From Nanobdellota archaeon (GTDB lineage: Archaea > Nanobdellota > Nanobdellia > SCGC-AAA011-G17 > PNOQ01): a DNA stretch of 43,658 nucleotides. Both the position numbers and the translations under genes were made by a program. This document shows positions 1 through 43,658 of this stretch, in pieces. The notes below the pieces were generated by a model. It ran no database searches and was not told the origin of the DNA. It saw nothing but the letters and a program-made list of their open reading frames with translations. Each line of letters begins with the position of its first letter. Position 1 is the stretch's first letter. The stretch lies in assembly GCA_018829185.1 (NCBI GenBank), contig JAHJUI010000006.1, positions 1 through 43,658 of the forward strand. The letters run 5' to 3'.

Positions 1-251
1 AACCTTACAACAGTTGTGTGAACAGGAACCCTATTCAAACCTAAGTGCATTCTTATATCTGAAGAAGCTCTTAGAATAGAAACGATTCCTCTTGTATTTG
101 TTTTGAATTTCTGCATCAAAACATATATTGCAAACTTTTGATGATTGCAATATATTTTATTGCTATATTTGCTAAAGTACCTTGGAAGGCCTTTAGCAAG
201 CTCTAAAGCATCATCAACAAACTTTAAATAGTCAGAATATTCATTATTCAT
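1..251 (-). CDS. Transposase, N-terminal part (runs off left edge)
   Basis: The minus strand reads open from an ATG at 251 to the window edge, 83 codons with no stop. The peptide begins MNNEYSDYLKF and later contains VLMQKFKTNTRGIVSIL and LGLNRVPVHTTVVR. The pattern 'hydrophobic-K-x-K-x(3)-RG-I-(8)-LG-L-x-RVP-HTT' is the N-terminal signature of archaeal IS5/IS4-like DDE transposases, where it precedes the catalytic RNase H-fold domain. None of the catalytic acidic residues lie in this part. A good Shine-Dalgarno sequence (AGAGGTG on the minus strand, 258-264) supports the start. The gene diverges from PCNA. Whether the copy is intact cannot be told from here; the IS family assignment is tentative. 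Confidence 0.72.
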   Translation of the reverse strand, partial: MNNEYSDYLKFVDDALELAKGLPRYFSKYSNKIYCNHQKFAIYVLMQKFKTNTRGIVSILRASSDIRMHLGLNRVPVHTTVVR

Positions 252-260
252 TTGGTACAC

Positions 261-290
261 CTCTTTGGTTTCTTTACAGAAACCTTAGAG
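261..290 (-). promoter_or_regulatory. Hairpin in the transposase leader, next to its SD
   Basis: GGTTTCT (267-273) and AGAAACC (278-284) form a perfect 7-bp stem with loop TTAC. After a symmetric TT/TT internal loop, CTCT (261-264) and AGAG (287-290) add 4 bp. On the minus-strand mRNA the inner arm of the outer stem is part of the Shine-Dalgarno sequence, so folding would partly hide it. Whether it limits transposase translation is inference. Confidence 0.5.
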
Positions 291-339
291 ATTTTTTATT
301 TAAAAATTATAGGGTTGCACCAGAGCTCATAACCAAAAG

Positions 340-377
340 CTTAATATATTTCTTAGGTATTCTGTTTTGATGAGGGG
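340..377 (+). promoter_or_regulatory. PCNA promoter and SD
   Basis: A TATA-like element, CTTAATATATT, lies at 340-350. A Shine-Dalgarno run GAGGGG lies at 372-377, eight bases before the PCNA ATG at 386. The predicted transcript would start near 372-375 and have only a very short leader, so the SD may be only partly used. Confidence 0.5.
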
Positions 378-385
378 ATATAAGA

Positions 386-1129
386 ATGAAACTTACTTTA
401 GCAGAACCAAGATTTTTGAAAGATAGTGTGGGGATTATTTCTGATTTAGTTACAGATGTTAGAATTAAGATTGATAAAGACCAAATTCAAATTATTGCTA
501 TGGATCCGGCAAATGTTGCAATGGTAGTTTTTAGATTGTTGAGTAGTGCTTTTGTGGAATATAGTTTAGATCATGAGTTGAATATTGCTATTAATTTAGA
601 TCAATTTAGACAAATTTTGAAAAGAGCAAAACCAAGTGATACAATTGTTTTAGAATTAGATGAAGAAAAAAATAGATTAAAAATTTCTTTAACTGGAGAT
701 ACAAATAGAAATTTTAATTTAGCGTTGATTGATTTGGAAGATAGAGAACAGAAGATTCCAGATTTGAAATTTCCAGTTAAAGTTCAAATGCCAACTTTTA
801 TTTTTGATGAAGCAATAGAAGATATGGATATAATTTCTGATTCTGTTAGTTTGTTAGCAGAAGATGGTAAGTTTATTGTAGAAGCTTCTGGAAATACTAG
901 TGAAGGCAGAATAGAAATTAGTAATGATGAAGCAGTATCTATAATTGCAAATGAAAAAACAAAGGCAAAATATTCTTTAGAGTATTTGAAAAAAATAATT
1001 AAAGGTAGTAAATTAGCTGATAAAGTTAGTGTTGAGTTTGGACAAGATTATCCTTTGAAAATTGAGTATCGGGTAACTGATAAGTTGTTGTTATCTACTA
1101 TTTTAGCGCCGAGAGTAGAGAATACTTAA
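386..1129 (+). CDS. pcn: DNA polymerase sliding clamp (PCNA)
   Basis: Archaeal/eukaryotic PCNA, the ring-shaped trimer that tethers DNA polymerase, FEN1, ligase and other PIP-box proteins to DNA. The product has 247 residues, the usual length (about 245-250). Diagnostic segments are KLTLAEPRFLKDSVGIISDL at the N-terminus, IIAMDPANVAMVVF in the first domain (MDPA/SxVA is near invariant), FRQILKRAKPSD, and the C-terminal LKIEYRV...LSTILAPRVENT, where LAPR(V/I)E is the family ending. The gene has its own promoter and is followed by the surface-protein locus, with which it has no clear functional tie. No second PCNA is visible, so a homotrimer is expected but not shown. Confidence 0.97.
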   Translation: MKLTLAEPRFLKDSVGIISDLVTDVRIKIDKDQIQIIAMDPANVAMVVFRLLSSAFVEYSLDHELNIAINLDQFRQILKRAKPSDTIVLELDEEKNRLKISLTGDTNRNFNLALIDLEDREQKIPDLKFPVKVQMPTFIFDEAIEDMDIISDSVSLLAEDGKFIVEASGNTSEGRIEISNDEAVSIIANEKTKAKYSLEYLKKIIKGSKLADKVSVEFGQDYPLKIEYRVTDKLLLSTILAPRVENT

Positions 1130-1137
1130 ACGAAACA

Positions 1138-1145
1138 TTTATAAG
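1138..1145 (+). promoter_or_regulatory. TATA box of the surface-protein locus
   Basis: TTTATAAG lies 22 bp before the ATG at 1168, with no SD in between. This is the spacing expected for a leaderless archaeal transcript, and it starts the run of prepilin-like genes. Confidence 0.6.
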
Positions 1146-1167
1146 TTTCTTTCCTTGTTTTACATTC

Positions 1168-1962
1168 ATGAACAAAAGAGGTCAAGTTACTATATTTGTA
1201 ATTCTAGGAATAGTCATATTATTTCTGATTTTTTTGGTTACAGTTTTTAAAGATACTTTATTAGAAAGTAAATTTGGGACCCAAACAAATGATGATTTAG
1301 TTAGTACACAAGTTGAATCAATAAGGGAACATGTTGAAGGATGCATTGAAGAACAAGGTTATGAAGTTATTTCTGCTTTGGGTAAACAAGGTGGAAGTTT
1401 GAATCCTGGCTTGAGTAAATATTGGTATGGAGATGATATTTCTTATTTATGTTATACTGAACAATATGGTCCTTGTTATAATATGGTTCCATTTTTAACG
1501 AGTCATATGGAAGATGAAATTACAGATTACGTTTCTGAAAATTTAATTAATTGTGTTAACTTTTCTAGTTGGGAAGCTAGAGGCTATGAGGTTTCAGCTG
1601 GCAGTTATAGAGTTGAAACAACAATTGGCGACGAGAATGTAATTATTTTAGTAGATTATCCAATTACAATTTCTAGGGGAGATTCTGTTTTAGAAGAGAA
1701 TAGGTTTAGTAAGAATTTTGATGTTCCTTTAGGAAAATTAGCCAGAGTCGCTGATATGATTGTTAATAAAGAAATTAATAATCAATTGGGTCAAGTTTTT
1801 ACAATACCGATTATTACCATATTTCATGGGGAAATTGAAATAAAGAGAGATACACATGGCCCCTATGATGAAGTTTATACTTTAGGTTTAAGGGATGATA
1901 TATTTAGTATGGCTGGAGAAAAATACATATTCCAGTTTGCTGTTAGGGGGTGGGTAACTTGA
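1168..1962 (+). CDS. Prepilin-like membrane-anchored surface protein (MNKRGQ type)
   Basis: 264 residues, family not recognised by name. The start MNKRGQVTIFVILGIVIL is a short basic head, a G-Q junction and one hydrophobic helix (residues 8-25). This resembles class III signal peptides/prepilins of archaea, where cleavage falls before the Q, but the usual Glu at mature +5 is absent. The remaining ~235 residues are polar with scattered Cys (CIEEQGYE, YLCY, GPCYN, LINC) and should lie outside the cell. It is the first gene of the locus and overlaps the next by four bases (TTGA). Similar KGQ-headed proteins follow at 5812, 6929, 7726 and 9586. The role as a pilus-like or membrane-complex subunit is inferred. 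Confidence 0.75.
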   Translation: MNKRGQVTIFVILGIVILFLIFLVTVFKDTLLESKFGTQTNDDLVSTQVESIREHVEGCIEEQGYEVISALGKQGGSLNPGLSKYWYGDDISYLCYTEQYGPCYNMVPFLTSHMEDEITDYVSENLINCVNFSSWEARGYEVSAGSYRVETTIGDENVIILVDYPITISRGDSVLEENRFSKNFDVPLGKLARVADMIVNKEINNQLGQVFTIPIITIFHGEIEIKRDTHGPYDEVYTLGLRDDIFSMAGEKYIFQFAVRGWVT

Positions 1963-4900
1963 GATTACTTAAAGAAAAAGCAACGTTCATGATTCTAGTT
2001 TTGATAGTTGGTTTTATTTCATTTTCATTTTCATTACAAGGAGTCTCTGCTGAGAATAGAGTTTGTTGTGAAAAAACTAAGGAAAATTCGGACTATAACG
2101 GTGCTAGTTGCATTTTTACGACACAAGATAATTGCGATCCTAGCGGAGCAATTGAGAATACCATTTGTGAAGATACTACAATGTGCAGTCCGGGGTGTTG
2201 TATCAAAGAGGATGAGTGTGTAGCAATGGTTCTTAAAGGAACTTGTTTAGCGATTGAGGGGGCAGTATGGAAAAATAGTGAAAATTGTGCTGCAGATGTT
2301 GTTCCTCAATGTCAAGAAGGTTGTTGTATGTTAAGTGCAACAAATGCAGTTTTTACAACGCAGGCTAAATGTAGAGATTTAGTTGAGCCTTATACTAATC
2401 TTAATTTACAAGAGGTTTTTGATGTTGATATTCAAACAGAAGTTCAATGTATTTTGAAAGCAAGAGGGCAAGAACAAGGATGTTGTTTGACTCCAGATAA
2501 ATGTAGTTTTACTATAAGAGCAAATTGTCCAGAAGGAGTTGAGTTTAAACCAGATACAATTTGTAGTTATTCCCCTCTTGGATGTGAGTGTACTGAAAAA
2601 GCTAAAACAGGATGTAGGGATGGATTTGAAGAAGTTTATTGGTTTGATAGTTGTGGAAATCCAGAAAATATTTATGGTGCTATTTATAGAGGGGATGGAA
2701 AAGTTGTAAATAAAGAAGAAATTTGTATTGTTCCTGATTCTGATGAGAATAATAATGCTGGAAGTGTTAGTTGTGGAAACTGTGATTATTCTTATAGTAG
2801 TATATGTGTTGAAGCAGATGATAATTTTTTAAGTGCTGTTAAAAATAGTAATTTACCGGAAAATGTAAAACCTAAATTATTGGCTGTGTGTTCTGATTTG
2901 AAATGTTATCATACTGAGGAAAATCCAAATATGGCTTGGATGGATGGCCGGACAAGGGAAAATGGAGAAAGTTGGTGCGAATATGAAGGGGCTGTTGGAA
3001 ATGGATTAGATTTGGTTGGGAGCAGGCATATATTACATCAATGTATTAATGGTAAAGAAATTGTAACTGCTTGTCAAGAGAAAAGAAAAGAAATTTGTGT
3101 TCAAGGGGAAATTCCAGCTGAATTTCCTGAAATAGGGGGACAAACTTCTGCCATTTGTAAACCTAACTTTTGGGCTTCTTGTTTAACTGCTAATGATCAG
3201 AGTGGAAATTGTAATTTAGATGAATACAGGGTGGATGGTAGTGATTTAACTTTATGTGGTGCAGAATGCGATGTTTTTTTGGAAAATGATGAGGATAAAT
3301 CTAGTGATATATATCATTTTGGTTATCCTAATGGAAATGTTAATTACCTTAAGGTGCCAGGGATTGATTCTGAATTTAGAGAAGATAGGAAAGATGATTG
3401 GATTGCTTGTTGTGAAAAGCAGTTATGTAGAAAAGAAGCTTGCGGTTCAGATTTGATTAATACTGGTTGTTATTGGAATAGTTTTTTAGCAAGTTGTTTA
3501 CCTGCTACACCAATTGGAGGATTTGGAGTTGACGATACTTCTTTGGGGCTTTCTTCTAAAGAAATTTGTGATATAGGAGATATTTCTTGTAGTGAAGTTT
3601 GGGTTAAAACCGGGTATGGAAGTCCTTGGAAGTGTGTTGAGAATTGTGGGTGTCATGATAAAATTTATGGTACACAAGCAAGTAATTTTTGTAGAAGTTT
3701 AGGAGATTGTGGGGCTTATTATAATGTTGTTGGATCCCCTTCCTCTGAAAAATCTTTTAAGGTTACAGATGATGCTCCAAAGAAAAGAAAATCTGGTTTT
3801 TGGGGTGAGACAGAAACATTTGGAATTCCTTATTCTGGAATGGGATATGATTTAATTTCTTTTACAACCCTTAAAAATGTTGATAAACCTTTGAATGGGA
3901 GTATATTATTATTAACAAACATCATGGAAATTTATGGAGCTAGTATTGATCCAAATTCAGATATGTTTGATTCTCCAGATATATGGATGGAAAATATAGG
4001 CTGGATTGCAACTGGTGTAATTGGGATTGCAGCTGTGGCGGGCGTATGGGGGCATCAATTAGCAGCCCGTATTATTTTTGGTACGGGACTAGGCGCTATG
4101 ACTGGTGGATCTCTTGGAGCGGTGGGATTTGATCTTGGACGGGCACTTGTACCGAAAGCAATTTTGGCAAATACCATGGTGATTTTAAATACTATTGCTT
4201 GGGTAGTTGGGGCAATAATTCTTTTAATTACTTTGGTGAAATGGATATTATCTCTAGGATATGAAGATGCGAAGATTACATATAATTTTAATTGCAATCC
4301 GTGGGTTCCCCCCTTGGGGGGAGGAGATTGTGAGCAATGTGATGATTTTGAATTTTGTGATGAATATAAATGTAAGAGTTTAGGGGCACATTGTGAATTA
4401 AAAAATATTGGAAGTGCTGGTTTAGAAACTTGCGTTGGATTGGAGAATGATATGATTCCTCCAATAATTAATCCACATGTAATTGCACCAATTACTGAAA
4501 ATGATATTATTAAAACCCCTATAAGTCAAGGATTAAATGGGGGCTATGAGTTTAAACAAACTTTTGATTCTTTTTCAGAAGTGGAGATAGGAATTGATAC
4601 ATGGGACGAGGAACCAGGTGGAAGTTTGAGCCCTGAACCGGCAATTTGCAAGATTAGTAGTAAGCCTACTTTGTCTTATGATGAAATGCTTTATTATTTT
4701 GATGGAATTGGGGAAGATGGGGCAGCATTTATCAAAAGAGAACATATAATGACAATTCCTTATTTAGCTAATGGGCTTGAATTAGATCCAGATGAAGATA
4801 GGATTGTTTTAGAAGGTGGAAAAACAAATACATTCTATGTGAAATGTATAAATACAAATGGTATAGCAAACATAAAAGATTATTTTATAAAAATAAAAGT

Positions 4901-5810
4901 AAATAATGAACCAGATGGAACTGCGCCAGTTATTGAGGAATATAGTTTAAGAAATGGAGCTATTTTACCTTCTGGAATAAATTCAACTACTTTAATTTTA
5001 TATACAGATGAATTAACAAATGGTCCTGGCAACTTGACCCATGTAGGGGGATGTAGGTGGAGCAATGAACCAACTACAAGTTATACCAATATGGTTAACG
5101 ATTTTGTTTGTTCAGAAGATAGGGTAGACGGGGAACATTATTCTTGTGGGGGGATTTTAAGTGGGTTACAAAATGATGCAGATAATATATTTTACTTTAA
5201 ATGTAGAGATGTGGCTGGAAATATTAATCAACATCCACAACCATTAAATGGATTCCATTTATATCTTAGCGAAGGATTGGATATAACTGCTTATAGTCCA
5301 TTAAATCAACCACCAGTATATGCTAATGGTGCTACTTTAGAAGTGCAGACTTCTGGAGGAGCTAATGGAGATGGAACAGCTACTTGTTATTATAGTTTAA
5401 GTAGGTTCTTTGATATCAACAGCATAGAGTTTGAAAATACTGGGGGGAGTATACATGCACAAGAGTTTGCAACTTTAGCTTCAGGAGAACATACTTATTA
5501 TGCATGGTGCGAAGATTCTGCAGGTAATGGTGCTACTCAAGAGATTACATTTACTTTATTGAGAGATGAAGATTCACCTGAGTTAGATAGAATTTATGTT
5601 GATGGTACAAGATTATACATACAATTGAATGAGGCTGCAGAATGTGAATATTCCTTAGACGGTCCATTTTCTTTTGGAGTTGAAGGAAATTCTCAAATGG
5701 AACCAAGCGGAGAATTAACTCACTTCTGTCAATTAGCTGAGAATGGAGTTTATAACATTGTTTGCCAAGATAGTTGGGAGAACCAAGTTTCTTTTGTAGT
5801 ATACCCATAA
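1959..5810 (+). CDS. Large Cys-rich exported surface protein
   Basis: About 1283 residues from a TTG at 1959. That start overlaps the upstream TGA as TTGA and has GGGGGTGGG at 1946-1954; an in-frame GTG at 1950 lies inside this SD and is less likely. A Sec-type signal (hydrophobic stretch ending near VSAEN) is followed by several modules, each opening with CC or GCC and closing with a spaced Cys: CCEKT, GCCIKEDEC, GCCMLS, GCCLTPDKC. A long Cys-rich middle comes next. Hydrophobic segments around residues 680-790 (GVIGIAAVAGVWG; NTIAWVVGAIILLITLV) could anchor it. The C-terminal 400 residues carry Ig-like stretches (TAPVIEEYSLRNG, CRDVAGN, CEDSAGNG). It probably forms a disulfide-rich extracellular structure with the small anchored proteins around it. 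Function unknown. Confidence 0.8.
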   Translation: MRLLKEKATFMILVLIVGFISFSFSLQGVSAENRVCCEKTKENSDYNGASCIFTTQDNCDPSGAIENTICEDTTMCSPGCCIKEDECVAMVLKGTCLAIEGAVWKNSENCAADVVPQCQEGCCMLSATNAVFTTQAKCRDLVEPYTNLNLQEVFDVDIQTEVQCILKARGQEQGCCLTPDKCSFTIRANCPEGVEFKPDTICSYSPLGCECTEKAKTGCRDGFEEVYWFDSCGNPENIYGAIYRGDGKVVNKEEICIVPDSDENNNAGSVSCGNCDYSYSSICVEADDNFLSAVKNSNLPENVKPKLLAVCSDLKCYHTEENPNMAWMDGRTRENGESWCEYEGAVGNGLDLVGSRHILHQCINGKEIVTACQEKRKEICVQGEIPAEFPEIGGQTSAICKPNFWASCLTANDQSGNCNLDEYRVDGSDLTLCGAECDVFLENDEDKSSDIYHFGYPNGNVNYLKVPGIDSEFREDRKDDWIACCEKQLCRKEACGSDLINTGCYWNSFLASCLPATPIGGFGVDDTSLGLSSKEICDIGDISCSEVWVKTGYGSPWKCVENCGCHDKIYGTQASNFCRSLGDCGAYYNVVGSPSSEKSFKVTDDAPKKRKSGFWGETETFGIPYSGMGYDLISFTTLKNVDKPLNGSILLLTNIMEIYGASIDPNSDMFDSPDIWMENIGWIATGVIGIAAVAGVWGHQLAARIIFGTGLGAMTGGSLGAVGFDLGRALVPKAILANTMVILNTIAWVVGAIILLITLVKWILSLGYEDAKITYNFNCNPWVPPLGGGDCEQCDDFEFCDEYKCKSLGAHCELKNIGSAGLETCVGLENDMIPPIINPHVIAPITENDIIKTPISQGLNGGYEFKQTFDSFSEVEIGIDTWDEEPGGSLSPEPAICKISSKPTLSYDEMLYYFDGIGEDGAAFIKREHIMTIPYLANGLELDPDEDRIVLEGGKTNTFYVKCINTNGIANIKDYFIKIKVNNEPDGTAPVIEEYSLRNGAILPSGINSTTLILYTDELTNGPGNLTHVGGCRWSNEPTTSYTNMVNDFVCSEDRVDGEHYSCGGILSGLQNDADNIFYFKCRDVAGNINQHPQPLNGFHLYLSEGLDITAYSPLNQPPVYANGATLEVQTSGGANGDGTATCYYSLSRFFDINSIEFENTGGSIHAQEFATLASGEHTYYAWCEDSAGNGATQEITFTLLRDEDSPELDRIYVDGTRLYIQLNEAAECEYSLDGPFSFGVEGNSQMEPSGELTHFCQLAENGVYNIVCQDSWENQVSFVVYP

Positions 5811-5811
5811 A

Positions 5812-6291
5812 ATGAAGAAAGGACAAATAGCAGGACAACCAATTATTTTTATTTTTATTACAATAGTTATTGTTATTTTATTATTTTTTGGTATTAAGGT
5901 TATATTGAATTCTAGAGATTTAGCGAATAATGTGAATATAGAAACTTTTTTCTTAGATATAGAAGAGCAGATTCAAGAAACATATAACTTAGATTTTGGA
6001 AGTAGAGTTTCTTTGAAAAAAATTAGTGTTCCGAGTTCATTAAAAGAAATTTGCTTTATGAATTTAGATGGAACCTTAACAGGAGTTACTGATGATAAGG
6101 AATTGAAATTGAATGCTGCTAAAACGAATGGAAATAATGTAATAATTATTCCAAGTGAAGGAGTTTATAAAAATAAGAAAGCAGAAAATTTTAGAGTCTC
6201 TATTAATCCACTTTGTGAAAATTTAAATGATGGAGAATTAGATTTAGTTTTAGAGAGTATGGGAAGTTATGTTGAAGTAAAGAAAGTTTAA
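5812..6291 (+). CDS. Prepilin-like membrane protein (MKKGQ type)
   Basis: 159 residues, one base after the stop of the Cys-rich gene, so translation is probably coupled. The start MKKGQIAGQPIIFIFITIVI has the same basic-G-Q head and one hydrophobic helix (residues 9-32) as the other members of this locus. The extracellular part is short (about 125 residues) with two Cys (EICF, PLCEN) and no recognised enzymatic motif. Homologous heads but unrelated tails suggest different subunits of one assembly rather than recent duplicates. Class III signal processing is inferred; no prepilin peptidase is in the window. Confidence 0.72.
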   Translation: MKKGQIAGQPIIFIFITIVIVILLFFGIKVILNSRDLANNVNIETFFLDIEEQIQETYNLDFGSRVSLKKISVPSSLKEICFMNLDGTLTGVTDDKELKLNAAKTNGNNVIIIPSEGVYKNKKAENFRVSINPLCENLNDGELDLVLESMGSYVEVKKV

Positions 6292-6298
6292 ACACAAG

Positions 6299-6307
6299 TT
6301 TTAAATA
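6299..6307 (+). promoter_or_regulatory. TATA box for hicBA
   Basis: TTTTAAATA sits 23 bp before the hicB ATG at 6331, with no SD, which fits a leaderless start. It gives the toxin-antitoxin unit its own promoter inside the surface locus. Confidence 0.55.
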
Positions 6308-6330
6308 CTTTATTATCTAATTTTACTATT

Positions 6331-6543
6331 ATGAAAACCTTTACTGCTTTTATCCAAAAAGAAGAGGAAATGTATATAGCTAATTGTCCTGAAGTTGGTA
6401 CAACTAGTCAAGGAAATACAATAGAAGAAGCTTTAGATAATCTAAAAGAAGCTACAGAACTTTATTTAGATGAGTTTCCTTTAAAGAAAAGGTTTCATCC
6501 CCTTTTGACAACTTTTGAGGTTGCTGAAGGTGTTAAAGCTTAA
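6331..6543 (+). CDS. hicB: HicB-family antitoxin
   Basis: 70 residues. The segments FTAFIQKEEEMYIANCPEVGTTSQGNTIEEALDNL and ATELYLDE match HicB: a partial RNase H-like fold with the 'axCPExgxxtqGdTxeEAlxnlkEA' signature. HicB neutralises the HicA mRNA interferase. The protein stops right after this domain and lacks the C-terminal HTH or ribbon-helix-helix found in longer HicBs, so DNA binding by itself is doubtful. The gene order is antitoxin first and it overlaps hicA by 14 bases. It has its own TATA box. The unit interrupts the prepilin-like gene series and looks like an insertion. Confidence 0.88.
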   Translation: MKTFTAFIQKEEEMYIANCPEVGTTSQGNTIEEALDNLKEATELYLDEFPLKKRFHPLLTTFEVAEGVKA

Positions 6544-6757
6544 AAAAATTTCTGGAAAAAATTGTGTGAAAATCCTTTGTAATAAATTTGATTTTGAAGT
6601 AATAAGACAAAAAGGAAGTCATATAATTTTAAAACAAAAATCTGATAATTCAATCGGAACGGTAGTTCCGAACCATAAAGAGCTTAAAATAGGAACATTG
6701 AAGGGGATATTAAAATTGGCAAAGATTGAAGAAGAGGAATTTGTTAAATGTCTTTAA
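6530..6757 (+). CDS. hicA: HicA-family mRNA interferase toxin
   Basis: About 75 residues from a GTG at 6530 (peptide MLKLKKISGKN); in-frame TTGs at 6515 and 6521 are alternatives. The sequence has the HicA pattern: KISGKNCVKIL, a hydrophobic strand, then RQKGSHIILKQ with the catalytic-type His at residue 31, and later TVVPNHKELKIGTLKGILK. This is the dsRBD-like fold that binds and cuts mRNA independently of the ribosome. All expected parts are present, so the toxin appears intact. Its start lies within hicB, so the two are translationally coupled. A 43-codon ORF overlaps its 3' end by ten bases. Confidence 0.87.
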   Translation: MLKLKKISGKNCVKILCNKFDFEVIRQKGSHIILKQKSDNSIGTVVPNHKELKIGTLKGILKLAKIEEEEFVKCL

Positions 6758-6879
6758 AACTAGAAGAAGTTAAAAAAGAATATATTGACAAAGTTTTGGA
6801 AATTGTTAAAAATCATAAGAAAAAATATAATTATAGAAAGATGAGTTTAGGAGAGTTAGATAAATTTTGTGGTGTTTAA
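6748..6879 (+). CDS. 43-aa basic helical ORF downstream of hicA
   Basis: ATG at 6748 to TAA at 6877-6879, overlapping the last ten bases of hicA. The peptide starts MSLKLEEVKKEYIDKVLEIV, is highly charged and basic (NHKKKYNYRKM), looks helical, and ends KFCGV. I do not recognise a family. The overlap with the toxin gene and the lack of its own promoter suggest co-translation as a third member of the hicBA unit. It could equally be a remnant of a longer gene. Confidence 0.5.
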   Translation: MSLKLEEVKKEYIDKVLEIVKNHKKKYNYRKMSLGELDKFCGV

Positions 6880-6928
6880 AATTATAAGTAAAGAAAGTTA
6901 TTTAAAGTAAGAATTCTAAATTTAATTT

Positions 6929-7729
6929 ATGAAAAAAAGAGGTCAGGGTTATCAACTTAATTGGGTATTTGTTGTTTTTGCGGGGGTAATTATATTATCT
7001 TTTTTTATTTTCTTTGGAGTCAGATATATGGGTTTGAAATCACACCAAGAAAATGCAGAAATAGCTAATGCAATAAATGATTTGGTTTATGGTTTATCTT
7101 CTGCCACTCAATATAATAGCATAGAGATGCCCTGGGAGTTTACTTTAAGGAGAACAAGCTGTGATAAGTTTAAAATTAATGAAGATTTTGAAAAAAGTTT
7201 TGGAGATAAAATTGTTTTTTGGCCAGATGAAATAGAAAGTAAAGAATTATTAGTTTGGACAAAAGATTTTAATAAACCATTTTTTGTAGCTAATTTGATT
7301 TATTTAATTGATCCAAATAAAGATTATTATATCGTCGGTAATACTAATATTGATGTTCCTTTTGATAATATTCATCAAGTTCCTGTTTATAATGGAGAAG
7401 GAATTATTATTTATGTGCAAGGAGATTCAATTAAATTTCAAGATGGAGAACAAGTTGTTAATTTAGGAGATGAAATTGTTTTAGCTGCTTTGTTTAGTGA
7501 AAATTTCTATAATTATAATTGTGCTTTTACTAAGTTAATGGAGAAACACGAAATTGTGAAGAGGGTTTATTATCAAAAAACATTTGAGTTACAAGGGAGT
7601 TGTGATTATAGTTTGATTAAACAAATATTAACAAGGAATGTTGTTGTAGATACAATGGAGACTTTTAGTTCTAATTTAGATAGTGCTAATTATGATTTGT
7701 GGCAACAAGGTTGTGAGGTAGTATTTTGA
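6929..7729 (+). CDS. Prepilin-like membrane-anchored protein (MKKRGQ type)
   Basis: 266 residues. The head MKKRGQGYQLNWVFVVFAG is basic-G-Q followed by one hydrophobic helix (residues 12-30), as in the other members. The outside part has paired Cys (RRTSCDKF, NYNCAF, GSCDYS, QGCEVVF) and no known catalytic motif. A TATA-like ATTTAAAG near 6901 lies about 22 bp before the start and gives a new transcription unit after the HicAB insertion. The stop overlaps the next start as TTGA. Function is inferred only from the shared N-terminal design and clustering. Confidence 0.72.
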   Translation: MKKRGQGYQLNWVFVVFAGVIILSFFIFFGVRYMGLKSHQENAEIANAINDLVYGLSSATQYNSIEMPWEFTLRRTSCDKFKINEDFEKSFGDKIVFWPDEIESKELLVWTKDFNKPFFVANLIYLIDPNKDYYIVGNTNIDVPFDNIHQVPVYNGEGIIIYVQGDSIKFQDGEQVVNLGDEIVLAALFSENFYNYNCAFTKLMEKHEIVKRVYYQKTFELQGSCDYSLIKQILTRNVVVDTMETFSSNLDSANYDLWQQGCEVVF

Positions 7730-8169
7730 AAAGAGGGCAATTGCAAATACAGGAAAGCATAATTGTTATATTTATTATTATAGTCTTATTTTTAATGGGA
7801 TTTATTTTATTTTATAGATTTACTGTTTTAGATATTCAAAATCAAATTGATAAACACGATACTTTTGAGTTTAGACAATTAATTAATGTTATCCCCAATA
7901 TGGCTGAATTAAAATGTAGTGAATTAGGAGTTAATGATGATTGCATTGATATCTTGAAATTGCAAGGTTATATTCGGTTAGGTGTTGCAGATTTTGAAGA
8001 TAAGAAAATTATTTTACAAAATTTACAAACTTTAGAGGCGTGGGAACTTTATGATGATGAACCTAGGAGATATGATTCTGTTTTGAGGATATCTAGTCCA
8101 GTAAGTTTATTTTACCCCCTTGAAGAGAAACATTATTATGGGGTTTTAATAATTGAGTGGTATAAATAG
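7726..8169 (+). CDS. Prepilin-like membrane protein (MKRGQ type)
   Basis: 147 residues from a TTG at 7726 that overlaps the upstream TGA (TTGA). GAGGTAG at 7714-7720 is a suitable SD about five bases before it. The head MKRGQLQIQESIIVIFIII is close to class III signal peptides, including a Glu six residues after the G-Q junction, then a hydrophobic helix to about residue 28. The short outer part has Cys pairs (LKCSELG, DDCIDI). It is followed directly by two small tandem palindromes and then the ATPase operator. It is probably a subunit of the same assembly as its neighbours. Confidence 0.72.
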   Translation: MKRGQLQIQESIIVIFIIIVLFLMGFILFYRFTVLDIQNQIDKHDTFEFRQLINVIPNMAELKCSELGVNDDCIDILKLQGYIRLGVADFEDKKIILQNLQTLEAWELYDDEPRRYDSVLRISSPVSLFYPLEEKHYYGVLIIEWYK

Positions 8170-8170
8170 T

Positions 8171-8210
8171 TTCTATTTGTAATAGAAGCTTCTTTCTATT
8201 GTTAATAGAA
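8171..8210 (+). repeat. Two tandem identical 17-bp palindromes
   Basis: TTCTATT-tgt-AATAGAA (8171-8187) is followed by TTCTATT-gtt-AATAGAA (8194-8210). The arms are identical, the spacer is inverted, and the two starts are 23 bp apart. They begin two bases after the stop of the upstream gene. They could act as tandem weak terminator hairpins, an mRNA 3' end processing site, or a second operator for the ATPase gene. The sequence does not decide. Confidence 0.6.
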
Positions 8211-8253
8211 ATCCCAACTTGTTTATTAAAAATGAGTACTTTTTGAAAACTTG

Positions 8254-8308
8254 ATGTTACACTAAAACGTAACATTTATATAGTAGATGTTACACTAAAA
8301 CGTAACAT
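8254..8308 (+). promoter_or_regulatory. Twin palindromic operator around a TATA box
   Basis: An identical 22-bp element occurs at 8254-8275 and 8287-8308: ATGTTAC, 8-base spacer ACTAAAAC, GTAACAT. The centres are 33 bp apart, about three helical turns, so bound proteins would sit on the same DNA face. A TATA box (TTTATATA, 8275-8282) lies between them, and the second copy covers the predicted start site just before the ATG at 8312. This is the layout of a repressor-controlled promoter. No known regulator gene is adjacent, so autoregulation is inference. Confidence 0.75.
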
Positions 8309-8311
8309 AAA

Positions 8312-9589
8312 ATGATTGAAATTTTAAAAGATTGGAATCCCTGGTGGGAAAAAAAGGAATTAATTAAAGAGTTAGAGGGTACAAATAGATCACAATATAG
8401 TGATTTGATTGATTCAATAGAAATAAAAGAAATTACAATAATTACTGGCGTGCGAAGATCTGGAAAAAGTACATTAATGTATCAAATGATTGATAATTTG
8501 CTTAAAAAAGGAATAAAACCAAAACAAATTTTGTTTGTAAATTTAGAAGATAAAAAATTAATAAAATTAAGTTTAGATGAAATTTATAATGACTATAGGA
8601 AAAATTTAAATCCTGATAAAAAAGCATACATATTCTTCGATGAGATTCATAAAAAAAATGATTGGGAATTCTGGATAAGAAAAAAATATGACTTAAAAAC
8701 CGAGGATAAGTTTGTTATTTCTGGATCTTGTTCTTATTTATTAAAAAAAGAATATTCTAATTTATTAACAGGTCGAAACTTAACTTTTGAAGTGTTCCCC
8801 CTTTCATTTAAAGAATATCTTTTATTTAATAATATTTCACTAAAAAAAGAAAATTTAAAGAAAAAAATTGTTTTAGAAAAAACAAAATATTTAATTTTGA
8901 AACATCTTAAAGATTATTTAAAGTTAGGCGGATTTCCAGAAGTTTTTTTTAAAACAAAACGATATAAAACAAAAATATTAGAACAATATTTTGATGATAT
9001 TTTATATAAGGATATTATTGATAGATATAACTTAAACAGTCAAAAAGCAAAAGATTTGGCATTATTTTTAATATCCAATTTTACAGGATTAATTTCACTA
9101 AGAAATTTGAGAAATTCTTTAGGTATATCTTATGATACAATTAAAGATTATTTATCTCATTTCAAAGAGGCATTTCTTTTTTTTACATTAGATTATTTTT
9201 CGTACTCATATAAAGAACAGAAAATACTTGCTTCTAAAGTTTATTGTATAGATAATGGTTTACGGAATGCAATTTCTTTTAAATTTTCTAAAGATGAAGG
9301 TAACTTAGTAGAAAATTTAGTTTTTGTTGAGTTAAAAAGACTGGGGGAAGATGTTTTTTATTGGAAAGGCAAGAAAGAAGTTGATTTTGTTGTGAAGGAG
9401 AAAGATCAAGGTTTGATAGCAATAAATGTTTCTTATACAGATGATATTGATGAACGTGAAATAAAAGGGTTATTAGAGTTTAAGAAAAAGTTTAAAAAAA
9501 CAAAGAAAATGGCATTATTAACTAAAGATTTAGAGAAAAAAGAAAAAGGCATTTATTTTATTCCTTTATGGAAATGGTTGTTAGAATGA
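8312..9589 (+). CDS. AAA-type ATPase with DUF4143-like C-terminus
   Basis: 425 residues, COG1373-type predicted ATPase common and mobile in archaea. The P-loop is GVRRSGKST (residues 46-54), Walker B is IFFDEIH (107-113), the sensor region is ISGSCS (136-141), and TGR follows at 153-155. FPLSFKEYL (162-170) is typical. The C-terminal part (EGNLVENLVFVELKR, then KKEVDFVV) is the restriction-endonuclease-like domain of the family, often thought to be inactive or of unknown substrate. The gene is controlled by the twin operator and its stop overlaps the next ATG (ATGA). It interrupts the series of prepilin-like genes. Biological role is unknown; suggested roles in the family include toxin-like or mobile ATPases. 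Confidence 0.85.
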   Translation: MIEILKDWNPWWEKKELIKELEGTNRSQYSDLIDSIEIKEITIITGVRRSGKSTLMYQMIDNLLKKGIKPKQILFVNLEDKKLIKLSLDEIYNDYRKNLNPDKKAYIFFDEIHKKNDWEFWIRKKYDLKTEDKFVISGSCSYLLKKEYSNLLTGRNLTFEVFPLSFKEYLLFNNISLKKENLKKKIVLEKTKYLILKHLKDYLKLGGFPEVFFKTKRYKTKILEQYFDDILYKDIIDRYNLNSQKAKDLALFLISNFTGLISLRNLRNSLGISYDTIKDYLSHFKEAFLFFTLDYFSYSYKEQKILASKVYCIDNGLRNAISFKFSKDEGNLVENLVFVELKRLGEDVFYWKGKKEVDFVVKEKDQGLIAINVSYTDDIDEREIKGLLEFKKKFKKTKKMALLTKDLEKKEKGIYFIPLWKWLLE

Positions 9590-10554
9590 AAAAAGGGCAA
9601 ATTGAAATGGTGGGACTTTTAGTTATTGTTGTTTTAATAGTTATAATTGCTTTGTTTGCTTTTGGATATATGTTAAGGAAGGGACCAAGCGGGGTAAATG
9701 AATTTAATAGTATTAAAGCTAATAATTTAATGAATGCTTTGACAAAAACTAGTGTTTGTGAACCTGGCGAAATCATGGAAGATATTATGGTTGCATGTTG
9801 CGAAAATAGAGATATGTGTAGGTATGCTTTAGGTGGGGAAGTTTGTTGTTTACCAATTAATATAGCATTGAAGGTAGATTTTACTGCAATAGAAAATACT
9901 GGTGCAGGGGATATGGCTCCTGTAATTTTTGTTGGGCCTGATAGGGAAGAATATGAAGAAGGGGAATGGATACCTTTAGTAGATCCTACTGGTGAAATGA
10001 TTGTCGACGGAGGGATGGTTAAAGATGTTCCGGGACTTGCTTTTGAAAGGGGGAACGGATGGATAAGAATACATTTACATGGGCATTATAGTGGTTCAGC
10101 TGGATGGGAAAAAGCTTATGGAAGATTGACTTTTAGATCTACAACTTTTACTGAATTTATCGACGATAAAGCAGGAGGAAAAGTAGAAAATCAAGGGGAC
10201 GGGATTTGGGCAGATGATTATAATCAAGACGAAGTTGTTTATACCTTGGGTAGCAATGTTGCTAGTTTTTACTTGACTGTGGACCCACATGATGATGGTT
10301 TTTATTTGAAATATGAATGTGATAACAATATTGAATGTGGGCCTGTTGGAAATACAGAACCTGCTTGTGATTATTTGAATAGTTTTGTTTCAAATATAGT
10401 TGATGCCAGCGTCGATGAAAACCTATATTTTGAGTTAGAAAATGATGGGGTTTCTTGTTATTCTTATGGTAGTTGTTTAGAAGGAGTTAGTTCAAGTACA
10501 GTATTTATTAGATCTGGAAATAATATTTACAACTCTAGAGTGATGCTTTGTTAA
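9586..10554 (+). CDS. Prepilin-like membrane-anchored protein (MKKGQIE type)
   Basis: 322 residues from the ATG at 9586, which overlaps the ATPase TGA as ATGA; an in-frame ATG at 9568 would add six residues before the conserved head and is less likely. The head MKKGQIEMVGLLVIVVLIVI has the class III-like K-G-Q junction followed by one helix. CCENRDMC and EVCCLP form a Cys cluster near residues 65-90, followed by a long extracellular part with GWIRIHLHGHYSG and SFYLTVDPHDDG, perhaps a beta-rich binding domain. It is the last gene of the locus and is followed by a strong hairpin. Co-translation with an ATPase from a seemingly inserted unit is odd. Confidence 0.73.
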   Translation: MKKGQIEMVGLLVIVVLIVIIALFAFGYMLRKGPSGVNEFNSIKANNLMNALTKTSVCEPGEIMEDIMVACCENRDMCRYALGGEVCCLPINIALKVDFTAIENTGAGDMAPVIFVGPDREEYEEGEWIPLVDPTGEMIVDGGMVKDVPGLAFERGNGWIRIHLHGHYSGSAGWEKAYGRLTFRSTTFTEFIDDKAGGKVENQGDGIWADDYNQDEVVYTLGSNVASFYLTVDPHDDGFYLKYECDNNIECGPVGNTEPACDYLNSFVSNIVDASVDENLYFELENDGVSCYSYGSCLEGVSSSTVFIRSGNNIYNSRVMLC

Positions 10555-10573
10555 ATAGTTGTTTTTTGTTTTA

Positions 10574-10631
10574 GCTGAAATGGGTTTTAAGGGCTTAAGA
10601 CCTTGGATTTCGGCGTTTTAAGTGTTTTTTA
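10574..10631 (+). terminator. Long two-part hairpin followed by T-rich sequence
   Basis: GCTGAAAT (10574-10581) pairs with ATTTCGGC (10607-10614). Inside it GGTTTTAA (10583-10590) pairs with TTAAGACC (10595-10602) around loop GGGC. That is 16 bp in all, with two G-U pairs and one small internal loop. T-rich sequence follows (10615-10631). It is the strongest stem in this part of the window and lies between the surface locus and the S-layer promoter, so termination is likely. A structured RNA role is possible. Confidence 0.6.
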
Positions 10632-10651
10632 TATAGTAAAGTAGATAAATG

Positions 10652-10751
10652 TTTATAAAGCGCCTGAATTCATTTAGATGTAACACCGAAGATAGAACGA
10701 GATTTAGAGTTTGTTCTATACTTTGGACTACACACGGAGGTGTAATAAAAT
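10652..10751 (+). promoter_or_regulatory. S-layer promoter and structured 5' leader
   Basis: The TATA box TTTATAAAG is at 10652-10660, so transcription should begin near 10685 and give a leader of about 70 nt, long for this genome. The leader holds a 9-bp stem with G-U pairs (10693-10701 with 10710-10718). It also holds a 5-bp hairpin, TACAC (10729-10733) with GTGTA (10740-10744), whose loop carries part of the SD GGAGGTG (10736-10742). An ACACC at 10683-10687 could also pair with GGTGT of the SD. Confidence 0.6.
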
Positions 10752-12839
10752 ATGAAATTTTTGAAAAAAGCAGCAGCTGTTGGTATGAGCGTAGCAATGC
10801 TTGGAATGACAGCAGCAGGCGCTTTAGCAGCTGATTTGGCAGACTATCCTGGGCCATTTATTGCAAACGATGCATTTGTAAGCACTGCATTGGTTATAGG
10901 TAGTACAGACGATTCAGCAGCAAGAAGTGACATTAATACTTACTTAGGTGGCCAAGCTACTGCAGTAAGTGGAGACATATCAGTTTCTGGTGGAAAAACC
11001 GAATCTTGGGCATTAGAAATACCATTTAACGATGCTTCTGCATTTGGTGGAGGAATTACAGATACACATATAAGTACTTTAATTGACTCTTCAATTGCTT
11101 GGGGTGATGAAAGTTATGATGTAGCAGAAATAATTAACTTTACGTCAACTATGAAAGTAATGGTAAGTGGTAATGGTACTTCATATAAAAACTTTGGTGC
11201 AGATCCTTACATGGTTGCTCCGGGTACAGGAATCATTAACTATTATTATTGGTTTGATGAAGTCCTTAATGAAACAACTCCTACAGACCATAATATATCT
11301 AGTTCTGAACCAGTATCCATAACCTTTTTAGGAAAGGATATAGAAATTACAGATACAGGAGCAAACGCAGTAACTCTTAATATGGCTAATAAATATGGTA
11401 CCTCAGAAGGGGGGAGTGTAACTGTTGAAGGATATACTGTTGAAGTTGGAAGTATTTTTGGATCTAGCGTGGAAGTAACTTATGCTGGAGATACCCAATT
11501 AATATCTAAAGGTTCAACTCATGACTTTGGGCCAATAAGTGTTAAGATGGATGATATTGGACAAAACACATACAATCCAGAATTAAGTAAGGCAATAATC
11601 TATGTAGGTAAGAAAATTAGTGATACGGTTAGCGATGGAGAAACTTTTGAATTATTCACTGATTATACACCTGATGGGGATGCCCCATGGAAATGGTTTG
11701 TTAGATCTACAAACGATGATTCATTAACTGCTTTGGGTATAACTAATAGATTAAATATAGATGACATCGACGATGATGATGTAGATATGGACCCAGTTAC
11801 TGTTGGCGGTTCTATTGCATTACCAAATAACTTTGCAGCCATTCAATTAACTGAAATAGAAAATGATGTGTATGATACAATTACTATTACCCCATCTGAC
11901 AACATTGATACAAATGGAAGCGACTCTGATAATACGGGTCTTATTTGGAAATGTGACACCGGAGAACACTTACAAGTTGGTGGAGTAGACACAGACACTA
12001 TTTATTTGTTAGAAGGTACACAGGCTGCAGGTACAATTGGTTGTGTTAATATGACTGCTGTTGACATTTGGTATGAAGACAACAATGGTATTGTAACAAA
12101 TTCAACTGCAACATCATTTAAGATATTAAATGATGATACAGATATGACTGTTACTTGGAATAATGGTGCTGTTACTGCAAATGTTGATGATGGATACATA
12201 AATATAGCACCAGATTCATCTGGAACAGACACAGCTATTAGATTAGGTAACTTCACAAATGCAACTTGTTTTGAACACTTTGGTTCAACTGAGAAATTTG
12301 AGACAACTTTCTTTGAGATTAATTATACTGCTGCAGGTGGATCAATTGGCGGTAGAGATTATGACGTGAGAACTCCTTATGGTGTAATCATAGTTGATCC
12401 AGAGAATAATTTGGACAGCGATAAAGTTGTATTAAAAGTACCAAATGATTTACAAAAAGCTAAGGTAACAGTAAGTACTTCTGTAACAAGTGAAGGATCT
12501 GGTACTGAAGCAGCATTAATGACTGATGACGAAGTTGGAACAGCATCTGATTACAACTTGATTTTGGTTGGTGGACCTTGCGTAAATAGCCTAACAGCAC
12601 AATTCTTAGGATTGTCTGCAGGTTCTTGTGGAGCAGCATCTACTTTTTCAGCAGATACAGCTTACTTGAAGCTAAAGGACAATGGCGATAAGGTAGCATT
12701 AATCGTAGCAGGTTGGGAAGCAGCTGACACAAAGAGAGCAGCTAAAGTTGTAGCAAACCCAGATAGCTTTACACTATCCGGAACTAATATGACTGTAACT
12801 GGAACCTCTTTAGAAGTTAGTGGAATCACAGTTGTTTAA
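10752..12839 (+). CDS. S-layer protein
   Basis: 695 residues. The signal peptide MKFLKKAAAVGMSVAMLGMT...ALA is cleaved near residue 26-27, before DLADYPGPF. This N-terminal pattern, followed by 'ALVIGSTDDSAARSDI', is that of the archaeal S-layer family (methanogen/DPANN type) that forms the paracrystalline coat. The body is Thr/Ser/Asp/Gly-rich with several N-x-S/T sequons (for example NGT, NTT, NFT), which would be targets for the AglB encoded in this window. The C-terminus (KRAAKVVANPDSFTLSGTNM...) repeats the S-layer C-terminal pattern 'AAxVxAnpd'. It has its own strong promoter, long leader and SD, as expected for an abundant protein. There is no C-terminal TM anchor. Confidence 0.88.
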   Translation: MKFLKKAAAVGMSVAMLGMTAAGALAADLADYPGPFIANDAFVSTALVIGSTDDSAARSDINTYLGGQATAVSGDISVSGGKTESWALEIPFNDASAFGGGITDTHISTLIDSSIAWGDESYDVAEIINFTSTMKVMVSGNGTSYKNFGADPYMVAPGTGIINYYYWFDEVLNETTPTDHNISSSEPVSITFLGKDIEITDTGANAVTLNMANKYGTSEGGSVTVEGYTVEVGSIFGSSVEVTYAGDTQLISKGSTHDFGPISVKMDDIGQNTYNPELSKAIIYVGKKISDTVSDGETFELFTDYTPDGDAPWKWFVRSTNDDSLTALGITNRLNIDDIDDDDVDMDPVTVGGSIALPNNFAAIQLTEIENDVYDTITITPSDNIDTNGSDSDNTGLIWKCDTGEHLQVGGVDTDTIYLLEGTQAAGTIGCVNMTAVDIWYEDNNGIVTNSTATSFKILNDDTDMTVTWNNGAVTANVDDGYINIAPDSSGTDTAIRLGNFTNATCFEHFGSTEKFETTFFEINYTAAGGSIGGRDYDVRTPYGVIIVDPENNLDSDKVVLKVPNDLQKAKVTVSTSVTSEGSGTEAALMTDDEVGTASDYNLILVGGPCVNSLTAQFLGLSAGSCGAASTFSADTAYLKLKDNGDKVALIVAGWEAADTKRAAKVVANPDSFTLSGTNMTVTGTSLEVSGITVV

Positions 12840-12870
12840 AAACTTTAAACTTTTTTTCTTTTTTTTCTTT
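12840..12870 (+). terminator. Pyrimidine-rich terminator of the S-layer gene
   Basis: Right after the stop come runs of T (aactttttttcttttttttcttttg-like, 12847-12870) without a strong stem. This is the usual archaeal T-tract termination signal. Confidence 0.55.
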
Positions 12871-12888
12871 TGATTTTTTAATCGTTAA

Positions 12889-12899
12889 GTTTTTATACT
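12889..12899 (+). promoter_or_regulatory. TATA box for the anchored-protein pair
   Basis: GTTTTTATACT sits about 22 bp before the ATG at 12920, with no SD in between. This suggests a leaderless mRNA that covers at least the next three genes. Confidence 0.5.
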
Positions 12900-12919
12900 T
12901 CTATTTTTGATATTTTTCT

Positions 12920-13471
12920 ATGAAAAAGAAGGACAATAACAAAAAGAAAGTTTTCCTGGGTATTTTTATTGTAGTTATTATGGTAAGTAGCATTTTGGGA
13001 TATACTTTTAAAGAAGATGAGGAAGATTCTGGAATTGTTTTTAATGGTGTACAATTTTATCAAAATCAAGATAAATGGGTTGCTTATGTAGGAAACGGTT
13101 ATTTTGCTTTTGATTATTTACCTAATGAAGTAGAAGAAATACAATATGAAACATTTCAAATAATTTCTAATAAGGTTTATTTGGCTTATGTTCCAACTGA
13201 AAAAAATGTTAATTTTGATTATGGATTAAGTAAAGTTTATTCTACCTTGAATAGTTTTGGCATTAAGTCTGTTTTGGCTTGTAGTGAAGAGGAAAACTGT
13301 CCAGACATACCTTTGGTAGATTGTAGTAATGAATTTCAAGTAGTTTCCTTTATTGAATCAGAGGATAATAAAATTTATAAAGAAGATAATTGTATTATTT
13401 TGGAATGCACTAGCGATGAGATTAGCAAATGTGCAGATACATTCAATTATGTTTTATTGGGGGTAATATAA
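12920..13471 (+). CDS. Membrane-anchored protein of unknown function, paralog 1
   Basis: 183 residues. A basic head (MKKKDNNKKK) and one hydrophobic helix (residues 11-28) anchor a small extracellular domain. The domain begins with VFNGVQFYQNQDKW and ends DNCIILECTSDEISKCADTFNYVLLGV. The next gene has the same frame of motifs (VYNGFNFTIDD near the start, GNCIYVQGVNGDEMIKAAERFVYSAMGV at the end), so the two are diverged paralogs. Conserved Cys (ACSEEENC, LVDCSN, DNC) suggest disulfides. No known family. It is one base upstream of its paralog. Confidence 0.72.
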   Translation: MKKKDNNKKKVFLGIFIVVIMVSSILGYTFKEDEEDSGIVFNGVQFYQNQDKWVAYVGNGYFAFDYLPNEVEEIQYETFQIISNKVYLAYVPTEKNVNFDYGLSKVYSTLNSFGIKSVLACSEEENCPDIPLVDCSNEFQVVSFIESEDNKIYKEDNCIILECTSDEISKCADTFNYVLLGVI

Positions 13472-13472
13472 A

Positions 13473-14117
13473 ATGAAAAAAAATGTGATAAGAAATGTAA
13501 TAATTATAGTTTTGATAGGTTGTATTTTATTTATAGGTGGTTATTATTTTACAGGAAGGGTTGTACAAGAAATAGAATTAGAAGAATTTGTTTATAATGG
13601 TTTTAATTTTACCATTGATGATACTAAAGACATGACTTTTTATATTTTACAATATTATGTTAGGAGTGGAATGGAAATGGTACCTGGAACACCAATACCT
13701 TTTAGAAGCGATCCAAGAGTGATTGATTCAATTCCTTGTGATATAACTAGGCAAGATATTTTGAATAACAAATTGGTAACATTTTATTTTACTCAAGATC
13801 CAGAGTTGGAAATAAAAACTAGGAAAAAGTCAATAGTTGCTACTGAAACAATTACAAGAGTTTTAGACGCGACAAAGAGCCCGTTTTTATTTCCAATTGA
13901 TGTAGAATATGCTTATACTAGTGAAAAAGCAGAAAGTCCATTACCAGTTGTTACTTGTGAAGATGCAAACAATTTAGTTAAAGTTATTACATTAAGGGAA
14001 GCAGAAAAAACTGCAATTATAACTGAAGGAAATTGTATTTATGTGCAAGGAGTTAATGGTGATGAAATGATTAAAGCAGCAGAGAGATTTGTTTATTCTG
14101 CAATGGGTGTTATGTGA
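13473..14117 (+). CDS. Membrane-anchored protein of unknown function, paralog 2
   Basis: 214 residues, starting one base after paralog 1. An N-terminal helix (residues 8-27) is followed by VVQEIELEEFVYNGFNF and an extracellular domain that ends with the shared pattern 'GNCIYV...DEMIKAAERFVYSAMGV'. It is longer than paralog 1 by a central insertion (IPFRSDPRVIDSIPCD). The pair occurs between S-layer and surface-protein genes, so a role at the envelope is likely. The stop TGA overlaps the next ATG as TGATG, so it is probably co-translated with a methyltransferase. Confidence 0.72.
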   Translation: MKKNVIRNVIIIVLIGCILFIGGYYFTGRVVQEIELEEFVYNGFNFTIDDTKDMTFYILQYYVRSGMEMVPGTPIPFRSDPRVIDSIPCDITRQDILNNKLVTFYFTQDPELEIKTRKKSIVATETITRVLDATKSPFLFPIDVEYAYTSEKAESPLPVVTCEDANNLVKVITLREAEKTAIITEGNCIYVQGVNGDEMIKAAERFVYSAMGVM

Positions 14118-14701
14118 TGAGCCATTATTACTCTGAAGAGCAAGATTCAGAGTTTAAAGTAATAAAGATAAAAGATAATATTCGGAGCTTTGATTTAGAA
14201 TTTTTTTCAGCTCCGGGTGTTTTTTCTAAGAAGAAGATAGATTTCGGAACTAAATTATTAGCTGAAAATATGGTTGTTTCTAAAGGAGATTTTGTTCTTG
14301 ATATGGGTGCAGGATATGGCGTAATTGGGATTGTGGCTGCTAAAATTGGTTCTAAGGTTATTTTAAGGGAAATTAATAAAAGGGCCTGTAAATTGATGGA
14401 AATGAATCTCGAGTTAAATAATGTTAAAGCTGAAATTGATCAGGGAAATCTTTATGATGGATTAAAAGAAAAGTTTAACGTTATTGTTTCTAATGTTCCA
14501 CAAACTGCAGGAAAGAAAATTTGTTTTGAGATTATAGAAAAATCTAAAGGATTTCTTAAGAAAAAAGGAACTTTGCAGATTGTTGCTAGACATAATAAAG
14601 GTGGAAAAGTTTTAAGTGAAAAAATGGAAGAAGTTTTTGGTAATGTAAGACATATTGTTAAAAAGAGGGGGTATAGGGTTTATGCTTCTATTTTTAACTG
14701 A
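14117..14701 (+). CDS. Class I methyltransferase, RsmC-like
   Basis: 194 residues from the ATG at 14117 (TGATG overlap with the upstream stop; a GTG at 14114 is the alternative). The N-terminal 'APGVFSKKKIDFGTKLLAENM' and motif I VLDMGAGYGVIGIVAA match the RsmC/COG2813 group that methylates guanine in small-subunit rRNA. EINKRACKLMEMNLELNN is the motif II region. Motif IV, usually NPPF/Y in this group, reads SNVPQ here, with Val and Gln in place of Pro and the aromatic. So the fold is clear but the substrate, and whether it modifies a base amino group at all, is uncertain. Confidence 0.78.
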   Translation: MSHYYSEEQDSEFKVIKIKDNIRSFDLEFFSAPGVFSKKKIDFGTKLLAENMVVSKGDFVLDMGAGYGVIGIVAAKIGSKVILREINKRACKLMEMNLELNNVKAEIDQGNLYDGLKEKFNVIVSNVPQTAGKKICFEIIEKSKGFLKKKGTLQIVARHNKGGKVLSEKMEEVFGNVRHIVKKRGYRVYASIFN

Positions 14702-14710
14702 AGCGTTAAA

Positions 14711-14770
14711 TTTATAAAGACTGAAATATTAATTCATATAACTTAATAATTAAATTAAAAGGGAGAGGTG
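14711..14770 (+). promoter_or_regulatory. Promoter and SD of the surface glycoprotein gene
   Basis: The TATA box TTTATAAA is at 14711-14718 and a strong SD (GGGAGAGGTG, 14761-14770) lies ten bases before the ATG at 14781. The predicted leader is about 40 nt. Together with the S-layer gene this is one of the few strong-SD genes here. Confidence 0.6.
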
Positions 14771-14780
14771 ATTTAAAAAA

Positions 14781-16076
14781 ATGAGGTGGAATAAACATTT
14801 ATTTGTGTATTTATTAATAATGTGTATTTCTGTTTATTTTGTTTTTGCAGTCATAGATACAGTTACATTGAATACACCAGCAAATAATACTTTTGATATA
14901 GATGGGAATATAACTTTTAATTGTACAGCGGCTTTTGCAGCATCCCCACTTGTAAATTTGAGTAATATAACTTTATACGGGAATTGGTCTGGTGGCTGGC
15001 ATGCTAATTTAACAAACATAACAGTAGATGGTGCATTAAATAGGACAACTTTTGTAATAACATCTAGCATTCCTGATGGAAGTTATTTATGGAATTGTTT
15101 AGCTACAGACAACAGTATTGCAACTAATTGGAGTAGTACGGGTAACTTTACAATAAAAGTAGATTCAACATCACCTGTGACGACTTCAACATCTCCTGCT
15201 AACTCAGCAGAAGATAGTGATGGAACTGTTGAATTTGTTTATACCGTAACAGATGCTACTGGAGAGATTGATAATTGTAGTTTATGGCTTGATGGTGCTC
15301 TTAACATGACAAACCTTACTATAACAGAAAGCACGTCTCAAAATTTTACAGTAACTAATGTGGTTGAAGAAGATGTTATGTCTTGGTTTGTAAGTTGCAG
15401 AGATAATTCAAGTCATGTTGGAAACTCTACAACCATTTATTTAGATACAAAACCAACAACTTATACCCCTACTCCAGAATCCCCTGGTGGTAGTTATAAT
15501 GGACAAACTTACTCTGAAGGGCAATTAGAAGGTATGGATTTAACATTGAGTGGATTGAGAGCTAAAGATAATATTGGATTTACTTTTAGTGGAGAAAATC
15601 ACAACGCTAAAATAACAACTGTTGCTGCTAATTACGTAATGGTTGAAGTTTCTTCAGATACTATTACAGCTCAAATTGATGTTGGAGAAGAAGAACTATT
15701 TGATATTGACGGGGATGGGATAAACGACTTGAGTATGACTTTGAATAGTATATTGAACAATAAAGCAGATATAACTTTGAAACAATATAGTTCTGAACCA
15801 ATAGATACAACTATTTGTACTGAGAGGTGGAGTTGTGGCGAATGGAGTGCTTGTGTTGATGGAGAAAAGACAAGGGATTGTAGTGAAATGAATGGCTGTA
15901 GTACTCAAAATAATAAACCTAGTGAAACAGAGTCTTGTGATGTTGCGGTAGATTCAACCGTTGATGCGGGTGAAGAAGGTGCAGGTGGGGGCAGTTATGT
16001 TTGGGTGTGGATAATAGTTGTAGTAGCTATAGCAATTGTACTTTACTTTGTTTTAACAAACAAGAAGAAGAAATAA
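14781..16076 (+). CDS. Surface glycoprotein with Ig-like and TSP1-like modules
   Basis: 431 residues. A signal peptide (hydrophobic residues 7-23, ending VFAV) is followed by two Ig-like repeats, each opening with a 'TVTLNTPANNT' or 'SPVTTSTSPAN' edge and carrying one Cys-Cys pair (FNC...LWNC; DNC...VSC). They contain many N-x-S/T sequons. Residues about 345-388 form a TSP1-like module (ERWSCGEWSACVDGEKTRDC...ETESC), a known extracellular binding fold. A Gly linker and one TM helix (about 405-426) with a KKKK tail anchor it. Heavy glycosylation by AglB is expected. Role is probably adhesion or surface support; the ligand is unknown. Confidence 0.82.
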   Translation: MRWNKHLFVYLLIMCISVYFVFAVIDTVTLNTPANNTFDIDGNITFNCTAAFAASPLVNLSNITLYGNWSGGWHANLTNITVDGALNRTTFVITSSIPDGSYLWNCLATDNSIATNWSSTGNFTIKVDSTSPVTTSTSPANSAEDSDGTVEFVYTVTDATGEIDNCSLWLDGALNMTNLTITESTSQNFTVTNVVEEDVMSWFVSCRDNSSHVGNSTTIYLDTKPTTYTPTPESPGGSYNGQTYSEGQLEGMDLTLSGLRAKDNIGFTFSGENHNAKITTVAANYVMVEVSSDTITAQIDVGEEELFDIDGDGINDLSMTLNSILNNKADITLKQYSSEPIDTTICTERWSCGEWSACVDGEKTRDCSEMNGCSTQNNKPSETESCDVAVDSTVDAGEEGAGGGSYVWVWIIVVVAIAIVLYFVLTNKKKK

Positions 16077-16077
16077 A

Positions 16078-16100
16078 ACTTTTTCTTTTTTTCTTTTTTA
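16078..16100 (+). terminator. T-rich terminator
   Basis: Three runs of T separated by single C bases lie just after the stop of the surface glycoprotein gene. No stem is needed for archaeal T-tract termination. The region to 16185 separates convergent genes and holds no other feature I can support. Confidence 0.5.
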
Positions 16101-16185
16101 AATATTAAGGTTTTAACTAAGAAAAAGAAGATATATGGTTTATTTATCACAAGCTTTATAATTTTTTATTTGATACATAATTTAA

Positions 16186-17490
16186 TTATTTGTAACAATC
16201 TGATGTAGTTTTCTTTACTCCATTTTCTAGGAATCTCCATCCTTTCAATAACATAAATTTAAACCAATATCCGGATAAAATGGAGGTGATTATTGCTACC
16301 ATTACTAGGGTTACAAAGAAAGTTTCGTTTATGATGCCCATATCAAATGCAATTGTAGCAAGAATGATTCCGGGCCCACCCCTTGTGTTCATCGCAACAG
16401 CAAAATTAAAGCTAGTGAGCCAATCTTTTTTAGTTAGTTTGGTGGCAATTAATGTCCCGATAGTTTCAAATATGGTAGTGAATAACAAGAAACCTAAAAA
16501 GAATAATACGTTAAAGTTATGTATTAGATCTAATTTCAAACCAACAACCGCAAAGTAAATTGGTATAAAGAAGGCCAAAGAAATTTCTTTTATATGTGTT
16601 TTAACAACACCAAATTTTTCATTAGGCATAGTTCCAATTACAATTCCGGCTAGAAATGCTCCGAAAACAATATTAACATTTAAGATGCTTGCTATTGCTA
16701 CAAAGAAGAAACATATAAATAAAGTGTAGCCTGTAACAGAAGATTTGATTAAGAGGTTAAGACGTAAATTGTTGCTGAATTTAAGTAACTTTGGCATGAT
16801 AATTAGGGATGCTCCAAAGAAAACAAGTGTAATCAATATAGTTGAAACAATTCCAGATATAGATAATGCTTCTGCACTTACAATTCCTGTTGCAATAGCT
16901 AAAGCAACCCATAATATCACATCTTGTATTGTGGCAGTAGTTAAAATAATTTTTGCAAAGCGTGTGTTGATTACTTTTAAATCAATAAAAATTCTTGATA
17001 TAACTGGGATGGATGTTACAGCTACAGCTATTGCAATAACAATTTTTAATGCGGGCATGCTATTTTTTACACCCAAAAATGGAGAAAAATCATAAAAAGT
17101 TGGGGCCACCCATCCTGCAATAAATGGGATTATTGTCGCTCCTATGAGGATGGCAAATATAGTTTTTTTATCCTCTTTACTAAATGATTTTTGTATACTA
17201 AAACCGGATATAAACATTAATAATACTAAACCAAACCAATAAATGATGGATATTAATTTTCCTTCTGCTTCAAATGCATTAAAAATCCAGGTAAATATGT
17301 TGGGTGCAAAAAATCCTAAAATTGTCGGACCTAAAACTAATCCACCAACAATTTCTCCAACTACTCTTGGTAATTTAAATCTTTGGAAGAGGTAACCAAA
17401 TCCATGTGCTGAAATGAGAAGCAATGCTATTGCAAAAAAGAATCTGGTTATTTCTAAGTTATTCAATGTGATTAGATTAGCAACATCCAT
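16186..17490 (-). CDS. Cation:proton antiporter, CPA2 (NapA/KefB-type) membrane domain
   Basis: 434 residues, almost all hydrophobic, with about 12 TM helices. The start 'FGYLFQRFKLPRVVGEIVGGLVLGPTILGF' is the classic CPA2 TM1-TM2 signature. 'TTATIQDVILWVALAI' holds the conserved Asp of the ion site region (the usual form is ND or DD; here Gln-Asp). 'FGAFLAGIVIGTMPNEKFG' and 'NTRGGPGIILATIAFDMGII' are further family motifs. There is no cytosolic RCK/TrkA domain, so it is probably a simple Na+/H+ or K+/H+ exchanger used for pH or salt balance. A TATA-like CTATTTAAAGG (about 17513-17523 on the minus strand) 24 bp before the start suggests a leaderless mRNA. Confidence 0.88.
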   Translation of the reverse strand: MDVANLITLNNLEITRFFFAIALLLISAHGFGYLFQRFKLPRVVGEIVGGLVLGPTILGFFAPNIFTWIFNAFEAEGKLISIIYWFGLVLLMFISGFSIQKSFSKEDKKTIFAILIGATIIPFIAGWVAPTFYDFSPFLGVKNSMPALKIVIAIAVAVTSIPVISRIFIDLKVINTRFAKIILTTATIQDVILWVALAIATGIVSAEALSISGIVSTILITLVFFGASLIIMPKLLKFSNNLRLNLLIKSSVTGYTLFICFFFVAIASILNVNIVFGAFLAGIVIGTMPNEKFGVVKTHIKEISLAFFIPIYFAVVGLKLDLIHNFNVLFFLGFLLFTTIFETIGTLIATKLTKKDWLTSFNFAVAMNTRGGPGIILATIAFDMGIINETFFVTLVMVAIITSILSGYWFKFMLLKGWRFLENGVKKTTSDCYK

Positions 17491-17585
17491 ACAAAGATTA
17501 ATTGAAATGATTCCTTTAAATAGATTATGAAAAATAAATTAGTTTTCTTAAGATTTGTTGTATTTAAATACATTTTACAGTTAAA

Positions 17586-17594
17586 TTTAAATAC
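17586..17594 (+). promoter_or_regulatory. TATA box of the tRNA gene
   Basis: TTTAAATAC, preceded by an A-rich BRE-like stretch, lies about 24 bp before the first base of the tRNA at 17618. That is standard archaeal spacing. Confidence 0.6.
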
Positions 17595-17617
17595 CTAAAA
17601 AGTTGCATAATCCTTAT

Positions 17618-17743
17618 GCCGAGATCGCATAACCTGGTATTGCGCGGGCCTTGAGAGCCCGTTTCCTTACGGATATCTGGGTTCAAACATGTGTGCTGGT
17701 TGCTTATAGCTTCCAACGTGCGTTGAAAGTCCCAGTCTCGGCG
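17618..17743 (+). tRNA. tRNA-Ser (anticodon UGA) with T-loop intron
   Basis: The acceptor stem GCCGAGA (17618-17624) pairs with TCTCGGC (17736-17742), with discriminator G at 17743. The D-stem is three pairs (GCA/TGC), usual for class II tRNAs, with AACCTGGTA in the loop. The anticodon stem CGGGC (17645-17649)/GCCCG (17657-17661) frames loop CTTGAGA, so the anticodon is TGA (17652-17654), reading UCN serine. The long variable arm is at 17662-17676. The T-stem CTGGG (17677-17681)/CCCAG (17731-17735) is split by a 42-nt intron. Spliced, the T-loop is the canonical TTCAAAT. CCA is not encoded and a T-rich stretch follows. The mature length is 84 nt. Confidence 0.92.
17688..17729 (+). other. 42-nt tRNA intron at T-loop position 59/60 with BHB motif
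   Basis: The junctions fit a textbook bulge-helix-bulge. The T-stem is the outer helix. The 4-bp central helix is TTCA (17682-17685) with TGAA (17724-17727). The 3-nt bulges are AAC (5') and AGT (3'), cut after their second base. The inner helix ATGTGTG with CGTGCGT (17717-17723) uses A-U, G-C and G-U pairs. Removal restores TTCAAAT. The splicing endonuclease itself is not in the window. Confidence 0.82.
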
Positions 17744-17771
17744 TTTTATACTCTTAAAAAAAGTTATAGAA

Positions 17772-19247
17772 TTAAATAATTTTTATTGTATTTTTTACAA
17801 AAGATTTAGCATACTTCAATTTTTCCTTACTTTCTGAATAAATTGTGAATAATAATTGATTTCTTTTAACTTTTTGCCTTAATTTTACTTCAAGGTAAAG
17901 TCCAGATTCTTTGCTTTCTGGACAACCAGCTACTCTTGCTATTTTTGCTATTTTTTTATTGTCAATAAAATGAATTTTACCAGATCTAGTTGCTTTTACT
18001 TTATATTTGTACTTACCAACTTTAAGATCTTCTGGTTTAACTTTTGGATTTCCACCTTGTGCTTTTATTATCTCTCTGAATTTGGCATTTGCAAGGCCTA
18101 AATTGAGTATTTCTTTCACTTTCTTTTTTGCAAACTTAATCCCCACCATCTTTAGGATTAAAGTAGACATGTAAATTATTTTTTTCTCTAAGTCTTTTGG
18201 AGCTTTTTTATCTCTCATTAATATATAAAGTACATCTCTTGCTTCTAAATTTGGTCCAACTCCATTCCCAATTGGTTGGGAACCATCAGATAACATTACT
18301 TTTACTTTCATTCCTAAGGATTTTCCAAGGAATTTAAATTTTCTTTTTAGGGTCTTACCTTCTTTTAAGGTAGTTGTTTTGGCAGTTTTACCAATTGGAA
18401 TATCTATTAAGACATGAGTTGAATTTACTGCTGCTTTTTTAGCTAGAATTGAAGATAATAACATTCCTTCTGGATCTAATCTTAAGGGGTGTCTGACTTT
18501 TATTAATTTGTCATCAGCACTTGCTAGATTCATTGCCCCCCCCCAAACAATGCAGGCATTTGTTTTTTTAACTATTTCTTCTACTTTTCTTGCTGGGAAG
18601 CAAACATCACATAAGGTTTCCATTACATCTGCAGTTCCAGCTGCTGACGTAATTGCCCTGGAAGAGGTTTTAGGCATTGTTAATCCAGCTGCAGCAACAA
18701 TTGGAACGATTAACATAGTAGTTCTGTTGTTAGGGAGGCCCCCTGTTGAGTGTTTATCTACTATTATTTTGTTTTTTAATCTTAATTTTGTACCATTTTT
18801 TATTATAGCTTTTGTTAAGTATTCTGTTTCTTTATCTGTAAAACCACCTTTATAAGAAGCAGATACGAAATAAGTTAATTCTATTTCTGTAAGTTCGTTT
18901 TCTACTACGTCTTTTATTATTTCATCTATTTCACTTTTTTTAAGTTCTTTTCCATCTAGTTTCTTTTTTATGAATTCTACAGAACGAGGGGTTTCAGCTA
19001 TTTTTACTTTTAGTTTTTCTCCATTCTTAAAAGGAAATTTTTCTAGAGTTTCTTTTAGTAATCCAATATGACCGTTCTTTATTTCTTTGTCGGTTATATC
19101 TACTGCAACGATAATTTTATGCTTTTTACCTTTGATCTCTATTCTATCTAATGGGTTTAAATCTAAGAGGGCTGCATCTTTTTCGTTTAATAATGCAATA
19201 AGGGGTCCACCTGTTGAAATGTCAATTTTCTTAGCTTTTAAAAACAT
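17772..19247 (-). CDS. deoA: AMP phosphorylase
   Basis: 491 residues. It converts AMP (also CMP, UMP) plus phosphate to the free base and ribose-1,5-bisphosphate, the first step of the archaeal nucleotide salvage route ending at RuBisCO. It has an N-terminal ~85-residue extension found in AMP phosphorylases but not in thymidine phosphorylases. The core follows: VDKHSTGGLPNNRTTM (phosphate loop), KTSSRAITSAAGTADVMETL, the GGAMNLASADDKLI region, and DGSQPIGNGVGPNLEARDVL. The length and motifs are complete. The ATG at 19247 overlaps the upstream permease gene by 17 bases. A run of nine G codes for WGGA. The other two enzymes of the route lie 2-4 kb upstream. Confidence 0.95.
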   Translation of the reverse strand: MFLKAKKIDISTGGPLIALLNEKDAALLDLNPLDRIEIKGKKHKIIVAVDITDKEIKNGHIGLLKETLEKFPFKNGEKLKVKIAETPRSVEFIKKKLDGKELKKSEIDEIIKDVVENELTEIELTYFVSASYKGGFTDKETEYLTKAIIKNGTKLRLKNKIIVDKHSTGGLPNNRTTMLIVPIVAAAGLTMPKTSSRAITSAAGTADVMETLCDVCFPARKVEEIVKKTNACIVWGGAMNLASADDKLIKVRHPLRLDPEGMLLSSILAKKAAVNSTHVLIDIPIGKTAKTTTLKEGKTLKRKFKFLGKSLGMKVKVMLSDGSQPIGNGVGPNLEARDVLYILMRDKKAPKDLEKKIIYMSTLILKMVGIKFAKKKVKEILNLGLANAKFREIIKAQGGNPKVKPEDLKVGKYKYKVKATRSGKIHFIDNKKIAKIARVAGCPESKESGLYLEVKLRQKVKRNQLLFTIYSESKEKLKYAKSFVKNTIKII

Positions 19248-20241
19248 ATTTTTCCCTCATTATTTTTATAAAAATGGATAAAAAACCTAAGATTAAAGGC
19301 CCAACAATTATTCCTATTAAGCCCATAGTTTTTAGACCTCCAAAAACACCAAGCAAAACAACTGCAGGATGTATTTTTGATTTTGCACCAATTACCAAAG
19401 GTTTTACTAAATTATCAACATTACTAATTATAATAAATCCATATATCATTAAAAGAACACCTTGCAATACATGTCCAGATAATAACAAATATATTGAAGC
19501 TGGGAACCAGATTAACCAAGGGCCTATTAATGGGATTATTGAAAGAATAGCCATTATTATTCCCCAAAGTACTGCATTTTCTACACCAAAAATAAAAAAT
19601 CCTATTCCCCCTACTAAACCTTGGGCAATGCCAGATATAACAAAACCATAAATTACTGCATGAGTTACTAAAGTTAGTTCTTTGGATATTAAATCTCTAT
19701 TTTTCTTTTTGATAGGGAGTGCATCCTTTAGTTTTTTTAATATTTTTTCTCCATCTCTAAAAAGATAAAACAATAAGAACATCATTATGAAGAAATTAAT
19801 AAAGCCTTGAATAAATGTGAAAAAGAATCCGGAGATAGAATCTAAGAAAGTTGTAGAAATTGTTGATAATCCTTTATGAATCATTCCCTCTATGTTTAAA
19901 TTTATTCCAATAAATTCTTCTATTTGAGTTGAAACATAGCTGATATCTGTAGAGGTTATTAAATCATAAGAAGAATTAAGTTCCTTTAAAAGACTGGTTG
20001 CTACTAAGGAAAGAGGAATTAAAATTATCAATATTACAATTAATAGCATAATGGTTGCAGTCAAATTTGGTTTTTTTATCTTTTTTCTTATTTTTTTATT
20101 TAAAGGATATAATATGAAGCTAATAAGTATAGCCCCAATTATGGTAGATAAAAAAGGAGCTATGATTTTGTATGTCGTAAAAAGTATTAAAATAAATAAA
20201 ATTATAAAAAAATAATTACTACTAACTTCAAGTTGTTTCAT
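19231..20241 (-). CDS. AI-2E family (PerM/UPF0118) transporter
   Basis: 336 residues, about eight TM helices in the order typical of the family: two N-terminal pairs (FFIILFILILFTTYKIIAPFL, TIIGAILISFILYPL), a long amphipathic soluble stretch (~residues 90-150), then a C-terminal membrane block. 'LFYLFRDGEKILKKLKDALP' is the conserved D-G-E-like segment. 'GGIGFFIFGVENAVLWGIIMAILSIIPLIGPWLIW' and 'VDNLVKPLVIG' (D-N-x-x-K/R-P) are strong family motifs. The substrate is unknown; some members move Na+/H+ or small signalling molecules. It has its own TATA box and is co-transcribed with AMP phosphorylase. Confidence 0.9.
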   Translation of the reverse strand: MKQLEVSSNYFFIILFILILFTTYKIIAPFLSTIIGAILISFILYPLNKKIRKKIKKPNLTATIMLLIVILIILIPLSLVATSLLKELNSSYDLITSTDISYVSTQIEEFIGINLNIEGMIHKGLSTISTTFLDSISGFFFTFIQGFINFFIMMFLLFYLFRDGEKILKKLKDALPIKKKNRDLISKELTLVTHAVIYGFVISGIAQGLVGGIGFFIFGVENAVLWGIIMAILSIIPLIGPWLIWFPASIYLLLSGHVLQGVLLMIYGFIIISNVDNLVKPLVIGAKSKIHPAVVLLGVFGGLKTMGLIGIIVGPLILGFLSIFIKIMREKYVFKS

Positions 20242-20263
20242 GAGTTAATTTTTGATTTTTCAG

Positions 20264-20272
20264 TTTATAAGT
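20264..20272 (-). promoter_or_regulatory. TATA box for the permease-AMP phosphorylase unit
   Basis: On the minus strand ACTTATAAA lies about 24 bp before the permease ATG at 20241, within the 37-bp gap after the channel gene. This implies an independent leaderless promoter for AMP phosphorylase expression. Confidence 0.55.
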
Positions 20273-20278
20273 TTTTTG

Positions 20279-21100
20279 TTAAACAAATTTTTCAAGTTGT
20301 TTAATTTCTGATTTTATTTTGTTTATCTTTTCTGTTGTGTCTTCTTCGTACTTTTTTTTAGATAAATAATCGCAAGTTTCTTCTAAATAATTATAGATAT
20401 CTTTAATGTTTCTTTCAGAATCGGGGTCTATGAATTTAAACTGTTTTAGGGTTTTTAAAGTTTCAATTAATTTATCTAAAGCATATGAAGTTGATGTTAA
20501 AAGAAGAACAGTTGTAGATTCATCTGGATCTTTAACATATTTATGCCCGGTTTTATTTTTTGAAAGAACTCTTTTTACATCTGTTATATTGGTGTTTAAA
20601 GTCATGGAAATTAATCCAAAGTCAATTGTATCTTTTTCACTAATTTTTTCTTGTTTTTTTATTTTTTCAGTAAATCTGATTAAGTTTGCTCTTGAAATAT
20701 AAAGGTTACTTCTAATTCTGTTTACATATTCTTCTAAGGAAAGAGAATATACCTCTTCTAAAATCATATCTTGCTTTACAGAAACTAATTTGTATACAAT
20801 CATACCAAAAATTAACAAGCCTAAGAAAATTTCAATTATTGCAAAGCCTTTTGCGATCCCCATTGGAACAATGTCTCCAAATCCGGTAGATGTAAAGGTA
20901 ATAAAACTAAAATATATTAAATTTAAGAACCCATTTAGATTTCCAGTTATGGGAATTTGATGATAATTGAAGGATGATAAATTAAATAATATACATAAGT
21001 GGTAAATTAATGCAAAAATTAAAGAGGTTAGAAACCAAATAAGAAAAATTTGTTTTATTGTTAGTCTTTCTAAAAGGTTTTCTATTTTAAAATTTAGCAT
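20279..21100 (-). CDS. Two-TM potassium channel with PhoU-like helical tail
   Basis: 273 residues. TM1 (about residues 17-40), a pore loop with filter TSTGFGDIVP (T72-G73-F74-G75-D76), and TM2 (about 84-105) make a minimal KcsA/MthK-like channel. GFG replaces GYG, which is tolerated in K+ channels. The C-terminal ~165 residues are helical and charged (VNRIRSNLYISRANLIRFTEKI, LLLTSTSYALDKLIETLKTLK, and a coiled end), without the Rossmann RCK motif. A helical-bundle cytosolic domain is inferred. A TATA box (CTTATAAATA, about 21118-21127 minus) within the tail of the RuBisCO gene gives it its own promoter. Confidence 0.85.
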   Translation of the reverse strand: MLNFKIENLLERLTIKQIFLIWFLTSLIFALIYHLCILFNLSSFNYHQIPITGNLNGFLNLIYFSFITFTSTGFGDIVPMGIAKGFAIIEIFLGLLIFGMIVYKLVSVKQDMILEEVYSLSLEEYVNRIRSNLYISRANLIRFTEKIKKQEKISEKDTIDFGLISMTLNTNITDVKRVLSKNKTGHKYVKDPDESTTVLLLTSTSYALDKLIETLKTLKQFKFIDPDSERNIKDIYNYLEETCDYLSKKKYEEDTTEKINKIKSEIKQLEKFV

Positions 21101-21130
21101 AAAAAGTGGAAGAAGAAATTATTTATAAGT

Positions 21131-22384
21131 TTAGTGCTTCCATTTTTTTAAAGCAATTTCTAATTCTTTGTAATCTTTTTCTGCTTGTTTTAGGGGAATT
21201 CCTTCAAAAGAAGCTTCTAATGCTTTTCTTGCAGCTATTGCTCCTGCTAGGGTTCCGTTTGGATGACCGTGAATTCCGCCACCTAATTGAATTATTACAT
21301 TGTGACCCATTGCGTCTATTAAGGGATGTATTAACCCTGGATGAAGGCCACCTGAACAAACCGGGAATGTTGGTTTTATGTTATACCATTTTTGAGCTAA
21401 TACATGTGGTTTTTCATTTACAAAACGATCTTCGATTTCTTCTCCAATGTGTTTTACTTCTTTTTTTGATCCAGTCATTTTTCCGAAAATTGCACCAACA
21501 TGAATTTGGTCTACACCGATTAATCTTGCTATTTTAGCAATTGTTAACATAGATATTCCGTTGTTTCCTTTTGTGAATGCGGCATGTCCCGCTCTATGAG
21601 CGTGAAGTACAAGACCGTGAGAATGATCCCTTACTGTTTGTAATCCAGACCAGCCAGTAGTTAGAATGTCAATCATTGCGTACCTTCCATGCATACTTCT
21701 AATGTAATCCATTCTTTTTAGCATTTCATTTGTTTCTGCTGTTATGTTTGGCATGTATACTTTTCTTTCGCCGGTTATTATTTCTGCTTTGTTTCTTGCT
21801 TTTAGAGTTAATTTGACTCTGTTTTTGAATCTATTAAAAGTTTGATCGGTTAGGTTTTCATCATCTTTTACAATGTCCACCCCCCCAATCCAGGATTGTA
21901 GTGCGAGATTAGCATGTTGTTTAGAATTAAGTCCAATTTTTGGTTTTATTATGGTTCCGAGTAAAGGTCTTTCTTTAACATTTAATAATTTTCTTATACC
22001 TTCAATACCAAATCTTGGTCCTTTGAATGAATTTATTATTTTTTTTGGAAAGTGAATATCTTCTAGCCTTAATGTTTTTAACATTTTCATGCCAAAGATA
22101 TTTCCTGCTACAGAAGACATAATTTGAGGGATATTTCCCATTTCAAATAATGCAGAAGGATAAGCGATTTTTATTGTGTTTTTTTTAATGTAGAACACAC
22201 TTGGTTTTAACCTTTTAATTATTGATTTTGAAAGAGTTTGAATATCAGACCAAGTATCTATTGAAGATTCTCCTGCTATGTGATTTGCAGCTTTTTTTAC
22301 AGTAATATCTTTTGGGTGGACTGTAAATTCAGCTATTAAATCATTTGCGGTTGGTTTGTATTTCGTGTCTATATATGATTTCAT
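21131..22384 (-). CDS. rbcL: Form III RuBisCO, large subunit
   Basis: 417 residues. It carboxylates ribulose-1,5-bisphosphate to two 3-phosphoglycerate. All key residues are visible: K147 in GTIIKPKIGL; K173 (carbamylated), D175 and E176 in GGVDIVKDDENL; H263, R264 and H267 in HAHRAGH; loop 6 K302 in GKMTGSKKEV; SGG at 344-346 in PVCSGGLHPG; and GGG at 368-370 in QLGGGIHGHPNG. ESSIDTW near residue 39 matches archaeal form III. The enzyme should be active. With R15P isomerase and AMP phosphorylase it serves AMP salvage rather than a Calvin cycle; no phosphoribulokinase is seen. Subtype within form III (III-a, III-b, III-like) needs a tree. ATG overlaps the HAD stop (ATGA). Confidence 0.96.
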   Translation of the reverse strand: MKSYIDTKYKPTANDLIAEFTVHPKDITVKKAANHIAGESSIDTWSDIQTLSKSIIKRLKPSVFYIKKNTIKIAYPSALFEMGNIPQIMSSVAGNIFGMKMLKTLRLEDIHFPKKIINSFKGPRFGIEGIRKLLNVKERPLLGTIIKPKIGLNSKQHANLALQSWIGGVDIVKDDENLTDQTFNRFKNRVKLTLKARNKAEIITGERKVYMPNITAETNEMLKRMDYIRSMHGRYAMIDILTTGWSGLQTVRDHSHGLVLHAHRAGHAAFTKGNNGISMLTIAKIARLIGVDQIHVGAIFGKMTGSKKEVKHIGEEIEDRFVNEKPHVLAQKWYNIKPTFPVCSGGLHPGLIHPLIDAMGHNVIIQLGGGIHGHPNGTLAGAIAARKALEASFEGIPLKQAEKDYKELEIALKKWKH

Positions 22385-23022
22385 TTTAGTAAGATTTTTG
22401 GTAGGTCTGCTACACTTCTAATTATCAAATCTGGTTTGTGTTTTTTAAGCTTTTCCATTTTATGGTTTCCAGTAAGGACTGCTATAGTTTTGGTTCTTGA
22501 TTTTTTTCCAGCAATTATGTCATAAATAGTATCTCCAATCATGTATTCTGCATTTAGATGTAAAAGGTGTTCAGCTTTTAATATCTCATCTGGACAAGGT
22601 TTTGGATGTTTTACATCATCGGATCCAACAATTTTATCTACGTATTTTCTCAAATTTGTTTTTTCTAATGACTTTAAAATTGTTTTATGGCTACAGTTTG
22701 AAGTTACTGCAATTTCATATTTTTTTCTTAATCTTTTTAATGCTAATTTAATTCCAGGAATAGGTTTAACATATTTGTAAGAATCTTCTCTAAAAAATTT
22801 TCTTTTATCTTCACTAACTTTTTTTATTAAATCTTTAGACATTTTTGGATATAATTCTGGCATAAATTGATCAGTTACCCTTCCAAATTTGGATTTTAAT
22901 TTTTTTTCAGAAACTGGTTTTATTCCATGTTTTTTAAATGCTTTAAGGAAGGAATGGGTATGTGCTTTATTTGCATCCACTAGAGTTTGGTCTAGATCAA
23001 AACATAATAATTGTTTCTTCAT
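22381..23022 (-). CDS. HAD-superfamily phosphatase, phosphoglycolate phosphatase-like
   Basis: 213 residues from the ATG at 23022, which overlaps the isomerase TGA (ATGA). An in-frame TTG at 23034 is also open but would lie inside the isomerase end without need. HAD motifs are all present: FDLDQTLVD (D9, D11), TSNCS (motif II), K in KHPKPCPDE (motif III) and IGDTIYDI (motif IV). The helical cap and length fit the Gph/PGP subgroup. Being fused by overlapping stops and starts between R15P isomerase and RuBisCO, it probably acts on a product or by-product of this route, for example 2-phosphoglycolate from the oxygenase reaction or a misphosphorylated sugar. Substrate is inferred. Confidence 0.87.
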   Translation of the reverse strand: MKKQLLCFDLDQTLVDANKAHTHSFLKAFKKHGIKPVSEKKLKSKFGRVTDQFMPELYPKMSKDLIKKVSEDKRKFFREDSYKYVKPIPGIKLALKRLRKKYEIAVTSNCSHKTILKSLEKTNLRKYVDKIVGSDDVKHPKPCPDEILKAEHLLHLNAEYMIGDTIYDIIAGKKSRTKTIAVLTGNHKMEKLKKHKPDLIIRSVADLPKILLK

Positions 23023-23837
23023 TTTAACATCCAAGAATAAGCTTTTGTAACTTCTCTTACAAAATTATCTGGAGAATGTACTCCGAGCTCAGAAATAATT
23101 CCAGTTATTAAATTTGGATTAATTTTTTCAAAAGCGTAATTATAAATTTTAACATTTTTTGGGGGATTTTTCCAAATTTCTCTTGCTTGACGTTTTTCGA
23201 TTTCTACATCAAAACCAAAAGTAGTCATAGGATCAAATTTCCAAGAATCTGTGCATACATAAACTGGTGTATCGTGTCTTTCTGCAACTTCTGCCATCAT
23301 TTCTGAACCAATTTTGTTTATTACTTTTCCTTCAGAAGTAATTGCATCACAACCAATTAACATTAAATCTGCTTTTTTCAAAGCTAATCTTGCTCCTGAA
23401 TCAACGAAATGATGGACTTTTATACCCATTTTAGAAAGCTCTTTAGCTGTTTTTCTTCCTTGTAATAAAGGCCTGGTTTCTGTGTTGTGAACTTCAAAGG
23501 TCTTTCTTTGATTTTTTGCTTCTTTTAGGATAGAAATAACAGTTGAAGAATGACAATGTGTAAAAATTATTTTTTTACTATGTATTTTTTTTGCACCAAT
23601 TTTCGGGATTATTTTTTCACTTAATGTAAAGTGAGTTAGAGCATTATCTATTGATGAAATTTGAGAAAATTTAATAGCATTTCTTAATGCGGGCTCTGTT
23701 GGGCGTGCGCTAATTATTTTTTTAATGGAATCTTTGTCGGATTTTAATTTTAAAGCTTTTAGCCCTGCTTTAGCTACAGCTTCTGCACCCTGAATTTTTA
23801 AACTTTTTATATCATTATAAATTTTAGTAAAGGTCAT
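23019..23837 (-). CDS. Ribose-1,5-bisphosphate isomerase
   Basis: 272 residues, eIF2B alpha-like fold. It turns ribose-1,5-bisphosphate into ribulose-1,5-bisphosphate for RuBisCO. RPTEPALRNA marks the substrate region. THCHSSTV holds Cys95 and IGCDAIT holds Asp164, which correspond to the catalytic Cys133 and Asp202 of the Thermococcus enzyme at a constant offset of 38. NTETRPLLQGRKTA and NKIGSEMMAEVA are further family motifs. The protein is thus about 40-50 residues shorter than that enzyme, chiefly at the N-terminus. It is the first gene of the operon isomerase-HAD-RuBisCO and its promoter is divergent from the SpoIIM-like gene. Confidence 0.93.
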   Translation of the reverse strand: MTFTKIYNDIKSLKIQGAEAVAKAGLKALKLKSDKDSIKKIISARPTEPALRNAIKFSQISSIDNALTHFTLSEKIIPKIGAKKIHSKKIIFTHCHSSTVISILKEAKNQRKTFEVHNTETRPLLQGRKTAKELSKMGIKVHHFVDSGARLALKKADLMLIGCDAITSEGKVINKIGSEMMAEVAERHDTPVYVCTDSWKFDPMTTFGFDVEIEKRQAREIWKNPPKNVKIYNYAFEKINPNLITGIISELGVHSPDNFVREVTKAYSWMLK

Positions 23838-23910
23838 AATTACTTTTTTGGATTATACTTATTTAAATCTTTCCAAAAACTATTTAAAGCTAATAATCAA
23901 AATTTACCTT
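23838..23910. promoter_or_regulatory. Divergent leaderless promoters
   Basis: The minus-strand TATA (ATTTAAATA, 23860-23868) is 23 bp from the isomerase ATG at 23837. The plus-strand TATA (TATTTAAAG, 23881-23889) is 22 bp from the ATG at 23911. Both transcripts would start at or next to the start codon. The two boxes are only about 12 bp apart, so the promoters may compete. Confidence 0.6.
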
Positions 23911-24762
23911 ATGGTTTTAGAATCGTTTATTAATCCTCTTAAAGCAGCTAGGAAACCCTGGCATATGTTTTTTGTAGGCTTTTTATATGCAGTTGTATCT
24001 GCGTTTTTGGCAATTTGGATTTTTAGGCAACATGCTAGTTTAGTTATGGTATTCTTAACTGTTATTGCTGCAGTGCCAATGATGTATAGTACTATGAAAA
24101 AAGAAGAGGAAGCAGATGTTACATTGAGTAATGAAGGGGAAATAATGAAGGAACATTTTGCAGTGTTAAAATATTTAGTGTATATGTTCTTAGGATTTGT
24201 TGTGGCTTATTCACTTTTATTTATTATTTTGCCCTTGGAGTTGGTTAATAATTTATTTTCTACACAAACAGAAACAATTAGGGCAATCAATAGCAGGGTA
24301 ACTGGTTATGTGATGGGGCCATCTAATATATTTGGACAAATCTTTTTTAATAATCTTAAGGTTTTGATGTTTTGTTTGTTTTTTAGTTTCTTTTATGGGG
24401 CAGGAGCAATTTTTATTCTTACTTGGAATGCAAGTGTAATAAGTGCAGCGATAGGAGAGTTTGTAAGAGATAAAATAGCAGCGGTTGCATCTGCATTGGG
24501 GTCTGTTAATGTTTTTAATTATTTTCATGCTTTTTCATTAGGATTAGTTAGGTATTTTATTCATGGCATTCCAGAGATAGCAGCATATTTTGTTGGAGGA
24601 TTAGCTGGCGGCGTTATTTCTGTAGCTATGATTAATCATGATATAGAAACCAATAAATTTAAAGTAATAATGATAGATGCCTTAGACTTAACTTTGTTAG
24701 CTATTGGAATTTTGTTTATAGCTGCTTTGCTAGAAGTATTTGTAACTCCGGTGTTTTTTTGA
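23911..24762 (+). CDS. SpoIIM-like (stage II sporulation M family) membrane protein
   Basis: 283 residues from the ATG at 23911 (MVLESFINPLKAARKPW), chosen since a TATA box lies 22 bp before it; a reading from 23848 would start upstream of that box. About six TM helices. 'NPLKAARKPWHMFFVGFLYAVVS' is the usual start of the archaeal members. The core 'FFNNLKVLMFCLFFSFFYGAGAIFILTWNASVISAAIG' (N-N-x(k/r)-v...GAG...WNASvigaaIG) and 'HGIPEIAAYFVGGLAGG' (H-G-x-x-E) are the SpoIIM/DUF95 signature. In bacteria SpoIIM is part of a membrane-remodelling/septal complex; in archaea the role is unknown. Confidence 0.86.
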   Translation: MVLESFINPLKAARKPWHMFFVGFLYAVVSAFLAIWIFRQHASLVMVFLTVIAAVPMMYSTMKKEEEADVTLSNEGEIMKEHFAVLKYLVYMFLGFVVAYSLLFIILPLELVNNLFSTQTETIRAINSRVTGYVMGPSNIFGQIFFNNLKVLMFCLFFSFFYGAGAIFILTWNASVISAAIGEFVRDKIAAVASALGSVNVFNYFHAFSLGLVRYFIHGIPEIAAYFVGGLAGGVISVAMINHDIETNKFKVIMIDALDLTLLAIGILFIAALLEVFVTPVFF

Positions 24763-24832
24763 TTATAGTAAACTTTAAAAACAAAATCTTTTTTAATGGG
24801 GTTCTCTTACGTAAAATCTAGAAACTAGGACT

Positions 24833-25381
24833 ATGAAAAAAGTTATAAAAATATTAAGGAAAATAGCTAGAGAATTATTGTTAAAATGGAGACAAGAAGA
24901 TAGATATTTTATTGAAAGGAGAATATTTCCAAAAATAAAACACAAAAAAGTTTTATTAGTGGGCGTGGCTAATTATACTGAAAATTATCCATTTAGATTA
25001 AGAAAGAATTCCCTTTGGTCTATTGATATAGATCCGAGTGTAGCCAAATATGGAGCTAAAAATCATATTGTTGGCAATATAAAGGACATAGATTCTTTTT
25101 TTAATAAAGACTTTTTTGATATAATTTTAATGTTCGGGGTATTTGGTTATGGATTAAATGACCCGAAAGAAGCGGATAAAACCTTAAAAAATTGTGCAAA
25201 AGTTTTAAATAAAAAAGGCCAGTTATTTATTCAATGGAGTGATATGCCGGGGCATAACCAAGTGAATCCACAAGAGTTAGATAATTATAAATTATTTAAG
25301 GATAGTGTTTTTTATGGTTTTAAATCTCCTTTTAGGGTAAAAAAGAAGACCAAAGTATTTCATTTTTTAGTTAAGAATTAA
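24833..25381 (+). CDS. SAM-dependent methyltransferase-like protein
   Basis: 182 residues. KVLLVGVANYTENYPF is motif I-like (G-V-A instead of G-x-G-x-G) and LWSIDIDPSVAKYG is motif II with the acidic residue for the SAM ribose. FDIILMFGVFGYGLND and ADKTLKNCAKVLNKKGQLFIQWSD match the post-motif regions of class I methyltransferases. A basic N-terminus (RKIARELLLKWRQ) could bind a membrane. It lies at the left edge of the glycan island and overlaps the convergent deacetylase by 11 bases. The acceptor is unknown, probably a sugar or lipid. Confidence 0.72.
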   Translation: MKKVIKILRKIARELLLKWRQEDRYFIERRIFPKIKHKKVLLVGVANYTENYPFRLRKNSLWSIDIDPSVAKYGAKNHIVGNIKDIDSFFNKDFFDIILMFGVFGYGLNDPKEADKTLKNCAKVLNKKGQLFIQWSDMPGHNQVNPQELDNYKLFKDSVFYGFKSPFRVKKKTKVFHFLVKN

Positions 25382-26162
25382 CTTTTTTTATATATTCTTT
25401 AATAGTTATAAATTTGATTTCCTTTTTTTTACACCATTTTATGTATTTGTCTAAAAAATTTATCATTTTTTTCCCTGTATTATTTTTTACCCCAAATGGA
25501 ATGTCGAATTTCTTAAGAGATATGAATTCCCAAGGATGGAATATTAAATTTAGATAATTTACATCGAATAAAACTAGATTTGAACATGTTTTTGCATAAA
25601 TTAAACCAAAATTTCTTACAAAATACCAACACAAGGAAGTTCTTGTTATTGGTGTTGCTGAAATTGGAAATATGATTAGGCCTTCCTTTTTGTATATTTT
25701 CCTTGATTCTGATAAATTATTGTAATATCCTGGAAAAAAAACAGGATTGGATGTACTATTATATAGAAATCCTAGGTCTTTTAAAATTCTTGATTTTGGG
25801 CTCTTTAATTTTGGCCCTCTGAAACCAATTACTTCTTTTAATGAGATTTTTTCTAACTCTTTTTTTGCATCTTTTATTCTCTTAAAGGCAATTTTATCAT
25901 CTGTATATTTATCTTTATGACTATATCCATGGCAGGCTATTTCTCCTACTTCTGATAGTTCTTTGATTAAATCTGGATATTTTTGGGCAAAGGTGGCTGT
26001 TACAAAAAATGTAGCTTGAATATTGTGTTTTTTTAAGATGTTTATAATTATTTTAGTTCCGATTCTGCTTAATTCAAAAGAATCCTCTTCTTTTATTGAG
26101 CTTCTATAATCAAATGGTAAGTCAAATTCTTCTATATCAAAGGTTAAAAAGCAATATTTCAA
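25371..26162 (-). CDS. Polysaccharide deacetylase (NodB-type)
   Basis: 263 residues from a TTG at 26162, with AAGGA about seven bases upstream as SD. The catalytic set of carbohydrate esterase family 4 is present: TFDIEE (D9, E11), the zinc pair in CHGYSH (H78, H82), and FRGPKL (R115). LIFHPWEF near the C-terminus supplies the His of motif 5. Such enzymes remove N-acetyl groups from sugar polymers or lipid-linked glycans. No signal peptide is seen, so it acts in the cytoplasm, probably on a glycan intermediate. Its promoter is back-to-back with that of aglB. Confidence 0.86.
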   Translation of the reverse strand: MKYCFLTFDIEEFDLPFDYRSSIKEEDSFELSRIGTKIIINILKKHNIQATFFVTATFAQKYPDLIKELSEVGEIACHGYSHKDKYTDDKIAFKRIKDAKKELEKISLKEVIGFRGPKLKSPKSRILKDLGFLYNSTSNPVFFPGYYNNLSESRKIYKKEGLIIFPISATPITRTSLCWYFVRNFGLIYAKTCSNLVLFDVNYLNLIFHPWEFISLKKFDIPFGVKNNTGKKMINFLDKYIKWCKKKEIKFITIKEYIKKVNS

Positions 26163-26192
26163 TTTTTTTCCTTAGAGCTGGAATATTTAAGA

Positions 26193-26229
26193 TTTTATAA
26201 GTCTTTTGCACTAACAAAAGATATATAAA
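26193..26229. promoter_or_regulatory. Divergent promoters of the deacetylase and aglB
   Basis: Minus-strand TATA ACTTATAAAATC (about 26193-26204) serves the deacetylase with a short SD-bearing leader. Plus-strand TATA GATATATAAATC (26219-26230) serves aglB. Confidence 0.55.
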
Positions 26230-26255
26230 TCAATTACAATTCAATTTTTATAGGA

Positions 26256-28913
26256 ATGGAAGAAAGCAATAATAAAGGGGGTATAATGCAAACTAACCCC
26301 GGAAGGCTCAATAATAAAGAGGTAATTGAAAAGAGAAAAGAAAAATTCCTTTCTAGTCTGAAAAATCTATCTAATAATAATTGGTTGTCTTATGTAATAT
26401 TAATTGTTATACTTTGGATAGGGGTTTTTATTAGAACTAGGAATTTGCCTTTGCTAGGAAAAAAATGGTTATTGGCTTTGGATCCTTATCTTTTTTATCG
26501 ATATGCGGCGTATATCTTAGAACATGGAAAATTAATGTTAATTGATAATATGAGGTATGTCCCACTTGGGATGGATATGTCTAAAGATGCTACACTTTTG
26601 GCTTATGTTATAGCATATTTATACAAGTTTTTTCATTTTTTTGATAAGAGTGTTACTTTGTGGTTTGCTGATGTAATCTATCCAGTTGTATTTTTTGTTT
26701 TAGCTATGATTATTTTCTTTTTATTAATAAGAAGACTTTTTGATTATAGGGTTGCTTTATTTTCTGTTGCTTTCCTTAGTTTTATCCCTAGTTTTTTATA
26801 TAGGACTATGGCTGGTTTCTCTGATAAAGAAGCCTTAGGAATATTTTTAATGTTTTTAACATTTTACTTTTTTGTTGTGGGTTGGCAATCAAAATCAAAT
26901 AAAATGCGTTTAACTTTTGGAATTTTATCTGGTTTTACAACTGCTTTTATGGGTTTAGCTTGGGGGGGAGTCGGATTTTTATCATTGATCATTCCTTTAT
27001 TTATTTTTATTGAAATCTTATTTGATAGATTAAGGAAAGGCGATTTTGTAGTTTATACGGGGTGGGTTTTGGTTTATTTCCTTGTTTTAAGTTTATTTAC
27101 CTCTAAGTATGGGGGGGTGAAAGGGATGATTGGTTCTTGGGCTTTTAGTATATCTCTTTTGGTATGGATTGTTACTATTATGTTGTTTATTTTCCCAAAA
27201 ATTAAGTTTTTTAAAAATATTGTTGATAAATTTAGTAAAAAAATTCCCCAAAATTTAATTTATATCCTTTTCTCAATTGTTTTAGTGGTAATTGTAGTTA
27301 CTCTTATTTATGGTCCCTCTTTTTTAATAGATCAAATAAAGGATGTTTTTGATGTTTTGTTAATTCATCCTGTTGGAACCACGAGATTTCATTTAACTGT
27401 TGCAGAAAGTCATGCACCTTATTTTTTAACTTGGATAGGTCAATTTGGGTGGATATTTTTTTGGTTGTTTTTTGTAGGTTCAACAATTTTATTTTGGAAC
27501 CTTGTGAAACCGCTAGAAAAATATAAAATTAAATTGACTGTAGTTTATATCTTGTTTATTAGTGGTCTTATTTTTAGTAGATTTTCTTCATCTGCTTTGC
27601 TTAATGGGGAAAATTTTATTTCTAAATTTGTTTATGTTGGTTCAGTTATATTAATGTTATTTTCATTACTTTATGTATATATTAAAACTTATGTTAGAAC
27701 TGAAGAAAATTTTTCTATGTTTAAGGAAATGGATAGAAAATATATTTTTCTATTTATCTGGTTTATCTTAATGATAGTTTCAGCTAGAAGCGCAATCAGG
27801 TTGATTTTTGTTTTCTCTCCAGTAGTTTGCTTTTTGGGAGCCTATGCTTTAGTCTCTTTTTATGATTGGTCAAAAAATAGCAAAGATAAAATCCATAAAT
27901 ATTTGTCTATTATCTTTATTTTGCTTATTTGTTATTTAACCTTGTTTGCTTTTGCTAAAGAAAGCTATAATCAAGCTAAATACACAGGTCCTAGTTACAA
28001 TAAACAATGGCAAGATGCTGAAGATTGGGTTCAAGAGAACACACCTGAAAACGCGGTATTTGCTCATTGGTGGGATTATGGTTATTGGGTACAAACTGGG
28101 TGGAATAGGGCAACTGTTACGGATGGGGGCAATGCTATAGGGTATTGGAATCATTTGCTTGGAAGACATTTCTTAACAGGACAAACTACTGGGGAAGCTT
28201 TAGAATTTTTGAAAACTCATAATGCAACTCATGCTTTAATCATATCTGCCGAAATTGGAAAGTATGGCGCATTTTCTAGTATAGGCGGGGATGAAAACAA
28301 TGATCGGGCCACTTATGTTCCTACTTTTGTTTTAAATCCAAATCAGGTTCAAGAAACGAGAAATGGGACCATGTTGTTTTATCAAGGAACGTTTGGTATA
28401 GATCAAGATATGATTTATCAAGGTAATTTAATCCCACAAGGGGGTGCTTTTGTAGGGGCTGTTTCTTTAGAGATACAAGAAGTAAATAATGTATCTCGTT
28501 TAAACCCACCTAAAGTAATTACTGTGTATAATGGACAACAAATTGAAATGAGCTTATCTTGCGTTTATTTTAATGGACAAGAATATGACTTTGGTGAATC
28601 TGATTTTAATGGTTGTTTTAGAATTATTCCAACTATCCAAAGGAGTACTGGACAAGTTAATTCGGTTGGAGCCGGACTTTTTGTTTCAGAAAAAGTTAGA
28701 AGAACTGTCTTGGCTAGACTTTTCTTTTTTGATGAAGAACTGGAAGGATTTAATCTAGTTTATGATGACTCTAACAAATGGCCCTTGGCTTTAATAGAAG
28801 GAAATTTAATTGGTCCCTTAAGAATATGGGAACTAGATTATCCAGATAACATTCAATCTAACCCAAAGTATTTAGAAGTAGATTACCCTCAAGAAAATTT
28901 GTATAAACTGTAA
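26256..28913 (+). CDS. aglB: Archaeal oligosaccharyltransferase (STT3/AglB)
   Basis: 885 residues. It moves a lipid-linked oligosaccharide to Asn of N-x-S/T sequons on the outer face of the membrane. The N-terminal half has about 13 TM helices with the catalytic DPYLFYR motif (D76) in the first outer loop; 'FSDKEALGIF' is the second acidic motif region. The C-terminal soluble domain carries the invariant WWDYGYW at residues 605-611 that reads the +2 Ser/Thr. ATG 26256 suits a leaderless start after the TATA at 26219. ATG 26286, ten codons on, has a strong SD (AGGGGG, 26276-26281) and is a real alternative. It sits with GPT and GT2 genes, and the surface proteins in this window are its likely substrates. 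Confidence 0.96.
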   Translation: MEESNNKGGIMQTNPGRLNNKEVIEKRKEKFLSSLKNLSNNNWLSYVILIVILWIGVFIRTRNLPLLGKKWLLALDPYLFYRYAAYILEHGKLMLIDNMRYVPLGMDMSKDATLLAYVIAYLYKFFHFFDKSVTLWFADVIYPVVFFVLAMIIFFLLIRRLFDYRVALFSVAFLSFIPSFLYRTMAGFSDKEALGIFLMFLTFYFFVVGWQSKSNKMRLTFGILSGFTTAFMGLAWGGVGFLSLIIPLFIFIEILFDRLRKGDFVVYTGWVLVYFLVLSLFTSKYGGVKGMIGSWAFSISLLVWIVTIMLFIFPKIKFFKNIVDKFSKKIPQNLIYILFSIVLVVIVVTLIYGPSFLIDQIKDVFDVLLIHPVGTTRFHLTVAESHAPYFLTWIGQFGWIFFWLFFVGSTILFWNLVKPLEKYKIKLTVVYILFISGLIFSRFSSSALLNGENFISKFVYVGSVILMLFSLLYVYIKTYVRTEENFSMFKEMDRKYIFLFIWFILMIVSARSAIRLIFVFSPVVCFLGAYALVSFYDWSKNSKDKIHKYLSIIFILLICYLTLFAFAKESYNQAKYTGPSYNKQWQDAEDWVQENTPENAVFAHWWDYGYWVQTGWNRATVTDGGNAIGYWNHLLGRHFLTGQTTGEALEFLKTHNATHALIISAEIGKYGAFSSIGGDENNDRATYVPTFVLNPNQVQETRNGTMLFYQGTFGIDQDMIYQGNLIPQGGAFVGAVSLEIQEVNNVSRLNPPKVITVYNGQQIEMSLSCVYFNGQEYDFGESDFNGCFRIIPTIQRSTGQVNSVGAGLFVSEKVRRTVLARLFFFDEELEGFNLVYDDSNKWPLALIEGNLIGPLRIWELDYPDNIQSNPKYLEVDYPQENLYKL

Positions 28914-28916
28914 AAC

Positions 28917-29618
28917 TTATTTTTTATGTTTTATTTGCCATAATTTTGCTAATTTGTTAAACATACTTAAAATATATCTTATCCTAAAAGTGGTTCCTTC
29001 TGTTTCATTTAAAGACATTGGAACTTCTTTAATTTTGAAACCTTTTTTCTTTATTTTGTACAGTAATTCTACATCAAATTCAAATCCCTTGCAAATAAAA
29101 GATTTATCAATGGAATCTATTACTTCTTTCTTAAAAAATTTTGCCCCAGCTTGAGTATCTGCATATGTTAAACCAAGTAAAATTCTTGATAAAAGATTCC
29201 ATCCCCGACTTAGAAATTTTTTTAAAAAAGGTTCTTTTATTTTAAAAAAACTTTTATTTAACCATTTAGATATTATAATTCCATCGCTTTGATTATTCTT
29301 AAGAAGTTCCATTATTGTATTTAGATCAAAAGGGTTATCTGCATCAAGAAAACCAATGTATTTCCCTTTAGCTATTTTAAATCCATTAACTACTCCAACC
29401 CCCTTACCAGATAGTTTAGATTCTATTACTTTGATGTTTGGATTTTTTATGTTTCTAACTATCTGTGCAGTATTATCTGTACATCCATTACAAGAAACAA
29501 TTATTTCATATTTTTCATTTAATCTATCCAAGGTAGAAATATAGCTTCTGATAGTAGATAATATCCTTTTTTCTTCATTATAGGAAGGGATTATTAGCGA
29601 AACATTCAGATTTTCCAT
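28917..29618 (-). CDS. Family 2 glycosyltransferase, dolichol-phosphate sugar synthase-like
   Basis: About 233 residues from the ATG at 29618. A TATA box (TTATAAAA region 29637-29646) lies just upstream, so a more distal ATG at 29663 is outside the transcript. GT-A fold motifs are VSLIIPSYNEEKR, EIIVSCNGCTDNT and GFLDADNPFD (DxD-like metal site). ADTQAGAKFF and KGFEFDVELL (the last acidic base region) match Alg5/DPM-type enzymes, which load glucose or mannose on dolichyl phosphate. There are no TM helices. It converges on aglB with a gap of three bases. Confidence 0.88.
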   Translation of the reverse strand: MENLNVSLIIPSYNEEKRILSTIRSYISTLDRLNEKYEIIVSCNGCTDNTAQIVRNIKNPNIKVIESKLSGKGVGVVNGFKIAKGKYIGFLDADNPFDLNTIMELLKNNQSDGIIISKWLNKSFFKIKEPFLKKFLSRGWNLLSRILLGLTYADTQAGAKFFKKEVIDSIDKSFICKGFEFDVELLYKIKKKGFKIKEVPMSLNETEGTTFRIRYILSMFNKLAKLWQIKHKK

Positions 29619-29636
29619 TGAATTAGGGATTATTGC

Positions 29637-29709
29637 GTTTTTATAAGCTTTTTTACAATGCACAAACTATTTAAATCAAAATTGTTGCCCTTTTCTTGAA
29701 TTAATGGGA
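29637..29709. promoter_or_regulatory. Divergent promoters of the GT2 and GPT genes
   Basis: The minus-strand TATA GCTTATAAAA (29637-29648) lies 20-25 bp from ATG 29618. The plus-strand TATA ACTATTTAAATC (about 29666-29677) leads to a short leader with SD GGGAG (29705-29709), eight bases before ATG 29718. Confidence 0.55.
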
Positions 29710-29717
29710 GAATTAAT

Positions 29718-30713
29718 ATGTATTGGTGGTTATCTATCTGTTTTGTGGTAAGTTTTTTTTCAGCTTTGTGGTTAATCCCTTCTTGGATTAAAAAAGCTGA
29801 AGAAAGAAATTTATCTGGTAAAGATATGCACAAATCTTCTGGAAAACAAGTTGCAGAAGCAGGGGGAATTTGTGTTATTTTCGGATTTTTAATGGGTTTA
29901 TTAACTTATATTGCTTTTGAAACTTTTTACTTTAAGGTACAAAGAATAAGTCTTTTAGTTATGGGAGTTTTATTAACTGTATTTATAATAACCATCATAG
30001 GGTTGATAGATGATATCTTAGGGTGGAAAAAGGGATTGAAACAATGGCAAAAACCCCTTTTAACCCTTTTAGCTACATTACCAATGATTGTTTTAAATGT
30101 AGGAGTTCATATTATCACGATTCCTTTTTTTGGAGCTGTGAATTTAGGTTTAGTCTATACATTAATTTTTATACCTTTGGCTATCGTAGGGACTTCTAAT
30201 GGGTTTAATTTATTGGCGGGATATAACGGTTTAGAGGCAGGATTAGGTGGAATTATCTTGGCTTTTTTGGGTTTTTTTGCTTGGAAAAATAATTTGAGTT
30301 GGGTAACAGTAATTGCTTATTGTATGGTTTTTGCTTTGTTAGCATTTTATTTATTTAATAAATATCCTGCAAAAATCTTTCCAGGGGATACTATGACTTA
30401 TACAGTGGGTGCTTTAATTGCTTGTGTAGCTATTTTAGGAAATATAGAAAAAGCAGCATTGATTATGTTTATCCCTTTTTTCTTAGAATTTATTCTTAAG
30501 GCTAGGGGAAAATTTAAGAAAGAAAGTTTTGCTAAATTAAATGAAGATGGCAGTTTAAGTATGCCATATGAAAAAATTTATGGGTTGGAACATTTTGCAA
30601 TAAAATTTTTATCTAAAATAAAAAAGAAAGTTTACGAGAAAGATGTGGTTTGGTTTTTATTTTTTATTGAATTTGCCTTAGGGATTATAGCCCTTTTAAC
30701 TATTTTAAAGTAA
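29718..30713 (+). CDS. GPT/MraY-family sugar-1-phosphate:dolichyl-phosphate transferase
   Basis: 331 residues, about ten TM helices. It is expected to start the lipid-linked glycan by moving a HexNAc-1-phosphate from UDP-sugar to dolichyl phosphate (AglH/Alg7-like). Signatures are RNLSGKDMHKSSGKQVAEAGG near the start, the metal Asp pair D98-D99 in GLIDDILGWKKG, NGFNLLAGYNGLEAG (the N-x-x-N carrier motif) and FPGDTMTYTVGA. EKIYGLEHFAIK is the last cytosolic loop. Its closeness to aglB fits a shared N-glycosylation pathway: this enzyme starts the glycan and AglB ends the route. Confidence 0.92.
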   Translation: MYWWLSICFVVSFFSALWLIPSWIKKAEERNLSGKDMHKSSGKQVAEAGGICVIFGFLMGLLTYIAFETFYFKVQRISLLVMGVLLTVFIITIIGLIDDILGWKKGLKQWQKPLLTLLATLPMIVLNVGVHIITIPFFGAVNLGLVYTLIFIPLAIVGTSNGFNLLAGYNGLEAGLGGIILAFLGFFAWKNNLSWVTVIAYCMVFALLAFYLFNKYPAKIFPGDTMTYTVGALIACVAILGNIEKAALIMFIPFFLEFILKARGKFKKESFAKLNEDGSLSMPYEKIYGLEHFAIKFLSKIKKKVYEKDVVWFLFFIEFALGIIALLTILK

Positions 30714-30722
30714 ACTAGAATT

Positions 30723-32177
30723 TTAAATTTTTTCCCATAGATCTAGTTTTTTGTATTTGACTATTAATTGAAAATTTTCTAAGTTGGAATTATCTTCTAA
30801 AGTTATTAAATATCTAATTGAGCTGTAGTCAATTCCACTTTCTCTTTTGTTCATCCCCCCACCAATCCATATTTCCCTTCTATTTTTTATGTTGGAAGTT
30901 GGTTTTAATATTTTTTCAAAGATTACTTCATTTCCGGATAGATAAATCTCGTAATCTTGAATACTAATAAATTCTTTTATATTGTTTCCCCAATAAGCGT
31001 GAGCTAATGTTTGGTAACTATCTGGGTGATTGCCAACTACAAATACCTCATTCGGATATCTTGCAGTTATATCTCTTAAGTCTTCTCTTATGAGGTCTTC
31101 AACAAATGTTTCGTTTAGCTCAATTAAAAAAGATTTATCTAAAAAATAATTAAATTCCTTACCCTGTATTGATTCATCTACTGAATGATTTATTTGAATT
31201 ATATACGGCATGGTAAATAATAATAAAATGATTAAAGAAGAAATGATTTGTATTTTAAATTGTTTTTTAGACATTTTTTTTCCGATTAAAATGATCATTA
31301 TTGGAACTAAAACTAGCATATATCTAATTTGGGGATTAAACAAAAATAAAACGAGTGATAATGATAAAAAGGTTATAATTTTTTTGTTATTTTTAAAAAA
31401 TGTAGGATCATAGCATAGCCAGTACATTATGGGTATTGCAAGTAGCATAGAGAATATATTCGCAAAGCTTTTTGGGGTCCAACCATCAGCTATGGCATAG
31501 ATACCCCCACTTATATTTGCTATAGTTCCCAATGTGCTTTTTAAGATAGTGTATAGGGGGAAATTGAATAAGATTTGGTCAAGTACAAGCCGAGGTGATA
31601 ATCCAATTATTATAAATAAAAGTAGGTAGGGAAAATGGTAAAATTTTTTTTCAAACAGAAAACTGGCAATAAGAAATACGGCAAGGATTAAAATTGTGTC
31701 CCATATAGCCCATCCAAGACCGATTAAAATTCCTGAATAAGCTAAATACTTTAAATTGTTTTTTTTATCATATTTTTCAATAAAATAAAAAGCCCATAAG
31801 AACAACAGGGATGCCATCTGAATCGGGTTGATCCATGGCGCCATATACCAGATTACTGGAGAGGTTAGCATTAATAATAAGGCCTTTTTGTTTTTGTTAG
31901 TAATAAAATATACAGAAAAAATGATCAAAATGAGAAAGAGGATGCTAGTAATTTTAAATACAAAAAAGCTTTTGAATAAAGATACTAAGGGAGAATGGAT
32001 AAAGCCGAATAAATAGGAGTGGCTGCTTCTTGTGCTAGCTGAATAATGACCAGCAAAAAACTTTGCGGAATCTGAATAATCACCAATGTCGGCAGAACCA
32101 TAATACCTGGTTGAAAAGGCTATTGAAGTCATTATTAATAAAATAAAAATAACCCCTAGCCAGTATTTTGTTTTCAT
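30723..32177 (-). CDS. GT-C-like multi-TM glycosyltransferase
   Basis: 484 residues with about 10-11 TM helices and a soluble C-terminal ~130 residues. The first outer loop has RYYGSADIGDYSDSAKFFAG, a D-x(n)-D/Y arrangement like that of dolichyl-phosphate-sugar dependent GT-C enzymes (ArnT/PMT clan). I see no closer family match. It would take a sugar from a dolichol carrier on the outer face. The ATG overlaps the stop of the upstream methyltransferase (ATGA), so it is the last gene of the operon GT2-AsnB-methyltransferase-GT-C. Confidence 0.72.
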   Translation of the reverse strand: MKTKYWLGVIFILLIMTSIAFSTRYYGSADIGDYSDSAKFFAGHYSASTRSSHSYLFGFIHSPLVSLFKSFFVFKITSILFLILIIFSVYFITNKNKKALLLMLTSPVIWYMAPWINPIQMASLLFLWAFYFIEKYDKKNNLKYLAYSGILIGLGWAIWDTILILAVFLIASFLFEKKFYHFPYLLLFIIIGLSPRLVLDQILFNFPLYTILKSTLGTIANISGGIYAIADGWTPKSFANIFSMLLAIPIMYWLCYDPTFFKNNKKIITFLSLSLVLFLFNPQIRYMLVLVPIMIILIGKKMSKKQFKIQIISSLIILLLFTMPYIIQINHSVDESIQGKEFNYFLDKSFLIELNETFVEDLIREDLRDITARYPNEVFVVGNHPDSYQTLAHAYWGNNIKEFISIQDYEIYLSGNEVIFEKILKPTSNIKNRREIWIGGGMNKRESGIDYSSIRYLITLEDNSNLENFQLIVKYKKLDLWEKI

Positions 32178-32758
32178 TTTTTAAAAATAAATTCGATTTC
32201 TTCGAATCCTCCAACTAAAAAACACCAGATTCTAGAGCAGACAAAAGGTGAGAGATTTCCTATAAAATTAAAAATGTTTCCTAGCGCTTTACCCATGTAA
32301 TATTGGCCAGCAGGGAGTACATCTTTTTTTAAATACGGTTGAGCAAACCAATTTAATTTTAGGGAAATTAATTTGAAACAAGTTCCAGAATAACCGCCCT
32401 TGAATGAAGGGTTAAAATAAAAGGGAAATGAAACATCGAATCCTCTTTTATGGTCGGGGTGGCTGAACCCTCTGCTGAAATGAGGCACTCTTACTATTAA
32501 TTTTCCACCAGGTTTTAGAATTCTGTGTAGCTCTTTCATTATCGAAAAAGGATCTTTTAGGTGTTCTAGAACGTGATCTGCTTCTATTAAAGAAAAAGAA
32601 TTATTATCAAAAGGATAGGGTACACTATTTAGGTCATGCAATAAATCTGGGTTTGTGCTAGGTTCGACATCTATATTTATAAAACCCCTTTTTTTAAACA
32701 TACCACTACCAAGATTTAATTTATCTTTCCTTATTTGTTTAAATTCTGACTTTTTCAT
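32174..32758 (-). CDS. Class I SAM methyltransferase
   Basis: 194 residues. KLNLGSGMFKKRGFINIDV is motif I with the ribose-binding acidic residue, LHDLNSVPYPFDNNSFSLIEADHVLEHL matches the 'D-pFpdnsfDxI-xxxHVLEHl' type-11 pattern, and LHRILKPGGKLIVRVPHFS is the following strand. Such enzymes in glycan clusters methylate sugars or fatty residues. It overlaps AsnB by 20 bases and the GT-C gene by four, so all are made together. Confidence 0.88.
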   Translation of the reverse strand: MKKSEFKQIRKDKLNLGSGMFKKRGFINIDVEPSTNPDLLHDLNSVPYPFDNNSFSLIEADHVLEHLKDPFSIMKELHRILKPGGKLIVRVPHFSRGFSHPDHKRGFDVSFPFYFNPSFKGGYSGTCFKLISLKLNWFAQPYLKKDVLPAGQYYMGKALGNIFNFIGNLSPFVCSRIWCFLVGGFEEIEFIFKK

Positions 32759-34631
32759 CTTCTATAAATTGTTTATACCATATTTGGAAGGTAAGCAAGG
32801 ACCACAACTGCCTGGAGTAAAATAGCTTAGACTTATTAAAGTTACTATTTATTTTTTTGATGTAGGTGTAGTCAAAAATTTTCTGATTCCTTATGTACGT
32901 TTCAGATAAAAGATTTTCTTTTAAGGAAGAGAGTTCATCTTTGAACCAATTATCGATAGGAACAAAAAAATGCTTTTTCTTTCTAAACCTGGTTTGTTTT
33001 GGGATTAAATTTTTTACTGTTTTTCTTAATATGTATTTATCATGATTAAAACCATTTAGTCTGTATGTATTAGGCAGTTTAGAACTGAGTTCTACTATTC
33101 TATGATCTAAAAAAGGCACCCTCCCCTCAACTGAAAAAGCCATGGTGTTTTTGTCTACTTTCATCAAAAGATCATCTACCATTGATTCCTTAAAGTCAAT
33201 CATTTGACAACCATCTAAAAACCTTGAGCTGCCTTCCTTAAAGAAAGAGACATACTTTTTGTATAATTTGATTTCATTATCTAGAAGTTCTGATTGTTCT
33301 TTTTCGTTAAAAATGGCTATTAAGTTTAAATACTGTTCAGGAAGAGAGTTTGATTTAATAAAATTAGAGAACCTAGTTATACCTTCTTCTCCTAAAGATG
33401 AAGCAAATTTAAAATATTTGTCTAAGATTTTTCCAGGTATTATCTTCAGACTAGATACGCCAATATCTTTTATTGGGATGGGCAGCTTTTTTAAAAAAAA
33501 CTGATTTATTTTCATAAATTTATATTGGGGGTAACCGGCGAAAATTTCATCTGAGCCTTCTCCAGTTAGAATAACAGTGCATCTTTTTTTTGCATATTCT
33601 GATAAAAGATATATTGGGATTGAAGTAGGATCAGCCATTGGTTCATCAGCATGATATAATATTTCTGGGAGATGTTTTATAGAACTTTGTCCAATTAATA
33701 GTTCATGATGGTTTGTGTTTAAATTTTCAGATAAGAATCTCGCTTCTTTTGTTTCGCAATGATCTTCTTCTTCAAAACCTACTGAAAAAGTGTTTACTGG
33801 GTTTGAACAGAATTGGCTCATTAAGGAAACTATTGTTCCAGAATCTACCCCCCCTGAAAGATATGCTCCATAAGGTACGTCAGACATTAATCTTGATTTA
33901 ACAGAATCTTCTAGTAATTCTAGTAATTTTTGTGAAAAATATCTTTCCTTTTTGTATTCTGGTTTATAAGAAAAATCCCAATATTTTTCTATTTGTAACT
34001 CCCTTGTTTTTAAATCAAAGGTTAGATAATGCCCGGATTTTAATTTATTTACATTTTTAAAAAAACTTTGCTCTGTTGTATTTGCCCTGAAAGTAAGGAA
34101 AGAGGAAAGCGGGCCCATATTAAATTCTTTTTTTAACACACCTTTTACAAATAATGCTTTTAGTTCGGATGCAAAAGCGAATTTTCCTTCTTTTAAAAAA
34201 AAATATAGTGGTTTTATCCCAATTCTATCTCGGGCTAAAAAGAGTTTCTTTTTTTCAGAATCATAAATAGCAAAAGCAAACATACCATTGAATAAATTTA
34301 AACAATCTGTTCCATATTCTTCATAAGCGTGAAGCACAACTTCTGTGTCTGTATTACTGATAAAATTGTGTCCTGCTGTTTCTAAATGCGTCCTTATTTT
34401 TTTAAAGTTGTATATTTCCCCATTATAAACTATCCAGAGGGTTTTATTTTCGTTACATAAGGGTTGATTCCCTGCCTTTGATAAGTCTATAATTGATAAT
34501 CTTCTGTGACCGATACTTATACCTTTGTCCACATAGTAGCCGAAATCATCCGGGCCCCTATGTTCTAAAGAAAAACACATATCTTTTAAAAGGGGCCTCT
34601 CATCCCAGTTAAAACCCACTATTCCACACAT
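32739..34631 (-). CDS. asnB: Asparagine synthase-like amidotransferase (AsnB type)
   Basis: 630 residues. The N-terminal glutaminase starts MCGIVGF with the nucleophile Cys2; SLEHRGPDD, IGHRRLSIIDL and VYNGEIYNF are the other site segments. The synthetase half has the PP-loop LSGGVDSGTI near residue 255 and TGEGSDEIFAGYPQY. The family makes asparagine, but copies in glycan clusters amidate uronic acids. Located between a GT2 and a methyltransferase, this one may amidate a sugar acid of the surface glycan; plain asparagine synthesis is the alternative. It lies two bases after the GT2 gene. Confidence 0.92.
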   Translation of the reverse strand: MCGIVGFNWDERPLLKDMCFSLEHRGPDDFGYYVDKGISIGHRRLSIIDLSKAGNQPLCNENKTLWIVYNGEIYNFKKIRTHLETAGHNFISNTDTEVVLHAYEEYGTDCLNLFNGMFAFAIYDSEKKKLFLARDRIGIKPLYFFLKEGKFAFASELKALFVKGVLKKEFNMGPLSSFLTFRANTTEQSFFKNVNKLKSGHYLTFDLKTRELQIEKYWDFSYKPEYKKERYFSQKLLELLEDSVKSRLMSDVPYGAYLSGGVDSGTIVSLMSQFCSNPVNTFSVGFEEEDHCETKEARFLSENLNTNHHELLIGQSSIKHLPEILYHADEPMADPTSIPIYLLSEYAKKRCTVILTGEGSDEIFAGYPQYKFMKINQFFLKKLPIPIKDIGVSSLKIIPGKILDKYFKFASSLGEEGITRFSNFIKSNSLPEQYLNLIAIFNEKEQSELLDNEIKLYKKYVSFFKEGSSRFLDGCQMIDFKESMVDDLLMKVDKNTMAFSVEGRVPFLDHRIVELSSKLPNTYRLNGFNHDKYILRKTVKNLIPKQTRFRKKKHFFVPIDNWFKDELSSLKENLLSETYIRNQKIFDYTYIKKINSNFNKSKLFYSRQLWSLLTFQIWYKQFIEDEKVRI

Positions 34632-34633
34632 TT

Positions 34634-35566
34634 TTAGTTAATCACTTCTTTTATCATATGGTCTTGTTGTTCAGGTTGATCCCTAAAATAGAGTCTTATC
34701 ATTATTTCTGCTAGAAAACCAAAAATGATAAATAAAGTGCCTGTAATTACTAAAAGAACTGCTAGGAGCAATAATGGGCCAACTGTAAGGGCGTTAATTA
34801 CAATGGCTTTTATTATTTGTTCTATAATTATTAGGCCCGATAAGAAATATTGTATGATACCTAAGGTTCCAAAAAAATGCAAAGGCCGATTAGAATAGTC
34901 AGACCAGAACTTTATAAACATAAGGTCTAAGAAGCCTTTAATCAATCTTGAAGAACTATATTTAGTTTTACCATATTTTCTAGATCTATGGTTAACTTTA
35001 ACTTCAGATATTTTGAATCCTCTAAGGGCAACTAATGAAATAATATAGCGATGCATTTCTCCATACAATTCCAGTCCATCTACTACTTCTTTTTTATATG
35101 CTTTTAAAGAACATCCTGCATCATGAATTTTTTCTCCCGTAATCTTCCTTCTTAGTTTATTTGCTATTACAGACATGATTTTTTTACTTGATGGGTCTTT
35201 TCTTTTGTATCTCCAGCCAGAAACTGCATCATAACCTTCATTTAACTTATTGAGTAATCTTGGAATATCTTTTGGATCATTTTGTAAGTCTGCATCCAGA
35301 GTTACAATAATATTTCCTTTTGCATGTTTTAGACCACTGTTTAAGGATGCGGTTTGTCCAAAATTTTTCCTATGGTTTATTACTCGAACATTTTTGTTAT
35401 ATTTTGCTATATCTTTTAAGATTAAAATGGACTTATCTTTACTGCCATCATTTATATATATTATCTCAAATTTATCTTTAATTGTTTTTAGAACATCAAA
35501 TAACTCTTTGGTGAGTATCCTTATGTTTTTTTCTTCATTGTATACTGGAATTATAACTGAAATCAT
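34634..35566 (-). CDS. Family 2 glycosyltransferase with two C-terminal TM helices
   Basis: 310 residues. MISVIIPVYNEEKN, EIIYINDGSKDKS, NFGQTASLNSGLKHAKG, TLDADLQNDP (DxD) and SGWRYKRKDP define the DPM1/GtrB-ArnC type, which makes polyprenyl-phosphate sugars. HDAGCSLKAYKKEV and MHRYIISL follow. Two TM helices (about 228-250 and 262-288) tie it to the membrane. It is the first gene of a four-gene minus-strand operon and could supply the lipid-linked sugar used by the GT-C enzyme at the operon's end. Confidence 0.93.
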   Translation of the reverse strand: MISVIIPVYNEEKNIRILTKELFDVLKTIKDKFEIIYINDGSKDKSILILKDIAKYNKNVRVINHRKNFGQTASLNSGLKHAKGNIIVTLDADLQNDPKDIPRLLNKLNEGYDAVSGWRYKRKDPSSKKIMSVIANKLRRKITGEKIHDAGCSLKAYKKEVVDGLELYGEMHRYIISLVALRGFKISEVKVNHRSRKYGKTKYSSSRLIKGFLDLMFIKFWSDYSNRPLHFFGTLGIIQYFLSGLIIIEQIIKAIVINALTVGPLLLLAVLLVITGTLFIIFGFLAEIMIRLYFRDQPEQQDHMIKEVIN

Positions 35567-35737
35567 CTTAATATCTTTTGTATATACCCCCGGAATTGAC
35601 TCTCTAAAAGTTGAAATTTGCCTTCATTTATATACCTTTTCTTTTGTATTTTTGCTTATAATTATACATAAAATATTTAAATGGGACCAATTAAGAATAC
35701 ATTATGATTTTTACCAAATTTTGGGGGAGTTTTTTAA
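35567..35737. promoter_or_regulatory. Divergent intergenic region
   Basis: Minus-strand TATA candidates are GGTATATAAATG (about 35624-35635) and, nearer, GGTATATAC (about 35580-35590). Plus-strand TATA AATATTTAAATGG (35669-35681) leads to a leader with SD GGGGGAG (35723-35729), eight bases before a TTG at 35738. Nothing else is seen. Confidence 0.45.
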
Positions 35738-36676
35738 TTGTTTAAAATGAATTGGAAAAAAATTTTACCTGTTATTGGAATTGTAATCTTTGTCTATCTT
35801 ATTAAAAAAATTGGTGTTGGAACGATACTTAAGAACTTTGAAGGTATTAATTATTTTTACTTTGCCATTGTTATAGCCTTGGTTCCAATAATATTGCTTT
35901 TACAAGTCACTAAATGGATATTAATTTTAAAAGAACAAAAAATTGACCTGAAATTTTCCTTGGCTTTTAAGTACTATGTTTTAAGTGTTTTCTATGGTTT
36001 TGTAACCCCCGGAAGGGTTGGTGCTTTGGTAAGGGCTTCTTATATGAAAGACGAAATCAAAAAACCTTGGCTAGCTTGTGTTTCTAGCATTGTTTTAGAG
36101 AGAATTTTGGATCTTATTGTCATTTTTGGTTTGGCTATAATTGGGATAATTGTTTTAAGTGAGTTTTTTGGAGCTTTTCTTTTAACTTTAATCATAGTTA
36201 TTGCCGCTTTCATTGTTGGTTGTGTACTTTTACTTTGGGGAAAAACAAGCAATTTTATTTTCAAAAAAGTCTGGCAATTTCTTCTTCCACCAAAATTTAA
36301 GAAGGAATCTGATAAGGCCTTTAGCGATTTTTATAACAATTTGATAGGCATAAAAAAACTGATTTTGCCATTTCTTTTCACATTCTTAACTTGGTGTGCT
36401 ATATACATACAAAGTTATTTTGCAGGTAAATCTTTTGGTATAGATCTTTCTTGGTTGATATTTTTGATAGTGGTTCCTATAGGCACTATAATGGTAATGT
36501 TACCTATCTCCATTTCTGGTTTGGGGACAAGGGAGGTTACGCTAGCTTATTTATTTAGTTTTTTCGGAATAGCAGCAGATAAGGTTGTAAGCTTTTCTCT
36601 TACTGTTTTTGTCTTAAATGCAATAATCCCACTTATCTTAGTTTTGCTCTCTTTTAGGACAGTTTTAAAAAAATAG
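35738..36676 (+). CDS. Flippase-like/LPG synthase TM-domain protein (UPF0104)
   Basis: 312 residues, about eight TM helices. The family is the lysylphosphatidylglycerol-synthase membrane domain, found also in AglD-like proteins and proposed lipid flippases. 'SVFYGFVTPGRVGALVRASYMKDE' (P-G-x-x-G-x-x-x-R) and 'SSIVLERILDLIVIFGLAIIG' are the hallmark motifs; 'LPISISGLGTREVTLAYLF' is the third (G-x-G-x-R-E). The SD GGGGGAG is properly spaced for the TTG at 35738; the ATG at 35747 is the alternative. In this context a role in handling lipid-linked sugars is plausible. Confidence 0.88.
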   Translation: MFKMNWKKILPVIGIVIFVYLIKKIGVGTILKNFEGINYFYFAIVIALVPIILLLQVTKWILILKEQKIDLKFSLAFKYYVLSVFYGFVTPGRVGALVRASYMKDEIKKPWLACVSSIVLERILDLIVIFGLAIIGIIVLSEFFGAFLLTLIIVIAAFIVGCVLLLWGKTSNFIFKKVWQFLLPPKFKKESDKAFSDFYNNLIGIKKLILPFLFTFLTWCAIYIQSYFAGKSFGIDLSWLIFLIVVPIGTIMVMLPISISGLGTREVTLAYLFSFFGIAADKVVSFSLTVFVLNAIIPLILVLLSFRTVLKK

Positions 36677-36679
36677 TAT

Positions 36680-37822
36680 TTATTGAATCAATAAACTTTT
36701 GCCATCTAAATCTTTGTATTTAATATTTAGAATATCTAATATTGTGGGGCACATATCAACCATATTGGCAGTTTTTCCTGTTTTTTTATTTATGATAAAG
36801 ATTCCTAAGTCATTTTTATCTGTTAAATCATAATCATGCATACCTTTTATTATGTCTTTATTGAAAAAATTAGGCAAAATTGCATAACTATTATCTAATA
36901 AAAATATTTCTTCTCCATTGTCTTCATTTTTAAAGTCTATTTTATGTTTTTTCTTTTCTTCTTGACTTAAGATATGCCCACATTTTATTGAATTTAGTGA
37001 TTTAAACACAGCTTCTTTAGCTTCTTTATTGGTAAACCAAAATCTAGCCATGGTGCCATCTAAGAAATACAAATAATCACTTCTTTTAGGTAAAATAGAT
37101 TGTATGTTTACTGTTTGTTTTATATTTACCATTCCGTGATCTGACCAAATTATTAGATTATCTTTCTCTAAATTAAACAAAGATAATATTTTTTTTGCTA
37201 AGTTATCTTGCTCTTTTAACTTTAATCTTAATTGTTTACTTTCAGGGCCGTAGATATGGCCGTATTTATCAAGATCCCATAAATGGAAAAAATAAATATC
37301 CTGATTATTTTTGAATATTTTTATAAATTTTTTAACTCTAGTAAGATCATTATTTTTACAAAAACTTAATTTTGTTTTATTATTTGTGACCATAAGCGGC
37401 CATTGATAATATAGATACTTAAGTTTGTTTTCTCTAAAAGAGTCGAAAATTGTTTTTACTTTTAGGCAATCTTGATGATGAAATTGTTTTTTTTGCGAGG
37501 GAATAAAATCCTTTTTATCTAGATATGGCATAAATAAGTCATTCCCTTTTAAGTAATTGATTAGATTAAAATAATAATTTTTTATAAAATTAGGTAAGAT
37601 TTTTAATAAGAGGCTCTTTTTTTGCTTGCCTTTTTTGTATAATGCTAATTGGCCGTGTTTATTTGGGTAAACTCCTGTAAAAAAACTAGCACTAGAAAAA
37701 CCAAAGCTTTGTTTTAATTCTCCTAACCCATATTTTTTACTTAATGAGTATAAGAAAGGCATATCCTTTTCATTGACATAGTCCTGACGAACTGCATCTA
37801 TCCATAATATTAAAGTTTTCAT
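36680..37822 (-). CDS. Alkaline phosphatase-superfamily hydrolase/transferase
   Basis: 380 residues. LWIDAVRQD (metal Asp9), SFGFSSASFFTGVYPNKHG (nucleophile Ser near residue 44), WDLDKYGHIYGP (D-x(3)-G-H), WSDHGM (D-H) and GMHDYD (last His) are the metal-site residues of the type I phosphodiesterase/nucleotide pyrophosphatase branch. There is no signal peptide, so it acts in the cytoplasm. It is the last gene of a five-gene operon with a nucleotidyltransferase-like gene just upstream, so it may cut or transfer a phospho-group on a glycan or head-group precursor. The substrate is unknown. Confidence 0.87.
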   Translation of the reverse strand: MKTLILWIDAVRQDYVNEKDMPFLYSLSKKYGLGELKQSFGFSSASFFTGVYPNKHGQLALYKKGKQKKSLLLKILPNFIKNYYFNLINYLKGNDLFMPYLDKKDFIPSQKKQFHHQDCLKVKTIFDSFRENKLKYLYYQWPLMVTNNKTKLSFCKNNDLTRVKKFIKIFKNNQDIYFFHLWDLDKYGHIYGPESKQLRLKLKEQDNLAKKILSLFNLEKDNLIIWSDHGMVNIKQTVNIQSILPKRSDYLYFLDGTMARFWFTNKEAKEAVFKSLNSIKCGHILSQEEKKKHKIDFKNEDNGEEIFLLDNSYAILPNFFNKDIIKGMHDYDLTDKNDLGIFIINKKTGKTANMVDMCPTILDILNIKYKDLDGKSLLIQ

Positions 37823-37824
37823 TT

Positions 37825-39123
37825 TTATATTTTTAAAAATTGATATATTCTAAATGCATCTGCAAAATATTCTGCAGTTTCATCAAAATTTAATTCATTC
37901 TTTTGTTTTGGATATATTTTATTTAAATATGATATTGCTTTTTTTAACTTCCTGCTATTTTCTTTACCTTTTTTTGATATAGAAAAGATAAGTGGTAAAG
38001 CAGCACAATATATTTTTAAGCCTGGATCTGTTAAGTCTAAAAACATTTTAGGATATGTTTTTTTTAATCTTTTCAATTTTAGGAAAAATAAAATATTTAA
38101 ATAAATTTGAGCCAAGTAGGATAAATATAACATGCCTTTTTCATTGTTTAAAGTTAGGTTAAATTTATTTTTTAGATAATATTTTAAAAAAGGCTGGACT
38201 AGTTTTTTCTTCATTTCTCTTTTGAAGATATCTGGGTTTTCTGTTAAATCCTTTACTTTAATCTTAAAAGCTTTTTCTAAATAAAATTCTGCTACAGCTA
38301 GCATGTCTTCTCTTGCTTCAAACCAGTTGTTTATAATGTTTTTATCCATTTTGTCTGGGTTTAACTTAAAATTTGTGAAATATTCTACTTTTTTTGGGAG
38401 GGTTGGATATTTTTCAGCTAATTCCTTAAAATCTTTTTTGTAAGTTTCTTTTAAAATTTCTGCTCTTTTTTTATATGAAGGAACAAATTTTCCGGAAAGT
38501 AATAATAAAGCTTCTGCTATGGTTAAATAATTTTTACTTATATAGAAGTTTAAGGTTTCCAATTCATTTTGATTAATATCTCCAGTTAAATATTTTGTTC
38601 TAAAACATTCGATCAATAGGCAAATTCTATTAAAGATGTAACGCATTCCATCTTGAAGTGGGATATCTTTTACTTCATAGTTTGGGATTAATTTTATAGC
38701 ATCTTTACCACATACTACTAATCCTGCTTTTTTTATTTCATAATATCTAATAAAGGGTTCTACTTTTTTTAATTCATTTATCGTCATATTTCTTAAATCA
38801 ATATAAAAATTCATTTTGTAATCGCTGTTTACGAAGGAAAAACTAGAATTGGGATTTATTTTTTTTAATGCATTTAATGAAATTTTATTTAAAATTTTAT
38901 CTTGTACTGGTGTTTTTGTTATTACAATCATATCATAATCATTAAAAGTGTATATTTTTCCATCAATTAATTTTACACTTCCCTCCCCCCTTCCAAATCC
39001 CCCTATTAGGATTAGGGAATAGAAATTTTTACCAAGTGAGTTTTTAACTTCTCTTGAAATGGTGTTCATTTGTTCTTCTATCTGTTTATTTGCATCATTT
39101 CCTAATATTGTGAATTTTCCCAT
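37825..39123 (-). CDS. Pol beta-type nucleotidyltransferase-like protein
   Basis: 432 residues from the ATG at 39123; an ATG at 39150 lies inside the previous gene and is less likely. LIGGFGRGEGS (residues 39-49) followed by FNDYDMIV (D62, D64) is the G-G-x-G-R-G-E/S...D-x-D nucleotidyltransferase site. The third acidic residue may be in FYIDLRN. The C-terminal ~280 residues are helical and unlike CCA-adding or kanamycin-type enzymes I know. It could nucleotidylate a small molecule or have lost catalysis. It is two bases after a methyltransferase gene and two before the phosphatase-like gene. Confidence 0.72.
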   Translation of the reverse strand: MGKFTILGNDANKQIEEQMNTISREVKNSLGKNFYSLILIGGFGRGEGSVKLIDGKIYTFNDYDMIVITKTPVQDKILNKISLNALKKINPNSSFSFVNSDYKMNFYIDLRNMTINELKKVEPFIRYYEIKKAGLVVCGKDAIKLIPNYEVKDIPLQDGMRYIFNRICLLIECFRTKYLTGDINQNELETLNFYISKNYLTIAEALLLLSGKFVPSYKKRAEILKETYKKDFKELAEKYPTLPKKVEYFTNFKLNPDKMDKNIINNWFEAREDMLAVAEFYLEKAFKIKVKDLTENPDIFKREMKKKLVQPFLKYYLKNKFNLTLNNEKGMLYLSYLAQIYLNILFFLKLKRLKKTYPKMFLDLTDPGLKIYCAALPLIFSISKKGKENSRKLKKAISYLNKIYPKQKNELNFDETAEYFADAFRIYQFLKI

Positions 39124-39125
39124 TT

Positions 39126-39911
39126 TTATTTCTTTATAGCATATACACATCCCAGATGGGCAGTTAACTGTCTTATTGGGGGGAAATATAATTTTTCAAA
39201 ATTTACCAAAATTGGAACTAATTTTAAAAAAATAGATTTTATAATTTTTATATGAAGACTATCTATAGTATTTATTTTTTTAGATTCTGCGTTACTGCCA
39301 CCTTTAAAAGAAATGTTAGAGGATTCTAAATTTATGCCTGCTGGCCATGGAGGGATGTCTAAGTATCCTTTTTTAACTATTTTGAAACTAACTATTTTTG
39401 TTATATCTTTTATTTTATAAGAGTTTAATTTACTTATTCCTGGGTGAGCATAGCAGTAACTATTTGGAAAAAAGATAAACATATGTTTTTTGCTTACTCT
39501 TTCCATTTCTTTTATGATTTTTTTATAAGATTTTTCATAGGCTTGTATTACTTCAGTATTTATGACAATATCAAACTCTGAATCTTTAAAGGGAATTTTT
39601 GTTAAATCTTCACATAAAACTGTTTTAACGTTTGCATGAATGTTTTTGACAATCTCTTCAAATCTTTTTAGTTTGTTTTTTCTAGGATCTATAACTGTAA
39701 CATTTACTCCCTTCAAGCTGTAAGGAATTATATCTACTCCTAACCCATATTCTTCAGGCAATCCTACGACTAACATAGATTTTATGTCTTTTATTTTAGA
39801 TAATAGTCTATATTTAGCTAGATATTCGTACCATGTGCCCAATCCTTCTTTTTCTAAATAAGTTAGTTTTAAGAGGGTGGAGTTTATATTAATTTTTTTT
39901 CTTTGTACCAT
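39126..39911 (-). CDS. SAM-dependent methyltransferase
   Basis: 261 residues. MLVVGLPEEYGLGVDIIPYSLKG covers the motif I strand with a changed glycine loop; VTVIDPRKNKLKRF is motif II, VLCEDLTKIPFKDSEFDIVINTEVI the motif III-IV region. The C-terminal 80 residues are basic and hydrophobic, fitting a membrane-near substrate. Start overlaps the epimerase end by 28 bases, so a close ATG further in is possible, yet the reading is open and has no better start before motif I. Part of the five-gene operon. Confidence 0.82.
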   Translation of the reverse strand: MVQRKKININSTLLKLTYLEKEGLGTWYEYLAKYRLLSKIKDIKSMLVVGLPEEYGLGVDIIPYSLKGVNVTVIDPRKNKLKRFEEIVKNIHANVKTVLCEDLTKIPFKDSEFDIVINTEVIQAYEKSYKKIIKEMERVSKKHMFIFFPNSYCYAHPGISKLNSYKIKDITKIVSFKIVKKGYLDIPPWPAGINLESSNISFKGGSNAESKKINTIDSLHIKIIKSIFLKLVPILVNFEKLYFPPIRQLTAHLGCVYAIKK

Positions 39912-40870
39912 TCTATTGATTCCTTTAAGCCTTCATTTAATTCAGTTTGTTGACTTTTTATTAGTCTTTTTAATTTAGAGGTATCATAAATTCTATTTGA
40001 GGTCATGGATATAGCCCTTCTTTGGTTAAACATAGGTTCAAAATCAAATAAGTTTCCTATTTTTTCCATAAAAGAGGAACTAAATATTACCATTTTTCTT
40101 GGAACATGGAGTAATTTTGCTTTGGGGTTTAAGTATTTTTTAATTGTTTTAGCTATTTGATTAAATGTTGGTTCATTTTCACTTACAATTATATAGGTTT
40201 CATACCTTGTACTTTTATTTTCTGAAATTAATAATGTTGCTTTTACTAAATCGTTTACATAAATGAAAGGCATTAAATTATCCCCATTTCCGGGGATTGG
40301 TAAAATCCCCTTTTTAATTAGTTTACACAATAATAATATTTCAGAATTAATTCCTCTTGGGCCATAAACAATTCCTGGGCGTAAGATTGTGAAATTTATT
40401 TTATTTTTATATTTTTCAATTAAGAGTTCACTTTCATATTTACATATTTCATGGGGCGTGAGGGGTTCTGGTTTTGTTTCTTCATCTAATTTTTTTTCTA
40501 TTATTATCCCCATTGCGGATATACTGCTAAATAAAATAAAGTTTTTTACTTTTGCTTTTATACATTCTTCTAAAAGATTTTCTACTGCATCAACATTTAA
40601 TTTTTTTAATTTTTGATATCCTTTCTTAAATGTTGCAGTAACATTGCCCCCCCCGGCAAGATGGTAAACTGTATCTATGTTTTTAACTGCAGATTTTAGT
40701 GTTTCTTTTTTTTCTATATCTCCGAAAACAAGTTCTACATCTAGTTTTTTTAATTCTTTTAAATTTGATGCATTCCTGACTAAACATCTAACCTTGTGAC
40801 CTTTTTTTACTAATTCGTTAGTTAAAGGGAATCCAATAAATCCAGTTGCTCCAGTTACTAATGCATGCAT
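39884..40870 (-). CDS. NAD(P)-dependent epimerase/dehydratase (extended SDR)
   Basis: 328 residues. The Rossmann loop GATGFIG (7-13) and DTVYHLAGGGN (67-77) bind NAD(P). FILFSSISAMG holds the catalytic Ser/Thr region and ILRPGIVYGP the sugar-nucleotide region. In extended SDRs the active site is Y-x-x-x-K within 'PY-x-x-SK-x-x-x-E'; here the aligned stretch is PHEICKYESE, so His140 stands where Tyr is expected, with Lys144 in place. The family acts on nucleotide sugars or steroid/polyol-like alcohols. Activity may be altered. It overlaps the radical SAM gene by 13 bases. Confidence 0.88.
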   Translation of the reverse strand: MHALVTGATGFIGFPLTNELVKKGHKVRCLVRNASNLKELKKLDVELVFGDIEKKETLKSAVKNIDTVYHLAGGGNVTATFKKGYQKLKKLNVDAVENLLEECIKAKVKNFILFSSISAMGIIIEKKLDEETKPEPLTPHEICKYESELLIEKYKNKINFTILRPGIVYGPRGINSEILLLCKLIKKGILPIPGNGDNLMPFIYVNDLVKATLLISENKSTRYETYIIVSENEPTFNQIAKTIKKYLNPKAKLLHVPRKMVIFSSSFMEKIGNLFDFEPMFNQRRAISMTSNRIYDTSKLKRLIKSQQTELNEGLKESIEWYKEKKLI

Positions 40871-41988
40871 TTTAGTTTTTCTCCTAAAAAGTTAAAACAT
40901 ATGTTTATAATTGTTTTTTGGTCACACATCAAATTTATGTAGCTCGCACTTGCTAATGGACAAGAACATTCTTTATTTTTGATACTTTTTCTTACTTCTT
41001 TTGCCTTTTTATTAAACCATATTTTTTTAAAATTATAATTTTCTTCTCTTAAATTACCTAAAACATCTGCCCGGACACAACAGGGCCAAACATCCCCATT
41101 TTGTGCTATTTGAGCAGAAGCAAACCCCCCATAACAAGGTAAAATCTGAGTATGTTTTTTTAGCCAAACTTTTACTAGATTATAATATTTCAGCCTAAAT
41201 AATTGTTTAATTGAAAGTTTTTGTTTTTTTAATTCATTCGATAGAAAATTAATTGCATAACTATATTCTTTGTAATCAGGACTATGCTCTAAATCCAATG
41301 TTTCTAATTCTACTCTTTTTTCTGCTATTTCAGTAATGTATTCATCTGGTTTTAATATGTTTTTAACATAAGCATAAAGTTCTGGAATTTCTTTATAATT
41401 TAATTTTGAAATTACTGTGTGTATTCCCAATTCTAAATTTTTATATTTTTTTAATTTTTTTAATGAATTAAATGTTTTAATTGCAAGTTCCCAATTTCCT
41501 TTAATGTTTCTTATTTCATCGTGTTTTTGGTTTAATCCATCAAGAGATAGATTTATAGTGACGCGGCTTTTAGGACATTTTTTTAGTATTTCTTCTACCT
41601 TTTTTGGGATTATGTTAAATAATATTCCGTTTGTTGGAATAACAATTATAGAAGGTTTACAATACTTATATGCAGAAGCACAAATTTCAACAATGTCTTT
41701 TCTTAAAAAAGGTTCTCCGCCACTAAGGATTAACCATTCTAGGGTGGGGCCTATATTTTGAAAAATTTTATCTAATTCATTTAAACTTAAATCATTTTCA
41801 CTAGATTTTTTCCAAATATTACAGGTTAAACAACGAGAGTTACAAGTGTTTGTAAGACCTATTGTAAGGTTCAAGGGAGGTACTTTTGGAAATCCAAATT
41901 TCCTAAATGCCATAGACTGCAATATTTTTTCTATCATTACATTATCGGCAAGGATACCCAGTAGTTTAGTACTGGGATGAATTGCCAT
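40858..41988 (-). CDS. Radical SAM protein with SPASM-like C-terminus
   Basis: 376 residues. CNSRCLTC (Cys49, 53, 56) is the 4Fe-4S site of radical SAM enzymes, followed by WLILSGGEPFLRKD (the GGEP motif) and NLSLDGLNQKHDEIR. The C-terminal CYGG...GDVWPCC...KECSCPLA Cys set resembles SPASM/twitch domains that hold extra clusters. Relatives modify peptides, sugars or head groups. It is the first gene of the operon. A TATA element (about 42017-42026 on the minus strand) right at the edge of the IS element gives a leaderless start at 41988. A 7-bp inverted repeat lies within its first codons (41957-41976). Confidence 0.9.
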   Translation of the reverse strand: MAIHPSTKLLGILADNVMIEKILQSMAFRKFGFPKVPPLNLTIGLTNTCNSRCLTCNIWKKSSENDLSLNELDKIFQNIGPTLEWLILSGGEPFLRKDIVEICASAYKYCKPSIIVIPTNGILFNIIPKKVEEILKKCPKSRVTINLSLDGLNQKHDEIRNIKGNWELAIKTFNSLKKLKKYKNLELGIHTVISKLNYKEIPELYAYVKNILKPDEYITEIAEKRVELETLDLEHSPDYKEYSYAINFLSNELKKQKLSIKQLFRLKYYNLVKVWLKKHTQILPCYGGFASAQIAQNGDVWPCCVRADVLGNLREENYNFKKIWFNKKAKEVRKSIKNKECSCPLASASYINLMCDQKTIINICFNFLGEKLKCMH

Positions 41989-42025
41989 CCTCCGTTAGTT
42001 TTTTCTTTTTCCATTTTTAATATAA

Positions 42026-42103
42026 GCATGCGCAAGGAATTTCGCGCATGCAAACCTTCCGTTTAGCGTGAGCCCTAAAATTCCTTGTTGCAGGGGGCAA
42101 CAA
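42026..42103 (+). promoter_or_regulatory. IS left-end hairpin and SD-hiding leader hairpin of tnpA
   Basis: The left-end hairpin is GCATGCGC (42026-42033) with GCGCATGC (42044-42051), loop of ten bases. Just before tnpA, TTGTTGC (42085-42091) pairs with GCAACAA (42097-42103), leaving AGGGG, the SD, in the loop two bases from the ATG. In addition CAAGGAATTT (42033-42042, mostly the first loop) is the perfect complement of AAATTCCTTG (42078-42087). That pairing would take three bases from the SD hairpin. IS200 leaders are known to block translation this way. Confidence 0.7.
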
Positions 42104-42104
42104 A

Positions 42105-42542
42105 ATGGAACTTAAAGCATCTCAACATGGGTATGGTCAAAACACATACCACTTAGTTTTTGCACCTAAATGCAGGTACAAATATTTTATGTACCCTGGC
42201 ATAAAAAAGCTTTGTAAGAAAGCTTTTTATGGAATAGCTTACAGCTATAATTTCAAGATACATGCTCTTGAAATCCAGCCAGATCATGTACATTTGTTTG
42301 TTAGCTTTGCTTCAAGCTTTTCTGTAAGCAAAGTTGTGCAGTTGTTTAAAGGAATATCTGCACACCGAATCTTGAAAGCATTTCCAAGCATTCGAAACAC
42401 TTACCTGCGTAAGGGCCATTTCTGGTCTGCAGGTAAATTCTATAGATCAGTTGGCAATGTTACTGCAGATACAATACAGCACTACATTGAACAAAGCCAA
42501 AATGGCTGGACTTTTGAACATCAGACTAAACTCTCTGTTTAG
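42105..42542 (+). CDS. tnpA: IS200/IS605 transposase TnpA (Y1 HUH)
   Basis: 145 residues, full length for the family. The HUH metal motif is H61-V-H63 in QPDHVHLFV, and the catalytic Tyr is Y127 in HYIEQSQ. 'TYHLVFAPKCRYKYF' is the usual first strand and 'RNTYLRKGHFWSAGKFYRSVG' the DNA-binding loop region. All catalytic parts are present, so the element looks active. TnpA acts as a dimer that cuts and joins single-stranded ends marked by hairpins. The ATG is preceded by an SD held in a hairpin loop. Confidence 0.95.
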   Translation: MELKASQHGYGQNTYHLVFAPKCRYKYFMYPGIKKLCKKAFYGIAYSYNFKIHALEIQPDHVHLFVSFASSFSVSKVVQLFKGISAHRILKAFPSIRNTYLRKGHFWSAGKFYRSVGNVTADTIQHYIEQSQNGWTFEHQTKLSV

Positions 42543-42549
42543 CCCTCAT

Positions 42550-42582
42550 TGATACCCCGACCTGAAGGTCGGGTGAGTATCA
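42550..42582 (+). repeat. IS right-end hairpin
   Basis: CCCGACC (42556-42562) pairs with GGTCGGG (42567-42573) around TGAA. After a TGA bulge, TGATAC (42550-42555) pairs with GTATCA (42577-42582). This bulged stem is the type of subterminal hairpin recognised by IS200/IS605 TnpA. Its last three bases are also the stop codon of the convergent GT2 gene. Confidence 0.75.
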
Positions 42583-43467
42583 TTTTATTTTCTTTGTTGT
42601 TGTAGCAATGTCCCATTTATAGGGATTTTTGTGTTTTATGTGCATATCATACATTCCTAATAAGCGTCCATATATTTCGATAAAACACCCTTCGATCAAC
42701 CAAATTAAATGGATTAATGAGGGGGATTTTTTCCAGTATTTAATTAAATATTTTAGAATATCTAAAAAATTAAAGGATGTAACTTTATATTTTTCATATG
42801 TTCTTAACTGGGTGTGGCCTACATAAACACGTCTTCTTTGTTTTAATAGATCAGTTAAATTGTCTGCACCTTTGTTATGTATAAATGTGGTGTCAACATA
42901 GTTTAGGGTATAACCCATTTTTTGTAATTTAGTTTCAACCCATGCTTCATCTACTGAAGTTTTTGGATTAAGTCGAGGAATTACATTTCTAAATGCAATT
43001 ATTTCCCCATATCTCGGGAGTTTGCTTGATACCCACCACCAAAAATGAATAATGTACCCCAATAAGTTATCTTGTTTATTTGAAGGAATCGATCTACAGC
43101 CAGTCATACCTAATTTTTCATTATTTACGAAAGGACTACATAATTCTTCAATTGTATTTTCAGTTGGAACGGTATCCCCGGATTCAAGAACTGTCAAATC
43201 TGCTTTTGTTATTTTTAAGAAATCATTTATAGCTGCTGCTTTTCCTTCCCTTTTATTTTGTTGGATTAATTTTATTTTCTTATTTTTTTTAATAAATTCT
43301 TTTGTAATATCATTTGTTTTGTCTGTAGAGCCTGAAGAAACAACAACAATGTTACTAATTTCTATAAGTTTTGTTTTTTGATTTAATAACGCAGTTAATA
43401 GGTTTGATATGTTTGCTTCTTCATTATAAGCGCAAATACATACATCTACATTTAATTTATTTTCCAT
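42580..43467 (-). CDS. Family 2 glycosyltransferase, 3' end at the IS border
   Basis: 295 residues. VDVCICAYNEEANI, NIVVVSSGSTDKT, KREGKAAAINDFL and LTVLESGDTVP (DxD-like site region reads ESGD) make the GT-A core. DEAWVETKLQKMGY holds an E-x-x-x-E-like acidic segment, and LLKQRRRVYVGH matches the Q-x-x-R-W/R motif of processive or polymerising GT2 enzymes. An amphipathic or membrane segment (SPSLIHLIWLIEGCF) follows. The TGA stop (42580-42582) lies in the IS right-end stem, so the native C-terminus may be altered. TATA GTTTAATAAAAG (about 43489-43500 minus) precedes the start. Confidence 0.87.
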   Translation of the reverse strand: MENKLNVDVCICAYNEEANISNLLTALLNQKTKLIEISNIVVVSSGSTDKTNDITKEFIKKNKKIKLIQQNKREGKAAAINDFLKITKADLTVLESGDTVPTENTIEELCSPFVNNEKLGMTGCRSIPSNKQDNLLGYIIHFWWWVSSKLPRYGEIIAFRNVIPRLNPKTSVDEAWVETKLQKMGYTLNYVDTTFIHNKGADNLTDLLKQRRRVYVGHTQLRTYEKYKVTSFNFLDILKYLIKYWKKSPSLIHLIWLIEGCFIEIYGRLLGMYDMHIKHKNPYKWDIATTTKKIK

Positions 43468-43551
43468 TAAAAATTCAGAATAAGAAGGCTTTTATTAAAC
43501 TTATGGTTCTTAAGTAAAGTGTGTTATATCATGACATTTGTCACCACCTAA

Positions 43552-43658
43552 AATAATATAAATTACAAATCATTTAATTATAATAAAGATGGGAGAAACA
43601 AGGAATGACTGGCTCAGATGTAAAAATTGTAATAGAAAGGGAAAATATACCTTTAATA
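43552..43658 (+). promoter_or_regulatory. Right-edge region: TATA and start of an incoming gene
   Basis: AATAATATAAATT (about 43551-43563) is a TATA-like element about 27 bp before an ATG at 43589. The stretch 43501-43550 between the two divergent genes shows nothing further. Confidence 0.4.
43589..43658 (+). CDS. Zinc-ribbon-like protein, N-terminal part (runs off right edge)
   Basis: 23 codons without stop: MGETRNDWLRCKNCNRKGKY and on. The C-x-x-C knuckle after a Trp-Leu-Arg, with K/R/N-rich surroundings, looks like the first half of a zinc ribbon. A TATA-like box lies at suitable spacing. Too short to name. Confidence 0.45.
   Translation, partial: MGETRNDWLRCKNCNRKGKYTFN

Follow-up and report, generated by a model that had tools for sequence, protein, structure and literature searches.

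The window, a 43,658-nucleotide stretch of contig JAHJUI010000006.1 from a Nanobdellota archaeon, harbors a tRNA-Ser(UGA) gene (17618..17743, + strand) whose T-loop is interrupted between positions 59 and 60 by a 42-nt BHB intron (17688..17729, +), as located by base-by-base reading, ARAGORN and folding. The gene is of the type II cloverleaf form and consists of a 5′ exon with positions 1-59 (17618..17687, +; 100% match to positions 1-70 of the spliced-tRNA query) and a 3′ exon with positions 60-73 (17730..17743, +), the latter delimited by the ARAGORN splicing test and a pair check. Base-by-base checking showed complete pairing of the acceptor (7/7), D- (3/3), anticodon (5/5) and T-stems (5/5), with the anticodon UGA, discriminator base G73 at 17743 and no encoded CCA. 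The 5′ part is nearly identical to that of the paralogous tRNA-Ser(GCT) (L015), and the T-arm obtained by splicing is the same as that of the intronless paralogue Ser(GCT). A TATA-box-like archaeal element, TTTAAATA (17586..17593, +), was recognized by reading approximately 25-32 bp upstream of the gene and may represent its putative archaeal TATA-box.

ARAGORN calls no tRNA in the window, nor in the unspliced 17618-17743 gene, and with the Rfam tRNA model the unspliced gene scores 20.8 bits, short of the 29 required by the cut-off. Excision of 17688-17729 yields an 84-nt tRNA with the T-loop TTCAAAT, which ARAGORN calls as tRNA-Ser(tga). The initial annotation, which had described a tRNA-Ser(UGA) gene split at 59/60 by a strict 3-4-3 BHB, proved correct to the base. 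Its expectation that splicing restores a canonical T-loop was borne out, with ARAGORN calling the tRNA only after removal of the intron, and its suspicion that ordinary finders miss the gene held true for ARAGORN and Rfam.

The 5′ strand of the T-stem (17677..17681, +) forms the outer helix of the BHB motif, with 5/5 pairs to 17731-17735 (CTGGG/CCCAG), and the T-loop bases TTCA of positions 54-57 (17682..17685, +) form a 4-bp central helix with TGAA at 17724-17727 (4/4 pairs). The 5′ bulge AAC (17686..17688, +), assigned by strict archaeal BHB geometry and folding, contains the predicted cut 17687^17688, and the 3′ bulge AGT (17728..17730, +), assigned by the pair check and folding, contains the predicted cut 17729^17730. 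The intron thereby shows the archaeal BHB arrangement of two 3-nt bulges on opposite strands with a 4-bp helix between them. A 7-bp inner helix (17689..17695 with 17717-17723, +) includes four G-U pairs, and within the intron family this helix is preserved through changes to both strands, as seen when the window's genome (G000) is compared with the homologues of G006 and G003. In the window copy the strict register folds at -44.9 kcal/mol, compared to -45.6 kcal/mol for the free minimum free energy (MFE) structure, which is 0.7 kcal/mol lower and has a shifted 5′ bulge. The strict register is the MFE fold for the T-arm with the near-identical tRNA-Ser(GGA) intron of G000 and, among homologues from sister genera, for that of G001; in that of G006/G003 the MFE is strict on the 5′ side and the 3′ bulge is likewise 3 nt long. 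The intron is as such of an ordinary kind with a strict motif. A group I intron was considered for 17688-17729 and rejected, the window being without an Rfam match and 42 nt being too short, and neither a C nor a D box of a C/D guide could be read within the intron.

The genome of the window (0.83 Mb in 27 contigs, 96% complete) belongs to the DPANN archaea. The initial annotation had rightly taken it to be DPANN-like: the named archaeal neighbours of its proteins are Nanoarchaeota and Pacearchaeota and its EndA is nearest to that of Nanoarchaeum equitans, placing it outside the order Thermoproteales. Adjoining the tRNA is an AMP phosphorylase-like gene (17772-19247, -), whose best matches among named genomes include Peregrinibacteria (bacteria) as well as Nanoarchaeota. 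This suggests a possible gene transfer, and because the best matches include Peregrinibacteria the gene is a poor taxonomic marker. A further open frame of 1286 aa (1950-5810, +), located near PCNA, is without a Pfam match.

A single Ser(UGA) gene, that at 17618-17743, was detected in G000, the other Ser genes found being those for GCT, CGA and GGA. This inventory combines Rfam matches and the pattern search described below and is incomplete, with Tyr and Leu(UAA), for example, not identified; multi-intron tRNA genes of this genome are likely still hidden. An intact second tRNA-Ser(UGA), to which the initial annotation had pointed as the observation that would count against it, was searched for by means of Rfam matches and the spliced-tRNA sequence and was not found in the 96%-complete genome. 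The open reading frames of the window itself contain 162 UCA codons. Intronless Ser(TGA) genes are present in G002, G005 and G008 of the same family, with a T-arm (CTGGGTTCAAATCCCAG) identical to that of the spliced window tRNA. An empty site therefore exists nearby, reflecting either gain of the intron in G000 or its loss in these relatives.

Distribution of T-loop introns

Three 59/60 introns are present in G000, in Ser(UGA), in Ser(GGA) on contig C4 and in Ala(UGC) on contig C13. The intron of tRNA-Ser(GGA) (G000:C4:12054-12106; L111) differs from that of the window at 2/42 nt (about 94% identity), and this gene apparently contains one or two further introns in the anticodon arm. The tRNA-Ala(UGC) gene (G000:C13:12376-12470; L186), which apparently adjoins rRNA genes, carries a 28-nt 59/60 intron at C13:12426 with the central helix TTCG/CGAA. 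ARAGORN anticodons of multi-intron genes were not trusted: its calls of Thr(CGT) on C4 of G000 and Val(TAC) for L181 were rejected, both being tRNA-Ser(GGA) by their acceptor stem, D-arm and T-arm. Apparent D-loop introns can also be observed in G000, in tRNA-Thr(UGU) (C26:3268-3380; L036) and in a tRNA-Met (C20:52290-52400; L037) that is possibly the initiator.

A pattern with a TTCR/YGAA central helix, in which position 57 could be A or G and, independently of this, the facing base C or T, was run against 103 genomes from the order of G000. It matched at about 110 places, against about 23 for a reversed control, and 54 of the 103 genomes contained at least one match. When spliced at 59/60, 84 of the 107 distinct matches were called as tRNAs by ARAGORN, compared to four unspliced. 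With the 3′ site displaced by 3 nt, the count fell to 25 or 11; displacement by 1-2 nt had a smaller effect, presumably because ARAGORN accepts T-loops of unusual size. In a sample of the phylum the pattern was found in 232/371 genomes, some with over ten matches, and among 20 matches sampled from the class's other families, 17 could be spliced to tRNAs. As only strict TTCR/YGAA helices are taken by this search, relaxed motifs may also exist. T-loop introns, which had been described at the outset as known mainly from Thermoproteota, are thus not confined to that phylum but are common in the Nanoarchaeota sample. They form a class-wide population of which the window intron is one member, a result that goes beyond the initial annotation.

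The base at position 57 and the intron base facing it form A-T in 62, G-C in 19, G-T in two and A-C in one of the 84 spliced tRNAs. Among pairs of similar introns whose host tRNAs differ at position 57, pairing is kept in 23/23 (not independent events), in 20 of them through a change from A-T to G-C. By this comparison of sequences, the central helix of the 59/60 introns is real.

Introns shared between tRNA genes

Homologues of the window intron are found in G001, G003 and G006, including one in a Gly tRNA of G006 with 75% identity, although within G000 near-copies occur in Ser isoacceptors only. Identical 41-nt introns interrupt tRNA-Gly(CCC) and tRNA-Ser(GGA) of G006 and Ser(GCT) of G003. 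Introns identical or almost identical to one another are also shared by unrelated tRNAs in G039, G021 and G048, and in G092 by two tRNAs of type II. In total, 100 of 4095 intron pairs share at least 70% identity, where about eight would be expected from shuffled introns (120/61425). Exon identity in intron pairs that cross isotypes mostly ends at or within the T-stem, and the intron core is repeated in the D-loop intron of the same gene over 30 nt in L135 (G048) and 28 nt in L137 (G021).

Near-identical introns in unrelated isotypes, together with the switching of the base that faces position 57, argue that the introns move. Such sharing might rather result from duplication of tRNA genes and vertical inheritance. 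Both the window's intron and the copy with 94% identity to it lie in paralogous tRNA-Ser genes with a common acceptor stem and T-arm, so that this pair alone could reflect duplication, and tandem Asp-Lys pairs could convert one another. As a general account we nevertheless consider duplication unlikely, given the identical introns of Gly(CCC) and Ser(GGA) in G006 and of unrelated isotypes in G039, G021 and G048, the limit of exon identity at or inside the T-stem and the cores shared by D-loop and T-loop introns of one gene.

We propose tentatively, and with somewhat less confidence than doubt, a mobile class of T-loop BHB introns in Nanoarchaeota, which would land in the near-universal T-arm box GGTTCRAA^TCC and spread in α4-only cells, either by a reversal of EndA/RtcB splicing at the RNA level, with the product then copied into DNA, or by DNA conversion via that box. 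If so, a diversity of intron positions would need no relaxed enzyme.

Introns at two positions of a single tRNA gene have 28-30 identical nt in common in L135 (G048), L137 (G021) and L168 (G018). Across the order, many genomes have introns in which a hairpin core, AAACTTTT..AAAAGTTT.AATCAAAA, recurs.

Splicing enzymes and proposed pathway

The G000 genome encodes one EndA (PF01974/PF02778) of about 177 aa, a single unit with N- and C-terminal endonuclease domains, along with an RtcB ligase. The closest matches of this EndA are the N. equitans α subunit (3iey_A) and the α4 enzyme of M. jannaschii (1A79), and its Tyr, His and Lys triad aligns with that of 1A79. Within the order, an EndA was matched in 95 of the 102 genomes searched, and exactly one in 94 of these 95, the exception being a draft genome with 6% contamination. 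Eight intron-rich genomes of other families likewise contain one EndA each, one of these genomes being a single contig with 100% completeness. In an alignment of 45 EndA proteins, gathered with a motif expression that partly presupposes the Tyr and Lys, none showed a loop insertion when compared with the G000 protein, and the His is kept in all 45. Neither a β subunit gene nor a three-unit fused EndA was found with PF01974 in the G000 draft or its relatives. One short α-type EndA, without a β or ε subunit, implies an α4 enzyme, and we infer that the G000 protein acts as such a homotetramer. This points away from the ε2 or heterotetramer forms at which the initial annotation had hinted.

An endonuclease of relaxed specificity, either a heterotetramer or an ε2 enzyme, could have been missed, as G000 is a 27-contig draft in which a β subunit may lie in a gap or be too diverged for PF01974. 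Non-canonical intron positions are associated with such endonucleases (PMC4090602; PMC4033280), and N. equitans possesses a heterotetramer. We judge this improbable in view of the single PF01974/PF02778 gene in G000, the single match in 94/95 genomes of the order and in the eight intron-rich genomes of other families and the absence of the loop insertion; moreover, a strict BHB does not require relaxed specificity.

The interpretation that we hold with considerable confidence, on the strength of sequence comparison, is that the gene detected is a tRNA-Ser(UGA) with an EndA-type 59/60 BHB intron, which would be cut out by an α4 enzyme, with RtcB joining the exons, and which belongs to a mobile T-loop population. 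In the folded pre-tRNA-Ser(UGA), its own T-stem would serve as the outer helix and the T-loop UUCA would pair with UGAA of the intron, such that the two 3-nt bulges expose both scissile bonds. The single-gene α-type EndA, as an α4 homotetramer, would then cut after 17687 and 17729, and RtcB would ligate the exons to give the T-loop UUCAAAU. An α4 enzyme would suffice at this non-canonical position because the motif remains strict. Unrelated tRNAs would receive intron copies at their near-invariant GGTTCRAA^TCC box, where the only match required would be that of position 57 with the intron base opposite. That the gene is instead dead or dying, its T-loop broken by the insertion and UCA codons read by another tRNA, would accord with the failure of tRNA finders to call it, but is highly improbable given that no other Ser(UGA) was found in the 96%-complete genome with its 162 UCA codons in the window, that the stems are perfect and the BHB is preserved through changes on both sides and that the same arrangement occurs in dozens of tRNAs.

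The 59/60 junction is a listed non-canonical site of archaeal introns (PMC4090602; Marck and Grosjean 2003; Sugahara 2008), and the known site, 3-4-3 motif, short intron and RtcB/EndA pathway are all shared with archaeal BHB tRNA introns (PMC4090602). According to the literature, however, α4 and α2 enzymes are strict to BHB motifs at the canonical 37/38 position and non-canonical introns go with heterotetramers (PMC4090602), and α4 is stated to cut canonical motifs only (PMC4033280). The lineage described here differs from the known rich sources, Crenarchaeota and Nanoarchaeota with a heterotetramer, in having a single α gene and in that the T-loop position is common to much of a DPANN class. 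Like the transposed introns of the Thermoproteales type, near-identical introns occur in differing tRNA isotypes and positions, but in another phylum, with an α-only endonuclease and with a strict central helix that follows position 57. N. equitans and Nst1 belong to the same phylum, Nanoarchaeota, and the best EndA match is the N. equitans α subunit. Nst1 has only two intron-containing tRNAs and its EndA β gene was not found (Podar 2013, PMC3655853); a β gene was not detected in G000 either. Whereas both introns of Nst1 are common to N. equitans, those observed here are many and lie at 59/60 and apparently in D-loops (PMC3655853). ARMAN-2, with its ε2 enzyme, is also a DPANN lineage with non-canonical tRNA introns, but ε2 comprises three units in one protein and has a specific loop that serves relaxed motifs, in contrast to the one unit of about 177 aa found here (PMC12397907, PMC6379350). 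The gains of tRNAscan-SE 2.0 in non-canonical introns concern mainly Crenarchaeota and Thaumarchaeota (PMC8450103). No paper describing T-loop introns across DPANN was found in a literature search that mostly excluded subscription papers and databases.

The kind and position of the intron were therefore already known, and what appears to be new is the scale: T-loop introns that transpose and extend across a class, in a lineage with an apparent α4 enzyme. The many strict-motif T-loop introns of an apparently α-only phylum suggest that strictness of the motif is separable from intron position, and the idea of coevolution between EndA and introns becomes testable. They may further represent a second, independent lineage of transposed tRNA introns, one whose target box is clear and in which a covarying base is built in. 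Where tRNA finders do not model 59/60 introns, missing tRNAs and wrong anticodons would be reported in DPANN genomes.

An additional observation concerns the ligase. Two RtcB frames of about 950-1010 aa (G009:C1:498996-501707 and G011:C53:1891-4692) show a profile match that is split near position 50-66, which suggests the presence of a putative intein in the RtcB of G009 and G011.
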